Part shown: positions 1-64,000 of the stretch, one piece after another
Position numbering within the stretch: the first letter of the stretch is position 1
Layout: each line of letters begins with the position of its first letter
Source of the DNA: Cytophagales bacterium
GTDB lineage: Bacteria > Bacteroidota > Bacteroidia > Cytophagales > Cyclobacteriaceae
Assembly (NCBI GenBank): GCA_017303795.1
Contig: JAFLBR010000008.1
Location: forward strand, 1-64,000
Direction: 5' to 3'
Length of the DNA: 64,000 bases
Translations under genes and position numbers: made by a program
The notes under the pieces: model-generated
What the model saw: the letters and a program-made list of their open reading frames with translations, nothing else
Database searches by the model: none
What the model was told of the DNA's origin: nothing

Positions 1-86
1 CCAACCTCTCTTTTAATTGGATCATTCCAAGAGTAGGATGCCTAAAAAAACTCAATCAAAAAAATAGCGTAAGCACCGCTATTTTA

Positions 87-94
87 TACTTTTG
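87..94 (+). promoter_or_regulatory. -7 promoter box TACTTTTG
   Basis: The box matches the Bacteroidota -7 consensus TAnnTTTG and ends one base before the GTG at 96. Transcription from it would begin inside the first codons or force a leaderless mRNA. No clear -33 TTG is seen at the right spacing. Confidence 0.35.
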
Positions 95-95
95 A

Positions 96-707
96 GTGGC
101 TCAAAAAAAGGGGGAGCTTACACTCTACCTGCCTACCGGAAGAATTATTGCAGCCGATCCGTTTTTCATTGATGATAGACCGTTTCAAGAAAAAGTAAGT
201 CCTGGTACTTATCCCGTTAAGCTGTTAATCTATAAAGTAGAAGAGAATCATCATCGCGTTGCGTTTGCAAAAATTCAATTCTCAGAAAGCAAAGCTACAC
301 ACTGGACACTCGCCTTAACAGAAGGTATAACCGATGCGCAAATTAAAAGTCTACAACCAGGCGAGTTTTTTGGATATGGTGTAGATGCGGGCCTCGGTTG
401 TTTTACCGATGTTGAGACCAGCACAATTTTTATGGCAGCAATGGATAAGTTCGCTCAAGACAACCCGGACCAGGATTACTACACCGATTTGCTGGCGGAA
501 GAGTTTAATAAATCTTCTGGGCAACATCCGCTTTCGCGCGAGGAAGGCGATTGGAATAATCATTTCCCTGAAAAGGGTAAAAAGAATAATGTGGTGATGT
601 TTGCTTCTGGCTGGGGCGATGGTTCTTACCCAACGTACTGGGGCTTTGATGCAACCGGAAAAATTGTGGAATTGATTACAGATTTTAATGTGGTTGGCGG
701 GGAATAG
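96..707 (+). CDS. DUF4241 domain protein
   Basis: A 203-residue soluble protein of unknown function. The N-terminal PTGRIIAADPF stretch and the C-terminal SGWGDGSYPTYWGFD stretch are what I recognise as DUF4241. The family has no established biochemical role and is often encoded near polymorphic toxin or immunity genes, but no such genes are visible here. The start is a GTG directly after an in-frame TGA, so it cannot extend upstream in this frame. No signal peptide or membrane segment is seen. A small membrane protein gene follows after 47 bases. Confidence 0.75.
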   Translation: MAQKKGELTLYLPTGRIIAADPFFIDDRPFQEKVSPGTYPVKLLIYKVEENHHRVAFAKIQFSESKATHWTLALTEGITDAQIKSLQPGEFFGYGVDAGLGCFTDVETSTIFMAAMDKFAQDNPDQDYYTDLLAEEFNKSSGQHPLSREEGDWNNHFPEKGKKNNVVMFASGWGDGSYPTYWGFDATGKIVELITDFNVVGGE

Positions 708-754
708 TTTTTTCGCGCAACAATTAATAACTTCCAAATCATAAAGTAAACCGT

Positions 755-973
755 ATGAAAACATTCCTTATCACCCCAACAAAAAGTCAGCTCTTAATTT
801 GTTCGCTTACGGTTTTTCTATTCTTGCGCCTATTGTCAACAACAGAATTTCTGACAAGCGAAAAGTATAGCAATCGCCAATATTCAATTTTTGGAATATT
901 AACATTGGCAGCATTCGCTATCTCAATTACAGCTGTAATGCTTTATCGGGCAAAGAAGTCGGGTGAGGCTTGA
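755..973 (+). CDS. small two-helix membrane protein, hypothetical
   Basis: A 72-residue protein with two hydrophobic segments (about residues 11-28 and 45-63) and a basic tail ending RAKKSGEA, so two transmembrane helices are likely. I do not recognise a family. It follows the DUF4241 gene on the same strand with a 47-base gap and may be co-transcribed. The coding call rests on the clean hydrophobic pattern and an ATG start. Confidence 0.5.
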   Translation: MKTFLITPTKSQLLICSLTVFLFLRLLSTTEFLTSEKYSNRQYSIFGILTLAAFAISITAVMLYRAKKSGEA

Positions 974-1008
974 TTGAAACTACTTAGCGTGGGGAGAAAG
1001 ATAATTTG

Positions 1009-1016
1009 TATCTTTA
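1009..1016 (+). promoter_or_regulatory. -7-like box TATCTTTA
   Basis: One mismatch to TAnnTTTG, ending six bases before the ATG at 1023. It belongs to the set of boxes placed right at start codons in this window. Confidence 0.35.
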
Positions 1017-1022
1017 ATCTCT

Positions 1023-1340
1023 ATGTATCGCATAAAGGACTACATAAACATCGACAAGGAAATCTTATCAGGCAATCCGGTTTTTAAAGGCACCAGGGTT
1101 CCTATACAAACGCTATTTGATCATATAGAGAAGGGAATTCCCCTTGACGAGTTTTTAGATGATTTCCCTACCGTAAAAAAAGCGCAGGCAATTGCGGTAA
1201 TCGAGATTGCAGGCAAAATTCTAACCTGTTGTGACGGCTGGCCGTTAGATAATTTGGAGATCATCACAGGTGTGCGTTTTGCTTCTCAAGTGCCAGTGCA
1301 CGCGGCAATAGTACTTCATCTTCAATTAATGCATGGATAG
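1023..1340 (+). CDS. DUF433 protein with an unusual C-terminal tail
   Basis: Residues 1-67 match the DUF433 pattern (GNPVFKGTRVPIQTLFDHIEKG, then a helical segment ending EIAGKIL). DUF433 proteins are usually about 75 residues, are winged-helix-like, and are often antitoxins paired with a DUF5615 PIN-like toxin. Here the frame continues to 105 residues, and its last 77 bases lie antisense within the 3' end of the convergent hemerythrin-like gene. No DUF5615 partner follows. The tail may come from a frameshift or decay after residue 67, so the protein may be a relic or a lone regulator. Confidence 0.65.
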   Translation: MYRIKDYINIDKEILSGNPVFKGTRVPIQTLFDHIEKGIPLDEFLDDFPTVKKAQAIAVIEIAGKILTCCDGWPLDNLEIITGVRFASQVPVHAAIVLHLQLMHG

Positions 1341-1962
1341 ACAAATCTTTTTCAAAGATTTGTAATTGCGAAAGCAAGATTCGATACAAGGTTTGGTTGC
1401 CTTCCGGAGGCGAGTAGTGAAGGATTGCCGTTCGAACTTCTTCCAGGTCCTTCTCGGTATCGTGATGTTGGTTGATGAACCGTTCTACCGTTAAGGTTGG
1501 AGCTTTCAGATTTTTATTCTTGGTTAGGGCTGCCCGCTCCAGATTAACAATATAGGGCATCAACTCCTGCTCTTCCATTTCTATATGTTTGTTCAGATGA
1601 TTTTTGTAGTCGTTGTAAAATGTATTCAACAACAAAAGCATAGGATGTGCACGTGGATAGGCATTTACCAATAAGTGGATGCTTTGTTCAATTTCTGGAA
1701 GTTTTTTTGTTTGGTAGTAGGTATGTGTTTTGTGCAGGTAATCCACAATCATCTCAAGCGTGAAACTGTCGAACAAACCTGGGTTAAACGAACGCTGGTC
1801 TTCAAATACATCCAGCAGGGTTAGTATAAATTTTGGAGTTATGTTTAGGTTACGCAATTCTTCGTAAGTATAGATCAAATTGTGAGCCTGAGCTACATTA
1901 TACCGCTGTAGAATTTGTACGGTTTCTTCTTGTACAGGTAAAGAGGGCGATTGATTAGTCAT
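1264..1962 (-). CDS. hemerythrin-like protein, RIC/ScdA-type di-iron repair family
   Basis: A 232-residue cytoplasmic protein with the His/Glu spacing of HHE hemerythrin domains: DYLHKTH near residue 75, HIEMEEQELMPY near 127, QHHDTEKDLEEV near 165 and SIHALIEDEVLLP near 210. RIC proteins (YtfE/ScdA) help repair iron-sulfur clusters damaged by nitric oxide or oxidation. The N-terminal DUF542 domain with its cysteine motif is not recognisable, so this looks like a hemerythrin-only variant. The 3' end overlaps the convergent DUF433 frame. The substrate role is inferred. Confidence 0.75.
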   Translation of the reverse strand: MTNQSPSLPVQEETVQILQRYNVAQAHNLIYTYEELRNLNITPKFILTLLDVFEDQRSFNPGLFDSFTLEMIVDYLHKTHTYYQTKKLPEIEQSIHLLVNAYPRAHPMLLLLNTFYNDYKNHLNKHIEMEEQELMPYIVNLERAALTKNKNLKAPTLTVERFINQHHDTEKDLEEVRTAILHYSPPEGNQTLYRILLSQLQIFEKDLSIHALIEDEVLLPRALALEKQNAHL

Positions 1963-2281
1963 AAACGAAAAGAATATTCCTCAAAAATCGGCATTGTTTA
2001 TAGATACAAACTATGACTTTTATCAGTCTATGTTTTATTAAACAGTAGGTAAGCCTTTGCGGGAGGCAATTCAAAAGCAATAGCCTCATGCTCAAGACTA
2101 TTTTTCCTTGTAAGCACTGGCGAATTCCGGACTTGTCAAACCTAAGCTGGTCGGTATTTGTAATGCCGACCCATAGATCTTGAAGATTTTAATCTTCGTT
2201 TGGGTTTCCAATCCCGAACAACAATTTATAAATTATTCTTCCTGACATACACCTGTCATTTCCTTCTTGTAGCTTCGTACA
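1963..2281. other. 319-base intergenic region with small hairpins
   Basis: No gene is visible. It contains a 15-base motif CTGGCGAATTCCGGA (2117-2131), identical to part of the 94-bp repeat unit at 6461-6554. It also contains a hairpin at 2149-2171 with ten-base arms and one G-U pair, and a second at 2182-2197 (GAAGATT, TT, AATCTTC). Near the right edge is the promoter-like TAGCTTCG box before 2282. Confidence 0.5.
2270..2277 (+). promoter_or_regulatory. -7-like box TAGCTTCG
   Basis: One mismatch to TAnnTTTG, four bases before the ATG at 2282. Confidence 0.35.
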
Positions 2282-2710
2282 ATGTCAAAGGCCAACCCTT
2301 TTCAATCGGTGGAGGAAATGTTGCAACATCTACCAACGGGCGAACGCAAAATTGTGCAGCGCCTGCGGGCATTGGTGCTGGAGTGTTTACCGAAAGCTAA
2401 AGAGAAGTTGAGTTATGGAGTGCCATTCTATTCGCACAACCGCATGATCTGTTTTATCTGGCCGCCTACCATTACGTGGGATCCGCAACAACTTAAAAAG
2501 AAAGAAGCCAACATGGCCAAAGGTGTTACGCTGGGTTTTTGTCAGGGTAACCGCATGAGTAACGAGGAGGGTTTGTTGTTGGCGGAAGGTCGCAAGCAGG
2601 TGTATTGCATGTATTTTAAAAACCTGAACGAAATTGATGATCAGCAAATTCGTGCGTTGTTGTTTGAAGCTGAGGTAGTGGATGAAAGTTTTAAGAAGAA
2701 GCGGAAGTAG
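2282..2710 (+). CDS. DUF1801 domain protein (YdhG-like)
   Basis: A 142-residue cytoplasmic protein. The opening helix with GERKIVQRLRALVLECLP, the motif KLSYGVPFYSH and a later run of short strands are characteristic of DUF1801. The molecular function of this family is unknown. No signal peptide is present. It stands alone between the hemerythrin-like gene, transcribed away, and the convergent envelope operon. The lysine-rich C-terminus (FKKKRK) is usual for the family. Confidence 0.75.
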   Translation: MSKANPFQSVEEMLQHLPTGERKIVQRLRALVLECLPKAKEKLSYGVPFYSHNRMICFIWPPTITWDPQQLKKKEANMAKGVTLGFCQGNRMSNEEGLLLAEGRKQVYCMYFKNLNEIDDQQIRALLFEAEVVDESFKKKRK

Positions 2711-2744
2711 ATCAGTTTTGGAAGAACATTAAGCAACTCACCAA

Positions 2745-3410
2745 TTACTTACGCAACAAGTACCCAACCCTAATCCCGACAACCGGCCCGAACACAACGC
2801 GTTTCTTTTCATTTGGAGTAAAAACCCACCCGAATCGATCCACATCATCAATACCTCTTGGAATAACTGGTTTGTTGTAATTGATGTTGCGCAGCATCAG
2901 CCCGTGGCTAAAATCGAAAGTAAATCTTTTAGCCTGCAACTGAGAGCCTAACTTAAACGAAACTCCCGTTTCGCGATAGCGCACCTTATAATTGTATTCG
3001 CGTGTGTATAATACCGTGCATTCTACATCAAAGCATTCTGTATTAAATTCATTTCTATCGAAGTTGATAATGTTGGCATACGGTTCAAGTGCCAGGTATA
3101 AAATTCTTCTCCGCGAGTTCATTTCAAGATAATACCGCCATTCGGTTTTCAATTTTACTCCGCGTTTGTTTTTATACAAGTCGCTGTTTTCTTCAATATC
3201 TATCACGTAACCAGCATCCAGTTGTATGCTATGATTTTTATGAAATTGAAATTCGTAAGCAAGTTGAATGGAAGGATAAAATCCGGCCAGGTGAAACGGA
3301 CTCCATTTAAGAATAGACCGTTTAGAGAATTTAACAGAGTCAGGTGCAACCGGCTGCGCCAAAGAAGCTGCTGCTATCAATAAAAAAATGAGACAACTAA
3401 AAATCCGCAC
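2745..3410 (-). CDS. exported beta-barrel-like protein, hypothetical
   Basis: A 221-residue protein with a Sec signal peptide (cleavage near AASLAQ, residue 19) and alternating hydrophobic/polar strands, including the LKWSPFHLAGFYPSIQLAYE segment typical of small Bacteroidota outer-membrane barrels. It is the last gene of a three-gene operon; its first codons overlap the 3' end of the upstream lipoprotein by 14 bases, so translation is probably coupled. Outer-membrane location is inferred from fold pattern and signal peptide. No catalytic motif is seen. Confidence 0.6.
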   Translation of the reverse strand: MRIFSCLIFLLIAAASLAQPVAPDSVKFSKRSILKWSPFHLAGFYPSIQLAYEFQFHKNHSIQLDAGYVIDIEENSDLYKNKRGVKLKTEWRYYLEMNSRRRILYLALEPYANIINFDRNEFNTECFDVECTVLYTREYNYKVRYRETGVSFKLGSQLQAKRFTFDFSHGLMLRNINYNKPVIPRGIDDVDRFGWVFTPNEKKRVVFGPVVGIRVGYLLRK

Positions 3411-4134
3411 GCTGCACAGGAATTGAACTCACAAGGGTTAACACAGGCGGATCGCATGTATAGTCATATTGAAAAATGCCATCTTCGCCAGTAAGAATAA
3501 AAGAGTTTGGTTTTACAATCACATCGTATGCATTTACTTCGGGTAATTCTAAAAGTTCGGTTACCTGATCGTTAGCTACATTCAACATCTTTAAACCGTT
3601 AACGCCTTCGCACACAAAAAGACAGGTACCTGAAATTCCCAAACCACCCGGTGAAGTCATTTGATGTTGTTTGATTAATTGTGGTGAGTACGGATTGGAG
3701 ATGTCAATGATCTCAAGCATGTTAACGCCCAGGTTGCAAGCATTGCCAGTGCGCAAAGTTACATACGCACGATTTCCTTGCACCACAACCGGATCGCACG
3801 ACACAATGTGTGCATACCGAAATACAAATTCTGGTTTTGTACGATCGGCAATAGAGTAGATATACATGGCATCGTTGGCCCCGAGGTAAAGAAAATCTCC
3901 ATTGGCCTGTATGGTTTCTAATCCAAACCCGATTGTAATAGAATTTACTTCATTAAATGCGCCCGCATTAAGCGAATACACATTTATAGTAAAGCCCGTA
4001 ACGATATACAGGTAAGAATCTTTAATGGCAAAGCGGGTTAAGGAACCACCAGTACCTTGCGTTGAGTCGCTGCTCATGTTTGCATCTGAGCACGAGAATA
4101 AAATTAATGCGAGGGCAAAGATTCTAATGCGCAT
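3397..4134 (-). CDS. LVIVD-repeat lipoprotein
   Basis: A 245-residue protein starting with a lipoprotein signal (lipobox ending FSC, Cys 15). The body shows repeated strands of the type LEIIDISNPYSPQLIKQ and MYIYSIADRTKPEFVFR, the LVIVD repeat, which builds a beta-propeller-like fold. These are surface or periplasmic lipoproteins of unknown function. The start overlaps the end of the upstream lipoprotein gene by 11 bases. A member of the same operon as the genes on either side. Confidence 0.7.
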   Translation of the reverse strand: MRIRIFALALILFSCSDANMSSDSTQGTGGSLTRFAIKDSYLYIVTGFTINVYSLNAGAFNEVNSITIGFGLETIQANGDFLYLGANDAMYIYSIADRTKPEFVFRYAHIVSCDPVVVQGNRAYVTLRTGNACNLGVNMLEIIDISNPYSPQLIKQHQMTSPGGLGISGTCLFVCEGVNGLKMLNVANDQVTELLELPEVNAYDVIVKPNSFILTGEDGIFQYDYTCDPPVLTLVSSIPVQRADF

Positions 4135-4645
4135 AACATTCCGGGTTTCTTAGAGTTTCTTTTTTCCAGGCAATGACAAGACCATTGGCAGGTTCTACAC
4201 ATTGAAAATAACTACGGGCGGGCGGAGGAACACCCAACAGCCAACGCGTTATGGTTACTTCACCAACTTTTTGAGGCGTACTAAGATTGGTTACATTAAT
4301 AGCAAGTAATTGCCCCAGGTGGTTGGCATAAAGAATATTATCGCGAATAGCCATGTCGGTATTTCCTACAATCTCCAGAAAGCCGAGTGGCTCTGGTTGA
4401 GCTGGGTTGGAATTTTCATACACATGAATGCCCAGGTTTACTTCATTTATTAGGAGATAGGTTCCGTACGTATAAATTTTGCCGGGAGCTTTAACTGTGC
4501 GCGGTGATGTGAACTTTACTTCGCCCGCGCTGGCTTCAGCATAAACGGGAACATAACCTTCCACGCGCTCAGGCCTTGCGGGTGGCTCGCCCACAAAAGT
4601 GCAGGCTCCGGTTAAAAGAAGAATTAAGTAAGGCAGGTGTTTCAT
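4124..4645 (-). CDS. LVIVD-repeat lipoprotein, short
   Basis: A 173-residue lipoprotein (lipobox LLLTGAC, Cys 15) with two or three LVIVD-type repeats (LGIHVYENSNPAQPEPLGFL, then LLAINVTNLSTPQKVG). It heads the operon and overlaps the next lipoprotein. Both lipoproteins are of one family, so they may derive from a duplication or may complete one propeller together; the latter is a guess. A TACTTTTA box lies four bases upstream of the ATG. Confidence 0.65.
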   Translation of the reverse strand: MKHLPYLILLLTGACTFVGEPPARPERVEGYVPVYAEASAGEVKFTSPRTVKAPGKIYTYGTYLLINEVNLGIHVYENSNPAQPEPLGFLEIVGNTDMAIRDNILYANHLGQLLAINVTNLSTPQKVGEVTITRWLLGVPPPARSYFQCVEPANGLVIAWKKETLRNPECYAH

Positions 4646-4649
4646 TTGC

Positions 4650-4657
4650 TAAAAGTA
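4650..4657 (-). promoter_or_regulatory. -7-like box TACTTTTA
   Basis: On the minus strand, one mismatch to TAnnTTTG, four bases before the ATG at 4645 that begins the LVIVD operon. Confidence 0.35.
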
Positions 4658-4805
4658 AGATTTGTTTTACCGGGCTACCCCGGAAACCCGAAGTTATTTT
4701 ATTGACACAACAAATCTTTAAAAGGTTGTTACGAATTGGAATTTTTTGTGATCGGTAATACTGCCATCATCTGGAGGTAAAGTTTAAATCCAAACTATAC
4801 ATTAA

Positions 4806-4859
4806 CCACGACCTTTAGGTCGTGGAAAAGATAAGTGAAAGAGAATCTGGCTTTAGCCA
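4806..4859. repeat. pair of REP-like palindromes
   Basis: CCACGACC-TTTA-GGTCGTGG (4806-4825, eight-base arms) is followed by TGGCTTTAGCCA (4848-4859). They lie between the divergent operon at 4645 and the photolyase-like gene at 4932, with no coding potential. Their form resembles the palindromes mobilised by REP-associated transposases, but no such gene is in the window. Confidence 0.6.
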
Positions 4860-4931
4860 AAAGGTTAGGGTAACTTTTTCTAATGGATAAACTGGGTTAA
4901 ACACTTTCTCACATTCCCTGTTTAATCAAAC

Positions 4932-6398
4932 ATGGAACTTGCCCTTGTTTTCCCGCATCAGCTTTATCCACAATCTCCCATTGTGCAGTCAGATCGTACA
5001 GTGGTGCTACTCGAAGACGAGTTATATTTTTCGCAGTATGCTTTTCACAAGCAAAAGTTGGTGCTTCATCGCGCTTCCATGAAAATGTATCAGCAGCATC
5101 TGGAAAGTCAGGGTTTTAAAACACTATATATAGAGGCGAAGCAATCTGGGTTGAGTTCATTGTTTAATAAGTGGCGCAAACAAGGCATTACCGAAATTTA
5201 CTACATCGACACCAACGATTACTTGTTGGAACGCAGGCTGAATCGTTTTGCATTGCAATCGAAAATAAAATTACATCGTGCGCCTTCGCCTAATTTTCTC
5301 ACTTCCGTAGATGAACTCGATCAACTTTTCCCGAAAGGAAAGAAATACCTGATGGCCGATTTTTATATTCGTCAGCGAAAGCGGTTAAATATATTAGTGG
5401 AAGACAACGCACCTGTTGGCGGCCAATGGAGTTTTGATGCGGAGAATCGCAAGCGCATTCCAAAAGGATTGCCGTTGCCCAAAGTGTTTCAACCCAAAAC
5501 AAACCTGTGGGTAACAGAAGCTATACACTACGTTGAAAAAAATTTCAGTAAAAATCCGGGTACTCTTGATTCGTTTCAATACCCTGTAACCTTTGCCGAT
5601 ACTGAAAAAGTGCTGGAAGATTTTTTGATACACCGCATGCGCGATTTTGGTGTGTACGAAGATGCGATTGTAAAAGAGGAATCTATTTTATTTCATTCGG
5701 TGCTTACGCCTGCGCTGAATATCGGGTTGCTTTCGCCTCAACAGATTCTGGATAAAACATTTGAATTCCATCGCAAAGAAAAATTTCCCTTAAACAGTTT
5801 GGAGGGTTTTGTGCGACAGGTTATTGGCTGGCGCGAATTTATGCGTGGGGTTTATTTGCGCGAAGGCGTAAAACAACGCACTACTAATTTCTGGAATTAC
5901 ACACGAAAAATTCCGGCTTCGTTTTATTCCGCAACCACGGGCATCGAACCGATTGATCAAACTATTAAAAAGATTTTACGCACAGGCTACTGCCACCACA
6001 TTGAGCGACTAATGATTCTCGGCAACTTCATGCAATTGTGCTGGTTCGATCCGGATGAAGTATATCGGTGGTTTATGGAATTGTTTATTGATGCGTACGA
6101 CTGGGTAATGGTTACGAATGTGTATGCCATGAGTCAGTATGCCGATGGTGGTTTGATGACAACCAAACCCTACATCTCGGGCAGTAACTATGTGCTTAAA
6201 ATGAGTGACTATAAAAAGGGGCCATGGTGCGAAGTGTGGGATGCGTTGTATTGGTACTACATCGAAAAGAACAGTACTTTGTTTGAACGGAACCCGCGCA
6301 TGAGCATGATGGTGAATCTGGTAAAGAAGATAGATGCTACAAAAATGAAGCAGCATCGTAAGGTGGCGGAAGAGTTTTTGGAAAGTTTGAGGACTTAA
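4932..6398 (+). CDS. cryptochrome/photolyase family protein lacking Fe-S ligands
   Basis: A 488-residue flavoprotein of the photolyase-related PhrB/CryB clade (FeS-BCP). Matching segments are the N-terminal antenna-type domain, GWREFMRGVY (299-308), HHIERLMILGNF (355-366), DAYDWVMVTNVYAMSQYADGG (388-407) and KPYISGSNYVLKMSDY (412-427). Classic members bind a 4Fe-4S cluster through four cysteines, with two in MSDYCxxC. Here the motif reads MSDYKKGPWC (424-433), the following cysteine loop is deleted, and the first ligand position near 342 is not Cys. Flavin binding and light-driven DNA repair, or a light-sensing role, are inferred. Monocistronic. Confidence 0.85.
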   Translation: MELALVFPHQLYPQSPIVQSDRTVVLLEDELYFSQYAFHKQKLVLHRASMKMYQQHLESQGFKTLYIEAKQSGLSSLFNKWRKQGITEIYYIDTNDYLLERRLNRFALQSKIKLHRAPSPNFLTSVDELDQLFPKGKKYLMADFYIRQRKRLNILVEDNAPVGGQWSFDAENRKRIPKGLPLPKVFQPKTNLWVTEAIHYVEKNFSKNPGTLDSFQYPVTFADTEKVLEDFLIHRMRDFGVYEDAIVKEESILFHSVLTPALNIGLLSPQQILDKTFEFHRKEKFPLNSLEGFVRQVIGWREFMRGVYLREGVKQRTTNFWNYTRKIPASFYSATTGIEPIDQTIKKILRTGYCHHIERLMILGNFMQLCWFDPDEVYRWFMELFIDAYDWVMVTNVYAMSQYADGGLMTTKPYISGSNYVLKMSDYKKGPWCEVWDALYWYYIEKNSTLFERNPRMSMMVNLVKKIDATKMKQHRKVAEEFLESLRT

Positions 6399-6460
6399 TA
6401 GCGGTTAACGAGAAGTATAATACATCACTGTGTGCGGTTTACAAATCCATCTATGAAGAG

Positions 6461-6681
6461 TCATTCCGGAGGAGCGTGAGAGTGTGCGATTGAAATTTAA
6501 TTTTTATCAGGCAAACTCTAAATTTATAGAGACTCTGGCGAATTCCGGAATCCCAGCTTAACAAGCACAGGTTTGATATGGAATGCTTTTCACAATTCGT
6601 TTACCAACACTTCATCGGGATCGCGGTATGGTATTGAAGATAAGGACCTACTTTTGAGAACCCGCACCCAACCGCGATGAC
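6461..6681 (+). repeat. 221-bp composite intergenic repeat, copy A
   Basis: Two hairpin units separated by 58 bases: unit 1 at 6461-6554 (94 bp, starts TCATTCCGGAGGAG, ends GCGAATTCCGGAATCCC) and unit 2 at 6613-6681 (starts CATCGGGATCGCGGTA, ends ACCGCGATGA). A second copy with the same order, unit-1 length and spacer length lies in opposite orientation at 36503-36726. Ends are well conserved and middles are diverged. It fills most of the gap between 6398 and the next gene, and nothing else is seen there. Confidence 0.75.
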
Positions 6682-6788
6682 CACTTCGTAGCTTCACCCG
6701 TGACTGTGTCCCCACAGTCCACCTTACCACTTGAACTAACTTTATTACTAACGGCCACAAACGAGCAACCAACAACCAAAAAATTCTT

Positions 6789-6796
6789 TACATTCG
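6789..6796 (+). promoter_or_regulatory. -7-like box TACATTCG
   Basis: One mismatch to TAnnTTTG, five bases before the GTG at 6802. It supports that codon as the start rather than the longer open frame beginning at 6700. Confidence 0.35.
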
Positions 6797-6801
6797 GGTT
6801 G

Positions 6802-7308
6802 GTGAAACGCGCGGCCGTTATATTCTTTCTCTTGCTGCTCCTGATTCAGGTTGGGGGCTGTTACATTTATTTTGTAGGTCGGTTGGCGGCCATCCACACC
6901 GAAATGCGGGAGCAACTCAAGTATCTGCCCGAAGAACAACTTACCCGCTTTCAGTTTACCGAAGCTGAGTTTAAAAAAGCGCGGGTAGAAGATCATGAAA
7001 TAAAAGTGGACGGCAAGATGTACGACATCGCCCGGATCATGCAGCAAGACAATACAATTATTGTATTGGCTATACACGATGAAGCCGAAGATAATCTGCT
7101 TGCTTTTCTGAGCGAGATGGTTTCGCGCTCGGCTAATGATAAGAAGCCGGTGCCGGTGCAAGTAGAGCAATTGCTTACGCTTAGTTTCTTACCCGTGTCA
7201 TTGGCGGCACCTCAAAACAGTTATTCCGAAATCAATCACCTTACACCTTATTATAAACTGTGTTCTACAGTTTACTTCACGTTAGAATTACCACCACCCC
7301 GAGGTTGA
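6802..7308 (+). CDS. small inner-membrane protein upstream of TonB receptor
   Basis: About 168 residues from a GTG: a basic start (MKRAAVIFF), one transmembrane helix (residues 4-20), then a soluble domain rich in charged residues. The open frame continues upstream to 6700, but that part has no ATG, looks non-coding and abuts the repeat. I do not recognise the family. A haem-type TonB receptor follows after 63 bases and a PepSY protein after that, so a role in metal or haem uptake or its signalling is a reasonable guess from context only. Confidence 0.5.
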   Translation: MKRAAVIFFLLLLLIQVGGCYIYFVGRLAAIHTEMREQLKYLPEEQLTRFQFTEAEFKKARVEDHEIKVDGKMYDIARIMQQDNTIIVLAIHDEAEDNLLAFLSEMVSRSANDKKPVPVQVEQLLTLSFLPVSLAAPQNSYSEINHLTPYYKLCSTVYFTLELPPPRG

Positions 7309-7320
7309 GTTTCTTTCTTG

Positions 7321-7337
7321 CATCGGCTTAGCCGATG
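7321..7337. repeat. palindrome CATCGGC-TTA-GCCGATG
   Basis: A perfect seven-base-arm hairpin between the small membrane protein (stop at 7308) and the TonB receptor (start at 7372). It could be a transcript-processing hairpin or an intergenic REP. There is no T-run, so a terminator is unlikely. Confidence 0.5.
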
Positions 7338-7371
7338 AAAATATTTTTCTAACCTCACATTTTATAAAAGA

Positions 7372-9582
7372 ATGAAACTCATTCACCTTATGGGAATGTG
7401 TTTGCTTTCTGTTGTGGCTATGGCTCAAACAGAAACAGACACAATCAAAACCTATCTGGATGAAGTTGTGGTTTCGGTTAACCGGTGGGAACAAAATCAA
7501 CGCGAGATTTCCACCCGTGTAGCCAAGATCACACCTTCCTTAATCCAGCTTCAAAATCCACAAACCAGTGCCGACTTACTGGGTTTGTCCAACCAGGTAT
7601 TTATTCAGAAAAGTCAGTTGGGTGGCGGTAGCCCGATGATTCGCGGCTTTGCTACCAACCGCATTTTATTAGTGGTGGATGGCGTGCGCATGAACAATGC
7701 TATTTTTCGTTCGGGCAATTTGCAGAATGTAATTTCATTCGATGCTAACGCTATTCAGAATACCGAAGTGCTGTTTGGGCCGGGATCGGTTGTATATGGC
7801 AGCGATGCCATTGGTGGCGTAATGAATTTTACTACGCTTACGTCAACAGTTTCCAGTTCGGGCTTCAGGTTTTCTGCTAACGCATTTGCACGTTATGCTT
7901 CCGCGAATGAAGAAAAAACCGGTCACGTAGATTTTTCAATTGGCTTGAAAAAGTGGGCCTTTGTTACCAGCATTACCAAGAGTGATTTTGGTGATTTGAA
8001 AATGGGATCGAACGGGCCAGATGATTACACGCGCCCCGATTACCAGGTGCGCGATGAAAACGGAAATGATATTACTGTTACCAATCCTAATCCGAACGTG
8101 CAATTGTTTAGTGGCTACAACCAACTTAACGTGATGCAGAAAGTTAGGTTTACGCCCAATGCCCATTGGGATTTTACCTATGGCTTTCATTATTCAAAAA
8201 CATCGGATGTGCCGCGTTATGATCGGTTGATTTTAAAAAGTGCAAATGTATTTACCAGTGCCGAATGGTATTACGGGCCTCAGAAATGGATGATGCATGC
8301 CTTGAATGCCCAGCTTACTAAACGGACGGCAATTTCTGATCAGATAAAGCTTGCTGTTGGCTATCAGGACTACGAAGAGAGTCGCCACAATAGAAATTTT
8401 ACGGGTGGAAATCGTAATCGCAGAACCGATCGGTACGAACGCGTAAAAGCTTTTTCGATAAATGTAGATGCCGATAAACAACTGAATGAAAAAGCAAACT
8501 TGTTTTATGGATTGGAATATGTAACCAATGCGGTGGGTTCAACAGCCGAACGTGTAAATATTGTAGATGGAACCACCAGCGGAGTTTCCACCCGCTACCC
8601 GGATGGATCGGAGTGGCGCTCGATGGCAGCGTATGCAGGCTTGCGATACGAGATTAACAGCAAGTGGATTGTAAATGGTAGTGCGCGATATACAAACGTT
8701 TATACTTACGCACCGTTCGATAATACCTATTTTGATTTTCAGTTTACCGAAGCAACACTAAAGAATGGTGCAACCAATGGTAGCCTGGGGGTGGCGTTCA
8801 ACCCAACATTAAAAATAAAATTGTATGCCAACGCTTCCACTGGTTTTCGGGCACCGAATGTAGATGACATTGGTAAAGTGTTCGATTCGCAGCCGGGTAC
8901 GGTTGTAGTACCTAATCCAAACCTAAAACCAGAAACTGCTTACAATACTGAAATTGGTTTTGCAGGTAAAATAGTGGCTGGGTTGAATTTTGATTTCTCA
9001 GCCTTCTATACGTTGCTGGATAATGCGATTGTGCGCGGCCCGTATACATTTAATGGTCAAACACAAATTGACTATGATGGTACACTCAGCGATGTGCTGG
9101 CGTTACAGAACATTAGCGAATTAACTGTGCGCGGGGTGCAGCTTGGTTTGCGTTGGGATTTCAACAAACAATTTCAATTAGCTTCTAACCTTAATCTGCA
9201 AAAGGGAAGAGAAAAAAATGTGGAGACTGGTGAAGATGTTTCGCCTACGCATGTGGCCCCTGCATTTGGCTCTACGCGCTTTTCGTTTACCAACAAGAAG
9301 ATCCGGTTAATGGCCTATGCCAACTACAATGGTAAAATTAAATTTAACGATCTCGCGCTAAGCGAACGGGCCGATGCCCATTTATATGCAAAAGATGCAA
9401 ATGGCAATCCGTATGCTCCGGCCTGGGCTACCTTCAATTTTAAATCATCTTTTGAAGTGGCGAAATTTGTTACGATAGATGCCGGTGTAGAAAATATTCT
9501 GGATAAGCGTTACCGCCCATACTCATCGGGCATTACCGCTCCCGGAAGAAATTTCATATTTGCATTGCGGGTAAAAGTTTAA
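7372..9582 (+). CDS. TonB-dependent receptor, haem/haemoglobin type
   Basis: A 736-residue outer-membrane receptor with a signal peptide (cleavage after VAMAQ). The plug contains GSPMIRGFATNRILLVVDGV and VLFGPGSVVYGSDAIGGVMNF; the barrel has NPNLKPETAYNTEIG, the signature of haem-type receptors (HmuR/HutR), and ends in a C-terminal aromatic-rich strand. It imports a ligand, probably haem or an iron chelate, using TonB energy. There is no N-terminal carboxypeptidase-like extension or SusD partner. It sits in a same-strand group with the membrane protein upstream and the PepSY protein downstream. Substrate is inferred. Confidence 0.85.
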   Translation: MKLIHLMGMCLLSVVAMAQTETDTIKTYLDEVVVSVNRWEQNQREISTRVAKITPSLIQLQNPQTSADLLGLSNQVFIQKSQLGGGSPMIRGFATNRILLVVDGVRMNNAIFRSGNLQNVISFDANAIQNTEVLFGPGSVVYGSDAIGGVMNFTTLTSTVSSSGFRFSANAFARYASANEEKTGHVDFSIGLKKWAFVTSITKSDFGDLKMGSNGPDDYTRPDYQVRDENGNDITVTNPNPNVQLFSGYNQLNVMQKVRFTPNAHWDFTYGFHYSKTSDVPRYDRLILKSANVFTSAEWYYGPQKWMMHALNAQLTKRTAISDQIKLAVGYQDYEESRHNRNFTGGNRNRRTDRYERVKAFSINVDADKQLNEKANLFYGLEYVTNAVGSTAERVNIVDGTTSGVSTRYPDGSEWRSMAAYAGLRYEINSKWIVNGSARYTNVYTYAPFDNTYFDFQFTEATLKNGATNGSLGVAFNPTLKIKLYANASTGFRAPNVDDIGKVFDSQPGTVVVPNPNLKPETAYNTEIGFAGKIVAGLNFDFSAFYTLLDNAIVRGPYTFNGQTQIDYDGTLSDVLALQNISELTVRGVQLGLRWDFNKQFQLASNLNLQKGREKNVETGEDVSPTHVAPAFGSTRFSFTNKKIRLMAYANYNGKIKFNDLALSERADAHLYAKDANGNPYAPAWATFNFKSSFEVAKFVTIDAGVENILDKRYRPYSSGITAPGRNFIFALRVKV

Positions 9583-9588
9583 AATGAT

Positions 9589-9643
9589 AGTAGGCGTCAA
9601 GACGGCTGTGGCCCAAAGTAAACAGCCGTCAGACGCCTCTACT
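9589..9643. repeat. long imperfect hairpin after TonB receptor
   Basis: Arms AGTAGGCGTCAAGACGGCTGT (9589-9609, the last 15 bases best paired) and its near complement at 9622-9643 are separated by a 12-base loop. It starts six bases after the receptor stop. It could act as a terminator or an mRNA 3'-stabilising hairpin. There is no strong T-tail. Confidence 0.6.
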
Positions 9644-9708
9644 TATTTAAGTTTGAACATCAGTTGAAAAGTTAAAGCGTCTTTTCAAGACAGTCTCTTA
9701 AAAAATCT

Positions 9709-10242
9709 ATGGCACTTCAGAATCTCGTTCATCGGCTTCGGCAATTCAGAACCTGGCATCATTGGGTAGGAATTAGTGTGGTGTTGTTTATGCTCATTAC
9801 CAGCGTTACCGGAGTGTTGCTGGGTTGGAAAAAAAATGTAGAAGTACTGCAGCCCGCTACCTTAAAAGGCGAGAGTAAAAATCTGCACGAGTGGGTAAGT
9901 TTTGATAAAGTGGCAACGGCTGCTGCACATGCAGTTGATTCGGTAGTGGGGCGTGCCATTGAAATGGACAGAATGGATGTGCGGCCGGACAAGGGAATGA
10001 TTAAAGTATTGTTTAAAGAAGGGTATTGGGAAGTGCAGGTTGATGGTGCTTCCGGAAAAGTTTTATCGGTAGCGCAACGCCATGCTGATTGGATTGAACA
10101 CATACACGATGGCTCTATTATTAGCGATGGATTTAAATTGCTTTACACCAACTACATCGGTTTCGGTTTATTGCTGCTTTCGATAACCGGGTTTTGGTTA
10201 TGGTATGGCCCACGCAGAATAAGAAAGGCGAAACAAGGTTAA
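9709..10242 (+). CDS. PepSY-associated membrane protein
   Basis: A 177-residue protein with helices at about residues 20-38 and 148-167 flanking a periplasmic PepSY-like domain. HHWVGISVVLFMLITSVTGVLLGW and IHDGSIISDGFKLLYTNYIGFGLLLLSITGFWLWYGPRR are typical of the short PepSY-TM family, often encoded next to siderophore or haem receptors and linked to ferric reduction. Histidines in HHW and IHDG could bind haem. The neighbouring TonB receptor supports an iron-uptake role. It converges on the next gene with a four-base overlap. Confidence 0.75.
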   Translation: MALQNLVHRLRQFRTWHHWVGISVVLFMLITSVTGVLLGWKKNVEVLQPATLKGESKNLHEWVSFDKVATAAAHAVDSVVGRAIEMDRMDVRPDKGMIKVLFKEGYWEVQVDGASGKVLSVAQRHADWIEHIHDGSIISDGFKLLYTNYIGFGLLLLSITGFWLWYGPRRIRKAKQG

Positions 10243-10649
10243 GCTGGGATATTAATTTCAATGGTCGGATTTATCTTCCGCAGTTCGGCCAGAAACTCTT
10301 GTTTATACTTTGGCGAAATTAAAACCGAATCGTACTTATTATAAAAAACTTCCAGCCTATCTAGCGAAGCTGCCGGTGAGCTGAACAGGCTATTCGATTT
10401 TTGGATTTTGCGAATGGAATCTATTGCAATAAGCTTGTTGATGATAAAGCCACTTTTAATTCGGAGTTTGCCGCCTTCAATCTGATAGAATGTGGTAGTA
10501 ATCAAATGAACGATAAAGAGGAGGGTAATAAGGAGTATCGCTATGCCCGGCCATGCTTTTTGAATAACCATCATAGTGCCCGTAACTCCCAGAATCACTC
10601 CAATGGGGATCACTACTTCCAATCCAATCTTTGAATAAAACCGTTTCAT
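10239..10649 (-). CDS. PH-like domain membrane protein
   Basis: A 136-residue protein with two N-terminal transmembrane helices (about 12-28 and 34-52) followed by a bacterial PH-like domain (GGKLRIKSGFIINKLIAIDSIRKIQKSNS and DSVLISPKYKQEFLAELRKINP). The latter stretch is a hallmark of the YdbS/YyaB-type PH_6 group. Function is unknown; it is a membrane-anchored scaffold by fold. It stands alone, with its 3' end overlapping the PepSY gene by four bases on the other strand. Confidence 0.65.
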   Translation of the reverse strand: MKRFYSKIGLEVVIPIGVILGVTGTMMVIQKAWPGIAILLITLLFIVHLITTTFYQIEGGKLRIKSGFIINKLIAIDSIRKIQKSNSLFSSPAASLDRLEVFYNKYDSVLISPKYKQEFLAELRKINPTIEINIPA

Positions 10650-10775
10650 TTTGCCGCAGGTGTTGAATTTTTCTACAATGCCACAAGTTCTGCATCCCTA
10701 AAATAAGCAGAATTCTGGTCTTTACAGAAGGCTATGCTTTTTGCTAAACCTCAAGCGAAACCAAACTATTGTTTT

Positions 10776-11366
10776 ATGATTAAGAAAGCAGCAGTACTTA
10801 TTGTTATGTTGGCAGCTTCAATTGGGGCCTTTAGTCAAACAGCCTTTGGAGTGAAGGGCGGTTTAAATCTTAGCACCATTAACTGGAAAGATGCAGAGGC
10901 AACCTACGATGGCCGCACGGGGTATCATGCCGGATTTTTTCTGCGGAGCCGTCATGAAAAAATCGCATTTCAACCCGAGCTTTTACTTTATACTCAGAAA
11001 GGTGACATTCAAAATTCGGTGTTTGGCACTGCACAGGAAAGTTTTACGTATGTAACTATTCCAGTGCTGTTTAAATTCTATCCTGTGGGCGGTTTGAATC
11101 TTCATGCGGGGCCACAGTTTGGATTTCTGATTGATGGCGAACGCAAATACGATACTGTATTTGGTGGCGGCACCGAAGACATAACCGAATCGTACAAAGG
11201 CAGCGACATTGCGGTATCGGCTGGTTTGGGTTATGATTTTAAATTCGGATTGAGTTTAGATGCGCGCTACAACATTGGTGTAAAAGATATTAACAATGCA
11301 GCCAATGGCGAAGATGCCCGAAGCCGTGTGTTTATGGTATCACTCGGTTGGAATTTTCTGAAGTAA
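10776..11366 (+). CDS. PorT-family outer-membrane beta-barrel
   Basis: A 196-residue porin-family protein starting at the ATG that gives MIKKAAVLIVMLAASIGAFSQ, a good signal peptide; the open frame extends 14 codons further upstream without one. The body (FGVKGGLNLSTINW, FQPELLLYTQKG, VTIPVLFKFYP, LHAGPQFGFLIDG) matches the OMP_b-brl_2 eight-stranded barrel family common in Bacteroidota. The exact function is unknown. Its stop codon is directly followed by a CCCCTCTCC palindrome. Confidence 0.8.
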   Translation: MIKKAAVLIVMLAASIGAFSQTAFGVKGGLNLSTINWKDAEATYDGRTGYHAGFFLRSRHEKIAFQPELLLYTQKGDIQNSVFGTAQESFTYVTIPVLFKFYPVGGLNLHAGPQFGFLIDGERKYDTVFGGGTEDITESYKGSDIAVSAGLGYDFKFGLSLDARYNIGVKDINNAANGEDARSRVFMVSLGWNFLK

Positions 11367-11400
11367 CCTCACCCCTGCCCCTCTCCAAAGGAGAGGGGTT
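11367..11400. repeat. CCTCACCCC-type palindromic repeat, copy 1
   Basis: Core CCCCTCTCC-AAA-GGAGAGGGG (11378-11398) preceded by CCTCACCCC. It begins immediately after the stop codon at 11364-11366. The same family recurs at 47394-47432 on the other strand, where it is read as protein. It lies between two convergent genes and may also work as a bidirectional terminator. Confidence 0.75.
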
Positions 11401-11413
11401 AGGCTCGGTGAGT

Positions 11414-13771
11414 TTACTTCAGATTATCGTCAAACAATTTTAAAATTCGTTTGTATTCATCCGTCCAACTGCTGGGTTCTACAAACCCATGATCTTCCAT
11501 CGGGTAAACGGCCAGCTCCCAATTGTCTTTGCCTAATTCAATTAACCGTTGTGTCAATTTCACCGCGTCTTGAAAATGCACATTCACATCAACCATGCCG
11601 TGGCAGATTAACAAATGGCCTTTCAATCCTTCGGCATGGTAATAAGGCGAACTCTTCGCGTAAGCAATACTATCGGCAACCGGTGTATTTAAAATGTTGG
11701 CTGTGTAGCCATGATTGTATTGTGCCCAATCCGTAACCGGACGCAGTGCCGCACCAGCGGCAAACACATCGGGTGTAGTAAACAGACCCATCAAAGTAAT
11801 AAAGCCACCATACGAGCCACCATACACACCGATGCGCTTTGGATCAACGCCATGTTTTTCGGTAAGCCACTTGGCACCATCTACATTGTCGGTTAAATCT
11901 TTGCCACCCATAAATCTATAAATGCCCGTGCGCCAATCGCGGCCATAGCCTGCGCTTGCGCGATAGTCCAGATCAAGCACAGTGTAACCTTTATCTAATA
12001 ATAGATTGTGAAACATGTATTCGCGGAAGTAGCTGCTCCACCACTTGTGTGCGTTTTGTAAATAGCCGGCACCATGCACAAAAATTACGGCAGCGCCATT
12101 TGGTTTTTCAGGTTTGTATAAACGTGTATATACATCGGCACCATCGCGCGCTTTAAAAGTAGTTACTTCGGGTTCGCGCCAGTTGTACGATTTAAACTCA
12201 GCAGAAAGTGAACTTGTAATTTGTACCGGCTTTGCGCCAGTTTTATTTTCCTGTAGGTAAAGTTCCCACGGTTTGTTGCTGTACGAGTAGCGGAATGCAA
12301 TCCACTTTTCATCGGGCGATAGTTCCACTTCGTGCGCGCCTGTCATGGTCGTTAACTTTTCGGCTTTGCCTCCGGCAACCGAAAGCTTATAAAAATGTTT
12401 TTCGCCCGGATGTACTTCGTTGGTAATGATGTAGAAGAATTTTTTATCGCGCGAAAGCGATACAGATTGTACTTCGTACTTACCAGCGGTAAGCGCTTGT
12501 TTTTTGCCTGTTGTAACATCGGCAAGGTATAAATGCGAGTAACCACTTTCTTCCGATTGATACCACAGCGATTTATTATCAGCCAACCAACCAATACTTG
12601 CACCACCAAAAAAACCTCCGCCAGTACCGGGGCCACCAATCCAGGCTTCATCATGCTGCCTGTCGATTACTTTAAGTTTGGCAGTTGCAACATCTAATGC
12701 TACAATCCAACGATCTTTATTGTCTTGCGACCGAAGCGATAAAGCATTGTTCTTGCCATCGGCTGACCAAACCAAACCGGAATAGCTCACTGCGCGTGGT
12801 GTTGGCTTTTTATCTTTTGCGTCTTTGGTTTCCTTGGTGGGATAATCTTTTTTGAATTCAGCGTTATCAAAAATGCCGGGCACATCATCTGTTTTTACCA
12901 GCAACACGGTATCGCGCTTTATGTCATATACAAACAACTCGCTGCTACTTTGTACACCACCCACTTTGGAACGAGCCGGAATGTCTTCTGTAAAACCAGA
13001 TTCGGTTACATAGTTGGGCACGATGGTATTTTTGGCACTGCTGCTTTTTATAACCTGATAGGTAACAAAGTTTCCATCGGGACTTAATTGAATAGCGGTG
13101 ATGTTGTTATCGCCAAAATAAATTTCTTTAGGCCGGGCCGGTGCATCGCCTTTACGATTTTTTGCAGAGGCTTCGCGATTATTGCTACGTTGTTTAAGCA
13201 CATCAAAGTAAGCAAGCTGGTCGGTCTTTAACCATTTTTCCTGTTCGCCAGTTTTTGCTTCGGGGCGTTTGGCGCCTCTTTTAAAATCGGTCAGCTGCGC
13301 AAATGCACCGGTAGCAATTTCCCAACTAAATAAATTGTTGCTGGCAGTGAAAATGATTTTGCGTTCGTCAAGCGAAAAGGTTGCGCCCGATTCCCGATCG
13401 ATTGTATTGGTAATCTGATTTACTTTTCCGGTAACTACGTCCAACAAAAACAAGTCGCCATTTTTTTCATAAACCTTTTTGGTGAACGTTTTATTGAAGG
13501 AGCCTCCAAACGAAGGCAGCGCTCTACGTGTTGCGGCCGCTACTTTTTGTGGAGCGCGGTTGGTAAGCGTAATGCTGTGCAACGAATCGCCCGGATTTTT
13601 TTCGGGGTTCCAGTTAAAGTAAAGTTGTTTGCTGTCGTGCGACCAGTTGAGATTTGAAGGCGCCACGCCAATCCATTTCGGGTCGCGCATAATTTTTTCG
13701 ACTGTAAGCGGGCCTAATGTCTGTGCCCACGCCCCGTGACTGATCAACAGGAACAAAAGTATTTTTTTCAT
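11414..13771 (-). CDS. S9 family prolyl oligopeptidase-like peptidase
   Basis: A 785-residue exported serine peptidase (signal peptide ending AWAQ). An N-terminal WD40/DPP-like beta-propeller (about residues 40-520) precedes an alpha/beta hydrolase domain. The catalytic triad is visible as Ser 653 in GGSYGG, Asp 728 in HGMVD and His 761 in DHGF. S9 enzymes cleave oligopeptides, often after proline, and Bacteroidota periplasmic forms act in peptide scavenging. Length fits the DPP-IV/acylaminoacyl class. Monocistronic; a TGCCTTTG box lies about 26 bases upstream. Confidence 0.9.
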   Translation of the reverse strand: MKKILLFLLISHGAWAQTLGPLTVEKIMRDPKWIGVAPSNLNWSHDSKQLYFNWNPEKNPGDSLHSITLTNRAPQKVAAATRRALPSFGGSFNKTFTKKVYEKNGDLFLLDVVTGKVNQITNTIDRESGATFSLDERKIIFTASNNLFSWEIATGAFAQLTDFKRGAKRPEAKTGEQEKWLKTDQLAYFDVLKQRSNNREASAKNRKGDAPARPKEIYFGDNNITAIQLSPDGNFVTYQVIKSSSAKNTIVPNYVTESGFTEDIPARSKVGGVQSSSELFVYDIKRDTVLLVKTDDVPGIFDNAEFKKDYPTKETKDAKDKKPTPRAVSYSGLVWSADGKNNALSLRSQDNKDRWIVALDVATAKLKVIDRQHDEAWIGGPGTGGGFFGGASIGWLADNKSLWYQSEESGYSHLYLADVTTGKKQALTAGKYEVQSVSLSRDKKFFYIITNEVHPGEKHFYKLSVAGGKAEKLTTMTGAHEVELSPDEKWIAFRYSYSNKPWELYLQENKTGAKPVQITSSLSAEFKSYNWREPEVTTFKARDGADVYTRLYKPEKPNGAAVIFVHGAGYLQNAHKWWSSYFREYMFHNLLLDKGYTVLDLDYRASAGYGRDWRTGIYRFMGGKDLTDNVDGAKWLTEKHGVDPKRIGVYGGSYGGFITLMGLFTTPDVFAAGAALRPVTDWAQYNHGYTANILNTPVADSIAYAKSSPYYHAEGLKGHLLICHGMVDVNVHFQDAVKLTQRLIELGKDNWELAVYPMEDHGFVEPSSWTDEYKRILKLFDDNLK

Positions 13772-13888
13772 AACGAGTTTATTGAAAAGGAAAATTAGGC
13801 AAAGGCATTCATTAAGCGATGAAAATTGTACCAGTGGTAAAAATCAGGATAAGAATCGCGAATTGATGTGTTTTTAATCATTCCACTT

Positions 13889-13896
13889 TACCTTTG
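13889..13896 (+). promoter_or_regulatory. -7 promoter box TACCTTTG
   Basis: A perfect TAnnTTTG match followed by CAGCT and then the ATG at 13902, five bases after the box. This predicts a leaderless mscS-like mRNA. Confidence 0.6.
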
Positions 13897-13901
13897 CAGC
13901 T

Positions 13902-14945
13902 ATGAAAGAATTTTTAGCGCAGGAATTTTACGGTAACACGGTAGAGCATTACCTGATTACGTTGGGCATTATTGTAGGCGGAATTGTGGTGGTGCGGATT
14001 GTGAAGAAACGGATTCTGATACAATTGAAGAAGTGGACCGAGAAAACCGAAACCAAGATAGACGATTACATTGTAAAGGGAATTGAAAAATTTGGACTAC
14101 CCGTTTTAAATATTGTAGTGCTTTATTCCGCACTTCATTACCTCACGTTTTCAGAAAAGATCACGAAGATTATCAATAACACATTGGGTGTTGTTATTAC
14201 GTTCTATGTCATTAGAATGATTTCAGCCTTTGTGCGATTGTTGCTCGAATCATTAATCAGCAAGCAGGAAGGTGGCCAGGAAAAACTGAGGCAGTTGAAT
14301 GGGGTAATGCTGATTGTAAATGGCGTTATCTGGATTCTGGGTCTGTTATTTCTTTTCGATAACCTCGGTTATAACGTAACCACCATTGTGGCCGGGTTAG
14401 GCATTGGCGGTATTGCCATTGCATTGGCCGCGCAAAACATTCTGGGCGATTTGTTTAATTACTTCGTAATCTTTTTTGATCGCCCGTTTGAAGTTGGCGA
14501 CTCCATTAATGTAGATGGCAAAGCAGGAACGGTAGAATACATTGGTATTAAAACAACGCGCGTACGAAGTTTAACAGGTGAGCAACTGGTGTTTTCGAAC
14601 AGCGACCTTACCAAATCGCGCATTCATAATTTTAAGCGAATGGATCGCAGACGCGCAGTGTTGGCGTTGGGAGTGGTTTATGAAACTACACACGAACAGT
14701 TGCAACGCATACCCACTTTGATTGAAGAAATAATTAAGGCCGAGCCGGGAGCTACATTTGATCGCGCTCATTTTGCAAAATTTGGATCTTACAGCCTCGA
14801 TTTTGAAGTGGTATATTTTGTAGAGTCGGCCGAGTATCTGGTTTATATGAACGTGCAACAGCAAATTAATCTTAAAATTTTTAAAGTGTTTGCCGATGCT
14901 AAGATTGATTTTGCATATCCAACACAAACAATTCTAAGCAGGTAG
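13902..14945 (+). CDS. mechanosensitive ion channel, MscS family
   Basis: A 347-residue inner-membrane channel with four predicted helices, ending in the pore helix GLGIGGIAIALAAQNILGD (about 166-184), then the beta-domain motif FFDRPFEVGDSINVDGKAGTVEYIGIKTTRVR. MscS channels open on membrane tension and release solutes after osmotic downshift. A short N-terminal pre-region adds helices compared with E. coli MscS. Monocistronic, convergent with the PIN toxin gene. Confidence 0.9.
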   Translation: MKEFLAQEFYGNTVEHYLITLGIIVGGIVVVRIVKKRILIQLKKWTEKTETKIDDYIVKGIEKFGLPVLNIVVLYSALHYLTFSEKITKIINNTLGVVITFYVIRMISAFVRLLLESLISKQEGGQEKLRQLNGVMLIVNGVIWILGLLFLFDNLGYNVTTIVAGLGIGGIAIALAAQNILGDLFNYFVIFFDRPFEVGDSINVDGKAGTVEYIGIKTTRVRSLTGEQLVFSNSDLTKSRIHNFKRMDRRRAVLALGVVYETTHEQLQRIPTLIEEIIKAEPGATFDRAHFAKFGSYSLDFEVVYFVESAEYLVYMNVQQQINLKIFKVFADAKIDFAYPTQTILSR

Positions 14946-14953
14946 TCGTATTA

Positions 14954-15361
14954 TCAATTAAGCCAGTCCAGAAATTCAGTAGGAGCTAATATGGGTATTC
15001 CCCGAAACGGGTGAAGTATGGTAAGATCTGCATCGCCACTACAAATGCAATCAACTTTAGCTTCCGCTGCTAAGATTAAGAATTTCAAATCGTCAGGGTC
15101 GCGGCATTCAATCGTGTAAACATTCTTTATGGTTACCATTGTGGCATTGCGAAGAATAGCATTAAGACGTTGAATCCGCGTTTCCTTCGCTTCGTATCGG
15201 TCAAACTTGTTACGGGAAATTACTTCTATGATTTCAGATCGTGTTTCTTCAGAGAAACATAACTCACCCGAGTTTTTCGCCACTTCAATTACTTTGGCAG
15301 GTAAGCTATTGGGTTTGATAATTCCGCTTACTAACAAATTTGAATCGAGCACGAATCTCAT
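14954..15361 (-). CDS. PIN-domain toxin, COG1569 family
   Basis: A 135-residue protein. Acidic active-site residues are visible: Asp 6 in FVLDSNLL, Glu in EETRSEIIEV, the CRDPDDLKFL stretch and SGDADL. PIN toxins are Mg-dependent RNases; this is the COG1569 group annotated as a putative toxin of a type II system. The gene follows its likely antitoxin with a five-base gap, the usual order. The last residues (APTEFLDWLN) are typical of the group. RNA target unknown. Confidence 0.85.
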   Translation of the reverse strand: MRFVLDSNLLVSGIIKPNSLPAKVIEVAKNSGELCFSEETRSEIIEVISRNKFDRYEAKETRIQRLNAILRNATMVTIKNVYTIECRDPDDLKFLILAAEAKVDCICSGDADLTILHPFRGIPILAPTEFLDWLN

Positions 15362-15366
15362 CGATT

Positions 15367-15615
15367 CTACTTCTTAATGAAGCTCTCAAATATTTCTGGA
15401 TTAAGTCGTGTTAGCTTGCTGATGATTTCTGATGGAAGTCCAGCTTCTGCAAGATCAATCGCCAAATCAATTTGATCGGTTCCGGTTGGGTACAACTCGC
15501 CATTTAATAAAGCGCTTATCGCTCTCGAAGAAATTTTTTGTTGGTCTTCAGGCGTAAGCTTTTCCCATATTCTGGCAGCTGTATCCGTTACCTCTATAGT
15601 TGTCGTAGTTTTCAT
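15367..15615 (-). CDS. putative antitoxin of PIN toxin
   Basis: An 82-residue acidic protein with an N-terminal beta strand (TTTTIEVTD), a predicted helix pair and a C-terminal helical tail (LPSEIISKLTRLNPEIFESFIKK). It lies directly upstream of the COG1569 PIN toxin with a five-base gap, as expected for the antitoxin. I do not recognise a named DNA-binding fold with certainty. Context is the main evidence. Confidence 0.65.
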   Translation of the reverse strand: MKTTTTIEVTDTAARIWEKLTPEDQQKISSRAISALLNGELYPTGTDQIDLAIDLAEAGLPSEIISKLTRLNPEIFESFIKK

Positions 15616-15663
15616 AATTTAACAATGCTAAGCTAAAAAATATTAGCGACTAACTATTCTGAA

Positions 15664-16014
15664 TTACTTCTTTTTCTCCTTCGTTAAATCAGTAACAATG
15701 CTATTGAATATAGACAGGATTAAACTGAACCCCAATGCCCACCAGAAACCATCTACTGTAAAACCGGCCACAAAATAATCGACCAGTAAAATGATGAGGG
15801 CGTTAATCACCAAAAGAAAAAGCCCCAACGTAACTACCGTAATGGGGATGGTGAATAAAATTAAAATTGGTTTTACAATTACGTTGGCAATGGCCAGCAC
15901 CACAACTACCAATAAGGCATAACCGTAATTTTCAACATGCACACCACTTTGCAGCAGGTAGCCAGTAAGTAAAACTCCGAGGCCGTTTAAGAGAAAACGA
16001 ATGATTCCGTTCAT
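15664..16014 (-). CDS. phage holin superfamily IV-like membrane protein (PF04020)
   Basis: About 116 residues with four transmembrane segments, including NVIVKPILILFTIPITVVTLG and LVDYFVAGFTVDG, the signature of the 'mycobacterial 4TMS holin' family. Despite the name, chromosomal members are common and not tied to phage; function is unknown. The ATG at 16014 is preferred: the longer frame starts at a TTG that lies inside a perfect TATCTTTG promoter box. No phage genes are nearby. Confidence 0.8.
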   Translation of the reverse strand: MNGIIRFLLNGLGVLLTGYLLQSGVHVENYGYALLVVVVLAIANVIVKPILILFTIPITVVTLGLFLLVINALIILLVDYFVAGFTVDGFWWALGFSLILSIFNSIVTDLTKEKKK

Positions 16015-16042
16015 GTTAAGTGCTTTAGATTTCAAAGATAGC

Positions 16043-16050
16043 TTTTTTGT
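16043..16050 (-). promoter_or_regulatory. -7 promoter box TATCTTTG
   Basis: On the minus strand, 28 bases before the ATG at 16014. It overlaps the TTG at 16035, which argues against that TTG as a start. Confidence 0.5.
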
Positions 16051-16116
16051 TATGTTTAGAATCTTAAATTTTAAGTCTGGAATTTCGAATTTTAAATTTA
16101 AAATCCTGAATCTTTC

Positions 16117-16124
16117 TACCTTCG
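16117..16124 (+). promoter_or_regulatory. -7-like box TACCTTCG
   Basis: One mismatch to TAnnTTTG, six bases before the ATG at 16131. Confidence 0.35.
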
Positions 16125-16130
16125 CTTCTT

Positions 16131-17504
16131 ATGTACGCCATTGTAGATATTGAAACCACGGGCGGGTACGCAGAAAATCATCGCGTTACCGAAGTGGCCA
16201 TTTATCATTACGATGGTATTCAGGTTACCGATCAGTTTCACACACTCATAAACCCAGGCCGTAAAATTCCGCACTTTATTACGGGCCTTACGGGAATCAC
16301 TTCGCAAATGGTGGAAGAAGCGCCAACGTTTGAAGATGTAGCTGAAGAAATTTTCGACTGGTTAAAAGATCGCGTGTTTGTGGCCCACAATGCACATTTC
16401 GATTACAGCTTTCTTAAAAAAGAATTTGAAGAAGTTGGCATTAACTGGAACACCAAAAAACTTTGCACGGTAAGATTAAGTCGCAAGATTATTCCCGGCC
16501 TTAGTTCGTATAGTCTTGGGCGGTTAGCCGAAAGTCTCGGTATAAAAATTCCGAACCGCCACCGGGCCGGAGGCGATGCATTGGCAACGGCAAAAATTTT
16601 TGATTTGCTGGTGAAGCGCGATAATGCCGGTGTAATTGTAAAAGCATTAAAACGCAACTCGGGCGAAACCATTTTGCCACCCAATCTTCCGAAAGAAGAA
16701 TTTGATAAACTTCCGGCCAAGGCCGGAGTCTATTATTTTCATGATGCGCATGGCACGGTTATTTATGTGGGCAAGGCTATCGACATTAAAAAAAGAATTG
16801 CCGGCCATTTTACAGGCGAAGCGCGCGAGTGGAATCGCTCTAACATTCGCAACGAAATACATCATATCAGCTACGAGCTTACCGGCAACGAGTTGATAGC
16901 TTTGATTCTTGAATCGCAGGAGATAAGAAAAATCTGGCCTAAATATAATCTGGCTCAGAAGTATAAAGTGGAAGAGTGGGGTGTATATGATTATGAAGAT
17001 CGCAACGGCTATTTGCGCTTTGGAATAAACATTGTAACCAAGGGTTCACGACCGCTCATTACGTTTTCATCGAAGGGCGATGCGTGGAATTTTATGTGGG
17101 AAAAAGTGAAGGAGTTTGATCTGTGCCCGAAGCTAAGTGGCTTACAAATTGCCAAAGGGTTGTGCTTCAGTCACCAATCGGGCACTTGTAAAGGCGCTTG
17201 CCAGGAAGTTGAAAAACCGAAGAAGTATAACAAGCGTGCACAAAAATCAATTGAGTCTTTCTTTGAAGGCGGACAAACCGTGGCGTTGGTAGGTAAAGGT
17301 CGCAGGCCCGATGAAAAATCGGTTGTGCTGATAGAGAATGGAAATTATAAAGGCTTTGGTTTTTTTGACGATACCGAAAATCTTTCCAACCTGGATGCAG
17401 CCCGCATGTTTATTAAACCCTCCAAAGACAACCGCGTGGTACAGAATATTGTAAACTCTTATCTCACCAATCCGAAAGGAGTAGAGTTAGTGTTGTTTAA
17501 TTAA
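16131..17504 (+). CDS. DnaQ-like exonuclease fused to GIY-YIG nuclease domain
   Basis: A 457-residue protein. Residues 1-165 form a DEDDh 3'-5' exonuclease (DIETTG with Asp 6 and Glu 8; Asp 91 in AHFDYS; His 144 and Asp 149 in HRAGGD). Residues about 194-275 form a UvrC/Cho-type GIY-YIG nuclease (GVYYF at 199, VIYVG at 210, and the RIAGHF helix). The C-terminal third has a Cys-rich patch (GLCFSHQSGTCKGACQ). The same fusion is known from other bacteria and suggests a role in nucleotide-excision-type DNA repair. SemiSWEET follows but is functionally unrelated. Confidence 0.9.
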   Translation: MYAIVDIETTGGYAENHRVTEVAIYHYDGIQVTDQFHTLINPGRKIPHFITGLTGITSQMVEEAPTFEDVAEEIFDWLKDRVFVAHNAHFDYSFLKKEFEEVGINWNTKKLCTVRLSRKIIPGLSSYSLGRLAESLGIKIPNRHRAGGDALATAKIFDLLVKRDNAGVIVKALKRNSGETILPPNLPKEEFDKLPAKAGVYYFHDAHGTVIYVGKAIDIKKRIAGHFTGEAREWNRSNIRNEIHHISYELTGNELIALILESQEIRKIWPKYNLAQKYKVEEWGVYDYEDRNGYLRFGINIVTKGSRPLITFSSKGDAWNFMWEKVKEFDLCPKLSGLQIAKGLCFSHQSGTCKGACQEVEKPKKYNKRAQKSIESFFEGGQTVALVGKGRRPDEKSVVLIENGNYKGFGFFDDTENLSNLDAARMFIKPSKDNRVVQNIVNSYLTNPKGVELVLFN

Positions 17505-17545
17505 CACTTTAAACTTTTAGCTTTAGGGCCTCTAATTTTAAAAGC

Positions 17546-17803
17546 ATGAATTACATCGACCTCTTTGGCTATTTCGGTAGCTTTCTAACCTGCATCACCT
17601 TTATGCCGCAGGTTTATAAAACCTGGCAAACTAAAAAGGCGGGCGACCTAAGCCTTACTATGATGCTGATTGTGGTACTCAGTACAATCGTGTGGTTGGT
17701 ATATGGATTTGCGTTGATGCTATGGCCGGTAATCATTGCTAACGGAATTGTATTTACCCTTAGCCTGGTGCTGGTTTATTTTAAACTTACGTTTAAGCAG
17801 TAA
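17546..17803 (+). CDS. SemiSWEET-type sugar transporter
   Basis: An 85-residue, three-helix membrane protein with the PQ-loop motif FMPQVYKTW (Pro 21, Gln 22) and TIVWLVYGF in helix 2. SemiSWEETs dimerise to make a sugar uniporter; typical length is 85-100 residues. Start is an ATG 41 bases after the upstream stop. The substrate cannot be read from the sequence. Confidence 0.9.
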   Translation: MNYIDLFGYFGSFLTCITFMPQVYKTWQTKKAGDLSLTMMLIVVLSTIVWLVYGFALMLWPVIIANGIVFTLSLVLVYFKLTFKQ

Positions 17804-17866
17804 CGGTTTCCAGTTGCCAGTTACGGGTTTCCGGCAACTTGAAACCGGGAACGATTGAGCTCATAG

Positions 17867-17915
17867 AAAACCTTTCAGGTCTTTACAGCGGATATTAAAA
17901 GACCTGAAAGGTTTT
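17867..17915. repeat. large perfect hairpin, 18-bp arms
   Basis: AAAACCTTTCAGGTCTTT (17867-17884) and its exact complement (17898-17915) around a 13-base loop. It is the strongest member of the AAACCT/AGGTTT palindrome family in this window. It lies in the 224-base gap between SemiSWEET and the MoxR gene. Just upstream (about 17810-17850) is a diverged CCAGTTACC-type simple repeat. Confidence 0.75.
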
Positions 17916-18027
17916 ATGACGAACTAAGAAGCGGAAATTTGAAATGCTCTCTTGTCAACTTTCCACAGAAATTTTAACCCCAAATGGTTATTATTGCGTT
18001 TTGATTTGAAAAGCAAGTAGATAGATT

Positions 18028-19017
18028 ATGGCATTTGCAGAAGCAACCGAAATTCAGAGCGAGCAACACCAAAAAGTAAAACAGGTTTACGCAGAAGTAG
18101 CCAAGGTGGTGGTGGGGCAGGAGTATATGGTAAACCGCCTGCTGGTGGGTTTATTTACCAATGGCCACATTTTGTTAGAAGGTGTACCCGGCCTGGCCAA
18201 AACCCTTACCATCAGTACGGTGGCGCGGGTGCTGCATTTAGATTTTTCGCGCATTCAGTTTACACCCGATCTGCTTCCCGCAGATTTGGTGGGCACTATG
18301 ATTTACAATCAACGCGAAGGAAAGTTTGAAGTAAAGAAAGGCCCTATTTTCGCCAACATTGTGTTGGCCGATGAGATTAACCGCTCGCCTGCTAAAGTAC
18401 AATCGGCTTTGCTGGAAGCGATGCAGGAAAAACAAGTTACCATAGGCGAAACCACTTTTAAGTTGGATAAACCTTTTCTGGTAATGGCTACTCAAAACCC
18501 GGTAGAGAACGAAGGCACGTATCCACTACCCGAAGCGCAGATTGACCGCTTTATGATGAAGGTATTTGTGGATTATCCAACTAAAGAGCATGAGTTGGAA
18601 ATTATGCGCAGAATTTCAAACATGCAGTTTAGCTACGAGGTAAATCCTATTCTTACCAAAGAAGATATTTTCGGGATTCGCGAGGCAGTTAATAAAGTAA
18701 AAATGTCCGAATCGCTGGAGCGTTATATTATTGAATTGGTAACCGCTACCCGCAAGCCCAAAGAATATAAGTTAGATAATGAAGCTCAATATATTCAGTT
18801 TGGTGCTTCGCCCCGCGCCAGCATTAACATGAACCTGGCTGCTAAGGCAGTAGCCTTTATGGATGGCCGCGATTATGTGCTGCCCGAAGACATTAAAGAA
18901 GTGGCACTGGATGTAATGAACCACCGCATTATTTTGAACTACGAAGCCGAAGCTGATAACGTGCGCACCAAAGACATTATTAAAGCATTACTTAGTAAAG
19001 TGCCCATTACGAAGTAG
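18028..19017 (+). CDS. MoxR-family AAA+ ATPase
   Basis: A 329-residue cytoplasmic ATPase. Walker A is GVPGLAKT (52-59), Walker B is VLADEINR with the following SPAKVQSALLEAMQE, and sensor 1 is FLVMATQNP. MoxR proteins act as chaperones for metal or cofactor insertion and usually sit beside DUF58 and VWA-domain partners (Bat operon). Here a strong terminator follows directly and no partner is in the window, so it is an orphan. Start is an ATG; no good -7 box seen. Confidence 0.9.
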   Translation: MAFAEATEIQSEQHQKVKQVYAEVAKVVVGQEYMVNRLLVGLFTNGHILLEGVPGLAKTLTISTVARVLHLDFSRIQFTPDLLPADLVGTMIYNQREGKFEVKKGPIFANIVLADEINRSPAKVQSALLEAMQEKQVTIGETTFKLDKPFLVMATQNPVENEGTYPLPEAQIDRFMMKVFVDYPTKEHELEIMRRISNMQFSYEVNPILTKEDIFGIREAVNKVKMSESLERYIIELVTATRKPKEYKLDNEAQYIQFGASPRASINMNLAAKAVAFMDGRDYVLPEDIKEVALDVMNHRIILNYEAEADNVRTKDIIKALLSKVPITK

Positions 19018-19043
19018 CAACTCGCGAAAGCCAGAGATTATTC

Positions 19044-19075
19044 AAAGCCCCACCAATCGGGGCTTTTGCTTTTTC
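19044..19075 (+). terminator. rho-independent terminator after MoxR
   Basis: AAAGCCCC (19044-19051), a seven-base loop and GGGGCTTT (19059-19066), followed by TGCTTTTT. A textbook intrinsic terminator 27 bases after the MoxR stop. Confidence 0.85.
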
Positions 19076-19351
19076 AACCTTTTGGTGGCACTTAAATGAG
19101 TAATGCTATTCTACTAACGCATGTTAACCAAATCTTACTTTCATTAACCCTTGTTTATCGTAATGTTATTTGGTGTGCTGTGCTAACCTGCTCATTTTCA
19201 TTGGTAGTAGGGCAATACCACCAACTTAAAGTCAAAAATAAAATCGGATAAACCGGGGTTTAAAAACCGGTGCTTTAACAATTACGTAACATAGCCGCCT
19301 TAACGGGATAATATTGCCGCGGCACCTTTGCAGCAAAAATTATAATCCCCC
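19076..19351 (+). promoter_or_regulatory. long upstream region of TonB receptor
   Basis: No gene. It contains two TTAACC elements (near 19123-19129 and 19143-19149), a weak palindrome around CCGGGGTTTAAAAACCGG, and at 19323-19330 the -7-like box CACCTTTG followed by CAGC, 21 bases before the ATG. GTTAAC elements recur in the palindrome before the partner lipoprotein, so a shared regulator is possible. Confidence 0.45.
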
Positions 19352-22174
19352 ATGCGAGGTAAATTCTATTCAATCGGTGCTTTGGTTATTTTAGTAGCAT
19401 CCAGCTTTTCGGTTTTTGGCCAGGGTTCTATAAGTGGTGTTGTAAAAGATGCTAAATCAGGCGAGACCATTGTTGGTGCAAACGTGCTTATTCAGGGCAC
19501 AACGATTGGAGCTGCTACAGATCTGGATGGCAACTTTTTGATCAGCAATGTAACAGCAGGCACGTATGCGCTGCAAATATCTTTTGTAACCTATAAAACC
19601 CACACAGTACAGGATGTAGTGGTTCAAAATGCAAAGCGTACTTCATTAGAAATTTCGTTGGCTGAAGATGTTTCTGAATTGGATGAGGTTGTGGTTACGG
19701 CAACCAGATCAATTGATAACGATTACTCCATTCTCTCAGCCATAAGAGAAAGCAAATTGGTAGTAAGTGGTATTTCAGCAGAAATGATAACAAGAACACC
19801 AGATAGAGATGCGGCCGAAGTGGTAAAACGCGTGCCCGGTGTAACCATTATGGGCGGCAGGTATATAGTTATCAGAGGTGCGAGCGAACGGTATAATGTT
19901 ACCATGCTAAACGGAGCGTATGCACCAAGTATGGAAGCCGATAAAAGATCGTTTGCATTTGATGTTATTCCAAGTGGTCAGTTAGATCAACTTTTGATTT
20001 TCAAAAGTCCCTCTCCCGAACTACCAGGTGATTTTGCTGGTGGTGTGGTAAAGATTGCAACAAAAAATATTCCTGAAGAGAACAGCCTTACTTTTGGGTA
20101 TTCATTAGGCTATAGAACCGGTTCTACCTTTTCAGATTTTTATCAAAGCAAAAGAGATGGAGATCAATTATTAGGCTTCAATGGCGGATTGAATAATCTT
20201 CCAACAAATTTCCCATCCGATTTAAGAGGACTAACAAACGAAGGGTCACTAAGCCAGGCAGCCAAATCACTATCGAACAATTGGGTGCCAGAAAGAATAA
20301 ATTCCTTTTTAGATCAATCAGCTTCCCTTACGGGGACATTCAAATTCAATGTAAAAAAAGTGCAGGTTGGAAATATTACAGCAATTAACTGGAGCAATAA
20401 CAGAAACAGATTTAATGTTACCCGTAAAGATTATAACCAGTTTGACAATATCAACAATCAACCCTCTCTTATTTACAATTATGTAGATGACCAGAATAAT
20501 CAAAATTCAAGACTAGGTGTACTCTTTAATTGGGCGTTCCGGTTTAATGAAAATCATACAATTGAATTTAAAAACCTCGCTAACCAGATAAACAATTCGC
20601 AATACATTGCGCGCGAGGGCCGGAATATTGAAGGTAACTTTTATGGAAAGTGGGGTGGTTTTCAGGAAGTATTTCGTGGGGTCTATTCAGGGCAGTTAGT
20701 GGGTAAGCATAAATTTTTTGATGGAAAGACCACCGTAAACTGGGTAGCCAATCTTGGTAAATCCTATCGTGATTTACCCGATAACAGAAGATATAGAAGA
20801 GATCTTAATGAATCTTCAGGTGAGGAGAGAACCTATATTCCAATCAGTTCGGCTCAGGTTTATTTCCTTGGTAGATTTTATGGAGAAATGGATGAAAACT
20901 CAAAATCTTTATCTGTTGGGGTAGACCACACGTTAGAGATAAAAGACAATTTCTTACCTGTATTGTCAGCAGGAATATTTTATGATATGAAAGACAGAGA
21001 TTTCGTGGCCCGCAATATCGGTTTCAGTAGAGATGCATTTAACTGGAATACAAGTCTGGAGTATCTTCCAATTCAAGACTTGTTTAATCCAAATAATATT
21101 TATTCATCTACCGGAGACGGACTTATTATAGACGAGCAAACCAATGGTAGCGATTCGTACAGTGCGAACAATAAACTGTTAGCGTATTATGGTGGTGTTA
21201 CTTTACCATTTGGTAAGAAACTTACTGTTTCAGGTGGTGTAAGGGTTGAAAACAATACACAGGTACTAAATAGTGCAACCAATACAGGCGATGATATAGA
21301 TCAGGATGTTAATGTTAACCGGATACTCCCTTCTGCTAACGTAGCATTTAATATTAACGAGAAAACCTTGATAAGAGCCACTTACGGTCAAACGCTTAAC
21401 AGACCAGAGTTTCGCGAGATAGCACCCTTTAGTTTTTATGACTTTGAATTTAACTGGGTATACAGCGGTACACCGAATTTAAGAACTGCAAAAATTCAGA
21501 ATTATGATTTAAGATTTGAATGGTATCCATCCAAAACTGAAATGGTAACATTTGGAGCTTTTTATAAAGACTTTACCGATGCTATAGAAGCAGTATATGT
21601 GCCGGGTGCAGGCTCGCAAGGTGCAAAAGGATTCCGCTATGCAAATGCTAAGTCGGCCTCAGTATATGGAGTTGAGCTGGATATTCGGAAGTCGTTAAAT
21701 GGCTTAACAGCAAGCAAATTTTTGAATAATATAAATGTTCTTTTCAATGCATCACTAATCCGGAGCACCGTAGATGTAGGCTCTCAGCCTGAACGGCCAT
21801 TAATGGGTCAATCTCCTTATGTTGTAAATGGAGGAGCATATTATCAGAATGATGAAAACGGACTTCAGGTTGCTGTACTTTACAATGTGGTGGGTAAAAG
21901 ATTATTTGCAGTAGGTGGTTATACAGATTTTGGAGAACCACTTTATGAAGATATTTATGAAATGCCACGAGGTTTATTAGATTTAAGTATTACCAAAAGC
22001 TTTGCAGAGCGCATTCAGGCCAAACTTTCAATATCGGATATCCTGAATCAAAAATATATTCTGCTTCAGGATGGAAACCGAGATGGTGTGTTCGATAAAA
22101 AGAAAGATCAGATTGTACAAGAGAATAGATTTGGTTCACTTATAACACTTGGCTTTACCTACAAAATCTGGTAA
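19352..22174 (+). CDS. TonB-dependent receptor with carboxypeptidase-like N-domain
   Basis: A 940-residue outer-membrane receptor: signal peptide, a CarboxypepD_reg-like domain (GSISGVVKDAKSGETIVGAN to about residue 110), plug (DAAEVVKRVPGVTIMGGRYIVIRG), and a 22-strand barrel ending TLGFTYKIW. LNRPEFREIAPFSFYDFE is typical of this class. The substrate is unknown; there is no SusD. A large lipoprotein follows after 100 bases behind its own promoter, and the two probably work together at the cell surface. Confidence 0.9.
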   Translation: MRGKFYSIGALVILVASSFSVFGQGSISGVVKDAKSGETIVGANVLIQGTTIGAATDLDGNFLISNVTAGTYALQISFVTYKTHTVQDVVVQNAKRTSLEISLAEDVSELDEVVVTATRSIDNDYSILSAIRESKLVVSGISAEMITRTPDRDAAEVVKRVPGVTIMGGRYIVIRGASERYNVTMLNGAYAPSMEADKRSFAFDVIPSGQLDQLLIFKSPSPELPGDFAGGVVKIATKNIPEENSLTFGYSLGYRTGSTFSDFYQSKRDGDQLLGFNGGLNNLPTNFPSDLRGLTNEGSLSQAAKSLSNNWVPERINSFLDQSASLTGTFKFNVKKVQVGNITAINWSNNRNRFNVTRKDYNQFDNINNQPSLIYNYVDDQNNQNSRLGVLFNWAFRFNENHTIEFKNLANQINNSQYIAREGRNIEGNFYGKWGGFQEVFRGVYSGQLVGKHKFFDGKTTVNWVANLGKSYRDLPDNRRYRRDLNESSGEERTYIPISSAQVYFLGRFYGEMDENSKSLSVGVDHTLEIKDNFLPVLSAGIFYDMKDRDFVARNIGFSRDAFNWNTSLEYLPIQDLFNPNNIYSSTGDGLIIDEQTNGSDSYSANNKLLAYYGGVTLPFGKKLTVSGGVRVENNTQVLNSATNTGDDIDQDVNVNRILPSANVAFNINEKTLIRATYGQTLNRPEFREIAPFSFYDFEFNWVYSGTPNLRTAKIQNYDLRFEWYPSKTEMVTFGAFYKDFTDAIEAVYVPGAGSQGAKGFRYANAKSASVYGVELDIRKSLNGLTASKFLNNINVLFNASLIRSTVDVGSQPERPLMGQSPYVVNGGAYYQNDENGLQVAVLYNVVGKRLFAVGGYTDFGEPLYEDIYEMPRGLLDLSITKSFAERIQAKLSISDILNQKYILLQDGNRDGVFDKKKDQIVQENRFGSLITLGFTYKIW

Positions 22175-22200
22175 GTCTAATAGAGATTCGTAATCTAAAG

Positions 22201-22237
22201 TTCGGCCTCTGTTAACATTGGGTTAACAGAGGCCGAA
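22201..22237. promoter_or_regulatory. perfect 16-bp-arm palindrome at promoter
   Basis: TTCGGCCTCTGTTAAC, a five-base loop (ATTGG), and the exact complement. It ends directly against the -7 box at 22238. It could be the terminator of the receptor gene, an operator covering the -33 region of the lipoprotein promoter, or both. No T-run follows, which favours an operator. Confidence 0.65.
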
Positions 22238-22245
22238 TACTTTTG
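22238..22245 (+). promoter_or_regulatory. -7 promoter box TACTTTTG
   Basis: Perfect TAnnTTTG, extended by CAGC, 29 bases before the ATG at 22275. A TTG in the palindrome loop (22219-22221) is the best -33 candidate, with a spacing a little shorter than usual. Confidence 0.6.
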
Positions 22246-22274
22246 CAGCAGTTATCAAACTAAATCTACAGACG

Positions 22275-24089
22275 ATGAAAAAATTAAATTGGAATTGGCG
22301 AGGACTGCTTTCATTGGCCATTTTAGGGGCCTTTGTAGTTGTTCTGGCATCATGTAATGAAGATGAGGACCCAGCAGCACCATCTCTAACATTAAGTGCT
22401 ACCTCATTTCAGGGTATCGTAGGGTCTGATGCCACTGTTGAAGTGTCTATTGCTGCGCCCGGTGGATTGAAGGAGTTGATCGTGTTAAAAAATGGCTCTG
22501 CTTTCGACACCGAAACTTTTGCAGGCGAAACATCTGCTACGTACGATTTGGATTACAATGTAGAGTCTCTTCCAATTGGAACTGTTACAAACTTTACTTT
22601 TCAGGCTAAAGACGAAAAAGATCAATTGTCAAGCTTATCAACCTATGCTGTAACCGTTGCAAATAAAACAGTTGTTACCGTAAGTGGAATTATCAATGCC
22701 AGCACTACGTGGACGGCCGATAAGATTTATCAACTATCAGGGTATGTAAGAGTGGGAGATGACGCCAAAAGATCTGGCGGAACAAACATTACGGGTGTAG
22801 TTCTTACCATTGAGGCTGGAACAGTAATACAAGGGTTATCTAAAACAGCCACAATTCCTCCTGGTACGCTTATTATTCAGAGAGGTAATAGAATAGAAGC
22901 AGTAGGCACCGAAAGCAACCCGATTGTATTTACATCAGCGAAAGCTCCTGGTACCCGCAACCCTGGAGATTGGGGTGGATTAGTATTAGTGGGTAGAGCA
23001 GTAAATAACCAAAGTGCTAACGCAGAATTGGAAGGAAATTATGGAGCATTTCACGGTGTAGGCGATACCCCTATTGCTTCACCAGATACTGATAACTCTG
23101 GAACACTGAAATATGTCCGGATCGAATTTGCGGGTACGCCCATAAATCCTAATCAGGAGGTTAACTCATTAACAATGGGAAGCGTGGGTAATGCAACAAA
23201 CATCGATTACGTTCAAGCTTCTTATGGTTTAGATGATGGATTTGAGTGGTTTGGTGGAACGGTAAACGGAAAACACCTTATTGTGTACAGAGGGTTGGAT
23301 GATGACTTCGATGTGGATTTTGGTTGGTCTGGAAACGTGCAATGGGCTATTGGTATTCGTGATAATACATTAGCCGATCAATCTGGCTCAAATGGGTTTG
23401 AGGTTGACAATGATGGTGGTGGTTCTGGAGCAACACCATTCACTTCCGGTGTATTTTCAAATGTTACTATCATTGGCCCCAAGAAAACTAATGATGTTAA
23501 CATTCAGGATAACTTCCAGAATGCTGCCCACTTGCGCAGAAACAATAAGTTGAAAATTTATAACTCTGTATTCACAGGCTATCCTAATGGAATTTTTGTG
23601 GATGGTTCAGGAACAATCGCAAATGCAGCAGCCGATGAACTTCAATTACGCAATGTGGTTTTAGCAGGTGTTGAAAACTGGGGTGGAAATGGTTATGGAT
23701 CGGTAGCTAATACAGAAGAGCAGACAATTACTGGTTTGCCATTTGGAACAAACGTGCAGAACCCACAATTACCAAGAGGTTTTATGTTCGCAACATCAGC
23801 CAACATTAGTGGAGGTTCAGCCCAAACCTGGTTTAGCACTGCGGCATTTGCCAATGCGCTTGAAGACAAATGGACTGACCTTGGCATCAATTCAAATTTG
23901 TTTGATCTGGGAACACCAACCTTCACACCAACCGCAAACTCTTCATTACTTGGTAAGACTAACTTATGGAACAATTGCCCTAACGCGGGGACATTCTTCG
24001 ATAAGACTGTGAATTACGTTGGGGCATTTGGTGCAACTAACTGGGCCGCAACATGGACTAACTTTGATCCTCGCAATACAGCTTATTAA
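22275..24089 (+). CDS. large surface lipoprotein, beta-helix-like
   Basis: A 604-residue lipoprotein (lipobox VLASC, Cys 27) with an N-terminal Ig-like region (about 40-130) and a long repetitive part rich in Gly, Asn and Val (LTIEAGTVIQG, NPIVFTSAKAPGTRNPGDWGGLVLVGRAV, LKYVRIEFAGT, NGFEVDNDGGGSG) suggesting a right-handed beta-helix. I do not know a function. In many Bacteroidota, proteins of this look follow a TonB receptor with a carboxypeptidase-like domain, as here. A substrate-capture role is inferred. Confidence 0.65.
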   Translation: MKKLNWNWRGLLSLAILGAFVVVLASCNEDEDPAAPSLTLSATSFQGIVGSDATVEVSIAAPGGLKELIVLKNGSAFDTETFAGETSATYDLDYNVESLPIGTVTNFTFQAKDEKDQLSSLSTYAVTVANKTVVTVSGIINASTTWTADKIYQLSGYVRVGDDAKRSGGTNITGVVLTIEAGTVIQGLSKTATIPPGTLIIQRGNRIEAVGTESNPIVFTSAKAPGTRNPGDWGGLVLVGRAVNNQSANAELEGNYGAFHGVGDTPIASPDTDNSGTLKYVRIEFAGTPINPNQEVNSLTMGSVGNATNIDYVQASYGLDDGFEWFGGTVNGKHLIVYRGLDDDFDVDFGWSGNVQWAIGIRDNTLADQSGSNGFEVDNDGGGSGATPFTSGVFSNVTIIGPKKTNDVNIQDNFQNAAHLRRNNKLKIYNSVFTGYPNGIFVDGSGTIANAAADELQLRNVVLAGVENWGGNGYGSVANTEEQTITGLPFGTNVQNPQLPRGFMFATSANISGGSAQTWFSTAAFANALEDKWTDLGINSNLFDLGTPTFTPTANSSLLGKTNLWNNCPNAGTFFDKTVNYVGAFGATNWAATWTNFDPRNTAY

Positions 24090-24111
24090 TATTTAATGTT
24101 TAGGGTATAAA

Positions 24112-24145
24112 ATGTCGGGGCTTTAGCTCCGGCATTTTTATTTTT
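24112..24145 (+). terminator. intrinsic terminator overlapping next promoter
   Basis: ATGTCGGGGC, a TTTA loop and GCTCCGGCAT (two wobble pairs), followed by TTTTATTTTT. The T-rich tail contains the -7 box of the next gene, so termination and initiation share the same bases. Confidence 0.75.
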
Positions 24146-24146
24146 G
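24139..24146 (+). promoter_or_regulatory. -7 promoter box TATTTTTG
   Basis: Matches TAnnTTTG, seven bases before the ATG at 24154. It lies within the T-tail of the upstream terminator. Confidence 0.45.
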
Positions 24147-24153
24147 TGCCGAT

Positions 24154-24696
24154 ATGAAAAGTCTTCATAACTTATTTTTTCTGTTTTTGCTGATGGTGGG
24201 TTGTGGTAAGAAACACGATCCGGCTCACTATTTTTCTCAAGCTGAGTTAGATACCCTGAAAACAGAAATGATCACGTACATTTTTCAGGCTCCGGAAGGT
24301 GCAAACTGGCAAACACGGTTTGAAAAAAAACACCGAGCGTATTATTTGTCCCATCTTTCAAAATTCACCTTGGAGAAGTTATACTTGAATGATGCCGGAA
24401 AATATTATTTCTATATGACCCGGCCAGCCAGAAACAGCCAAGGTAATCTTAGAGGTGTGGGTGGGAGTTTTTTTCTTGATGAAAAAAAAGGCATTTATTC
24501 CTTTAAGGAAATCTTCAATACTCCGGTTGGTTCTGTTGAAGAACTTGAGAAAAAAGGAGACGAACTATTTGCCTGGATTATTGATCACGATAATGTGAAT
24601 GAAATTATGCTGAATGCTGATCTAATAGAATGGCCAACCCAATGGAGTTACTACGATACCGTTCGGTACGAGTGGGTGTTAAAGCCTGGATTGTAA
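24154..24696 (+). CDS. small lipoprotein, hypothetical
   Basis: A 180-residue protein with a lipobox (LLMVGC, Cys 17) followed by a mixed alpha/beta domain rich in aromatic residues. No recognised family. It follows a terminator and has its own promoter box, so it is likely monocistronic. A duplicated fragment of a downstream gene begins six bases after its stop. Confidence 0.6.
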   Translation: MKSLHNLFFLFLLMVGCGKKHDPAHYFSQAELDTLKTEMITYIFQAPEGANWQTRFEKKHRAYYLSHLSKFTLEKLYLNDAGKYYFYMTRPARNSQGNLRGVGGSFFLDEKKGIYSFKEIFNTPVGSVEELEKKGDELFAWIIDHDNVNEIMLNADLIEWPTQWSYYDTVRYEWVLKPGL

Positions 24697-24702
24697 ACTC
24701 AA

Positions 24703-24800
24703 CTAATTAATCTTGCGCTGCTTCTCTTTCTGAACTTCCAGCACTTTTTTAATTTGAGTGTTACGTTCACTAGGGAGTCCTGAGCCTGTTTTATTATTCT
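24703..24800 (-). pseudogene. duplicated 3' fragment of the coiled-coil gene at 26058
   Basis: The first 59 bases (24703-24761) are identical to the 3' end of the gene at 26058-26750, including its stop codon; homology continues with indels and substitutions to about 24800. It keeps the end QRKIN but lacks the rest of the gene. Together with the intact copy it forms a direct repeat flanking the gene at 24996-25976. Confidence 0.85.
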
Positions 24801-24995
24801 CTAAACCTATTTTTAAACGGTAGGTGAATAGCAAAACCAGGTATTTAACTGCTGTTAATGTCCACTTTAATTTCTTTTATTCTACATTTCTTTTCGGTGA
24901 AGCGAAAATCAAGGCCGGTAAACGGGCATTAATTCTGGTCATTTTTGATTTCGAAGAACATTCTTATTTTTCGCTCTGTATTTAAACGAGAATGT

Positions 24996-25976
24996 ATGAA
25001 ATCAACCATTTTAACGGGTATTAGCTTTTTGTTCGCACTAAGTGCCTCAGCCCAAAATTTAAACAAGGCTGATTCTATTAAGAATGCCACGCTGCAATTA
25101 ACCAATAACACCGGCCCGGTTGTGGAGTTTGCCATACCGGTTATTACACCAAAACCAGTGTTGGTAGAGGCTGTTCAAAGTTCTATGTCGAAAGGAACTA
25201 ATGCCGGATTTCAGGTTGAGATACCGGAAGTTACACCCGATCAGATTGAGAAAAATCTTGAAAATGATTTGCGAAACAAAACGAAATCGAAAGTAGCCAA
25301 AAATAATAATGAGTATGCTATACAAGGAACGCTACTAACTTCTATTTCGGATAAGCCTTTAAATGTGTATGTAATACTCACCAAGTTAGACAGCAGCACA
25401 CGGGCAGTTTACTTTTTTGAACAAGATTCAGTTTTTATTTCTGAATCAGTTGATGCTAACAAATCTAATTTAAGTAAAGAATATATTCGGGCCTTTGCGC
25501 TTAATCAGTATAAAGAACAAACGCAAACCCGAATAAAAAACGAAACCAATAAACTGGAAGCATTAGAAAAAGATCTGAAAAAACTCATGAGCCAGAATGA
25601 AAGCCTGCATTCTGACATCAAGAGTCTTGAATCGAGTATTAACAATGCCAACATGGACATTAAAGCCAATGAAGGCGCGCAAGAGCTGAAGACAAAAGAA
25701 ATTTATAAACAGAAGGAATTGGTAGCTACTATTAAAGAAAAAGAAACGAAGAAGACAGCGGAAAAGGTGCTGAATGATTTGAACAAAGAGAATAAAAAAT
25801 TACGTTCGGAACATGAATCATTAAATCAAAAAACCGTAAAGTATCGTGCCGAGATTGAATCGCATAAGGTGAAAATCCGAACCAATCTGGAAGATCAATA
25901 CCTCAAAAATCAAGCTATCTCTAAGCAGCGTGCGTACCTTCGTGGTGTTCAGGCAATGGCTGAAAAAATTCGATAG
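24996..25976 (+). CDS. exported coiled-coil protein, hypothetical
   Basis: About 326 residues from the ATG giving MKSTILTGISFLFALSASAQ, a clear signal peptide; the open frame runs 17 codons further upstream without one. A beta-rich domain (to about residue 160) is followed by a long charged coiled coil (about 175-310). No recognised family. Its layout and the segment FALNQYKEQTQTRIKNETNKLEALEK resemble the neighbouring gene on the minus strand (FGIKFYRDQVQKQIDETQQALDAVEK), so the two are probably distant paralogues facing each other. Confidence 0.65.
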   Translation: MKSTILTGISFLFALSASAQNLNKADSIKNATLQLTNNTGPVVEFAIPVITPKPVLVEAVQSSMSKGTNAGFQVEIPEVTPDQIEKNLENDLRNKTKSKVAKNNNEYAIQGTLLTSISDKPLNVYVILTKLDSSTRAVYFFEQDSVFISESVDANKSNLSKEYIRAFALNQYKEQTQTRIKNETNKLEALEKDLKKLMSQNESLHSDIKSLESSINNANMDIKANEGAQELKTKEIYKQKELVATIKEKETKKTAEKVLNDLNKENKKLRSEHESLNQKTVKYRAEIESHKVKIRTNLEDQYLKNQAISKQRAYLRGVQAMAEKIR

Positions 25977-26000
25977 GCTTACGTTAATTTTTAAATAACG

Positions 26001-26031
26001 AGCGCTCTGAGGTAAACTAACTCAGAGCGCT
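26001..26031. terminator. bidirectional hairpin between convergent genes
   Basis: AGCGCTCTGAG, a nine-base loop and the exact complement. It lies between the convergent coiled-coil genes and probably terminates both, although the T-runs are short. Confidence 0.7.
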
Positions 26032-26057
26032 TCTGTTTAAAGGCGTAATCGAATTTG

Positions 26058-26750
26058 CTAATTAATCTTGCGCTGCTTCTCTTTCTGAACTTCCAGCACT
26101 TTTTTAATTTGAGTGTTTACGTTCACTAATGAGTCCTGCGCTTTTTTATTATTCTCTATTCTGATTTTTAGTGCTACGTTTTCCAGCTTGTTATTCTCTA
26201 ACGATTTTTCTAATTGAATTTTTTCCTGTTCGTTGTTGCTTAGTTTAATCGTCAGGTCTTTGCTTTGATTAAGGCTACGTTGCTGTTGTTTTTCAACGGC
26301 ATCCAAAGCTTGCTGGGTTTCGTCAATTTGTTTTTGTACTTGGTCGCGATAAAATTTTATACCAAACTGATACACCATCTTTTGTAATTCGCGCGTGGCA
26401 TAGGTTACATCTTTCTCATCCCACTCAGCCGGATTAATCCCCAGCCACACAGTAGAGCTTTTGTCTCCAGCCTGACTGCCGCCATACACAATACCTTTGC
26501 TGAACGGAGTGCCACTAATAACGGGTTCGGTTATAGTAGTGGGCGTACTGAATAATTTAACTTTTCCAATTTCTTTAAGATACCGGTTAAACGACTGCTG
26601 AATATCTTCCTTACGGCCCTCCAGTGTGGTGGCAAAAACTTCAATAGTCTCGCTCTTTACCTTTTCGTTTTGTTTATTTACAGTTACCGTTTGGGCGTGC
26701 GTTATCCCAATCATTAAACTTAATCCAATCGTTCCCCAAAACTTATTCAT
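26058..26750 (-). CDS. exported coiled-coil protein, hypothetical
   Basis: A 230-residue protein with a signal peptide (cleavage near ITHAQ), a compact domain (about 25-125) and a C-terminal coiled coil (about 125-230, ending QKEKQRKIN). Likely periplasmic. It appears related to the convergent neighbour in layout and in the junction segment. Its 3' end has been copied to 24703-24800. Promoter box TAGCTTTG lies 19 bases upstream. Confidence 0.65.
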   Translation of the reverse strand: MNKFWGTIGLSLMIGITHAQTVTVNKQNEKVKSETIEVFATTLEGRKEDIQQSFNRYLKEIGKVKLFSTPTTITEPVISGTPFSKGIVYGGSQAGDKSSTVWLGINPAEWDEKDVTYATRELQKMVYQFGIKFYRDQVQKQIDETQQALDAVEKQQQRSLNQSKDLTIKLSNNEQEKIQLEKSLENNKLENVALKIRIENNKKAQDSLVNVNTQIKKVLEVQKEKQRKIN

Positions 26751-26769
26751 ACCTGTTGTGTTAATGTTT

Positions 26770-26777
26770 CAAAGCTA
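26770..26777 (-). promoter_or_regulatory. -7 promoter box TAGCTTTG
   Basis: Perfect TAnnTTTG on the minus strand, 19 bases before the ATG at 26750, within the 33-base gap to the divergent epimerase gene. Confidence 0.5.
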
Positions 26778-26783
26778 CTAATA

Positions 26784-27698
26784 ATGAGTAAAAAAATTTT
26801 AATTACGGGTGCATCAGGCTTAGTGGGTTCGCAGCTAACCGAAATGCTGTTGCAAAAAGGTTATCAGGTAGTGCATGTCGGTCGCACAAAACGTGCCGGA
26901 ATCCCGCATAAGAAGGGAGCTTCTTTTGTTTGGGATGTAAATAGACAAGAATTCGATACTGAAGCATTAAACGGAGTAGATGTTATTATTAATCTGGCAG
27001 GCGCGGGCGTGGCCGATAAACGCTGGACCGATTCGCGTAAGCGCGAGTTGCTGGAAAGCAGAACTAAATCATTAGCGTTGCTTTATAAAACACTGAGTAC
27101 AACCAACCATCAGGTAACGGCTGTAATCTCCGCTTCGGCAATTGGGTACTATGGTTTTATGGGTAATGAAGTCTTTACAGAAAACAGTAAGCCCGGGACA
27201 GATTTTCTGGCAACCTTAACCAAACAGTGGGAAGCTGAAGCGGATAAATTAGCGAGCCTTAACATTCGCACCGTAAAATTGCGCATTGGTATTGTGCTAA
27301 GCGATAAAGGCGGGGCACTAATTGAAATGGCAAAACCCGTGCGTATGTTTGCGGGCTCACCCTTGGGAAGCGGCAAACAAAATCTCTCGTGGATTCACAT
27401 CGAGGATTTGTGTGCGATGTTTTTGAAGGCAGCAACAGATGAAACCTTGCGTGGTACTTATAATGCCGTAAGTGGCGATTGGGTTACTAACAAAGAAATA
27501 ACAAAAGCTATTGGTAAAGTTTTAAACCGACCAGTTTGGCCCGTGCACATACCCGCGTTTGTATTAAACCTTATGTTAGGTGAAATGGCCAATATTGTGT
27601 TGCAAGGAAGTAAGGTAAGTGCCGACAAAATAAAACAAACCGGTTTTGAATTTAAGCACACAACTCTTGAAGCCGCGTTGAAGAGTTTAAAGTTGTAG
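26784..27698 (+). CDS. TIGR01777 family SDR epimerase
   Basis: A 304-residue protein with the Rossmann motif GASGLVGSQL (residues 8-17) and the family motifs INLAGAGVADKRWTDSRKRELLESR and SASAIGYYG. TIGR01777 proteins (E. coli YfcH type) are NAD(P)-dependent epimerase-like enzymes of undefined substrate. Full length. It is divergent from the coiled-coil gene and convergent with the GH130 gene. Confidence 0.9.
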   Translation: MSKKILITGASGLVGSQLTEMLLQKGYQVVHVGRTKRAGIPHKKGASFVWDVNRQEFDTEALNGVDVIINLAGAGVADKRWTDSRKRELLESRTKSLALLYKTLSTTNHQVTAVISASAIGYYGFMGNEVFTENSKPGTDFLATLTKQWEAEADKLASLNIRTVKLRIGIVLSDKGGALIEMAKPVRMFAGSPLGSGKQNLSWIHIEDLCAMFLKAATDETLRGTYNAVSGDWVTNKEITKAIGKVLNRPVWPVHIPAFVLNLMLGEMANIVLQGSKVSADKIKQTGFEFKHTTLEAALKSLKL

Positions 27699-27716
27699 AC
27701 ACTTTACATTTAAACT

Positions 27717-28829
27717 TTACTTTACCGCCACGCCAATTTTCGAATCAGCTGTGCCGTAGTACAAAAACCATTTACCATTAAAGGGCACCATACCTTCAAT
27801 AAAACAAACCTGGTTTACCTGGCCGTCAATTTCATAAGGCTGATCGGGCTTCAGAAAGAAATTATCCATACGATCAATCAGGGTGGTAGGATCGTTACTA
27901 TCAAACAAAGCCTGACCGGAACAATAAGCACCCTTCGGCAGATTAGGATCACCGCCCGAATCCAGATTCATTCCATTATATAAAAGTACAATGCCATGTT
28001 CTGTCAGTAATGCATACGGGCCGCTTTCAACCAACCGGCTATCAAACATGCCGGGCCGTGGTTTTAAAACCGATTTAAATTTTCCTTGTTCATCCAGCAC
28101 GGGTTCCCATTGAATCAAGTCATCGGAAGTAGCCATAAACAAATCGGTATCGCCAAAGTACATCCAGTATTTGCCGTTTACTTTTTCAGCTATTACCTGG
28201 TTGTCTTTTTGGCGGCCAACTATTGCGCCCGATTTTCCCCACGTGCCAATAAATTTATCTTTCAACACTAAGCCGTGTTTGGTCCAGTTTAGTAAGTCGG
28301 TAGAAGAAGCCACACACAAACGCGCAATGTTTCCATCATAAGCCGTGTAGGTCATAATGTAAGTGCCCATTTCATTTTCAATAATGCGCGGGTCTTCCAT
28401 GCCACCTTCCCATTCATACACTTTCATAAAATCTTCGGCCGGGTATAATACCGGGGCTTTCAGTCTGCTGAAATGAATTCCATCGGTGCTTATACCTAAC
28501 CCTATTCGCGAAGTACCATTGTATTTTCCAATCGTATCTTCCGCACGGTAGAAAAGGTAGATCGCTCCATTGCGCACCACCGCGGCCGGATTAAAAACAT
28601 CTTTCTCTTCCCACCTTACATCCTGTTGCAGGATCGGGCAGTTAAAAATTCCGGTATCGGCTTTTAGAATCGGGTTGGCATCATTTACCTTTTGAAATGG
28701 AAGCATAGCCCACGTGCTATCGTTCTGGAATGCGTTACGATGCTCAGACGTGGTGCAGGCGGTTAATGCCACAACAACCAACACAAATAGCGAAACCTGT
28801 TTTAACCATTTCATAGAATTACAATTCAT
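27717..28829 (-). CDS. GH130-like glycoside hydrolase/phosphorylase, lipoprotein
   Basis: A 370-residue protein with a lipobox (ALTAC, Cys 25) and a five-bladed propeller-like domain carrying GH130 motifs (KDVFNPAAVVRNGAIYLFYR, GMEDPRI, WMYFGD). GH130 enzymes act on beta-mannosides by phosphorolysis or hydrolysis. Being an exported lipoprotein, hydrolysis is more plausible than phosphorolysis. No glycan-utilisation neighbours are present. A second ATG at 28814 (MKWLKQ) would give a better signal peptide. Confidence 0.75.
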   Translation of the reverse strand: MNCNSMKWLKQVSLFVLVVVALTACTTSEHRNAFQNDSTWAMLPFQKVNDANPILKADTGIFNCPILQQDVRWEEKDVFNPAAVVRNGAIYLFYRAEDTIGKYNGTSRIGLGISTDGIHFSRLKAPVLYPAEDFMKVYEWEGGMEDPRIIENEMGTYIMTYTAYDGNIARLCVASSTDLLNWTKHGLVLKDKFIGTWGKSGAIVGRQKDNQVIAEKVNGKYWMYFGDTDLFMATSDDLIQWEPVLDEQGKFKSVLKPRPGMFDSRLVESGPYALLTEHGIVLLYNGMNLDSGGDPNLPKGAYCSGQALFDSNDPTTLIDRMDNFFLKPDQPYEIDGQVNQVCFIEGMVPFNGKWFLYYGTADSKIGVAVK

Positions 28830-28863
28830 TTACTAACTTGAAAAAAATTAATGAGTGAAAGGT

Positions 28864-29619
28864 ATGGCATCCAAAGCAAAAAAGAAAAAAACAACAGCCG
28901 AGATAGATCAGGTGTTGGAAGACGAGCATCGCATACGCAAGGCTTTTAAAGATAAAGACTGGGCCGAGATAAAAAGCTCCGACTCGTGGATGATCTTTAA
29001 AGTAATGAGTGAATTTGTGGAGGGCTTTGAGAAGCTTGCCAAGATTGGCCCGTGTGTAACTATTTTCGGTTCGGCCCGCACCAAGCCCGAGCACAAGTAT
29101 TATAAAATTGCTGAAGACATTGCAGCCGAATTGGTGCATCATGGGTATGGAGTAATTACAGGTGGTGGCCCTGGTATTATGGAAGCCGGTAATAAAGGCG
29201 CGCATCGTGCTGGTGGAAAATCGGTGGGCTTAAATATTTTTCTTCCGTTCGAACAAAAGGGTAATCCCTACATCGATCCGGACAAACTGATTACGTTCGA
29301 TTATTTCTTTGTGCGCAAACTCATGTTTGTAAAATATTCGCAAGGCTTTATTATTATGCCGGGTGGCTTTGGTACGCTAGATGAATTAACTGAAGCGCTT
29401 ACGTTGATTCAAACCAAAAAAATTGGCCGCTTCCCGATTGTACTGGTTGGAAAAAAATTCTGGGCCGGTTGGATGAAATGGGTTGAAACAGTTTTGGTGG
29501 ATGAAAAAATGATTAGTCCCGAAGATCTGGATTTGTTTAACATGGTTGATACTCCGCAGGAAGCTGTTAAAGTGATTGATGAATTTTACGCGCGATATTT
29601 ACTCTCGCCAAATTTTTAA
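28864..29619 (+). CDS. LOG family protein (TIGR00730)
   Basis: About 251 residues with GGGPGIMEAGNKGA and PGGFGTLDELTEAL, the nucleotide-binding and catalytic motifs of LOG-type phosphoribohydrolases, which release free bases from cytokinin or AMP-like nucleotides. The start ATG at 28864 is preferred over the upstream GTG at 28855. It has a lysine-rich N-terminus. It heads a tight operon: the lytic transglycosylase starts two bases after its stop. Confidence 0.9.
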   Translation: MASKAKKKKTTAEIDQVLEDEHRIRKAFKDKDWAEIKSSDSWMIFKVMSEFVEGFEKLAKIGPCVTIFGSARTKPEHKYYKIAEDIAAELVHHGYGVITGGGPGIMEAGNKGAHRAGGKSVGLNIFLPFEQKGNPYIDPDKLITFDYFFVRKLMFVKYSQGFIIMPGGFGTLDELTEALTLIQTKKIGRFPIVLVGKKFWAGWMKWVETVLVDEKMISPEDLDLFNMVDTPQEAVKVIDEFYARYLLSPNF

Positions 29620-29621
29620 GC

Positions 29622-30551
29622 ATGCAGCGAATTGTAAATATCTTAGCTCCGCTCTCAATTGGTCTTTTGTTGGTGTATGTACTGTATGATCAGTCGGCCC
29701 GCAAGCCCGAAGCAGAAACTACGCCTGAGTTGGAACCCATTCCGGTATCCGAAAATTTTCAACCTTTTGTTGCGATCTCTTACGATCTGCCCGAAAGCAT
29801 TTCGTTTGCCGGAGAAACGGTGCCGCTGCAGCAACCCGATGTGCGCGAGCGATTAGATCGCGAATTACAAGTGAATATTTACCTGCAAAGCAGTACGCTG
29901 TTTTTGTTAAAGCGAGCTAACCGCTGGCTACCACGCATGACGGAGATTTTAAAGGAGCATAACATTCCTGACGACTTTAAGTACTTGCCTTTAATTGAGA
30001 GTGGTTTAGTAAATGGTGTTTCACCAAAAGAAGCGGTGGGTTATTGGCAGATAAGAGAGGCCGCGGGTAAGGAGTTAGGTTTGGAAATTTCAAAAGAAGT
30101 GGACGAACGTTACGATCCTATTAAATCAACCGTTGCAGCATGTAAGTATTTAAAAAATGCTTATTCAAAATTTGGTAACTGGACGTTGGCAGCAGCCTCT
30201 TACAACCGCGGTGTGGCTGGTGTGAGAAGTGATTTGGAGGATAACCAGGTAGATAATTATTATGATGCGCATTTGAATGATGAAACTGCGCGGTATGTGT
30301 TCCGCATTTTGGCTATCAAGGAAATTTTTGAACATCCTGAAAAGTATGGCTTCAAATTAAAACCTGAACATCTATATCATCCGGAAGAATTAAAAACAAT
30401 TGAAGTAAACGAGACAATCCCCAGCCTGGTAACCTTTGCCAAAAACAATGGCAGCAACTATAAAATTCTAAAGCGCCATAATCCGTGGTTGCGCCAACCT
30501 AAGCTCACAGTTAAGAAAGGAAAGACTTACCAGATTTTGTTACCTGTTTAA
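29622..30551 (+). CDS. lytic transglycosylase, MltD-like
   Basis: A 309-residue protein with an N-terminal membrane anchor (residues 4-22) and an SLT domain: LPLIESGL with the catalytic Glu, GYWQIREAAGKELGL, and AAASYNRG. It cleaves peptidoglycan glycan strands. The C-terminus (NETIPSLVTFAKNNGSNYKILKRHNPWL) looks like a LysM domain. The Q-I-R reading of the usual Q-F-M motif is a small variation. Middle gene of a three-gene operon. Confidence 0.85.
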   Translation: MQRIVNILAPLSIGLLLVYVLYDQSARKPEAETTPELEPIPVSENFQPFVAISYDLPESISFAGETVPLQQPDVRERLDRELQVNIYLQSSTLFLLKRANRWLPRMTEILKEHNIPDDFKYLPLIESGLVNGVSPKEAVGYWQIREAAGKELGLEISKEVDERYDPIKSTVAACKYLKNAYSKFGNWTLAAASYNRGVAGVRSDLEDNQVDNYYDAHLNDETARYVFRILAIKEIFEHPEKYGFKLKPEHLYHPEELKTIEVNETIPSLVTFAKNNGSNYKILKRHNPWLRQPKLTVKKGKTYQILLPV

Positions 30552-30555
30552 ATTT

Positions 30556-31317
30556 ATGCGCCCTTACATTCTGGCCGAGAACAATTGGAAAACAATTAAA
30601 GACGCAACATTTGATGTAGCGGTGTTGCCTTGGGGTGCATGCGAAGCGCACAACTATCATTTACCCTATGGCACCGATATAATTGAAGCCGAAGAGATTG
30701 CAGCTGAAGGCGCGCGACTGGCGTGGGAACAAAATGCAAAAGTAATTGTACTTCCGGCTATACCGTTTGGGGTTAATACCGGCCAGTTCGATGTGTTGCT
30801 GGATATGAACATGAATCCCACCACACAATTTGCGGTGTTGCGCGATGTAATCGAAACGTTAAACCGGCAGGGCATTTACAAGTTAATTATTCTTAACAGT
30901 CATGGTGGTAATGATTTTAAAACCATGATTCGAGAGTTGGGATTAAAATTTCCCAACATGTTTTTGTGTTCGTGCGATTGGTTTAAAAGTATCGATCAGA
31001 AAGAATTTTTTGTGAATAAGGATGATCATGCTGGTGAAATGGAAACCAGTTTGATCATGCATTTGCGACCGCACCTTGTGCTTCCACTTACAGAAGCAGG
31101 TGATGGTAAAGCAAAGAAGTTTCGCTTTAAAGCCATGCAGGAAGGTTGGGCCTGGGCCGAACGCAAGTGGATGCAGGTAACAACCGATACTGGTGTGGGT
31201 GATCCGCGTCAGGCTTCAGCCGAAAAAGGCGAACGGTATTATAAAGCCGTAACACAAAAGGTAGCGCAATTTTTTGTGGAGATTGCCAAAACCAATAAAG
31301 CCGACTTTTACGTTTAA
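30556..31317 (+). CDS. creatininase family amidohydrolase
   Basis: A 253-residue metal-dependent enzyme. Metal ligands are seen in GACEAHNYHLPYGTD (residues 18-32), NSHGGN and DDHAGEMETS. The family includes creatinine amidohydrolase and formamide hydrolases of cofactor synthesis (MftE, ArfB); the substrate here is unknown. Start ATG follows the upstream stop by four bases, so it is the last gene of the LOG/transglycosylase operon. Confidence 0.9.
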   Translation: MRPYILAENNWKTIKDATFDVAVLPWGACEAHNYHLPYGTDIIEAEEIAAEGARLAWEQNAKVIVLPAIPFGVNTGQFDVLLDMNMNPTTQFAVLRDVIETLNRQGIYKLIILNSHGGNDFKTMIRELGLKFPNMFLCSCDWFKSIDQKEFFVNKDDHAGEMETSLIMHLRPHLVLPLTEAGDGKAKKFRFKAMQEGWAWAERKWMQVTTDTGVGDPRQASAEKGERYYKAVTQKVAQFFVEIAKTNKADFYV

Positions 31318-31329
31318 GTTCCAATGCTT

Positions 31330-31425
31330 ATTTAAACGCCAAGGCGCAATGACGCTGAGGAACCATATCAACGTTAGAATAAAAGAAAACTTTGCGCCCT
31401 TGTGTCTTTGCGGTTAATGATACAT
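31330..31425. repeat. imperfect inverted repeat, GGCGC/GCGCC type
   Basis: AACGCCAAGGCGCAATGACGC and, about 55 bases later, CTTTGCGCCCTTGTGTCTTTG form an imperfect inverted repeat. It fills the gap between the creatininase gene and punA. Confidence 0.55.
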
Positions 31426-31444
31426 CACCTATAATAACTTACTA

Positions 31445-32260
31445 ATGATTGATCAAATTAAAGAAGCAACAGCCTACCTCAAAAGTCATGGCGTTGTTGC
31501 ACCCGAAATTGGCGTAATACTGGGCACAGGTTTAGGGAACAAATTTGTGGAGCAAATAAAAAATCCACTCGTTATCAATTATAATTCTATTCCGCACTTT
31601 CCAATCTCTACGGTAGAGCACCATAAAGGCAAATTGATTTATGGCGATGTAAAAGGAAAGAAAGTACTGGCTATGCAAGGTCGGTTTCACTACTACGAAG
31701 GTTACTCCATGCAGCAGATTACATTACCGGTACGGGTAATGAAGTTGTTAGGTGTAGAACATCTGCTTATCTCCAATGCCTCGGGCAATCTTAATCTGAA
31801 ATGGAAGAAAGGTGAAATGATGTTGATTGATGATCACATCAACCTGCAACCCGATAACCCGTTGCGCGGTCGCAACTTCGAAGTGTTTGGTCCACGTTTT
31901 CCGGATATGAGTCAGCCGTATTCAAAAAAACTCAACGCTGCCCTAATTAAAATCGCGAAAGAGAAAAAAATAAAATTGAACAAAGGTGTGTATGTGGCGG
32001 TAATGGGGCCTAATCTGGAAACGCGTGCCGAGTATAGATTTTTAAATCGCATTGGTGCCGATGCAGTTGGCATGAGCACCGTGCCCGAAGTGTTGGTAGC
32101 TAACCACATGGGTTTGCCGTGTTGTGCTATTTCAGTTTTAACCGATGATTGTGATCCAGACAATTTACAGCCCGCTGTACTAAGCGATATAGTGGCAGTA
32201 GCCAACAAAGCCGAACCAAAACTTACCGAGTTGTATGTGGAGTTAATTGGCAGGCTGTAG
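31445..32260 (+). CDS. punA: purine nucleoside phosphorylase
   Basis: A 271-residue enzyme of the trimeric PNP class (inosine/guanosine type). Motifs: ILGTGLG (phosphate loop), GRFHYYEGYSMQQIT, GPNLETRAEYRFLNRIGADAVGMSTVPE and SVLTDDC. It splits purine nucleosides with phosphate for salvage. Full length, ATG start. Its last 12 codons are copied in diverged form at 32486-32518, on the far side of the DUF433 gene. Confidence 0.95.
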   Translation: MIDQIKEATAYLKSHGVVAPEIGVILGTGLGNKFVEQIKNPLVINYNSIPHFPISTVEHHKGKLIYGDVKGKKVLAMQGRFHYYEGYSMQQITLPVRVMKLLGVEHLLISNASGNLNLKWKKGEMMLIDDHINLQPDNPLRGRNFEVFGPRFPDMSQPYSKKLNAALIKIAKEKKIKLNKGVYVAVMGPNLETRAEYRFLNRIGADAVGMSTVPEVLVANHMGLPCCAISVLTDDCDPDNLQPAVLSDIVAVANKAEPKLTELYVELIGRL

Positions 32261-32262
32261 AA

Positions 32263-32454
32263 TCAGGCTTCAAAAGCAAACACTGCTTTAAGATCTTCAG
32301 AAGTAAGTTGTGGATAGCTTTCGAAAATCATTTTTTCAGTCCAGCCATTTGCCATCAGATCCAGAATTAGCTCCACAGAAATTCTGGTTCCCTTAATAGT
32401 GGGTTTGCCGAGCAAAACGGCATCGTTAGAAATAATGTGTAAGCGCCAATCCAT
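32263..32454 (-). CDS. DUF433 protein, short
   Basis: A 63-residue protein (MDWRLHIISNDAVLLGKPT, then IKGTRISVELILDLMANG and a helical segment) matching DUF433 in full. The longer open frame to 32580 crosses the copied punA end and is not used. A perfect TATCTTTG box lies three bases upstream of the ATG. No DUF5615 toxin partner is present. It seems to have been inserted next to the punA stop. Confidence 0.8.
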   Translation of the reverse strand: MDWRLHIISNDAVLLGKPTIKGTRISVELILDLMANGWTEKMIFESYPQLTSEDLKAVFAFEA

Positions 32455-32457
32455 TTT

Positions 32458-32465
32458 CAAAGATA
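32458..32465 (-). promoter_or_regulatory. -7 promoter box TATCTTTG
   Basis: On the minus strand, three bases before the ATG at 32454. It predicts a leaderless DUF433 mRNA. Confidence 0.55.
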
Positions 32466-32485
32466 ACCAAAGAATTTCTAATTCT

Positions 32486-32518
32486 ACGGAGTACGTAGAG
32501 TTGATTGGCAGGCTGTAA
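32486..32518 (+). pseudogene. remnant of a second punA 3' end
   Basis: Translates to TEYVELIGRL and a stop, against TELYVELIGRL at the end of punA (32225-32260). The two DNA copies differ only at third codon positions plus one missing Leu codon. Such synonymous differences point to a homologous allele and not to a recent local duplication. Confidence 0.7.
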
Positions 32519-32571
32519 TCGCTGCAACCTTTCGAGCTTGCTTTGCGTCTTATCCAGGTAAATCCCACATT

Positions 32572-33435
32572 ATGAAACAACTATTTACGATTGCTGCCTT
32601 TATTGTAGCCGTTTCTGTTTCAGCCCAATCCACCAAGGATGGCGAATTCCATCTCGACAAGGAATATAAAATAAACGCAAAAGGCATTTTAAGATTAGAT
32701 GCTTCTGATGCTAAAGTGTTTGTAACCGGTTCTTCACGAACCACCGCACATGTAAAGATTGATCGCGTGGTAACAACTAAAGGTATTGTGTTTGGTGAAC
32801 GTGAATTTAAGGTAGATATATATGAGGAAGGCGGAAATCTTTCCATCCGCGAGGACAAACGAGGTTCTTCAGTAAGCATGGTGGGCTATCATAACGAAAA
32901 ATACACTATTACACTGGAAGTGCCGGAAGGTATAAGTTTGCTGATTGATGGCGATGATGGCGATTATTTTATAAAATCGGTGAACGGATCTATTAAGCTG
33001 GATGTGGACGATGCCGATGTGCAGTTAACCGGTTGTAATGGAAATAGCTTCGATATAAAATTAGATGATGGTGATTTGCACATGGATGGCGGACGTGGTT
33101 CGCTGGAAATAGATGCCGATGATGCCGACATAGAAATCAAGAATGCCAGTTTCGAAAAAATTTCAGCCGAGATGGATGATGGCGACTTTGTAATTGAAAC
33201 ATCGCTGGCCGAAAACGGAAGTTATTTTATCCGTGCGCAGGATGGTTTAATTGCCATGAAGATTTTAGGAGGCGGTGGTAAATTTGAAATCCGGCATGAC
33301 GATACCAGTGTAAACACCAGCGATGGGTTTGAGGTTGTGGAGCGTAGCGAAGATCGTACCCGCGTAACAACAGCCAGCGGAAATGCTCGTGTGGAAATCA
33401 GGGCCGATGATGCCCGCGTACGGTTATCTCGTTAG
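32572..33435 (+). CDS. exported DUF4097-like beta-solenoid protein
   Basis: A 287-residue protein with a signal peptide (cleavage after SVSAQ). The body is built of short beta strands carrying alternating acidic turns: DDGD at 128, DDAD at 146, DDGD at 165, DDAD at 183 and DDGD at 202, about 18.5 residues apart. This fits the DUF4097-type repeat fold. The acidic ladder could bind calcium or other cations. Periplasmic or surface location is inferred. Monocistronic and convergent with the metallo-hydrolase gene. Confidence 0.65.
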   Translation: MKQLFTIAAFIVAVSVSAQSTKDGEFHLDKEYKINAKGILRLDASDAKVFVTGSSRTTAHVKIDRVVTTKGIVFGEREFKVDIYEEGGNLSIREDKRGSSVSMVGYHNEKYTITLEVPEGISLLIDGDDGDYFIKSVNGSIKLDVDDADVQLTGCNGNSFDIKLDDGDLHMDGGRGSLEIDADDADIEIKNASFEKISAEMDDGDFVIETSLAENGSYFIRAQDGLIAMKILGGGGKFEIRHDDTSVNTSDGFEVVERSEDRTRVTTASGNARVEIRADDARVRLSR

Positions 33436-33443
33436 CAAAACTT

Positions 33444-34577
33444 TTACTTCAATCCCATCCACCACGAAGTAAATTGTTGCTGGGTGTTGTTCAACTCAAC
33501 AACCTCACCAATTACCGGAGTTACCAATGGGATGCCCGTATTTTTATTCAACTCGCTTACGCGCGAAAGGGGTTCATCCCACGCATGGTTGGCTAATGGA
33601 AATTTAGAATTGTGAACGGGAAACATGCGCTTGGCTTTTACATCTATGGCAGCCTGAACAGTTTCGTGTGGTAGTGTGTGGATGTAACGCCACGCATCGT
33701 TGTATTGTCCGTTTTCTATGATGGCCAGATCAAACGGCCCAAACTTATTTCCGATCTCGGCAAAATGTGTATCGTAGCCGCTATCGCCACCAATGTAAAT
33801 TTTTTGTGTAGGTGTTTCTAACACATACGAACACCACAACGTGTTGTTGCGTGTAAACCCGCGACCGCTAAAATGACGAGCCGGTGTTACGTGTGCAGTA
33901 AATCCGCTGTCGAGCAAAACACTTTCATGCCAGTCTTTTTCAAATACCATGCTGGCATCATAACCCCAATGTTCGAAATGCGAACCGACACCCAGCCCAC
34001 AAATAATTTTGCCAACTTTTGATTTTAGTTTTAGAATGGTTTCATGATCGAGGTGATCGTAATGATCGTGCGAGATGAACAGGTAGTCGATTGGTGGTAA
34101 ATCATCTACCGTATACATATCCGATCCGGTAAACGCTTTAACAGTACCCGGCACAGGCGAAGCATTGCCGCTAAACACCGGATCGACTAAAAAACGTTTG
34201 CCACTCAACTGCATGAAATACGAAGAGTGTCCAAACCACACCAGCACATCTTGGTCGGTTGGTAACTTTTTTAAATCTGCTTTGCGCGAAGGAATGGTAT
34301 CGGCCGGAACGCGATTGGGATTTTGTTTAAAAAAATTATTGTAGATAACACCTGGCATGGTGTACCCTTCGGCTAACTCGGGCGTAAAGCTCAGGTTTGT
34401 AAACTTGCCTTCTTTAAAATTAGGCGATTGTTTGATGCGCTCTAACCGTGCGCCTTCGGGGGCTTTGCCAAACTTACTCAGTCGCATATATAAAAGGGTG
34501 GTTACGGTTAGCAATACAATCAATACCAAAACGGTAATGAAAATTCGCTTTATAATTTTAAAGAATAATTTTTTCAA
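33444..34577 (-). CDS. membrane-anchored MBL-fold metallo-hydrolase
   Basis: A 377-residue protein with an N-terminal helix (about 10-28) and a metallo-beta-lactamase fold: SHDHYDHLDHETI, TPARHFSGRG, GGDSGYDTHFAEIG and FPVHNSKF. It is of the type of N-acyl-phosphatidylethanolamine phospholipase D and UlaG-like hydrolases. Two metal ions are expected. Substrate unknown; phospholipid-derived substrates are plausible by similarity. Monocistronic. Confidence 0.85.
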   Translation of the reverse strand: MKKLFFKIIKRIFITVLVLIVLLTVTTLLYMRLSKFGKAPEGARLERIKQSPNFKEGKFTNLSFTPELAEGYTMPGVIYNNFFKQNPNRVPADTIPSRKADLKKLPTDQDVLVWFGHSSYFMQLSGKRFLVDPVFSGNASPVPGTVKAFTGSDMYTVDDLPPIDYLFISHDHYDHLDHETILKLKSKVGKIICGLGVGSHFEHWGYDASMVFEKDWHESVLLDSGFTAHVTPARHFSGRGFTRNNTLWCSYVLETPTQKIYIGGDSGYDTHFAEIGNKFGPFDLAIIENGQYNDAWRYIHTLPHETVQAAIDVKAKRMFPVHNSKFPLANHAWDEPLSRVSELNKNTGIPLVTPVIGEVVELNNTQQQFTSWWMGLK

Positions 34578-34600
34578 TTTGTTCTAGTTATGCTTCGTTG

Positions 34601-34620
34601 AAGGTTTACAACCTTTTTTA
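34601..34620. terminator. hairpin AAGGTT-TAC-AACCTT with T-run
   Basis: A six-base-arm hairpin followed by TTTTTTA on the plus strand, in the gap between two minus-strand genes. It may be a palindrome-family member; activity on the minus strand is uncertain. Confidence 0.4.
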
Positions 34621-34635
34621 CTCAGGCTTAAAAGG

Positions 34636-35292
34636 TTATAAAAAACCTTTGGCCAGCGTTTTTATATCTTTTATTTCAAGCACTTGTTTGTGATAACCGC
34701 GGGTAACGCTGTGAATCATTGCGCGACCAACTTCATGCAAGGTAAGCGAACGTGATGGCGACAGTGCCATAAACACCGGGATGAGTGGTTTAAAAAGCCA
34801 ACGCACATTTTTTTGTCCGGCAACAGGCTTCATTACACCCGGCCTGAAATTATATTGCCCCCGAAACGGAAGCTTCATCAATGCATCTTCCGTGCGACCC
34901 TTTACGCGTTGCCACATTTGTTTGCCGTTGGTATCGGTAAGTGCGCCACTTACAAAGGTAAACACCATATTGGAGTTAGCTTGCACCAGCACATGGGCCA
35001 CAGCCAATGTAGTATCGTAAGTAATGCGCGTGTAGTCGGCTTCGTTTTTCCCAAGGGAGCTTACACCCGCACAAAAGAAGCAGGCATCGTAACCGGTTAG
35101 CTGATCTTTAAACTTTTCAATTTCCAGAAAGTCGGGCACCAGCATTTCTTTAAGTTTAGGATGTTTCAGATCAAAACTTCTGCGGTTGAGCATGAGCACG
35201 CTGGCTACTGTCTCGTTCTGCAAGCAATCCAGCAAAACGCCTTCGCCCACCATGCCGGTTGCTCCGGTAATAATTACGTTGAGGTTGGTCAT
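34636..35292 (-). CDS. NAD(P)-binding Rossmann protein, epimerase-like
   Basis: A 218-residue protein with GATGMVGEGVLLDCL (residues 10-24) and short-chain-reductase features (FCAGVSSLGKNEADYTRITYDTT, YNFRPGVMKP). It belongs to the atypical SDR/NmrA-like group, with unknown substrate. Full length. Its last codons lie in a small AAAGGTT/AACCTTT hairpin. A 54-bp repeat lies just upstream. Confidence 0.8.
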   Translation of the reverse strand: MTNLNVIITGATGMVGEGVLLDCLQNETVASVLMLNRRSFDLKHPKLKEMLVPDFLEIEKFKDQLTGYDACFFCAGVSSLGKNEADYTRITYDTTLAVAHVLVQANSNMVFTFVSGALTDTNGKQMWQRVKGRTEDALMKLPFRGQYNFRPGVMKPVAGQKNVRWLFKPLIPVFMALSPSRSLTLHEVGRAMIHSVTRGYHKQVLEIKDIKTLAKGFL

Positions 35293-35331
35293 GCACAGAA
35301 AGACGGGCGGGGAGGAGTTTTATTTTAAGAT

Positions 35332-35385
35332 AGATTGAAAATCTTCTTTTATCTGTAGCTCGACATCGAAGATGTCGAACAGCTT
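35332..35385. repeat. 54-bp direct repeat, copy 1
   Basis: Contains AGATT-GAA-AATCT and CGACATC-GAA-GATGTCG hairpins. The second copy (36407-36460) differs at two positions. The two copies bracket the hypothetical membrane protein and DoxX genes. Confidence 0.85.
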
Positions 35386-35417
35386 ATGAGGTTTTGTGGT
35401 GTAGCTTTTAAGAAAAC

Positions 35418-35894
35418 CTAATCTTTTATCCAATCCACATCTAAAACATCCCTTAACCTACTGAGACTTTCTCTTGATAAAAGTCTAAATGCAAGTCCGA
35501 TAAACATATATCTAATCAATAGAAATTGTCCTATTGCAACCAAAATAATAGAAGTTGGAAAATCATCCGTTTTACTAATTGTCATTGCAATAATTCCTAC
35601 CAAAGGAAATAGTAGAATAATAGATAATAAAATCTTAAATACTTTGTGTATTTCTACTTTCACATTTCCATTTACAGAATTAATGGATCCAGTCATAACA
35701 CAAAATGCACCTCGTCCAATTTTTGAAGAAATCAGCTTGAATTTATTTCCTTCGATAAGTCCACGAAATGATTTATCAGTAAACTGAGAAGTTAGATTTT
35801 TAGACTCTTCTGTTCTTCTAATAAGCCTGCTCAGTGTTTCATCTTTGCTATTGACAAGTCGAAATTTTAATTCTATGGTTGGAAATAGTTTCAT
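35418..35894 (-). CDS. two-helix membrane protein, hypothetical
   Basis: A 158-residue protein with a soluble N-terminal part and two hydrophobic segments (about residues 88-106 and 114-134). Codon use is AT-rich compared with the genes before 35.3 kb. No family recognised. It lies downstream of the DoxX gene between the two copies of the 54-bp repeat. Confidence 0.55.
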   Translation of the reverse strand: MKLFPTIELKFRLVNSKDETLSRLIRRTEESKNLTSQFTDKSFRGLIEGNKFKLISSKIGRGAFCVMTGSINSVNGNVKVEIHKVFKILLSIILLFPLVGIIAMTISKTDDFPTSIILVAIGQFLLIRYMFIGLAFRLLSRESLSRLRDVLDVDWIKD

Positions 35895-35933
35895 CTGGTT
35901 ATAACTTGGTTTTATGCCTTGAAAGGCTTCATT

Positions 35934-36353
35934 TTATAACAAGCTATCCACTTCTAAGTATTTTTCCTTCATAGTGCTCAAGGCAAAGGCTGCGGCCGAG
36001 GCCGTGAACACCGAATAATCAAACGCGCCTTTTATGCCGGTAGAGAATGCCATAGCTAGTGCGAACAATAACAACAAGATGCCACTGAGTTTGGCCACCA
36101 GTTCGGTTTTAAAACCCAGCAGCAAACACACCGGAAAAATTACCTCGGCTGCGGTAGCCGCAATAGCCGCAGGCGAAACCAATGCGGTGGGCAACCACGG
36201 ATTGATTACTTGTGTGTAGGCTACAAAGTTTTCCCAATTACCCCAAACCGAAATTTTTGCCGGCCACCAGCCAAACCGATCCGCTACAGCGGAAAGAAAT
36301 GCAACGGATAAGGCGAAGCGTAAAAAGAGTTTGATGTTTTTTGAAGATAGCAT
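35934..36353 (-). CDS. DoxX family membrane protein
   Basis: A 139-residue, four-helix protein (RFALSVAFLSAVADRFGWW, then helices near 55-75, 82-100 and 105-122) of the DoxX type. DoxX proteins are linked to thiol or redox homeostasis; the precise reaction is not known for this member. A perfect TATCTTTG box lies 23 bases upstream. A broken second copy of its 3' end is found at 36919-36980. Confidence 0.75.
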   Translation of the reverse strand: MLSSKNIKLFLRFALSVAFLSAVADRFGWWPAKISVWGNWENFVAYTQVINPWLPTALVSPAAIAATAAEVIFPVCLLLGFKTELVAKLSGILLLLFALAMAFSTGIKGAFDYSVFTASAAAFALSTMKEKYLEVDSLL

Positions 36354-36502
36354 TTTAAAAGCAGGTAGATGAAGGGCAAAGATAGGTAAACGAGTAGGTC
36401 ATTAAGAGATTGAAAATCTTCTTTTATCTATAGCTCGACATCGCAGATGTCGAACAGCTTGTTTTCGAGAGGTTGATTAACAAAGATAGGTAAACGAACA
36501 CG
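36354..36502 (-). promoter_or_regulatory. DoxX promoter and duplicated promoter segment
   Basis: The 17-base sequence CAAAGATAGGTAAACGA occurs at 36377-36393 and again at 36481-36497. Read on the minus strand, each contains TATCTTTG. The nearer one is the likely DoxX promoter (ATG at 36353). The farther one may be the promoter of a lost second DoxX gene. The second 54-bp repeat copy lies between them. Confidence 0.55.
36407..36460. repeat. 54-bp direct repeat, copy 2
   Basis: 52 of 54 bases identical to 35332-35385, same orientation. The hairpin CGACATC-GCA-GATGTCG is retained. Confidence 0.85.
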
Positions 36503-36726
36503 TCATCGCGGTCGGGTACTGGGTTATAATTTTGCCGAAGCCTGAAACTCCAAGCCCGTACCGCGATCCCGATGCGGTTACAGATGAAAGAAGTTAAGAA
36601 GCATTTTATAGTAGAATCATCAATAACTCATCGGGATTCCGGAATTCGCTAGAGCAAACATTGAGTTTTTAGTGTAATGATGATGGTTGATTTATTTATG
36701 TAAACTCTCTTGCTCCTCCGGAATGA
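36503..36726 (-). repeat. 224-bp composite intergenic repeat, copy B
   Basis: Reverse-oriented partner of 6461-6681. Unit 2 is at 36503-36574 (72 bp) and unit 1 at 36633-36726 (94 bp), with the same 58-base spacer as copy A. Unit ends are conserved; the middles keep length but little sequence. No coding potential. Confidence 0.75.
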
Positions 36727-36769
36727 CATTTCATAGTATAACGAGTGTTTGACAAAGTCTGCTGAGACC

Positions 36770-36901
36770 TTAAGAATTCTTGGACAGTCTTGATTTTCTT
36801 TGAGCCTTTAACATTTGCAAGTATTTTTTGGGATCAAAAATTTTTGCTGCACCAATATCAATGCTTTCCTGAATTGCTCTCTTTAATTCGAGAATTTTCA
36901 T
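36770..36901 (-). CDS. small basic protein, putative
   Basis: A 43-codon frame starting MKILELKRAIQESIDIG and containing FDPKKYLQMLKAQRKSRLSKNS. The FDPKKYLQMLK-type ending resembles the toxin-binding tails of small type II antitoxins, but the DNA-binding half is missing and no toxin adjoins. It could be a relic. Found by eye; too short for statistics. Confidence 0.35.
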   Translation of the reverse strand: MKILELKRAIQESIDIGAAKIFDPKKYLQMLKAQRKSRLSKNS

Positions 36902-36918
36902 TTTAATGTGTTTAGCGT

Positions 36919-36980
36919 TTACTTGTCAATAAAACGATCTACTTCTAAAATTTCTCTTTCATAGAGCTTAATGCAAAGGC
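36919..36980 (-). pseudogene. DoxX 3'-end remnant
   Basis: With one frameshift it reads AFALSSMKEK then LEVDRFIDK and a stop, against AFALSTMKEKYLEVDSLL at the end of the intact DoxX gene. Only the last 20 or so codons survive; the rest is gone or unrecognisable. Confidence 0.65.
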
Positions 36981-37010
36981 ATGGTGTTTTCCACCGGTAT
37001 GCTATGGTGA

Positions 37011-37403
37011 CTATAGTTCGAAGCGTAACGATAAACTGGAGAGATTAATTTCTTTAGCGTTTACTTCTTCATCGAAACTAAGGTAGATATTTGAACCAGC
37101 TTGAGCTCCAACATCTCGAAGCATCATTTTTTCGGTCTCTTCGAATTTCAGTATGTTAGGATGCCTTGCATTAATAATAATAGTTCTTTTAAATTGGAAG
37201 AGATTTTTAACAGATAGTTGATCGACAAATCTTTTTATAGTTTCTGCTGGTTCGGTGGGGCTTACTATAAGAAGTCTATCATTACTGAATTTAAGAGTGG
37301 CGTCCGACCCCTTTGTTTCGCCCGTCTTTAAGTTCTCGACAGTAACTTTATCAAAACGAATTTTAACTAAGAAATACTCGTGAAAATCTACCATAAAACT
37401 CAA
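37011..37403 (-). CDS. hypothetical protein
   Basis: A 130-residue soluble protein with mixed strands and helices (FDKVTVENLKTGETKG, PTEPAETIKRFVDQL, NIYLSFDEEVN). No family recognised. A second ATG three codons in is possible. It follows the zinc-finger-like gene on the same strand after a 33-base gap that contains one copy of the 19-bp inverted repeat, and is AT-rich. Co-transcription of the two is likely but not certain. Confidence 0.5.
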   Translation of the reverse strand: MSFMVDFHEYFLVKIRFDKVTVENLKTGETKGSDATLKFSNDRLLIVSPTEPAETIKRFVDQLSVKNLFQFKRTIIINARHPNILKFEETEKMMLRDVGAQAGSNIYLSFDEEVNAKEINLSSLSLRFEL

Positions 37404-37413
37404 TTAGCCCGTT

Positions 37414-37432
37414 GTTGTGGCCAGTGCCGTTA
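37414..37432 (+). repeat. 19-bp inverted repeat, right of gene 37437-38396 (3' side)
   Basis: GTTGTGGCCAGTGCCGTTA. Its inverted partner (17 of 19 identical) lies before the start of the gene at 38404-38422. The layout resembles half-sites that bound integron gene cassettes. Confidence 0.6.
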
Positions 37433-37436
37433 GTCC

Positions 37437-38396
37437 TTATTCAAAAAAATTAAAATCAGTCTTTAAGCTCTTGTGTAAACTCATGACGTTCGTGTCCCAA
37501 AAGTCAATCATTTTGCTGATTGTTTTCTTGGGAATACTTTCGAACAATGAAGGAGCAATTCCCCAATTTTCTATCCGAGCAGCAAAAAGATCCGTAAGTC
37601 TCACTTTTAGATCAGATTCATTAATTTCTCTCCAAGAATTAACATATTTAACCGTCCAGTCAGTCTCGAATTTCTTGATATATCCACACAAAACACCCAT
37701 ATTATCTTGGAATGGTATCACATGAATGAATATATCATTAAACTCAAACCTTTCGGGGTCATCTTTGGTATTCTCATCAGTTGTACCAAATAAAGCCGCA
37801 CCGTACACCTTTGTCAAAGGGTATCTAAAAGCTTCGAAACGAAATATTTCTTCAGGAGATTCAATTTCTTTCTTTATGATGTCCTTAAGATTATCAAGGT
37901 CCCGAATTCCAAGTTGATAGCCATAAAGAAACTTCTCAATTGTGAATACATCAACATTCCCTTTCAACGTCTTTGCGTTAAGAGTCCGCTGAAAGACTTC
38001 GGCTTCTATCTGCTTTTTTCGTTGCTCCGCACATGTAACTCTATAGTTAAGCAATACAAAACCAGGATAACTATACAAGTTCATCTGATCTTTTTCGATG
38101 AATTTGAATATTGAAGAGTCACAAATGTCACAGAATAATGGTAAAGCTAAAGCTTTAGAGATTCCAACCTTCCTGAACTCGAACCGTTGAGATTTGCTGT
38201 TCCATCGATGAATGTCAGATCCTTTAATCTCGTACAAATGTCCGTTGTCAGCAATGTTAGACAGGATTCCATTTCTTTGAAGAAGATGAGAATTGATTGC
38301 AGTCCGATTGCAACCCGGTTCGATGCATGTCCATCGTTTTGCTGCGACATTCTTGCGAATCTGCGCGATGAATTTAAATTTTTGTCGCTCGTCCAC
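37437..38396 (-). CDS. unknown protein with zinc-finger/HNH-like N-terminus
   Basis: A 319-residue protein. Near the N-terminus are Cys 24 and Cys 29 (RWTCIEPGC), His 37 in AINSHLLQ, and Cys 89/Cys 92 (FCDICD), a spacing that suggests a treble-clef or His-Me finger zinc site. The remainder is helical and unrecognised. I have the impression of a widespread but uncharacterised family; no function is assigned. The start is a GTG. The gene is AT-rich and bounded on both sides by inverted 19-bp repeats. Confidence 0.55.
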   Translation of the reverse strand: MDERQKFKFIAQIRKNVAAKRWTCIEPGCNRTAINSHLLQRNGILSNIADNGHLYEIKGSDIHRWNSKSQRFEFRKVGISKALALPLFCDICDSSIFKFIEKDQMNLYSYPGFVLLNYRVTCAEQRKKQIEAEVFQRTLNAKTLKGNVDVFTIEKFLYGYQLGIRDLDNLKDIIKKEIESPEEIFRFEAFRYPLTKVYGAALFGTTDENTKDDPERFEFNDIFIHVIPFQDNMGVLCGYIKKFETDWTVKYVNSWREINESDLKVRLTDLFAARIENWGIAPSLFESIPKKTISKMIDFWDTNVMSLHKSLKTDFNFFE

Positions 38397-38403
38397 TTCT
38401 TTT

Positions 38404-38422
38404 TAACGACATTGGCCACAAC
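38404..38422 (-). repeat. 19-bp inverted repeat, 5' side of gene 37437-38396
   Basis: Read on the minus strand it is GTTGTGGCCAATGTCGTTA, seven bases before the GTG start. It pairs with 37414-37432. Confidence 0.6.
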
Positions 38423-38460
38423 TATTGTATATGGAAAACTAGGCTCCTATAATGCCTCGG

Positions 38461-39324
38461 TTAAACATCACAAATCCCCACCCCCTGCTTCAACGATGCT
38501 AACTTATCCGGGCGTTTAGGAATAAACTCCTGTCCCACAAAACCAGTGAAGCCGGTTTCAACAATAGCCTTCATAATGGCCGGGTAGTATAACTCCTGCG
38601 TATCGTCTATTTCGTTGCGGCCGGGTACGCCACCCGTGTGGTAATGGCCAATGTATTTGTGGTGCTTGCGGATGGTGGCAACTACATCGCCTTCCATAAT
38701 CTGCATGTGATAGATGTCGTACAACAATTTAAAATTAGGTGAGCCTAATTTCTCGGCAAGCTTTACACCCCACGCAGTGTGGTCGCACTGGTAATCTTTA
38801 TGATCTACTTTGCTGTTCAGCAATTCCATTTGCACCAGTATGTTGTGTTGCTCGGCAATTTTCATAACCGGGGCCAGGCCTTTCGCACAGTTTTCAATTC
38901 CTTGTTCAGCACTCAAGCCATTAGCGTTACCACTAAAGCAGATTACACTTTTTAATCCGGCTGCAGCCGCTTTGGGGATTGAGACGGAATAGTCTTTCAG
39001 TAACTTTTCGTGGAGTGTGGGATCGTTAAAGCCTTTGTTCAATCCAATATCAGTGGCATAAGCCATCGCACAGGTAAGTCCATGCTTTTGTACTACGGCC
39101 CATTGGTCGGCTCCCAATAATTCAATCGACTTCAACCCGATTTCTTTAGCAGCTTTTGCTAAGTCTTCGAGTGGAATGGAGTTGTAGCACCACTGGCACA
39201 CGGAGTGATTGATTTTGTTGTTAAGGTTTTCAGGAAGCTTGTTCATGGCTTTTACCATTTCGGGTAAGGCTACTACACCGGCAGCAGTTGCAGCAATGGA
39301 TTTAAGGGCTTGTTTACGATTCAT
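38461..39324 (-). CDS. hydroxypyruvate isomerase-like TIM-barrel protein
   Basis: A 287-residue protein with an exported-type N-terminus (MNRKQALKSIAATAAGVVALP) and an AP-endonuclease-2-like TIM barrel. Key segments: VQMELLNSKVDH, LLYDIYHMQIMEGD, HYHTGGVPGRNEIDD and FVGQEFIPK. The metal-binding Glu/Asp/His set of the Hyi/sugar isomerase family is present. Reaction inferred: aldose-ketose type isomerisation. Monocistronic. Confidence 0.8.
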   Translation of the reverse strand: MNRKQALKSIAATAAGVVALPEMVKAMNKLPENLNNKINHSVCQWCYNSIPLEDLAKAAKEIGLKSIELLGADQWAVVQKHGLTCAMAYATDIGLNKGFNDPTLHEKLLKDYSVSIPKAAAAGLKSVICFSGNANGLSAEQGIENCAKGLAPVMKIAEQHNILVQMELLNSKVDHKDYQCDHTAWGVKLAEKLGSPNFKLLYDIYHMQIMEGDVVATIRKHHKYIGHYHTGGVPGRNEIDDTQELYYPAIMKAIVETGFTGFVGQEFIPKRPDKLASLKQGVGICDV

Positions 39325-39380
39325 GCGTAGGATATTTATAGAAAACTAAGGTACGAGATTTAATCTGATCTTAAACAACA

Positions 39381-39480
39381 TTACTGGTTGCTGGTCGCTC
39401 GTTACTGGTTTCTGGTAGTAAGTCCTAACATGTTAAGTTACTTCAAACAAACCAGTAGCTAGAAGCAAGCAACCAGTAAC
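39381..39480. repeat. ACTGGTT-type imperfect palindrome
   Basis: A 31-base left arm beginning TTACTGGTTGCTGG (about 39383) and a complementary right arm ending AACCAGTAACC (39480), with mismatches in the middle. It fills the gap between the isomerase start and the amidohydrolase stop. A decayed relative lies near 17810-17850. Confidence 0.6.
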
Positions 39481-39486
39481 CTTTCA

Positions 39487-40749
39487 TCATTTCTCACTTC
39501 GATACACCATACCATCCTTCATTACAAATTTTACATTGCGCAGATCGGAAATGTTTTTAGAAGGATCGCCCGTAACAATTAATAAGTCGGCTTTTAAGCC
39601 AGGTTTGATAAAGCCCACTTGATTTTCTAAATGAAAAGTTCGGGCATTTACACTCGTAGCAGCTTTTAATACATTCAGCACCGGCATACCGTATTCTACC
39701 ATCAACTCCATCTCCAACAAATTATCGCCATGCGGAAACACGCCTACATCGCCACCCATGCCAATGGTTACGCCACTGGCTAATGCTTCTTTAAAACTTT
39801 TTTTCTTGTTGGTAACATTAGCCGGTTCGGGTGTTACTCCTTTTTTCCAGCCACGGTATTGCGAGATTACATCCACAGCGGCCAGCGTGGGAATAAACGT
39901 TACGTTATGTTCTTTCATCAGCTTGCCGATTTCGGCATCAATAAAATCGCCATGTTCAATAGTTTCGGCACCGGCCAGCACGGCACGTTTAATCGCTTCT
40001 TTCGATTTTGCATGACACACCAACACGCGCCCGCTGCTGCGCGCTACTTCGTTTATCAACTTCAATTCATCTAACGTAAATGATGGTTGATCTTCCCCAT
40101 TCAATCCCCAACGGTAATCGGCATACACTTTAATAAAGTCGGCACCTTTACCAATCTGATCGCGCACCACCCGAATCAAATCATTTCCATCGGCTGCTTC
40201 TGCGCCAAGCATAATCTGTTGATCGTGATCGTAATTTTTTGGACCGTACGAACCGGTTGAAACAATAGCCCGGCCGGCAACCAATAACCGCGGCCCTGGT
40301 ATAACGCCTTCATTAATGGCGCGCTTGAGGCCAACATCAGCATAGCCTGCGCCTTCGGTGCCGAGGTCGCGCGCAGTAGTAAAACCAGCGAGTAATGTAT
40401 TTTTTGCATGCACCGTAGCGCGTGCGGTGCGATAGGCATCAGTTTCTTTCAATACCTGTGTATCCCAATCGGTAATGTTGTAGGGGTAAAGCAATAAGTG
40501 CGAATGCCCTTCGATGAGGCCCGGTGTGAGAGTGCTGTTTGGAAAATTTACTTTAATGGCTTTGGCTGGTTCTTTAACCGAACTCCTGGGGCCAGCTGCG
40601 ATAATCTTGTCGCCTTCTACAATTACAGCCCAGCCTTCGTGTAACACTTCGCCATCAAAAACGCGATCGGCTGTGAGGTAGTAAGTTTGGGGTTGGCTAT
40701 AGCAGACGGAAGAGCCAACAAGTGCGATAAGAAAGAACAAACGTTTCAT
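39487..40749 (-). CDS. exported amidohydrolase (imidazolonepropionase-like)
   Basis: A 420-residue enzyme with a signal peptide (cleavage near VCYSQ). Metal-binding motifs: GHSHLLLY, the HAKSKEAIKRAV and EHGDFID region and a late GMGGDVGVFPHGDN. The family includes Xaa-Pro dipeptidases and other cyclic amidohydrolases. Substrate unknown. Promoter-like TACCTTAA just upstream. Monocistronic. Confidence 0.85.
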   Translation of the reverse strand: MKRLFFLIALVGSSVCYSQPQTYYLTADRVFDGEVLHEGWAVIVEGDKIIAAGPRSSVKEPAKAIKVNFPNSTLTPGLIEGHSHLLLYPYNITDWDTQVLKETDAYRTARATVHAKNTLLAGFTTARDLGTEGAGYADVGLKRAINEGVIPGPRLLVAGRAIVSTGSYGPKNYDHDQQIMLGAEAADGNDLIRVVRDQIGKGADFIKVYADYRWGLNGEDQPSFTLDELKLINEVARSSGRVLVCHAKSKEAIKRAVLAGAETIEHGDFIDAEIGKLMKEHNVTFIPTLAAVDVISQYRGWKKGVTPEPANVTNKKKSFKEALASGVTIGMGGDVGVFPHGDNLLEMELMVEYGMPVLNVLKAATSVNARTFHLENQVGFIKPGLKADLLIVTGDPSKNISDLRNVKFVMKDGMVYRSEK

Positions 40750-40794
40750 GTTTTGCTTAAGGTAAATCTTCCATACAATGTACCATGTTCACCA

Positions 40795-40822
40795 AAATAA
40801 AAAAACCTTCCTCTTGGAAGGT
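40795..40822 (-). terminator. terminator of tpx
   Basis: ACCTTCC-TCTT-GGAAGGT, with an A-run on the plus-strand left side that reads as a long T-run on the minus strand. It ends the minus-strand tpx transcript; it may also work in the other direction. Confidence 0.8.
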
Positions 40823-40847
40823 CTTTTATATAAAAGCAGGAAGATTT

Positions 40848-41345
40848 TTAAATCGCCTTCAAAGCCGAATCATAATCGGGCTCTTCGCCAATTTGCGGAA
40901 CCAGTTCGGTATATTTTATTTTTCCAGTGGTATCAATTACAACTACAGCGCGCGCAAACAATCCCGCGAAAGCGCTGTCGATTAATTCAACTCCATAGTT
41001 TTTGCCAAACCCACGGTTGCGAAAATCAGAAACCAGGTACACCTTATCAATTCCTTCCGCGCCACAAAAACGTTTTTGCGCAAATGGCAAATCTTTAGAC
41101 GCACACAAGATTACAGTGTTATTGACAGATGCAGCCAGTTTATTAAACTCGTGCACGGAGGCCGCACACACATTGGTATCCACACTGGGGAAAATATTCA
41201 GCACAATGTTTTTGCCTTTGTGGTCGCTCAGCTTTACATCTTTCATATCAGCTGATGTAAAAATAAAATCGGGAGCGGTAGAACCGACAGCCGGTAAATT
41301 GCCAACTGTGTTTGCATCGGCAGGACCAAGTTTGGTTAAGGCCAT
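40848..41345 (-). CDS. tpx: thiol peroxidase
   Basis: A 165-residue atypical 2-Cys peroxiredoxin. Peroxidatic Cys lies in SVDTNVCAAS and resolving Cys in LPFAQKRFC. It reduces peroxides with thioredoxin. The ATG giving MALTKLGPADANTVG is chosen because Tpx proteins start close to here; the open frame extends 16 codons upstream without homology. Follows the DUF4293 gene on the same strand. Confidence 0.95.
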   Translation of the reverse strand: MALTKLGPADANTVGNLPAVGSTAPDFIFTSADMKDVKLSDHKGKNIVLNIFPSVDTNVCAASVHEFNKLAASVNNTVILCASKDLPFAQKRFCGAEGIDKVYLVSDFRNRGFGKNYGVELIDSAFAGLFARAVVVIDTTGKIKYTELVPQIGEEPDYDSALKAI

Positions 41346-41398
41346 AGTTATTAATTGTTTAAATGGATTTTCAATAAAACAGCAACTATACAAAAAGG

Positions 41399-41866
41399 TT
41401 AGCGCAGGCGATCAGAATCGCGCACCAACTTTTCGTCTCTGCGAATAAAACGCACGGCCAGCCAGTTGCAGGCTACACCTACAAACATAATCCACAACAT
41501 GGGTGGCAAATGGGCAGGCCCGGCTTTGTATTGTTCTGAAACTTGTATGAAGAAGTAAACAGCCGAACCCAATGCTCCGGCCAGGATAAGCGAATTAAGT
41601 GTGCCCAGTTTGATTTGCGTAATCCGATTGTCGAACCGTCTTATTTCCATCACCGCAATGGTAGCCGCAGCCACCATCAATATCGCAGTAAGCGAATACG
41701 GAAAATACAGGGTGGTGCGCTGGCCGTTTTCAATGGTTGAAAAGTGAAGCGGAAATAATTGGTGTTCCGTTGTACCATCGGTTACTTTCCAGATGGGTAA
41801 AAAAAGGCTTACCACCATAGTTACTACTACTAATCCCAGAAACACTGTTTGTATTCTTTGCCACAT
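41399..41866 (-). CDS. DUF4293 membrane protein
   Basis: A 155-residue, four-helix protein beginning MWQRIQTVFLGLVVV, typical of the DUF4293 family, which is largely restricted to Bacteroidota. Function unknown. The promoter box TAGTTTTG with the CAGC extension lies 23 bases upstream. The tpx gene follows after 53 bases and may share the transcript. Confidence 0.85.
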   Translation of the reverse strand: MWQRIQTVFLGLVVVTMVVSLFLPIWKVTDGTTEHQLFPLHFSTIENGQRTTLYFPYSLTAILMVAAATIAVMEIRRFDNRITQIKLGTLNSLILAGALGSAVYFFIQVSEQYKAGPAHLPPMLWIMFVGVACNWLAVRFIRRDEKLVRDSDRLR

Positions 41867-41889
41867 AAAAGGGTTGCGTTAACTTGCTG

Positions 41890-41897
41890 CAAAACTA
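41890..41897 (-). promoter_or_regulatory. -7 promoter box TAGTTTTG
   Basis: Perfect TAnnTTTG on the minus strand, extended by CAGC, 23 bases before the ATG at 41866. Confidence 0.55.
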
Positions 41898-41929
41898 CTT
41901 AAATCGCGCAAGCCACCGAATTTAATTCT

Positions 41930-43144
41930 ATGACAAAATCAGTTTATGTGATGGATATTTTACGTACCCCCATTGGAAAGTTTGGTGGTGCGCTGGCTTC
42001 TGTGCGGCCCGATGACCTGGCGGCCGGAGTGATTAAAAAATTGATAGAACGAAATCCACAGCTTGATGTTACCCGCATTGAAGACGTAGTGTTTGGTGCT
42101 GCTAATCAGGCCGGTGAAGACAATCGCAATGTGGCGCGCATGGCTTTGTTGCTGGCAGGCTTACCAAAAGAAATTGGTGGTGTAACGGTTAACCGGTTAT
42201 GCGCCTCGGGGTTGCAAGCTATTATGGATGTCGCGCGGGCTATTGCTAATGGCGATGGCGATTGTTACATAGCCGGTGGCGTAGAGAGTATGAGTCGTGC
42301 ACCGTTTGTAATGGCTAAAGCCGAAGAAGCGTTTTCGCGCAAAGCGGAAATTTTTGATACCACTATTGGCTGGCGTTTTATCAATTCAAAACTTTCAAAG
42401 TTGTATCATCCGTATTCGATGGGTGAAACTGCCGAGAACGTTGCCGAGAAATGGAAAATCAGTCGCGAGGCACAGGATAAGTTTGGCTTGACATCGCAAC
42501 GCAATTATTTTGCAGCCGCTAAAGCCAATCGGTTTAAGGAAGAGTTGGTTTCGGTAATGGTTACAAAAGGCAAAGAGACTTTTGAGTTTACGCAAGACGA
42601 ATACCCGCGCGAAACTTCACTTGAAAAACTGGCACAACTAAAACCTGCTTTCCGCGAAGGCGGAAGTGTTACAGCCGGAAATTCATCGGGCATTAATGAT
42701 GGCGCTGCGGCTGCATTATTAATAGGAGAGAGTTATCTGAAAACCTTTTCACAAAAACCGTTGGCGCGAGTAGTGGCTATGGCTGTTGCCGGAGTTGATC
42801 CGGCATTTATGGGGGTGGGGCCGGTGCCTGCGGTGAAGAAAGCATTGCAACGTGCCGGTTTAAAAATTTCTGATATCGGTTTGTTTGAGTTGAACGAAGC
42901 CTTTGCTGCGCAATCGCTGGCTTGTATGCAGGATTTGGAAATCGATCCGCAGTTGGTAAATGTAAATGGTGGTGCTATTGCACTGGGTCATCCGTTGGGT
43001 TGCAGTGGCGTGCGCATAAGCGCTACACTCATCCACGAAATGAAAAAACGAAATGTAAAATATGGCGTAGCCACCATGTGTATTGGTGTGGGGCAGGGGG
43101 CAGCTGTGGTCTATGAAAATTGTCAAGTGTCAATTGTCAATTGA
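41930..43144 (+). CDS. acetyl-CoA acyltransferase (thiolase)
   Basis: A 404-residue thiolase. Active-site Cys 91 (NRLCASG), the NEAFAAQ loop, His 354 (GHP) and Cys 384 (MCIGVGQG) are all present. It catalyses cleavage or condensation of 3-ketoacyl-CoA. It resembles the 3-oxoadipyl-CoA thiolase/FadA group. The last eight codons (NCQVSIVN) come from a palindromic repeat and extend past the usual family end. Monocistronic; truA starts nine bases after its stop. Confidence 0.9.
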
Positions 43145-43150
43145 CAATTT
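43117..43150. repeat. palindrome spanning the thiolase stop codon
   Basis: AAATTGTCAA (43117-43126) and TTGACAATTT (43141-43150) with a 14-base middle. It encodes the last residues and the stop of the thiolase and ends two bases before the truA ATG. Confidence 0.75.
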
Positions 43151-43152
43151 AT

Positions 43153-43896
43153 ATGCGTTACTTCTTCGAAATATCTTACAACGGTACACCCTACCACGGC
43201 TGGCAAAATCAACCCAATGCCATTAGTGTGCAGCAGGTTGTAGAAGATTGTTTTACTAAAGTGTTTCGAAAAAAGATTGATATTGTGGGCAGCGGCCGCA
43301 CCGATACCGGAGTGCATTGTGTGCGGCAATTCTTTCATGCCGATATTGATGCAAAGCTGAATGAGGAAGAATGGTTGCCAAAACTTAATTCAATTCTGCC
43401 GCGTTTCATTGCCATCAATTCAATCCGACCCGTAAAAGCCGATGCCAGTGCGCGGTATGATGCGAAAGAACGCACGTACGAGTATCACATTACGCGCGTT
43501 AAAAATCCGATTCTGCTTGAACGTGCCTATTATTTTTTTAGGCCGTTGGATATGGAAATAATGGAGCGCGCCACCAATCTGTTGTTGGGCGAACATGACT
43601 TTCAATGCTTTAGTAAAACAAACACCGATGTAAATCATTTTATTTGCACCATTAAATCGGCCCGCTGGAATCAAAAAGGCGACATGCTTGTTTTTACGAT
43701 TACAGCAAACCGGTTTTTGCGGGGTATGGTTCGCTCGGTAGTAGGCACGTTATTAAATGTGGGCTCTGGTAAAACAACCTTGAAACAATTTCAGGAGATT
43801 TTAAAAAGTAAAGATCGCAAGCAAGCCGGTATGAATGTACCAGCCGATGCGCTGTATCTGATTAATGTGAAGTATCCGAAATCAATATTTTTATAG
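43153..43896 (+). CDS. truA: tRNA pseudouridine(38-40) synthase
   Basis: A 247-residue enzyme with the catalytic Asp in GSGRTDTGVH and family motifs NGTPYHGWQNQ and LRGMVRSVVGTLL. It modifies uridines 38-40 in the anticodon stem of tRNAs. The ATG giving MRYFFEISYNG is chosen; the open frame extends 11 codons into the palindrome at the thiolase end. Full length. Confidence 0.95.
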   Translation: MRYFFEISYNGTPYHGWQNQPNAISVQQVVEDCFTKVFRKKIDIVGSGRTDTGVHCVRQFFHADIDAKLNEEEWLPKLNSILPRFIAINSIRPVKADASARYDAKERTYEYHITRVKNPILLERAYYFFRPLDMEIMERATNLLLGEHDFQCFSKTNTDVNHFICTIKSARWNQKGDMLVFTITANRFLRGMVRSVVGTLLNVGSGKTTLKQFQEILKSKDRKQAGMNVPADALYLINVKYPKSIFL

Positions 43897-43903
43897 AACT
43901 CGA

Positions 43904-43951
43904 AAACCTTTAAGGTTTAATCTTTAATGCGTAAAAAAACCTTATAGGTTT
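43904..43951. repeat. two AAACCT/AGGTTT palindromes
   Basis: AAACCTTTAAGGTTT (43904-43918) and AAACCTTATAGGTTT (43937-43951) lie between truA and the ABC exporter. Confidence 0.7.
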
Positions 43952-43970
43952 GTAAAGTCGGAGTGAGGCA

Positions 43971-45743
43971 ATGGAAAAAGAAAAAGTAAGCAGTGGTAAT
44001 ATCATCGACTGGAAAGTTGTAAAGCGTATTCTGGAATTTATTCGTCCGTATCGCGGCCGTTTTTATTTCTTGATTGTGTTAACCTTTCTGCTGGGCGTGT
44101 TAACGCCCATCAGGCCCATGCTTATTCAATATACGCTGGATAAACACGTGGGCGCAGGCGAATACTGGAGCATGGTGTATGTCATGATTCTCATTCTTGC
44201 CTTACTCGTATTACAATCGGGCGTGCAATATGTTCATACCTATTTATCGGGGCGTATAGGGCAATATGTTATCCGCGACCTTCGTGTGCAGCTCTATCAG
44301 CACATTGTAAACCTGCGGCTTAAATTTTTTGATAAAACACCTATAGGCCGATTGGTAACGCGCACCATTTCAGATGTTGAAACCCTAAACGATGTTTTTA
44401 GCGAAGGTCTTGCCGCTATGGCAGGCGATTTATTGCAGATAGTATTTATACTGGGCGTAATGTTTTATATGGACTGGCGCATGGCTCTGGTTAGTTTATC
44501 CACCATTCCGCTTATGCTATTGGCTACTTATGTGTTCAAGGAAAAAATAAAAGTAACGTTCAACGATGTGCGCAATGCCGTATCCAATCTCAATTCGTTT
44601 GTGCAGGAACATCTTACCGGTATAAGTATTGTGCAGATGTTTGGCACCGAAAAAAAAGAGTACCAAAAATTTAAAGAAATCAATAAAGAGCATCGCGATG
44701 CGCACTTGCGCTCGGTACTTTACTATTCAGTTTATTTTCCGGTAGCCGAAGTAATTGCAGCGATGGGTATTGGATTATTGGTTTGGTATGGAGCGAAATC
44801 GGCCATCAACGTGGAGCAAACGGGTATTACCATTGGTAAGCTTACCGCGTTTATCATGTTCATTCAAATGTTCTTCAGGCCTATTCGCATGATTGCCGAT
44901 CGGTACAACACGTTGCAAATGGGTGTGGTAAGTTCATCGCGCATTATCAGTTTGCTGGATGATAAGGCAGATCAAATGGCAAACGGAACCTACAAGCCCG
45001 AGCGCGTTACCGGTCAGGTAAGTTTTAACAAAGTGTGGTTTGCTTATAATGATCAGGATTATGTGCTGAAAGAGATTAGCCTTGAAATAAAATCAGGCGA
45101 AACCATTGCTTTGGTAGGAGCTACAGGTGCCGGTAAGTCTTCTATTATTAATCTGCTCAATCGTTTCTATGAAATTAACCGGGGCGAAATAAAAGTAGAT
45201 GGCATCGACATTAAAGAATATGAACTGGGCGCACTTCGAAAAAACATTGGCGTGGTGCTGCAAGATGTATTTCTGTTTTCTGATACTATTCGCAACAACA
45301 TAACGCTGGGTAACCCTGATGTTACTGACGAAATGATTTTGCACGCAGCCGATCAGGTGGGTGCGCGTAAGTTTATTGATCGCCTTCCGGGTGGATTAGA
45401 TTATAATGTAATGGAGCGCGGCTCTACGTTATCGGTGGGCCAGCGGCAATTGCTCTCGTTTATCCGGGCTATGGTTTACAACCCAAAAATTCTGGTGTTG
45501 GATGAAGCCACTTCATCGGTAGATAGCGAAACTGAAGAGATGATTCAGGATGCTATTTCAAAGATGATGGACGGCCGTACGTCTATTGTTATTGCGCATC
45601 GTCTCTCTACCATACAACGGGCCGATAAAATTCTGGTGTTGGAGAAGGGTGAAATCAAAGAAAGCGGTACGCATGAAGACTTACTTGGCACCGATGGCCT
45701 GTATGCCCAACTACACAAAATGCAGTACAAAGAGGTAGTTTAG
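43971..45743 (+). CDS. ABC exporter half-transporter, intact ATPase (TM288-like)
   Basis: A 590-residue protein with six transmembrane helices and an ATPase domain: Walker A GATGAGKS (383-390), signature LSVGQRQ (487-493), Walker B ILVLDE with catalytic Glu 512, and His 543 (IAHR). The signature differs from canonical LSGGQ, as in the TM288/YheH half of heterodimeric exporters. Its likely partner is the convergent gene at 47394-49211, whose Walker B is degenerate. Substrate unknown; multidrug or lipid export is typical. Confidence 0.85.
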   Translation: MEKEKVSSGNIIDWKVVKRILEFIRPYRGRFYFLIVLTFLLGVLTPIRPMLIQYTLDKHVGAGEYWSMVYVMILILALLVLQSGVQYVHTYLSGRIGQYVIRDLRVQLYQHIVNLRLKFFDKTPIGRLVTRTISDVETLNDVFSEGLAAMAGDLLQIVFILGVMFYMDWRMALVSLSTIPLMLLATYVFKEKIKVTFNDVRNAVSNLNSFVQEHLTGISIVQMFGTEKKEYQKFKEINKEHRDAHLRSVLYYSVYFPVAEVIAAMGIGLLVWYGAKSAINVEQTGITIGKLTAFIMFIQMFFRPIRMIADRYNTLQMGVVSSSRIISLLDDKADQMANGTYKPERVTGQVSFNKVWFAYNDQDYVLKEISLEIKSGETIALVGATGAGKSSIINLLNRFYEINRGEIKVDGIDIKEYELGALRKNIGVVLQDVFLFSDTIRNNITLGNPDVTDEMILHAADQVGARKFIDRLPGGLDYNVMERGSTLSVGQRQLLSFIRAMVYNPKILVLDEATSSVDSETEEMIQDAISKMMDGRTSIVIAHRLSTIQRADKILVLEKGEIKESGTHEDLLGTDGLYAQLHKMQYKEVV

Positions 45744-45793
45744 CGTTCAACCCCCGAAATCTACCGCTTACCCTTTGGTGTCGGCAAAAGCAT

Positions 45794-45801
45794 TATATTT
45801 G
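45794..45801 (+). promoter_or_regulatory. -7 promoter box TATATTTG
   Basis: Perfect TAnnTTTG, five bases before the ATG at 45807, predicting a leaderless mRNA. Confidence 0.55.
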
Positions 45802-45806
45802 CTTTA

Positions 45807-46520
45807 ATGCGTTTCAGAAAAGCGACTTTCTTTTTGTTTTTAGGCTTGCTAACAAGTACAGTTTTGTGCCATGCGCAGGTACGCAAAAGTGTTAGAAGTG
45901 CTTCGTTCCGCCAGCCGGTGGTTAGCCGCAACAAGGCAAAAGTAATGTGTCCTATTTTTGAAACCAGCCAATATCCGTATCAGGGCATTGGCTTTAAAAT
46001 GGGCGATCCGTTTGCACTCACTTACAAATTTTATCCTAATAAAAAATGGGCCTTTGCGGCTGATGGAGGCAAAGCTGCGAGTGGACTTTATAACCGGTAT
46101 TATCGCAATGCATTCCAAACCTATCTGCCGGATTCATTGACAGAAAGTGAAAGCATTTCCTACATCTCTCACAAACCTAATAGCGACTGGTTTCTGGAGG
46201 CCAAGTTTTTGTATCAGTGGAATGCTGAGAAAGTTTCGAAAGGATTACAATTATATGCTGGCCTTGGCTGGCAATGGCGTAGTACGGGACTTACCTACGA
46301 CTATATCTATGAAGATTCGGGTCCATCGCAGGAAAGTAATCTGCGCAAGTTTTCGCGTAATCGTTTTACGTACGGCCCGGTAGGTGTGCTGGGTTTTGAA
46401 TACTCTTACTTCTCGTTGCCTATTTCGGCATTCATCGAAATAGAATGGTTTACCGATGTACTGCTCGACCCTGGCTATCAGCGCTTTCAGGGTGGTGTAG
46501 GTTTACGCTACGTATTCTAA
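45807..46520 (+). CDS. exported beta-barrel protein, hypothetical
   Basis: A 237-residue protein with a signal peptide (cleavage near LCHAQ). Strands alternate through the C-terminal part (GIGFKMGDPFALTYKFYP, then GVLGFEYSYFSLPISAFIEIEW and GVGLRYVF). The opening motif GIG-x-x-x-GDP and the ending GVGLRYVF match the next gene, so the two are tandem paralogues. Outer-membrane location inferred. Unknown function. Confidence 0.65.
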   Translation: MRFRKATFFLFLGLLTSTVLCHAQVRKSVRSASFRQPVVSRNKAKVMCPIFETSQYPYQGIGFKMGDPFALTYKFYPNKKWAFAADGGKAASGLYNRYYRNAFQTYLPDSLTESESISYISHKPNSDWFLEAKFLYQWNAEKVSKGLQLYAGLGWQWRSTGLTYDYIYEDSGPSQESNLRKFSRNRFTYGPVGVLGFEYSYFSLPISAFIEIEWFTDVLLDPGYQRFQGGVGLRYVF

Positions 46521-46637
46521 CCGCATTTTCATCTTTCATATTTTCAGCAGGTATATCATTTGCTGTTTCATAGTCGTTGGGTTTCAATAACCCTGATAAA
46601 CTTTTAAAAACGACTTTAAAATCAAAAACAGATTGTT

Positions 46638-47225
46638 ATGAAGCGATTAGCATTCCTCATTATGTTGATTATTTCCACAGCCGCAGTGGCGCAACAGCAA
46701 GGTATTGGTCTGCGTCTGGGCGACCCGATGGGGGTGAGTTATAAAAAATATTTCGGGCGCACGCATGCCATCGAGTTTGGTATAGGATCGGTTCCGGCCA
46801 ACTGGAATAATCAGTACTACATAAATTCATTTCAGGAGTATCCGCGCTACGATGGTTATCGTTACCAAAACCACACCGTGCAAAGCACGCTATACCTGCA
46901 AGCCCGGTATTTATTTCAGTACAACATTCCGGTGCAAAACATGGAAGGAAAATTAGAATGGTATTGGGGTGGAGGTGCTATACTCAAGGCTTCCAAAATT
47001 CAATATCGGTATCAGAATCGCGAAGCACCATTTGTGCCAGCCAGAGATATAATTAACGACATTGATTTGGGGCCAGAAGGAATTATAGGTTTGGAATATA
47101 CTTTTCAGGATGTGCCCATGACGGTATTTGGTGAAACCAGTTTGTTTATGGAGATAGCAGACCGGCCAGCCACCATTCGTGGATTTGGTGGATTAGGCGT
47201 GCGCTATAATTTTTATAAACGATAA
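46638..47225 (+). CDS. exported beta-barrel protein, paralogue of preceding gene
   Basis: A 195-residue protein with a signal peptide (MLIISTAAVAQ) and the shared features GIGLRLGDPMGVSYKKY, IIGLEYTFQDVPMTVFGETSLF and GLGVRYNF. It lies 117 bases after its paralogue, in the same direction. No further family recognised. Confidence 0.65.
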   Translation: MKRLAFLIMLIISTAAVAQQQGIGLRLGDPMGVSYKKYFGRTHAIEFGIGSVPANWNNQYYINSFQEYPRYDGYRYQNHTVQSTLYLQARYLFQYNIPVQNMEGKLEWYWGGGAILKASKIQYRYQNREAPFVPARDIINDIDLGPEGIIGLEYTFQDVPMTVFGETSLFMEIADRPATIRGFGGLGVRYNFYKR

Positions 47226-47432
47226 GCGAATTAAAATCAGAACCACTCTCTACTTCCGATTATGTTCTCCTTTTCTCTGGGGTCAGGAAACAAATTTTCT
47301 GTAGGGGTAACCTGTTTGCAGAGATGCAAATGATTTATCTCTATCGCCTTAACGATTAAGCGATATTTAAAATCGAAATCCTTCTCAATCCGATTATGTT
47401 CCCCTCTCCTCTGGAGAGGGGTTAGGGGTGAG
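47223..47432. repeat. tandem imperfect repeat including CCTCACCCC palindrome copy 2
   Basis: Segments 47223-47289 and 47357-47428 are diverged copies sharing TAAGCGA, TTAAAATC and TCCGATTATGTTC. The second copy contains the intact palindrome CCCCTCTCC-TCT-GGAGAGGGG with the GGGGTGAGG flank (to about 47432), read on the minus strand as the end of the ABC exporter. The first copy holds a degraded version. Confidence 0.7.
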
Positions 47433-49211
47433 GTCCTCCTCCACCAACATTTGCTTTTCGTATAGTTCGCGGTAAGCACCCGGTGTGCCAATCAGTTCGT
47501 CATGTGTGCCTGCTTCTACAATGCGGCCATCGTCTAACACAATTATTTTGTTGGCCAGCTTGGCCGATGAAACCCGATGCGAAATGATGATGCTGGTACG
47601 GCCCTGCATAATCTTTTTCATGCTATTTAGAATGGTGTTTTCGGTTTTGGTATCTACAGCCGAAAGGGCATCATCTAATATTAAAATTTTGGGTTCGCGC
47701 ACAATAGCGCGTGCAATGGAAACCCGTTGTTTTTGTCCACCCGAAAGTGTTATGCCGCGCTCGCCTACGCGGGTGTTAAACCCTTGCGGGAAGGCTATGA
47801 TGTTGGTGTACACATCGGCATCTTTGGCGGCTTGCGTAATTTTTTCTTCCTTCAATTCCGCTAACCCAAACCCAATGTTATTATAAATGGTATCGCTAAA
47901 CAGAAAAACATCTTGCGGCACAATGCCGGTTTGACTGCGCAAGTTGTTCAGGTTGTAATCTTTTAAGGGTACATCATCAATGCGAACTTCGCCTTCGGTT
48001 ACATCAAACAACCGGCTTATCAAATTGGCGATTGTGCTTTTGCCCGAGCCCGTGGTTCCGATTATCGCAAGCGATTCGCCCGGCTTAATGCTGAACGAAA
48101 TATTTTTTAATGCCTGAATGCCCGTGTCCGGATACACAAACGAAACCTTATCGAACTCAACTTTGCCCGCTATTTCGCGCGTTACATTTTTTTCTGAAAC
48201 TATATCCGTCTGGTTTTTCAGAAACTCATTAATTCGTTTTTGAGAAGCTTCTGCTCTTTTCACCAGGCTGCTCGTCCACCCCAGTGAAGTTACCGGCCAC
48301 GTTAAAATATTCACATAGATTATAAACGCAGCAATATTGCCAAACGTAAGGGTGCCATTAATTACTTCAACACTGCCTGCATACACCGTAAGCACGGTAC
48401 TCAATCCAATAAGCCCCATAATAAGCGGAAAGAACATTGCCTGCACACGGGTTAGCTTTAGCGATTGGTGTTTATACTCTTCACTTTCTCGTGTAAAGTT
48501 TTGCACCGATTCTTTTTCACGCGTAAACGATTTTAATACCCGGATACCCGAAAAAGCTTCCTGCACAAATGTGCTTAACCGCGATTGACTTTTCTGAATT
48601 TGTTCTGACCGATGTTCTACAATATTGTTCACATAGAAAATACTGATAGACAATAAAGGAAGTGGGATAAGCGCATAAAGGGTAAGCTTAGGGCTAATGA
48701 TAAACATGAACGGTATGAGCATCATAAAAAGCGTAACCAGTTGCAGGCCATACATAATAGATGGCCCCAGGTACATGCGCACCCGGCCTACATCTTCGCT
48801 TATGCGATTCATTAAATCGCCTGTGCTGTTTTTGCGATAGAAACTTAAGGGTAGTGATTGGTAGTGTTCAAAGATTTCGTTCTTTAAATCGTACTCTATC
48901 AGGCGACTCATTACAATCAGCGTCTGGCGCACAAAGTAAAGGAACACCCCACGCAGCAAAGCCATGATTAAAATCAATACGGCATAAAGCAAAATGCCAC
49001 CCGAAAAAATCTTAAAGAAATTACCCTGCAGGGTTGAGCGATCGAATAAACCATATACCCGAATGTTATCCACTACCAGGTCGATAGAATAACGCACTAA
49101 TTCTGCGGGCAGAATCTGAAACGCATTGCTTATAATAACAAACAAGAGCCCCAGCAGCATGTGCCATTTGTACTTCAGCAGGTATTTGTTTAGGTATTTA
49201 AGTTCTTTCAT
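47394..49211 (-). CDS. ABC exporter half-transporter with degenerate Walker B (TM287-like)
   Basis: About 605 residues from the ATG giving MKELKYLNKYLLKYKW; a 16-codon extension upstream looks non-coding. Six helices and an ATPase domain: Walker A GTTGSGKS, signature LSGGQKQ (489-495), Walker B ILILDD with Asp 514 in place of the catalytic Glu, and His 545. Such a change marks the degenerate-site half of heterodimers like TM287/288. The last 13 residues (DLTPNPSPEERGT) are encoded by a repetitive palindrome. Confidence 0.85.
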   Translation of the reverse strand: MKELKYLNKYLLKYKWHMLLGLLFVIISNAFQILPAELVRYSIDLVVDNIRVYGLFDRSTLQGNFFKIFSGGILLYAVLILIMALLRGVFLYFVRQTLIVMSRLIEYDLKNEIFEHYQSLPLSFYRKNSTGDLMNRISEDVGRVRMYLGPSIMYGLQLVTLFMMLIPFMFIISPKLTLYALIPLPLLSISIFYVNNIVEHRSEQIQKSQSRLSTFVQEAFSGIRVLKSFTREKESVQNFTRESEEYKHQSLKLTRVQAMFFPLIMGLIGLSTVLTVYAGSVEVINGTLTFGNIAAFIIYVNILTWPVTSLGWTSSLVKRAEASQKRINEFLKNQTDIVSEKNVTREIAGKVEFDKVSFVYPDTGIQALKNISFSIKPGESLAIIGTTGSGKSTIANLISRLFDVTEGEVRIDDVPLKDYNLNNLRSQTGIVPQDVFLFSDTIYNNIGFGLAELKEEKITQAAKDADVYTNIIAFPQGFNTRVGERGITLSGGQKQRVSIARAIVREPKILILDDALSAVDTKTENTILNSMKKIMQGRTSIIISHRVSSAKLANKIIVLDDGRIVEAGTHDELIGTPGAYRELYEKQMLVEEDLTPNPSPEERGT

Positions 49212-49289
49212 TACGGAGGAAAGTAAAACTTGTTTACAATTACCAGACAAAGTTTGCAATACTAAACTGAAATTGCCGGTAACTAAGGA

Positions 49290-49940
49290 TTATTCGCAGC
49301 AGACTAAGTTAGCGGAAATAGTCATGTTATCATAAAATCCAGGGATGACGTCTGGCGTGGAGGTCTCATCAGAGAAATTACGAAATATAGAAGGTTCTAA
49401 AGTGATAGAAGTAGAACTATTTTTATGTGAAACTTCAAATTCATAAAAAGAGGAGTAGTAGTTTTTTCCAACTTTCAAAACGTTATTATAGGTATAGATA
49501 TTAACGTCTGGACTGTTACTGAAAGGTTCTGGTGTATATACTCCATTAGGAGGTGTATCCTGATAGAAAAAAAATGATAAGTAAACAACAGAATTTTCAT
49601 TAATTTGATTTACTCCCTGTATCAGATAGTATTTAATTAAAAACTCATCGATTCCATTAGTGTAGCGGAATTCCCGTAAGCCACAAGAAACTCTGTTAAA
49701 ACTAAAAGTCATCCGGTCAACTTTATAGGTTGAATAATTGCACAAAATTTCATTCGTAAAAAATTTATCGGAACCTGAATCAGTAAACTGTTTACCAATT
49801 TGCTCGGACGTAAAAGTCATTAGGTCTCGCTGGATCAAGGCAAAAATTTGCGCTTCATTAAGTGGTGAAGTCCTGGAGCCTTCATCTGAACAAGCCAATA
49901 CGCTAAAAACCAGTAGAATTAGGGATGAAACTTTTCGCAT
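49290..49940 (-). CDS. lipoprotein, hypothetical
   Basis: About 216 residues from the ATG giving MRKVSSLILLVFSVLAC (lipobox Cys 17). Mixed strands and helices, several aromatic residues, a C-terminal Cys pair (VCCE). No family recognised. AT-rich. It starts 16 bases after the stop of the beta-barrel gene upstream, so the two form an operon. Confidence 0.55.
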   Translation of the reverse strand: MRKVSSLILLVFSVLACSDEGSRTSPLNEAQIFALIQRDLMTFTSEQIGKQFTDSGSDKFFTNEILCNYSTYKVDRMTFSFNRVSCGLREFRYTNGIDEFLIKYYLIQGVNQINENSVVYLSFFFYQDTPPNGVYTPEPFSNSPDVNIYTYNNVLKVGKNYYSSFYEFEVSHKNSSTSITLEPSIFRNFSDETSTPDVIPGFYDNMTISANLVCCE

Positions 49941-49956
49941 AATGTTGGCAATCAAT

Positions 49957-50610
49957 TTAGAATACAAACCCTAATCTAATTGAGCTGTTAAAATTTGGGC
50001 CTATGCGGAAACTTGAGCCGCCTTTAATCGCCTCAGGATTAGTTTGGTTACCTGGGAAGTCTACTTCAATATCCGCATCTTTTATATTCTCAAAACCAAA
50101 TCCAAATTCTGTTCCCACATAAAATCTTTTTGCAAAATAGTAGTCGGCCCCAAAAATTAAGTTAGCCCCTAATCGCGTAAAACCACGTTCCACTCCACTA
50201 TTAGACCAAGCCCCTTTAACAGTAGTTACGTTATCATCTCCAAATTCTCCTTTCGAAGTTTTAAATGCAATATCTAAATCCACACCATAGTAGGGTGATA
50301 GGCGCTCAGTACCTTTAAAATGCTTTTCAAAACCTGGGCGCAGATTGACAAATGTTGCACTAACTTTTTCGTCATCGGCTGGCTTGTCGGATTGGTAATC
50401 AAATGAAATACCCATACGAAAAGCCTTATTATCGCTGGTAAAATGACGAAACCGTAGGTAGCGAATATTAACAGGCGAAGAAGAGAAGGGATTCAGATTT
50501 ACTTCAGCCGTCCAGTTTTTGGCCTCTGGCTTTATACTAGACTCATCTTGCGCGTAAATACTTGAAACTGCAACTAAGAATACAAACAATGTTGATATAT
50601 TTTTTTTCAT
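49957..50610 (-). CDS. exported beta-barrel protein, hypothetical
   Basis: A 217-residue protein with a signal peptide (SSIYAQ) and barrel-like strands (RFRHFTSDNKAFRMGISFDY, LSPYYGVDLDIAFKT, YVGTEFGFGFENI, SSIRLGFVF). AT-rich. It is the first gene of a two-gene unit with the lipoprotein downstream. The pair is probably an envelope system of unknown role. Confidence 0.6.
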   Translation of the reverse strand: MKKNISTLFVFLVAVSSIYAQDESSIKPEAKNWTAEVNLNPFSSSPVNIRYLRFRHFTSDNKAFRMGISFDYQSDKPADDEKVSATFVNLRPGFEKHFKGTERLSPYYGVDLDIAFKTSKGEFGDDNVTTVKGAWSNSGVERGFTRLGANLIFGADYYFAKRFYVGTEFGFGFENIKDADIEVDFPGNQTNPEAIKGGSSFRIGPNFNSSIRLGFVF

Positions 50611-50754
50611 AAGATTAGTTTTGATTCCTAAAGATCGCTTTCATTTTAACGAACTCAAAATCCAGCGCCAAACATTTAGTTAAAACTCACGGAGGCTTTC
50701 ATATAAACTAAAAAATGAATTCTTAAAATATAGGTATCAGTGACAAGTGTTATG

Positions 50755-50762
50755 TACTTTTG
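50755..50762 (+). promoter_or_regulatory. -7 promoter box TACTTTTG
   Basis: Perfect TAnnTTTG, 24 bases before the ATG at 50787 of nusB. The box overlaps a TTG that would otherwise be read as an earlier start. Confidence 0.55.
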
Positions 50763-50786
50763 CGCTCGATAAAACGTTCTTTCGTC

Positions 50787-51914
50787 ATGCTTAACAGACG
50801 TACCCTCCGCATCAAAATTATGCAAAGCCTTTTTGCCTTCGAGCAATGTAAGGAAGCTAACCACTTGTTGGCCCACGATTTAATAGACGAAAGATTTCAG
50901 CCCGACCTTAATTCTATGGAGCCGCAGGACAAAGAACTTCTGCGCAAACAGAAAAAAGCAGCCATGCAGCTTTTTGAACGCAAGTTCAGAGGCAAGGAAG
51001 TTGAAGAAAACTCCGATGCTAAAATAAACAGCACAGTTGACGAAGCCTTTGAGTTATTCAACAAACAAGTGAAAAAAGATCAGTCTTTTCTTTCGAAGAA
51101 CATTATAATCGAAATAGAAAAACTAACCGGAATTTACCACGATGTATTAAGCCTGCTGATTGAGTTTGCAAGTCTGGCCGCAGCCGAAAAAAAAGTAAAT
51201 CATTCGCATTATGCCAATAACCCGTTGGTAACGGCATTGGCCAACCACACGGAATTAACAGCCAGTTTGCTCAAGTCTGGAAGCATGTGGGTGAAACACA
51301 AAGACAGCGTGCGCAGTTGGTTTAAGGAAGTGGTAAAAGAAGACGATGCCTACCAGGAATTTATAGCAAGTAAAAAACCATCAGAAGAAGATCAACGGGC
51401 CATCATTAAACATTTGGTACGCAAACGCATTCTGGGTGCCGGGCCCATCAACGATTTTTTAGAAGCCGAAGATATTCGTTGGGCCGAAGACCGTGAGATA
51501 ATCAAAAGCCTGGTAGATAAAACCATTAAATCGTTTGAAGGTACGCAGGTGGTGCTGCAAAAGCTTTCGCTGGATTGGGAAGATGACAAACTGTTTGTGA
51601 ACAAACTCTTTACCAACACCATAGAGCTAGACGAAAAATATAAACAACTAATTGCGCAGAATACCCGCAATTGGGAAGTGGACCGGTTGCCGCTAACCGA
51701 CAGAGTAATATTAGAGATGGCACTGGCCGAAATGGTAACGTTTCCTAACATTCCCGTTAAGGTTACTATAAACGAGTACATTGAACTTACCAAAGAATAC
51801 AGCACCCCTAAAAGCCGCCAGTTTATAAATGGTATTCTGGATGTAATGTCCAAAGCCATGAAAGATTCCGGGGCGATTAAAAAGAGTGGCCGTGGGCTGA
51901 TTGATAATAAGTAA
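50787..51914 (+). CDS. nusB: transcription antitermination factor NusB, long form
   Basis: A 375-residue protein; the first part (LNRRTLRIKIMQSLFAFEQ) and the C-terminal part (PLTDRVILEMALAEMVTFPNIPVKVTINEYIELTKEYSTPKSRQFINGILD) match NusB. The family core is about 140 residues; Bacteroidota versions carry a large middle insertion, as here. It binds boxA RNA with NusE in rRNA antitermination. The ATG at 50787 is chosen over the TTG at 50760, which lies in the promoter box. Confidence 0.9.
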   Translation: MLNRRTLRIKIMQSLFAFEQCKEANHLLAHDLIDERFQPDLNSMEPQDKELLRKQKKAAMQLFERKFRGKEVEENSDAKINSTVDEAFELFNKQVKKDQSFLSKNIIIEIEKLTGIYHDVLSLLIEFASLAAAEKKVNHSHYANNPLVTALANHTELTASLLKSGSMWVKHKDSVRSWFKEVVKEDDAYQEFIASKKPSEEDQRAIIKHLVRKRILGAGPINDFLEAEDIRWAEDREIIKSLVDKTIKSFEGTQVVLQKLSLDWEDDKLFVNKLFTNTIELDEKYKQLIAQNTRNWEVDRLPLTDRVILEMALAEMVTFPNIPVKVTINEYIELTKEYSTPKSRQFINGILDVMSKAMKDSGAIKKSGRGLIDNK

Positions 51915-51921
51915 CCTGTAT

Positions 51922-51996
51922 AAACCTGACAGGTTTTTGATTTACTTAGTTTAAAAGAACCTGTCAGGTTTATTCATTGAAAGACCTGTCAGGTTT
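51922..51996. repeat. cluster of three AACCTG(A/T)CAGGTT palindromes
   Basis: AAACCTGACAGGTTT (51922-51936), AACCTGTCAGGTTT (51958-51971) and GACCTGTCAGGTTTTG (51983-51996), just after the nusB stop. The palindromes are variable in spacing, and there are no spacers of equal length as in CRISPR. Confidence 0.8.
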
Positions 51997-52048
51997 TGTG
52001 GAAAAAAGGGCTTTAAGTTTTATCTTTACGATCCCTAAAATCTAAGTT

Positions 52049-52360
52049 ATGGGCAAAAAAGGAAGTAATGCATTAATGGCTTTTTTGGCAGGAGCTGCGG
52101 TAGGCGCAGTTTTGGGCGTTTTGTATGCACCCGATAAGGGTTCTAACACGCGCGAGAAACTCTCTTTCCAATTGGACAAGTACAAAAAAATGCTGGAAGA
52201 GATGTTGGCCGATCTGGTATCGGGCAAAGAAACACCGCTTACTACCGAAGCAAAATCGCAAGGCCAGAAGGTGGTTTCTGAAGCTAAGGACAAAGCTCAA
52301 CGCCTGCTGGATGATGTGGATGAACTACTGGAACAAATTCGTGGGAACAAGAACAGTTAA
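52049..52360 (+). CDS. YtxH-domain protein
   Basis: A 103-residue protein with an N-terminal glycine-rich hydrophobic segment (LMAFLAGAAVGAVLGVLYAPDKG) and a charged helical tail, as in YtxH proteins. Function unknown; stress-related in Bacillus. TATCTTTA lies 20 bases upstream. It follows nusB after the palindrome cluster. Confidence 0.85.
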   Translation: MGKKGSNALMAFLAGAAVGAVLGVLYAPDKGSNTREKLSFQLDKYKKMLEEMLADLVSGKETPLTTEAKSQGQKVVSEAKDKAQRLLDDVDELLEQIRGNKNS

Positions 52361-52408
52361 TGATATGTTAATCTGCCGGTAAGACAAACTTTGCCGGTTT
52401 TAACAACC

Positions 52409-52416
52409 TAATTTTG
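52409..52416 (+). promoter_or_regulatory. -7 promoter box TAATTTTG
   Basis: Perfect TAnnTTTG, 31 bases before the ATG at 52448. Confidence 0.45.
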
Positions 52417-52447
52417 AAACCTTAACCGAAACTAAAATAAACAGAAT

Positions 52448-52987
52448 ATGAAGATCACATTCAGAGTATTGTCAGCATTGGCGCTGGTGGTTGTGATGAT
52501 GAGTTGCAACGACCGTGCTGCCGAAAAAAGAATTGCCGAACTGGAAAGCCGTCTGGCCCAGATTGAAGGAAACAAAAGCGCAACAACTCCGGCTATAACA
52601 CCGGATGCAACTCCAACCACACCCGAAGAAAAACCAGAAGGACCGTTGCCAGTAGCACAGTTTGAGAAAATTGAACATGACTTCGGTACCATTAGCGAAG
52701 GCCAGAAAGTTACCCACATTTACAAAGTGAAAAACACTGGTGAAGCTCCTTTGATTATTCAAAGCGCACAACCTTCCTGCGGCTGTACAGTGCCCACCTG
52801 GTCGCAGGAGCCAATTCCGGTTGGCGGCACAGGACAAATTACTGCCGAGTTTGATAGCGGTGGAAAGCCAGGCATCAACAATAAAACAATTACCGTTACT
52901 GCCAACACCTGGCCTAAGGTTACAACACTTCGCTTTAAGGCGATGGTAACCCCAAAGCCTGATGGAGCCAACGGCCCGGTGAAATAA
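52448..52987 (+). CDS. DUF1573 lipoprotein
   Basis: A 179-residue protein: lipobox (MMSC, Cys 20), a short coiled coil and Thr/Pro-rich linker (residues 25-70), then DUF1573 (FEKIEHDFGTISEG, KNTGEAPLIIQSAQPSCGCTVP). DUF1573 is an Ig-like fold common in Bacteroidota envelopes, function unknown. The neighbouring yajC-coaE order is conserved in related bacteria. A terminator-like hairpin follows. Confidence 0.9.
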   Translation: MKITFRVLSALALVVVMMSCNDRAAEKRIAELESRLAQIEGNKSATTPAITPDATPTTPEEKPEGPLPVAQFEKIEHDFGTISEGQKVTHIYKVKNTGEAPLIIQSAQPSCGCTVPTWSQEPIPVGGTGQITAEFDSGGKPGINNKTITVTANTWPKVTTLRFKAMVTPKPDGANGPVK

Positions 52988-53011
52988 TAAAACGATAACA
53001 ATGTCAACAAG

Positions 53012-53037
53012 CATCCCAGACCTTATGGTTTGGGATG
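53012..53037 (+). terminator. terminator hairpin after DUF1573 gene
   Basis: CATCCCAGACC-TTAT-GGTTTGGGATG (one G-U pair) followed by TTTCTTTT. The T-run is moderate. Confidence 0.65.
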
Positions 53038-53077
53038 TTTCTTTTAATGGGTAACTTAGCGGCCCAAAATTTATATT

Positions 53078-53407
53078 ATGATTTACTCGATTTTAGTACA
53101 AGCTCAAACACCCGGAGGAAGTGGATTAACTACTCAACTTCTTTTTATGGGCGCGCTGATTGCCGTGTTTTATTTCTTTATGATCCGTCCGCAGCAGAAA
53201 AAAGCGAAAGACCAGAAAAAGTTTACCGAAGAAATTAAGAAAGGCGACTACATAGTAACCATTGGTGGACTTCATGGCAGAATTGCCGAAATAGAAGACG
53301 ATGCATTTATTATTGAAGTAGAGCGTGGAGGAAGACTGAAGTATTCTAAGTCAGCGGTTTCTATGGAATCTACTAAAGCAGCGGCAGGCAAGAAGCCAGC
53401 AGCGTAA
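53078..53407 (+). CDS. yajC: preprotein translocase subunit YajC
   Basis: A 109-residue protein with one membrane helix (about 20-38, FMGALIAVFYFFMIRPQQKKAKDQKKF) and the YajC domain (GDYIVTIGGLHGRIAEI). It belongs to the SecDF-YajC accessory complex. Ends with the usual low-complexity tail (KAAAGKKPAA). The YbbR gene starts 28 bases later and is probably co-transcribed. Confidence 0.95.
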   Translation: MIYSILVQAQTPGGSGLTTQLLFMGALIAVFYFFMIRPQQKKAKDQKKFTEEIKKGDYIVTIGGLHGRIAEIEDDAFIIEVERGGRLKYSKSAVSMESTKAAAGKKPAA

Positions 53408-53435
53408 GCAATTAACTTACTAATCCGGTAAGAGT

Positions 53436-54383
53436 ATGAACGTGGTAAAACTATTGGTCAATCTCTTTCAATTTAACCGGACAAACTGGAAGGCGGTTTC
53501 GTTGTGTTTTTTTGCAGCGGCCGTCTTCTGGCTTTTTAGTGCCTTCAACAAAAATTACGCTACCGAAGTCCGCTTTCCATTGCAGGTAGTTTACAATGAA
53601 AGTCGCTTTATACCGGTTAAAAATCTACCTACTGAATTACGCCTGAATGTAAGTGGCAATGGGTGGGATTTGTTTCGCAAAAGTTTAGGCGTAAGCCTGC
53701 CAGAGTTAACACTAAACATTGAGCGTCCGCTTGAATTAAAAAAAATTCCGGGCGCGGCTTTGCCGCCCTTGCTCGCTTCTCAGCTTGGCGGATTGGCGAT
53801 TAACTATGTTGTTAACGATACCCTGAGTTTGCAGTTTGACGAACGCGATACGCATACGTTTAGAGTAGAACCCGACCTTACCGATGTGTGGTTTCGCGAA
53901 GGCTTCGGTCGCATTAGTGTAGTGAGGGTGTTGCCAGACTCAGCACGGTTAGAAGGCCCACGCGCTATTCTCCATCGTATGGCCGATGTAGTAAAAGTAA
54001 AAATGCCCAAGCTTACGCTGGATGAAAACTATAAAGGCGAAGTTCAAATTGTGCTACCCGATTCGTTGAAGTTAGTGGTAAATCCGCCAGCTGTTACTGT
54101 GATGTTTGAAGTAGGTGCAATAGAAACAATAGCGCTGCAATTGCCAGTTGAAATTATAAATCGTCCTGTGGCTGTTAAAAATTTTTCGGTGGATAGCGCG
54201 CGCATTTTTTTTCGAGTAGCGCGAGCCCATCGCACACGCATGGAAACCGAACTTAAGCAACTGGTTGTTCGGGTTGATCTGAAAGACAAACCGAGAGGTA
54301 CACACAAAATATTACCAGTACTAAGCCGGTTGCCCGATGGTGTGGAGCTAGCGGCTATCGATTCGCTTGAAGTAAGATTTTAG
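53436..54383 (+). CDS. YbbR-like (CdaR-type) protein
   Basis: A 315-residue protein with an N-terminal membrane anchor (WKAVSLCFFAAAVFWLFSAF) and two YbbR-like domains (FPLQVVYNESRFIPVKNLPTELRLNVSGNGWDL; further copy in the C-terminal half). YbbR/CdaR regulates c-di-AMP cyclase in Firmicutes; no cyclase gene is in this window, so the role here is open. It lies between yajC and coaE. Confidence 0.8.
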   Translation: MNVVKLLVNLFQFNRTNWKAVSLCFFAAAVFWLFSAFNKNYATEVRFPLQVVYNESRFIPVKNLPTELRLNVSGNGWDLFRKSLGVSLPELTLNIERPLELKKIPGAALPPLLASQLGGLAINYVVNDTLSLQFDERDTHTFRVEPDLTDVWFREGFGRISVVRVLPDSARLEGPRAILHRMADVVKVKMPKLTLDENYKGEVQIVLPDSLKLVVNPPAVTVMFEVGAIETIALQLPVEIINRPVAVKNFSVDSARIFFRVARAHRTRMETELKQLVVRVDLKDKPRGTHKILPVLSRLPDGVELAAIDSLEVRF

Positions 54384-54427
54384 AAAAGCGTTAAGCTTCA
54401 GGTTATAATTCTAAGGTTCACAAAAAC

Positions 54428-55024
54428 ATGGGCAATCCATTACAAATAGGAATTACGGGTGGCATCGGCTCGGGCAAAAGTCTGGTTTGTAAAATTTTTA
54501 ACGCGCTGGGCACACCTACATACGATGCCGATAGCCGAGCGAAAATGGTAATGACCACTGACGGAATACTGGTAGAAGCAATCAAAAAAGAATTCGGAGT
54601 TTTGTCTTACGATGCGAAGGGTGTTCTTAACAGACAGCATCTGGCAAATAGTGTATTTAATCAACCCGATAAACTTAAGCGCCTGAATGAATTGGTGCAT
54701 CCGCGGGTAGCGTTAGATTATAAACATTGGATGAGCAGCCAGACGAATGTTAAATATGTGTTAAAAGAAGCAGCCCTGTTGTTTGAGTCAGGATCTTATC
54801 AATCGCTGGATAAAATAATTGTTGTAACCGCACCGGAAACTCTTAGAGTGCAGCGGGTGTTAATACGTGATCCGCATCGTAGTGCTGAGCAAACGAAAGA
54901 GATTATTCGTAATCAGATGGAAGAAGAAGAAAAAACAAAAAGAGCCGATTACGTTATTGTGAATGATGAAACTACATTACTTATCCCGCAAGTGCTTAAC
55001 CTGCATCTGCAATTTATCGCTTAG
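54428..55024 (+). CDS. coaE: dephospho-CoA kinase
   Basis: A 198-residue P-loop kinase (GITGGIGSGKS, residues 8-18; ADSRAKMV; VKYVLKEAALLFESG; RDPHRSAEQTKEIIRNQ). It phosphorylates dephospho-CoA in the last step of coenzyme A synthesis. ATG start. The RND adaptor gene follows 31 bases after its stop. Confidence 0.95.
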   Translation: MGNPLQIGITGGIGSGKSLVCKIFNALGTPTYDADSRAKMVMTTDGILVEAIKKEFGVLSYDAKGVLNRQHLANSVFNQPDKLKRLNELVHPRVALDYKHWMSSQTNVKYVLKEAALLFESGSYQSLDKIIVVTAPETLRVQRVLIRDPHRSAEQTKEIIRNQMEEEEKTKRADYVIVNDETTLLIPQVLNLHLQFIA

Positions 55025-55055
55025 AATTTCCCGTTTTAATTTGATTAGAGAGATT

Positions 55056-56114
55056 ATGATTTTGAACTCCCACCGTTTTGCTGCCTTGTTGGTTGTGATC
55101 GTATTGGCTTCCTGCCAAAGTAAAAAAACACCCGTGCAGGCAAACAACCGTAATATGGGCCCCATGGTGGTAGATGGTTTTTTAGTAACGCCTCAAACCA
55201 TCAGCGATAAAATTGAAGTGCCCGGTTCGCTTATGCCTGCAGAAGAAACACAGATTCGTACAGAAGTAAGTGGCCGTGTAGTGCGCCTTAATGTTCAGGA
55301 AGGTACAACGGTAAATCAAGGCGAACTCTTGGTGAAGTTGTTTGATCAGGATTTGCAGGCTAACCTGAAAAAACTTCAGGTGCAGTTAGAGATTGCCAAC
55401 AAAAACGAAGAACGTCTGCGCGAATTACTTTCTATTAATGGTATTAGTCAACAGGATTATGATTTGAGTAAACTTAATGTAGAAAACCTAAAGGCCGATA
55501 TTGAGTCTGTTCAGATTGCAATTTCGAAAACTGAAATTCGTGCACCTTATCGCGGAAGAGTAGGGTTGCGTAATGTCAGCCTGGGTACGTATTTATCGCC
55601 CACAGAAATCATAACCACCATCCGTCAGGTTGAACAATTGAAACTTGAGTTTGCCGTACCTGAGAAGTATGCAAAAGATGTTAGGGCCGGAAGCAAAGTA
55701 GTTTTTCGGGTGGATGGCGGAAACCGCGATCATATTGCTTCAGTAATTGCTACCGAAAGCGGAGTAGATCAAACTACACGTACGCTGCGCATTCGTGCGT
55801 TGGTTACGTCCAATCATACCGAGTTAGTACCAGGAATTTTTGCTAAAGTGTTTTTGCAATTGGGTAACAGCACAAACGCTATGTTAATTCCTACACAGGC
55901 GGTGTTGCCACAAATCCGCAATAAGCAGGTTATTCTTTTAAGAAAAGACAGTGCGTTTTTCACCACCGTAGAAACCGGCATTCGCGATTCGGTGTATGTA
56001 CAAATTTTGAATGGCATAAAGCCTGGCGATACCGTAGTGACTACTGGTTTAATGGCCATTCGCCCGAATGCAAAAATCAAAATCGGAAGTTTAAGTCGTT
56101 ACCAATCTAAATAA
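55056..56114 (+). CDS. RND efflux periplasmic adaptor (MFP)
   Basis: About 352 residues from the ATG giving MILNSHRFAALLVVIVLASC; lipobox Cys 20, so outer-membrane-facing lipoprotein. Motifs: VPGSLMPAEETQIRTEVSGRVV (barrel-sandwich hybrid), a coiled hairpin (120-165) and beta-barrel domain. The upstream extension of the frame overlaps coaE and is not used. It links the RND pump to TolC and starts a three-gene operon. Confidence 0.9.
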   Translation: MILNSHRFAALLVVIVLASCQSKKTPVQANNRNMGPMVVDGFLVTPQTISDKIEVPGSLMPAEETQIRTEVSGRVVRLNVQEGTTVNQGELLVKLFDQDLQANLKKLQVQLEIANKNEERLRELLSINGISQQDYDLSKLNVENLKADIESVQIAISKTEIRAPYRGRVGLRNVSLGTYLSPTEIITTIRQVEQLKLEFAVPEKYAKDVRAGSKVVFRVDGGNRDHIASVIATESGVDQTTRTLRIRALVTSNHTELVPGIFAKVFLQLGNSTNAMLIPTQAVLPQIRNKQVILLRKDSAFFTTVETGIRDSVYVQILNGIKPGDTVVTTGLMAIRPNAKIKIGSLSRYQSK

Positions 56115-56123
56115 ACCCGACTT

Positions 56124-59100
56124 ATGAACATTTCAGAATTAAGTTTGAAGAGACCCGTATTGGCGTTCGTTATGAACATCATTCTGGTGGTGTTTGGTAT
56201 AATTGGATTTCAATCGCTTGGCGTGCGCGATTATCCGGCTATCGATCCGCCAGTAATTAGTGTGAGTACTTCTTATTCAGGCGCCAATGCGGATATCATT
56301 GAATCGCAGATTACTGAGCCAATCGAAAAAGCAGTTAATGGCATTGCGGGTATTAAAAATATCACGTCTTCATCAAGCGTAGGCCGAAGTAACATCAATA
56401 TTGAATTTAACCTGGAGGTTGATCTGGAAGCTGCAGCCAACGATGTGCGCGACAAAGTTTCGCAAGCTACCCGCCAGTTGCCCGATGATTTACAAAGCCC
56501 CCCCACAGTTTCAAAAGCCGATGCTAATTCGGGTCCGATCATTAGTATGACGGTGCAGAGTAACACGCGCAACCATCTTGAACTTACCGAGTATGCCAAC
56601 AACGTGTTGGTAGAACGTTTACAAACTATTCCCGGTGTAAGTGGTATTCAGATCTGGGGCGAGAAACGTTTTGCTATGCGCATCTGGATTGATCCGGCAA
56701 GACTTAGTGCATATGGGTTAACGGCATTAGATGTGCAGCAAGCCTTAAATCGTGAAAACGTAGAATTACCGGCTGGTAAAATTTCGGGGAACTCAACCGA
56801 ACTTACGGTGCGCACTTTTGGTCGGTTGTTTACAGAAGAAGAATTTAACAATGTAATTATTAAGTCTTCGCCCGATAGCGACATCCGCTTGCGCGATATT
56901 GGTGAAGCGGTGCTGGGGCCTGAGAATGAAGAATCAATTCTGCGCGAAAGCAATATTGGCATGGTGGGTATGGCAATCGTGCCATTGCCCGGCTCCAACT
57001 ATGTTTCCATTTCCGATGAGTTCTATAAGCGGATGGATCAAATCAAGAAAGAAGTACCGAGCGACATCCGGCTGGATATTGCGATGGATCAAACGGTATT
57101 CATCAAGCGTTCTATTCTTGAAGTGGAGGAGACGCTTATCATTTCATTTAGTCTCGTAGTACTAATTATTTATTTGTTCTTCCGCGATATGCTAATCGCG
57201 TTGCGCCCGCTTATTGATATTCCGGTTTCATTGTTGGCCACATTCTTTATTATGTACCTGTGTGGCTTTTCAATCAATGTATTAACCATGCTGGGGATTG
57301 TGCTGGCTACAGGTCTGGTGGTGGATGATGGTATTGTGGTAACGGAAAACATTTATAAAAAATTAGAAGGTGGCATGAATAAATATCAGGCCGCGCTGGA
57401 AGGATCAAAAGAAATTTTCTTTGCGGTTATCTCTACCTCCATTACGCTGGCCATTGTATTCTTACCTATTCTCTTTTTGCAAGGCTTTACCGGCCGATTG
57501 TTTACAGAGTTTGGCGTGGTGGTAGCGGGTGCAGTATTGGTTTCAGCTTTTGTATCGCTTACGCTTACGCCTGTATTGAGTGTAAAACTTACGCGCAGTC
57601 ATCACAAGCACTCCTGGTTTTATAATGTAACCGAACCTTTCTTTCAAAAAATGGAAAGTGGTTATGCAAACTTGTTGGGTAAGTTTATGAATGTGCGCTG
57701 GATGGCGACAGCTATTATTCTTGCTTGTTTGGGAATTACCTACCTGATAGGATCCAACATTCAATCAGAACTTGCGCCACTTGAAGACAGAAATCAATTT
57801 CGGTTGCAGTTAACCGCGCCCGAAGGCACTGCGTACGAGTACATGGATAACTATGTGCGCGAGATGGTTGACTTTGTTATCGACTCAGTTCCAGAACATA
57901 AAACAGCACTATCGGTAACGGCACCTGGCTTTACAGGAAGCGGTTCGGTTAACACCGGATTTGTTCGGGTTACCTTGGTTGATCCAGATCAGCGCGAGCG
58001 TTCGCAACAGGAAATTGTAGATGCCGTTAGTCGCAATCTGAAAAATTTCCCGCAAGGCCGCGCTTTCGCGATTCAGGAACAAACTATTTCAGTAGATAGA
58101 CGTGGTGGCTTGCCCGTAGCATTTGTAATTCAAAACAACAACTTTGATAAACTGAAAGAAGCTATTCCTAAAATGTTGCTGGCGGCCAATCAACATCCTG
58201 ATTTACAAACCGTAGATATTGATCTGAAGTTTAACAAACCAGAGTTGCGTGTACAAATCAATCGCCTGAAGGCAACGCAACTGGGCGTGAGTGTGCAAGA
58301 CATTTCGCAAACGCTGCAATTGGCGTATAGTAATTTGCGCTTTGGCTATTTTACCCGCGATGGAAAACAATATCAGGTAATGGGGCAAGTATCTAAACCA
58401 AATCGCGATGATCCTGCTGATTTAAAAAATCTTTATGTGCGGGCACGTTCAGGTGAATTGGTTTCAATTGATAACCTGGTAACCATAGAAGAATCTACTA
58501 CCCCTCCAACCTTGTATCGTTTCAACCGGTTTAAGTCGGCCACCATTTCGGCTGGACTTGCGCCTGGTAAAACAGTGGGTGATGGAATTAAGGCGATGGA
58601 ACAAATTGCAAGCGAACAATTAGACGAAACGTTTACAACTTCCCTCTCGGGCGTGTCACGCGATTTTGCAGAGAGCTCGGGCAATACAGCGTTTGCCTTT
58701 TTGCTTGCGCTTGCGCTTATCTATCTGGTATTGGCTGCCCAGTTTGAGAGCTTTGTTGATCCGTTTACCATTATGCTTACTGTACCATTGGCTATTTGCG
58801 GAGCCTTGATTTCGCTCTGGGTTTTCGGACAAACTCTTAATATCTTCTCACAGATAGGTATGATCATGTTGATTGGATTGGTAACCAAAAACGGAATTCT
58901 TATAGTTGAATTTGCCAACAAAAAACGCGAAGAAGGTTTATCTAAAATGGAGGCGGTGTTAGAAGCTTCGCGCTTGCGCTTGCGTCCTATTTTGATGACC
59001 AGCTTAGCGATGGCATTGGGTTGTTTGCCTATTGCTTTATCGTTAGGAGCAGCATCCACCAGTCGTAAACCATTGGGTATTGTAATTGTGGGCGGAGTAA

Positions 59101-59234
59101 TTTTCTCGCTCGTATTAACCTTGTTTGTAATACCTGCCATGTACACGTATTTGTCGCGCCAACGCAAGCATAATCCGCTTGACGAAGCGATAACAGTGCC
59201 TTTGCAAAAACCAGAACTTGCGTATGAAGCTTAA
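56124..59234 (+). CDS. RND efflux pump, HAE-1 family
   Basis: A 1036-residue inner-membrane transporter with 12 helices. LKRPVLAFVMNIILVVFGIIGF at the start, VLATGLVVDDGIVVTENIYKKL (Asp pair for proton relay), and GLVTKNGILIVEFANKKREEG are AcrB-type motifs. It exports drugs or other hydrophobic compounds using proton motive force. It starts nine bases after the adaptor stop and overlaps the TolC gene by 11 bases. Confidence 0.95.
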   Translation: MNISELSLKRPVLAFVMNIILVVFGIIGFQSLGVRDYPAIDPPVISVSTSYSGANADIIESQITEPIEKAVNGIAGIKNITSSSSVGRSNINIEFNLEVDLEAAANDVRDKVSQATRQLPDDLQSPPTVSKADANSGPIISMTVQSNTRNHLELTEYANNVLVERLQTIPGVSGIQIWGEKRFAMRIWIDPARLSAYGLTALDVQQALNRENVELPAGKISGNSTELTVRTFGRLFTEEEFNNVIIKSSPDSDIRLRDIGEAVLGPENEESILRESNIGMVGMAIVPLPGSNYVSISDEFYKRMDQIKKEVPSDIRLDIAMDQTVFIKRSILEVEETLIISFSLVVLIIYLFFRDMLIALRPLIDIPVSLLATFFIMYLCGFSINVLTMLGIVLATGLVVDDGIVVTENIYKKLEGGMNKYQAALEGSKEIFFAVISTSITLAIVFLPILFLQGFTGRLFTEFGVVVAGAVLVSAFVSLTLTPVLSVKLTRSHHKHSWFYNVTEPFFQKMESGYANLLGKFMNVRWMATAIILACLGITYLIGSNIQSELAPLEDRNQFRLQLTAPEGTAYEYMDNYVREMVDFVIDSVPEHKTALSVTAPGFTGSGSVNTGFVRVTLVDPDQRERSQQEIVDAVSRNLKNFPQGRAFAIQEQTISVDRRGGLPVAFVIQNNNFDKLKEAIPKMLLAANQHPDLQTVDIDLKFNKPELRVQINRLKATQLGVSVQDISQTLQLAYSNLRFGYFTRDGKQYQVMGQVSKPNRDDPADLKNLYVRARSGELVSIDNLVTIEESTTPPTLYRFNRFKSATISAGLAPGKTVGDGIKAMEQIASEQLDETFTTSLSGVSRDFAESSGNTAFAFLLALALIYLVLAAQFESFVDPFTIMLTVPLAICGALISLWVFGQTLNIFSQIGMIMLIGLVTKNGILIVEFANKKREEGLSKMEAVLEASRLRLRPILMTSLAMALGCLPIALSLGAASTSRKPLGIVIVGGVIFSLVLTLFVIPAMYTYLSRQRKHNPLDEAITVPLQKPELAYEA

Positions 59235-60543
59235 AGTTATTGCCGCCCTGGTGGTGGTAAGTTCAATTACATTGCCGGCATTTTCTCAGAAGCAGGTTTT
59301 ATTGGATGAAGTTATAGGTCTCGCATTAGAGAACGGGTACGATGTACGTCTTTCCAAAAATGCATTAGAGGCAGCCACTACCGATAATGGTTTTGCTATA
59401 GGGGGTTATTTGCCACAGCTCAATGGAACGGCATCTACAACATGGAACAACAACAATCAAAAACTGGAGTTTGAGGATGCCTCAAGAAATAATAGTGGTA
59501 AAGCAGAATCGAATAATACTGCTGCGGGTGTTCAGCTAAACTGGTTGTTATTTGATGGTACCAGAATGTTTGCAACCCGTGCCCGCCTTGCCGAACTGGA
59601 GAAACAGGGAATGGTTAACGTAAAAAACCAGATGGTTAACACCATTGCGCAGGTTGTTACTAATTACTATAACATCATTCAGCAAAAGCAACAACTAAGA
59701 GCATTGGTAGAACTGATGTCGCTTAACGAAGAGCGGGTTCGGTTAGCCGATCGCAAACTTTCGGTAGGCGCTGGCATTAAACAAGAGTTGTTGCAAGCCA
59801 AATTAGATTTGAACGCACAGCGCACGCAATTCATTAATCAGCAAACGGCAATCGAGCAATTAAAAAATCAACTGAATGTGTTGGTAGGCATGAAACTACC
59901 AGGAACATTTGAGGTTTCGGATTCTATTGAGATAAATCTCGCCATCACAAAAGAGGAAATAGCAGAAAACATTGACAGCAAAAATTTTCTGTTGCAATCT
60001 TTCCGCCAGAATATGTCGGTAGCGCGTTTACAATACCGCGAGCGCTTTGGAGAATATTTCCCCACGATTTCATTCGGGGCAGCATACAATTATTCGTTTA
60101 CCGATAATAAAACTTTAATCAATCCATTTCAGGCATTATCTAACAGAAGCAATGGTTATAATTATGGCTTCACGCTCGGGGTGCCTATTCTCAATAACTT
60201 TGTTACCCGTAGAAATGTGCAGCAGGCTGAGATCAATTTTAACCGTCAGGAATTATTGTACGAGCAGCAACGTGCCGTAATCAACACCGCAGTTCAAAAT
60301 GCGTATGTGAATTACGATAATGCCCGCAAGGTTTTATTAATTGAAGAAGAGAACATTCTGCTTGCTAAAGAGAATGCCAGCATTGCTATGGAAAGCTTTA
60401 AGCGCGGTGTAAGTACGTTTATTGAGCAGCGCACGGCCCAGCAAAGTCTGGAAGATGCTTACAACCGACTGATCAATGCGCGGTACCTGGCTAAAGTTGC
60501 TGAAACAGAATTGTTAAGACTAAGTGGCGATTTGCTGAAGTAA
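59224..60543 (+). CDS. TolC family outer-membrane protein
   Basis: About 439 residues from the ATG giving MKLKVIAALVVVSSITLPAFSQ; the TTG two codons earlier is less likely. Two TolC repeats rich in helices (NPFQALSNRSNGYNYGFTLGVPILNNF; NRLINARYLAKVAETELLRLSGDLL). It forms the exit duct of the RND system. Overlaps the pump gene by 11 bases; last gene of the operon. Confidence 0.9.
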   Translation: MKLKVIAALVVVSSITLPAFSQKQVLLDEVIGLALENGYDVRLSKNALEAATTDNGFAIGGYLPQLNGTASTTWNNNNQKLEFEDASRNNSGKAESNNTAAGVQLNWLLFDGTRMFATRARLAELEKQGMVNVKNQMVNTIAQVVTNYYNIIQQKQQLRALVELMSLNEERVRLADRKLSVGAGIKQELLQAKLDLNAQRTQFINQQTAIEQLKNQLNVLVGMKLPGTFEVSDSIEINLAITKEEIAENIDSKNFLLQSFRQNMSVARLQYRERFGEYFPTISFGAAYNYSFTDNKTLINPFQALSNRSNGYNYGFTLGVPILNNFVTRRNVQQAEINFNRQELLYEQQRAVINTAVQNAYVNYDNARKVLLIEEENILLAKENASIAMESFKRGVSTFIEQRTAQQSLEDAYNRLINARYLAKVAETELLRLSGDLLK

Positions 60544-60544
60544 C

Positions 60545-61318
60545 TTATTCGGCTGTCTCGGCTTTCACTTCCTGTTCTTCGCGTTTCATTACCCAGAAGT
60601 TGTTATAACCTTCGCCTACCTGAATAGAAAGATAGCCGTTAGCCAACAACTCCAGCACCGAAAGAAAATTAAAGATCAACCCAATGCGGGTAGGGGCCGA
60701 TTCCAGTAACTCTACAAACGATACGCGTTCTTTTACCGTAACGGCATTCAAAATCATTTCTTTCTGCCCTTCCATGGTGAAGGGATATTGAATAACCTGA
60801 TGCACCGGTTTGTTTTTTTCTTCTTCGGCACGCTTCAATACCTTTTCGAATACAGTAAGCAGTTTAAATAAATCTACATCCTGCAGTTCGGCTTCCACGT
60901 TGGTACTTTCGGCAAGCGCACGTAATTCTTTCATCAGGTTACCGCGCTTCTCTTTCATCAGCTCGGTTTCTTCCATTTTATGGAATTGCTCAACCACCGA
61001 TTTATACTTCTTGTACTCCATCAGGTGTTTCACCAGTTCTTCGCGCGGATCAATTTCGTTGCCTTGTTCATCCAACTGCGGTCGTGGCAACAACATTTTG
61101 GATTTAATCCGCATAAGCGTGGCCGCTACCAGAATAAACTCGCTGGCAACCTCTACGTTTAAGGTTTCAAGCCCGCGGATGTACTCCAGAAAATCGTTGG
61201 TGATTTTGGAAATAGGAATATCATTAATGTCCAACTCATCGCGTTCAATAAAAAACAACAACAGGTCGAACGGGCCTTCAAATAAGGGTAAACGAATTTC
61301 AAATTGTTCCTGCTCCAT
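60545..61318 (-). CDS. scpA: segregation and condensation protein A
   Basis: A 257-residue kleisin: EIRLPLFEGPFDLLLFFIERDELDINDIPISKITNDFLEYI at the start and ESAPTRIGLIFNFLSVLELLANGYLSI at the end are diagnostic. It bridges SMC with ScpB for chromosome segregation. Promoter box TATTTTTG lies 22 bases upstream. No scpB in the window. Confidence 0.95.
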   Translation of the reverse strand: MEQEQFEIRLPLFEGPFDLLLFFIERDELDINDIPISKITNDFLEYIRGLETLNVEVASEFILVAATLMRIKSKMLLPRPQLDEQGNEIDPREELVKHLMEYKKYKSVVEQFHKMEETELMKEKRGNLMKELRALAESTNVEAELQDVDLFKLLTVFEKVLKRAEEEKNKPVHQVIQYPFTMEGQKEMILNAVTVKERVSFVELLESAPTRIGLIFNFLSVLELLANGYLSIQVGEGYNNFWVMKREEQEVKAETAE

Positions 61319-61340
61319 AATCAGTCTAAAAAGAAGATCG

Positions 61341-61348
61341 CAAAAATA
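61341..61348 (-). promoter_or_regulatory. -7 promoter box TATTTTTG
   Basis: Perfect TAnnTTTG on the minus strand, 22 bases before the ATG at 61318 of scpA. Confidence 0.5.
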
Positions 61349-61419
61349 AGCAGCTTTGGCTCCCGATAGGAATATTTATCCTCAAACTAACCACAAAACC
61401 TCCACCCGCTCTAATTCGC

Positions 61420-61427
61420 TACATTTG
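61420..61427 (+). promoter_or_regulatory. -7 promoter box TACATTTG
   Basis: Perfect TAnnTTTG, 82 bases before the ATG at 61510 of dxs, giving a leader of some 75 bases, unusually long for this window. Confidence 0.5.
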
Positions 61428-61509
61428 CATTTAAATATTACATTTAACTCGATTTGAACAGTTACCACGTACTGTTGTTTAAGAATAACGGTTCCAAATC
61501 CGATACCCG

Positions 61510-63435
61510 ATGCTGATTACACCCGGAAAACTACTGGCACAGATTAACAGTCCTTCAGACCTTAAAAAGCTCGATCAGGTTCAATTGGTGCAAGTTTGCG
61601 AAGAACTGCGCCAGTTTATAGTAGATAATGTGTCGGTTTACGGAGGGCATTTTGGTGCCAGTTTGGGTGTGGTTGAGCTTAGTGTAGCGTTACATTATGT
61701 GTTTAATACTCCGCACGACCAATTAGTTTGGGATGTGGGGCATCAGGCCTACGGACATAAGATTTTAACCGGTCGCAGAGATTCATTTCACACCAACCGG
61801 GTTTATAAAGGCATTTCCGGATTTCCGAAGCGCAAAGAAAGTGAGTACGATACGTTTGGGGTAGGGCATTCCTCCACATCGGTATCGGCAGCGTTGGGTA
61901 TGGCTATGGCTTCCAAATATCAAGGCCTGAACGAAAAACAACATATTGCGGTAATTGGCGATGGCGCCCTTACTGGTGGTATGGCCTTCGAGGGTTTGAA
62001 TCATGCCGGGGTTTCTGATTCTAACTTGCTTATTATTCTCAACGACAATTGTATGTCGATTGATCCAAACGTAGGGGCGCTTAAAGATTATCTTACGGAT
62101 ATAACCACCTCGCGAACCTATAACCGGTTGAAAGATGATGTGTGGAAATTGCTCGGCAAACTTTCCACGTTTGGAAAGAGTGCCCAGGAAATTGTATCGA
62201 AAGTTGAGAATGGAATTAAAAGCACGCTGCTAAGCCAGAGTAATCTTTTCGAAGCGCTTAACCTCAGGTATTTCGGGCCGGTAGATGGCCACGATGTAGA
62301 TCATCTGGTTGCAATTCTGAATGATTTGAAGGCGATAAAAGGGCCAAAGATTCTGCATTGTGTAACGGTAAAAGGCAAAGGTTATGGGCCTGCCGAAAAA
62401 GGGAATGCCACCACCTGGCATGCCCCCGGTACTTTCGATAAAATCTCAGGCGAAATCTTTAAAAAAGTTTATGCCACTCCGCAGGCTCCTAAATATCAGG
62501 ATGTGTTTGGCCATACGCTTGTAGAACTGGCCCGACAGAATGAAAAAATTGTAGGAATAACTCCGGCTATGCCTTCAGGCTCTTCTATGAATATCATGAT
62601 GAAGGAAATGCCTGAGCGGGCCTTTGATGTAGGTATTGCCGAACAGCATGCCGTTACATTCTCGGCTGGCTTAGCCACGCAAGGGCTGGTGCCTTTCTGT
62701 AACATATACAGTTCGTTTATGCAGCGGGCTTACGATCAGGTGATACACGATGTGTGCATTCAAAATCTTCCGGTAAACTTCTGTTTGGATAGAGCCGGTT
62801 TTGCGGGGGCTGATGGCCCAACGCATCATGGCGCCTATGATGTGGCGTATTTCCGGTGTATCCCCAATATGATTATAGCTGCGCCTATGAACGAACAGGA
62901 ATTGCGCAACCTGATGTTTACAGCCCAATTGCCCCGTACTGAACAAGCATTTTCTATTCGCTACCCACGTGGCCAGGGCGTAATGCCCAACTGGCGCACA
63001 CCTTTCGAGGAGATTGAAATTGGCAAAGGCCGAATGATTCAGGATGGTGAGGAGGTTGCCATACTTTCCTTTGGGCATATCGGTAATTATGTAGTTGAGG
63101 CGAGTGAGATACTGGCCAAAAGAGGAATTCGGCCGGCTCATTTCGATTTGCGTTTTGCGAAGCCATTAGATGCAGAATTGCTGCATGATGTCTTCACCCG
63201 TTTTTCGAAGTTGATTACAATAGAAGATGGCTGTGTACAAGGCGGTGTAGGTAGTGCCGTATTAGAATTTATGGCCGACAACCAATATGCGGCACAAGTA
63301 AAGCGGTTAGGCATACCTGATGCTATAGTAGAGCATGGCGAGCAGCTAGAACTTCACAAAGAATGTGGCATGGATGCAGAAGGAATTGTTACTACTGTGC
63401 TAAACTTATTAGAAGTGCCGGTTAATCAGCGTTAA
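61510..63435 (+). CDS. dxs: 1-deoxy-D-xylulose-5-phosphate synthase
   Basis: A 641-residue thiamine-diphosphate enzyme. GDGALTGG begins the cofactor-binding motif and is followed by ILNDNCMSIDPNVG; the transketolase-like YDVGIAEQHAVT equivalent reads FDVGIAEQHAVTFSAGLA; DRAGFAGADGPTHHG is present. It joins pyruvate and glyceraldehyde 3-phosphate, the first step of the MEP isoprenoid pathway. Full length. Confidence 0.95.
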   Translation: MLITPGKLLAQINSPSDLKKLDQVQLVQVCEELRQFIVDNVSVYGGHFGASLGVVELSVALHYVFNTPHDQLVWDVGHQAYGHKILTGRRDSFHTNRVYKGISGFPKRKESEYDTFGVGHSSTSVSAALGMAMASKYQGLNEKQHIAVIGDGALTGGMAFEGLNHAGVSDSNLLIILNDNCMSIDPNVGALKDYLTDITTSRTYNRLKDDVWKLLGKLSTFGKSAQEIVSKVENGIKSTLLSQSNLFEALNLRYFGPVDGHDVDHLVAILNDLKAIKGPKILHCVTVKGKGYGPAEKGNATTWHAPGTFDKISGEIFKKVYATPQAPKYQDVFGHTLVELARQNEKIVGITPAMPSGSSMNIMMKEMPERAFDVGIAEQHAVTFSAGLATQGLVPFCNIYSSFMQRAYDQVIHDVCIQNLPVNFCLDRAGFAGADGPTHHGAYDVAYFRCIPNMIIAAPMNEQELRNLMFTAQLPRTEQAFSIRYPRGQGVMPNWRTPFEEIEIGKGRMIQDGEEVAILSFGHIGNYVVEASEILAKRGIRPAHFDLRFAKPLDAELLHDVFTRFSKLITIEDGCVQGGVGSAVLEFMADNQYAAQVKRLGIPDAIVEHGEQLELHKECGMDAEGIVTTVLNLLEVPVNQR

Positions 63436-63603
63436 GCCAGTAATCTTTATAATCCCAAAAACACCCCTGAAAGTCAGGAATTTAGATACTTATACTGCCA
63501 ACGTTGGTTGTTTTTGATGGCAATCTTGCCAATCTGCACCATTACTTCGTTTCAAGGCTTTTGAAAATTCGGCCAATCCGTCTAAATTGTGCCTAATTGC
63601 AAT

Positions 63604-63611
63604 TATATTTG
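63604..63611 (+). promoter_or_regulatory. -7 promoter box TATATTTG
   Basis: Perfect TAnnTTTG, 52 bases before the ATG at 63664. Confidence 0.4.
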
Positions 63612-63663
63612 AATCTTTGGAATAGTATAATTTAAAGCATAAACCCATAAACTCTTTACCACA

Positions 63664-64000
63664 ATGCAAGACATCGTAAATCCTCACCAGTATGATGCAT
63701 GGAATAACCTCGCGCTTAATCTGGCGTTAGGCTTTTGGGCAGTTGGCATACTCATTATACTTGGATATATCATCAAGCTAAGTACAACCGGAGGTAGCAA
63801 AGAAAAGTACGATTTCATTAACCGCTACGAGATTAAAACATTGTGGATTGCCACCATTGTGCTGGTAATTGGCGGGTGCTTTTTCGTGAATGCTAACATA
63901 ACCGAGCTTACTACGCTGTTGATATTTGTTCGCATTTTCACCACCGTTTCATTAGGTATTCTGGTGGCGTTGGTTATTCAGAACCTGCTTAAATTCTATT
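63664..64000 (+). CDS. membrane protein, 5' part only (window edge)
   Basis: An open frame from ATG 63664 running off the window; 112 codons seen. It begins MQDIVNPHQYDAWNNLALN and has three hydrophobic segments (about residues 18-36, 61-80 and 85-105). It resembles membrane proteins seen near cytochrome oxidase genes in Bacteroidota, but I cannot assign it. The 228-base gap before it holds a promoter box and nothing else recognisable. Confidence 0.65.
   Translation, partial: MQDIVNPHQYDAWNNLALNLALGFWAVGILIILGYIIKLSTTGGSKEKYDFINRYEIKTLWIATIVLVIGGCFFVNANITELTTLLIFVRIFTTVSLGILVALVIQNLLKFY

Follow-up and report, generated by a model that had tools for sequence, protein, structure and literature searches.

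Doublets of GTC-tagged hairpins in a Cytophagales genome and relatives that carry a GIY-YIG nuclease gene

REPs are common bacterial repeats, and those of the GTAG kind have a known enzyme, RAYT. GIY-YIG enzymes, some of them free-standing proteins such as the Seg enzymes of phage T4, are classic homing endonucleases; they hydrolyse DNA without a covalent intermediate and are not known as transposases. REPs with the tag CGTC (or TGTC, CCTC) were described by Di Nocera, De Gregorio and Rocco (2013, PMC3733652), and in the passages of that paper drawn on here they have a stem of 8-9 bp starting with AT, a loop of 4-5 nt and a short tail that is mostly CCA. The same passages report that CGTC repeats have no associated transposase genes and that in CGTC-positive species none of the tyrosine transposase genes was flanked by CGTC repeats; the mover was left open, and extinct or borrowed enzymes were suggested. 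Among the matches listed from open-licence PMC papers, preprints not included, no title or abstract opening linked GIY-YIG enzymes with REPs, and a term search of PMC12306157 met no word beginning with GIY.

Two copies in the window, their family and their sites

The window is the whole stretch of 64,000 nucleotides that was analysed; G000 denotes its source genome, other G numbers denote other genomes, and L numbers denote loci. An earlier note on this DNA had reported a composite element present twice, as copy A (6461-6681) and, reversed, as copy B (36503-36726), and both were found at these coordinates. The constant geometry that it described was confirmed, unit 1 being 94 bp and the spacer 58 bp in both copies, and the lengths of unit 2 were 69 bp and 72 bp as given. 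Its conserved ends corresponded to four exact blocks common to A and B, of 16, 17, 16 and 11 nt (GTCATTCCGGAGGAGC, GCGAATTCCGGAATCCC, CATCGGGATCGCGGTA and ACCGCGATGAC), of which blocks 1-3 lay at the same offsets and block 4 was offset by 4; in the window these blocks occurred exactly at A and B only, the remaining matches being mismatched. The middles, said to have diverged, have done so between A and B but do align family-wide. The extent proposed for the element was slightly too short, as many copies have further nucleotides in common outside both ends: about 8-12 nt (CTATGAAA) ahead of GTCAT, and a TTGTAG-like sequence past ATGAC, were seen in the alignment of many family copies. A lone piece of unit 1 reported at 2117-2131 was present but longer, and the 20 nt at 2112-2131, being identical to the matching part of a genomic copy in L033, look like a remnant.

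From its end inward, each half reads GTC, an 8-bp arm starting with AT, a loop, an arm ending with AT, and CC-; the two halves face each other across the spacer with the GTC tags outward. The features of the window are as follows.

2112..2131, plus strand: remnant of 20 nt, unit 1 right end, matching the L033 genomic copy exactly
6448..6459, plus strand: 5' flank of copy A, CATCTATGAAGA, probably part of the element; a weaker form is seen in other copies, and identity with the relative G084 ends just ahead of it
6460..6554, plus strand: copy A unit 1, with GTC, stem ATTCCGGA/TCCGGAAT, 73-nt loop and tail CCC (exact-stem unit finder, alignment)
6555..6612, plus strand: copy A spacer, 58 bp, with a degenerate central hairpin; site of the GIY-YIG gene in gene-bearing relatives (alignment)
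6613..6681, minus strand: copy A unit 2, inverted, with stem ATCGCGGT/ACCGCGAT and 43-nt loop (finder, stem covariation)
6679-6681, minus strand: GTC tag of copy A unit 2 (exact-stem unit finder)
36502..36574, plus strand: copy B unit 2, inverted with respect to unit 1, 47-nt loop (exact-stem unit finder)
36575..36632, minus strand: copy B spacer, 58 bp (alignment)
36633..36727, minus strand: copy B unit 1, 73-nt loop; element B lies on the minus strand (exact-stem unit finder)
36728..36736, minus strand: 5' flank of copy B, CTATGAAAT, with a similar form in other copies (alignment)

The exact-stem unit finder located units in both halves of A and B: unit 1 has the stem ATTCCGGA and a 73-nt loop in both copies, and unit 2, inverted, has the stem ATCGCGGT and a loop of 43 nt (A) or 47 nt (B). 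A spacer hairpin around CTATGAAA..TTTCATAG is present in many family members and degenerate in A and B. By their sequence, the halves of A and B resemble outsized CGTC-tagged REPs. Comparison of the window with Rfam gave no family at the gathering threshold.

When G000 was searched with blastn, 34 matches were obtained at E <= 1, several of which were pieces of one copy. The exact 16-mer of unit 1 was found in 5 of the 77 genomes searched, namely G000 and four others of the genus. A nhmmer profile of 9 copies, run iteratively against 302,630 fetched bases, recovered 52 non-overlapping copies or fragments, 27 of them near full, in five genomes of the genus; the lack of further copies that the earlier note had named as a reason to doubt the element clearly does not apply. 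Numbers per genome were 20 (G000), 10 (G024), 10 (G032), 7 (G009) and 5 (G008), which are not genome-wide counts because the searched DNA was fetched around known matches. A sixth genome, G084, has at least one family fragment (L207, 3919-4037, E 2e-14) on the opposite side of the photolyase gene. The copies stand singly or in short arrays and, by crude ORF calls, are mostly intergenic, 4 of 52 overlapping a called ORF.

Several other repeats were noted in the same DNA. The perfect palindrome CCCGATAGCTATCGGG occurs at 17 sites in G000 (e.g. C1:120418, C1:361575 and C10:410; reversed control, 0) and lies within the left arm of unit 1 in some element copies. In L031 (2045-2948), within the spacer region of a decayed array, a segment of some 100-130 bp that contains CGTCTCCCGTTTCGGGGACG and palindromes related to it is repeated three times, so that the element may host a further insertion. 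The palindromic repeat TCGRCATYTGYNATGYCGA has three matches in the window at <=2 mismatches (2151-2169, 35360-35378 and 36435-36453) against 0.03 expected; as two exact copies adjoin a Y1_Tnp gene in L047 (1876 and 1996), it may be a classical RAYT-associated repeat.

Orthologous loci were compared for empty sites, as the note had proposed, and A and B were absent from the orthologous gaps examined, an absence that the sequences establish for those sites. G084 and G027 retain the order photolyase - orf202 - TonB receptor with a gap that lacks copy A, and G009 retains photolyase and orf202 with other DNA and no element between them. The profile search detected no copy in the G084 gap or at any of the 25 further photolyase loci (up to 1.5 kb past the gene), of which only a few neighbourhoods were compared. 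The G084 gap is no clean empty site because its right side has diverged, while its left edge fits the element end. For the gene downstream of copy B an ortholog was present in 5 of the 7 genomes searched, and the fetched locus of none of these five relatives contained a copy. A small repeat, TGGACTGTGTCC..ACAGTCCA, is found twice in the G084 gap without element A (L207) and, slightly altered, once directly past A (window ~6700-6725).

A GIY-YIG gene between and inside family copies

Small ORFs were repeatedly found between copies. Three of these, in G024, G008 and G009, encode GIY-YIG nucleases of 108-110 aa and run antisense to the element; the G024 and G008 proteins, whose genes are located between copies, share 81 and 77% identity with the G009 protein. 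G009 and G034 have one copy each with a 108-aa GIY-YIG gene inside the spacer. In G009 (L077) the 5' half occupies 5382-5514, the antisense gene 5558-5884 and the 3' half 5918-6030, and in G034 an array contains one gene-bearing copy and several gene-less copies with the stems TGCGGG and CGCGGG. Three gene-less copies of G034 and two of G009, chosen by the authors, were aligned to the gene-bearing copies; they correspond to the gene-bearing copy minus the gene, the gene site being the spacer and, in G009, the apex of the spacer hairpin. Spacer ends were retained on both sides of the gene in 4 of the 5 gene-less copies, and one copy of G034 had lost more. Stems vary by genome and stay self-complementary (TCCGGA/CGCGGT, TGCGGG/CGCGGG and TCCGGG/GGCGGG), the finder demanding exact stems. 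The architecture, and the presence of the gene within related copies, are thus established at the level of sequence. Unit 2 of one gene-less copy of G034 (L091, 2098-2127) is, between its arms, the exact reverse complement of those at 1305, 2295 and 2491, a single case of the kind expected if a hairpin is sometimes cut and rejoined flipped.

The product of the family gene matched Pfam PF01541 (GIY-YIG) with E = 2.9e-15, and the nearest solved chains by sequence were the UPF0213 entries PDB 1zg2 (E 9.4e-5) and 1ywl (E 0.0027). In the best 80 of 522 loci described in the next section, Y6, Y17, G19, R27, E65 and N84 were kept in 80/80 proteins and H31 in 79/80; these are positions that we take to be the active site of GIY-YIG enzymes. 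The conserved residues are intact.

A search of the genus with the GIY-YIG query P0001 gave a match in 49 of 62 genomes at E <= 0.001 and no match in G000 at E 0.001. Among 30 loci of this search, the exact-stem finder located units in the 7 best and in 0 of the 23 others; an exact unit was also lacking at 17 GIY-YIG genes of the genus that are more distant. None of the 8 PF01541 loci of G000 had a GTC-tagged perfect hairpin. One G000 gene, encoding a 92-aa GIY-YIG protein of another subgroup (L032, 5537-5815), lies 135 bp from a copy; it was rejected as the gene of the element on the grounds that it did not match P0001 at E 0.001 and, in locus L201, had no GTC-tagged short-loop hairpin of its own. 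In L203 (contig G000:C17, 1295-1377 and ~1390-1900), a gene of another GIY-YIG subgroup is situated downstream of a tRNA-Leu gene, between two short stretches that end in GGCCTTAGGTAC like the tRNA end and that each have a CCCGATAG-type palindrome. In the window itself a GIY-YIG domain was detected at 16722-16949 (PF01541, E 1.2e-6) within a 464-aa open frame, which is far longer than the mobile GIY-YIG gene.

Copies A and B are probably gene-less derivatives of a small mobile element made up of a hairpin, a GIY-YIG gene and an inverted hairpin. The option of a non-autonomous, MITE-like element, one of two raised in the earlier note, is supported by the many copies, their mixed orientation, the absence at examined orthologous sites and the gene-bearing relatives. 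In its full form the element would consist of a tagged hairpin, a gene for a GIY-YIG endonuclease of about 100 aa and an inverted tagged hairpin, the hairpins being CGTC-REP-like units with the tag GTC, a stem starting with AT and the tail CC-, tags outward. The enzyme would recognise the junction of tag and hairpin, probably with the palindrome extruded in single-stranded or cruciform DNA, and would cut at that junction; repair or replication would then copy the element into new intergenic sites, and gene-less doublets like A and B would have been moved in trans or left behind. We infer the enzyme as mover, the cut at the tag and the copying step from these arrangements. The weakest part of the model is the joining step, which would have to come from host repair because GIY-YIG hydrolysis leaves no covalent intermediate.

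The main rival is that the doublets came first and were moved by something else, with the GIY-YIG gene homing into tagged hairpins. It would agree with the classic homing role of GIY-YIG enzymes, with the 20 copies or fragments in G000, a genome without a match to the GIY-YIG protein, with the position of the gene within the doublet spacer in two genomes (G009 and G034) and with five Y1_Tnp matches in G000, four of them above the cut-off. Element motifs were, however, absent within about 1.5 kb on each side of all five Y1_Tnp loci, and in several phyla inverted units enclose the gene, the downstream one often lying at the stop codon or a few bp past it, for which one built unit is a better fit than repeated landings. 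We regard homing as unlikely. The lack of element motifs in the fetched flanks of the Y1_Tnp genes of G000 also led to the rejection of a RAYT as the enzyme.

Two further candidates were set aside. An integron-like array of gene cassettes was rejected because the arrays L031 and L032 of G000 sit among ordinary-looking chromosomal genes; the element ends also look unlike attC. Viral carriage was rejected after a search of viral_contigs, in which the exact element pattern had 0 matches and the 134 pattern matches included no confirmed GIY-YIG relative.

GIY-YIG genes and GTC-tagged hairpins across phyla

The collection genome_contigs was scanned with an alignment of six GIY-YIG proteins. The best 80 of 522 confirmed loci, to which the counts in this and the next two paragraphs refer unless another sample is named, came from Bacteroidota, Patescibacteria-type phyla, Chloroflexota, Bacillota, Acidobacteriota, Planctomycetota, Nitrospirota, Cyanobacteriota and others. 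In the 100-bp flanks of the genes, GTCAT was the top enriched 5-mer reading inward (100 occurrences against 15.1 expected). It was present in both flanks of 26/80 genes and of 0/162 ORFs from the same loci (p = 1.3e-14), and in at least one flank of 57/80 genes against 28/162 control ORFs, the flanks of which may be coding. With intergenic flanks only, inward GTCAT was found on 62/123 gene sides against 23/247 control sides (p = 9e-18); 13/51 genes had it on both sides, against 0/78 ORFs (p = 2e-6). Some of the loci are orthologous sites, e.g. three from Kordia, and once 8 loci had been left out because their flanks were homologous to those of another one, the tag was on both sides in 22/72. 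There was no inward GTCAT within 100 bp in 23/80 loci.

Perfect hairpins identified de novo within 200 bp of the gene were preceded by GTC in 39/105 cases, against 2/45 in distant windows. Exact units were located within 400 bp of the gene in 20/80 loci, at a density of 0.787/kb near the gene and 0.030/kb farther off in the same loci, a contrast that is flattering because the far DNA is mostly coding; in intergenic DNA there were 45 units in 47.1 kb near the gene and 10 in 38.2 kb elsewhere, a 3.5-fold excess. CGTC-type REPs are dispersed in these loci regardless of the gene. Permuted tags gave 0 units everywhere, which indicates that tag and stem go together and says nothing on nearness. A control of 27 photolyase loci gave 2 units in 1 locus, which must be L206, the one that contains element A. 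Stems of at least 8 were found in 62/159 cases near the gene and 51/247 control cases (p = 0.002), and the tag-free comparison of folding energy with control gaps, based on 30 single-base shuffles per window, was marginal (p = 0.059).

In 19 loci picked by the authors from the best 80, among them loci of Patescibacteria, Bacillota, Zixibacteria, Planctomycetota, Nitrospirota and other groups, the gene is enclosed by a hairpin and an inverted hairpin. The one downstream often begins at or just past the stop codon; in a few, e.g. L147, the second hairpin has imperfections or could not be seen. A gap recognised by eye as trpB-trpA is filled by a gene-bearing element of the wider family in the flavobacterial loci L163 and L174 and unfilled in Arenibacter L181 (L165 was left out of this comparison), and two Oscillospiraceae loci have gene-bearing elements at different places of one syntenic region. 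A target-site duplication was readable at none of the gaps compared here or above, as the intergenic sequences and flanks have diverged.

Copies of one REP type that occurs next to the gene were counted, at <=1 mismatch, in 10 genomes; 8 had 2-14 copies and 2 had none. Judged by their coordinates, some are the gene-side copies themselves, as both are in the Jejuia genome, and the type is clearly dispersed in the three genomes of Kordia, which have 11, 8 and 3 copies away from the fetched locus. Enzyme distance and stem distance were weakly related (Spearman 0.127 over 58 loci, with 28/2000 permutations as high). In a tree of the GIY-YIG proteins, built on 107 columns and with many open forks, the phyla are interleaved and Bacteroidota needs 7 changes, which is no proof of transfer.

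A second sample consisted of the best 30 loci from 395 Bacteroidota genomes, 166 of which had a match; 28 loci were new, and L254 and L258, seen before, had GTCAT on neither side. Both flanks were tagged in 3/30 genes against 0/26 control ORFs (p = 0.24) and one flank in 10/30 against 6/26; GTCAT occurred 18 times against 8.4 expected, a 2.1-fold excess that ranked 70 of 991. In our judgement many of these flanks look like tagless or decayed palindromes. The flanks of this sample folded more strongly than control gaps did, with a mean z of -1.98 against -0.96 (p = 0.0045), and long perfect stems were not commoner (7/60 against 8/56).

The pairing of this gene with tagged hairpins is non-random, as the sequences of the best 80 loci show. 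It could be indirect if GIY-YIG genes and CGTC-type hairpins both gather in the same permissive gaps, with which the 10 units in 38.2 kb of other gaps in the same loci and the weak second sample would agree. This explanation is very improbable, given the inward tags on both sides of intergenic-flanked genes (13/51 against 0/78), the short distances from gene to tag and the two genomes, differing in their stems, in which the doublet encloses the gene. The points against the model of a GIY-YIG-driven element are the 3/30 of the second sample, an excess of 3.5-fold only, the marginal tag-free folding difference, the 23/80 loci and 17 more distant genes of the genus that lack the tag or an exact unit, respectively, the lack of a P0001 match in G000 and of a tagged perfect hairpin at its PF01541 loci, the lack of a readable target-site duplication, and the fact that GIY-YIG enzymes are not known as transposases.

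Folding and comparison with known systems

Copies A and B each fold strongly. Stem covariation was assessed in 25 of the 27 near-full copies, 2 being left out; the outer stem of unit 1 hardly varies among these and is therefore uninformative, and the stem of unit 2 covaries (T-A 16 / C-G 7; C-G 21 / T-A 3; G-C 22 / C-G 2). Folding scores for loops and spacers omit 9 of 27 copies, which were skipped by the parser. The spacer was more stable than shuffles (mean z -1.41, 18 copies, one spacer mis-cut at 155 nt), and neither loop 1 (mean z -0.77, p = 0.055, 16 copies) nor loop 2 (mean z -0.35, p = 0.25, 17 copies) was clearly so; outside the spacer hairpin and the end stems, the loops had no demonstrable fold in common. 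By crude ORF calls, the upstream neighbour was on the same strand in 21/52 copies, on the opposite strand in 28/52 and not seen in 3/52. An RNA, the second option of the earlier note, has little support because orientation preference and a common loop fold are both lacking. A structured RNA or bidirectional terminator, duplicated around and selected for its ends and geometry, would account for the strong folding of the two copies, the covarying unit 2 stem and the stable spacer, but it is highly improbable in view of the mixed orientation, of loops not clearly beyond shuffles and of gene-bearing copies that interrupt the structure mid-way.

The protein associated with the element belongs to the GIY-YIG class by its PF01541 match and its conserved residues, and its closest solved relatives by sequence, the UPF0213 entries 1zg2 and 1ywl, are hypothetical proteins. 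Like free-standing GIY-YIG homing endonucleases it is encoded by a single small intergenic gene scattered over phyla; what sets it apart is that inverted hairpin ends often flank the gene and that gene-less derivatives occur with it. Compared with MITEs, the element is a non-coding repeat with gene-bearing relatives in G009 and G034, whose enzyme would mobilise it; terminal inverted repeats of 15-30 bp are lacking, the ends having GTCAT in common and then TCCGGA against CGCGGT. With the REPtron or RAYT-REPIN systems it shares a gene between inverted tagged hairpins and dispersed gene-less doublets, and it differs in having a GIY-YIG nuclease and the tag GTC where those have a Y1 HUH transposase and GTAG. 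A Y1 transposase gene flanked by the repeat, as in a RAYT REPtron, was not seen at the five Y1_Tnp matches of G000, the fetched flanks of which had no motif.

With CGTC-tagged REPs, as characterised in the passages of PMC3733652 used here, the window units share a tag ending in GTC, an 8-bp stem from AT, a CC- tail, the arrangement as inverted dimers and the mostly intergenic location, and in many of the 20 exact-unit loci (best 80 of 522) the gene-side units have loops of 4-6 nt and match that description. GTC is present in 4/4 window units, preceded by A and G in copy A and by T and C in copy B, so that 2/4 fit CGTC, TGTC or CCTC. The stems ATTCCGGA and ATCGCGGT are 8 bp and exact in both copies, and the tail is CCC in the window and most of the 27 copies, CCA in 4 and different in others. 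Loops measure 73 and 43-47 nt in the window units and 12 nt in unit 2 of G034, more than the 4-5 nt given in that description; for this reason the window units are not filed as CGTC REPs, although their tag, stem and dimer arrangement belong to that type. The two also differ in that a GIY-YIG gene is associated here, whereas those passages report no transposase.

On balance we lean towards a wider reading, in which CGTC-type REPs across phyla may be the ends and gene-less offspring of an unrecognised class of minimal, nuclease-driven mobile elements (a 'GIY-YIG REPtron') and in which, as part of the same proposal, a GIY-YIG nuclease of about 100 aa, not a Y1 transposase, would recognise the tagged hairpins. 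If this is true, a single nuclease of that size can sustain a population of mobile hairpins. The occurrence of a GIY-YIG gene between such repeats in several phyla makes the question of the CGTC mover directly testable, and the GIY-YIG enzyme is a candidate for this role in CGTC REPs, which the cited passages of 2013 held to be without a dedicated transposase.
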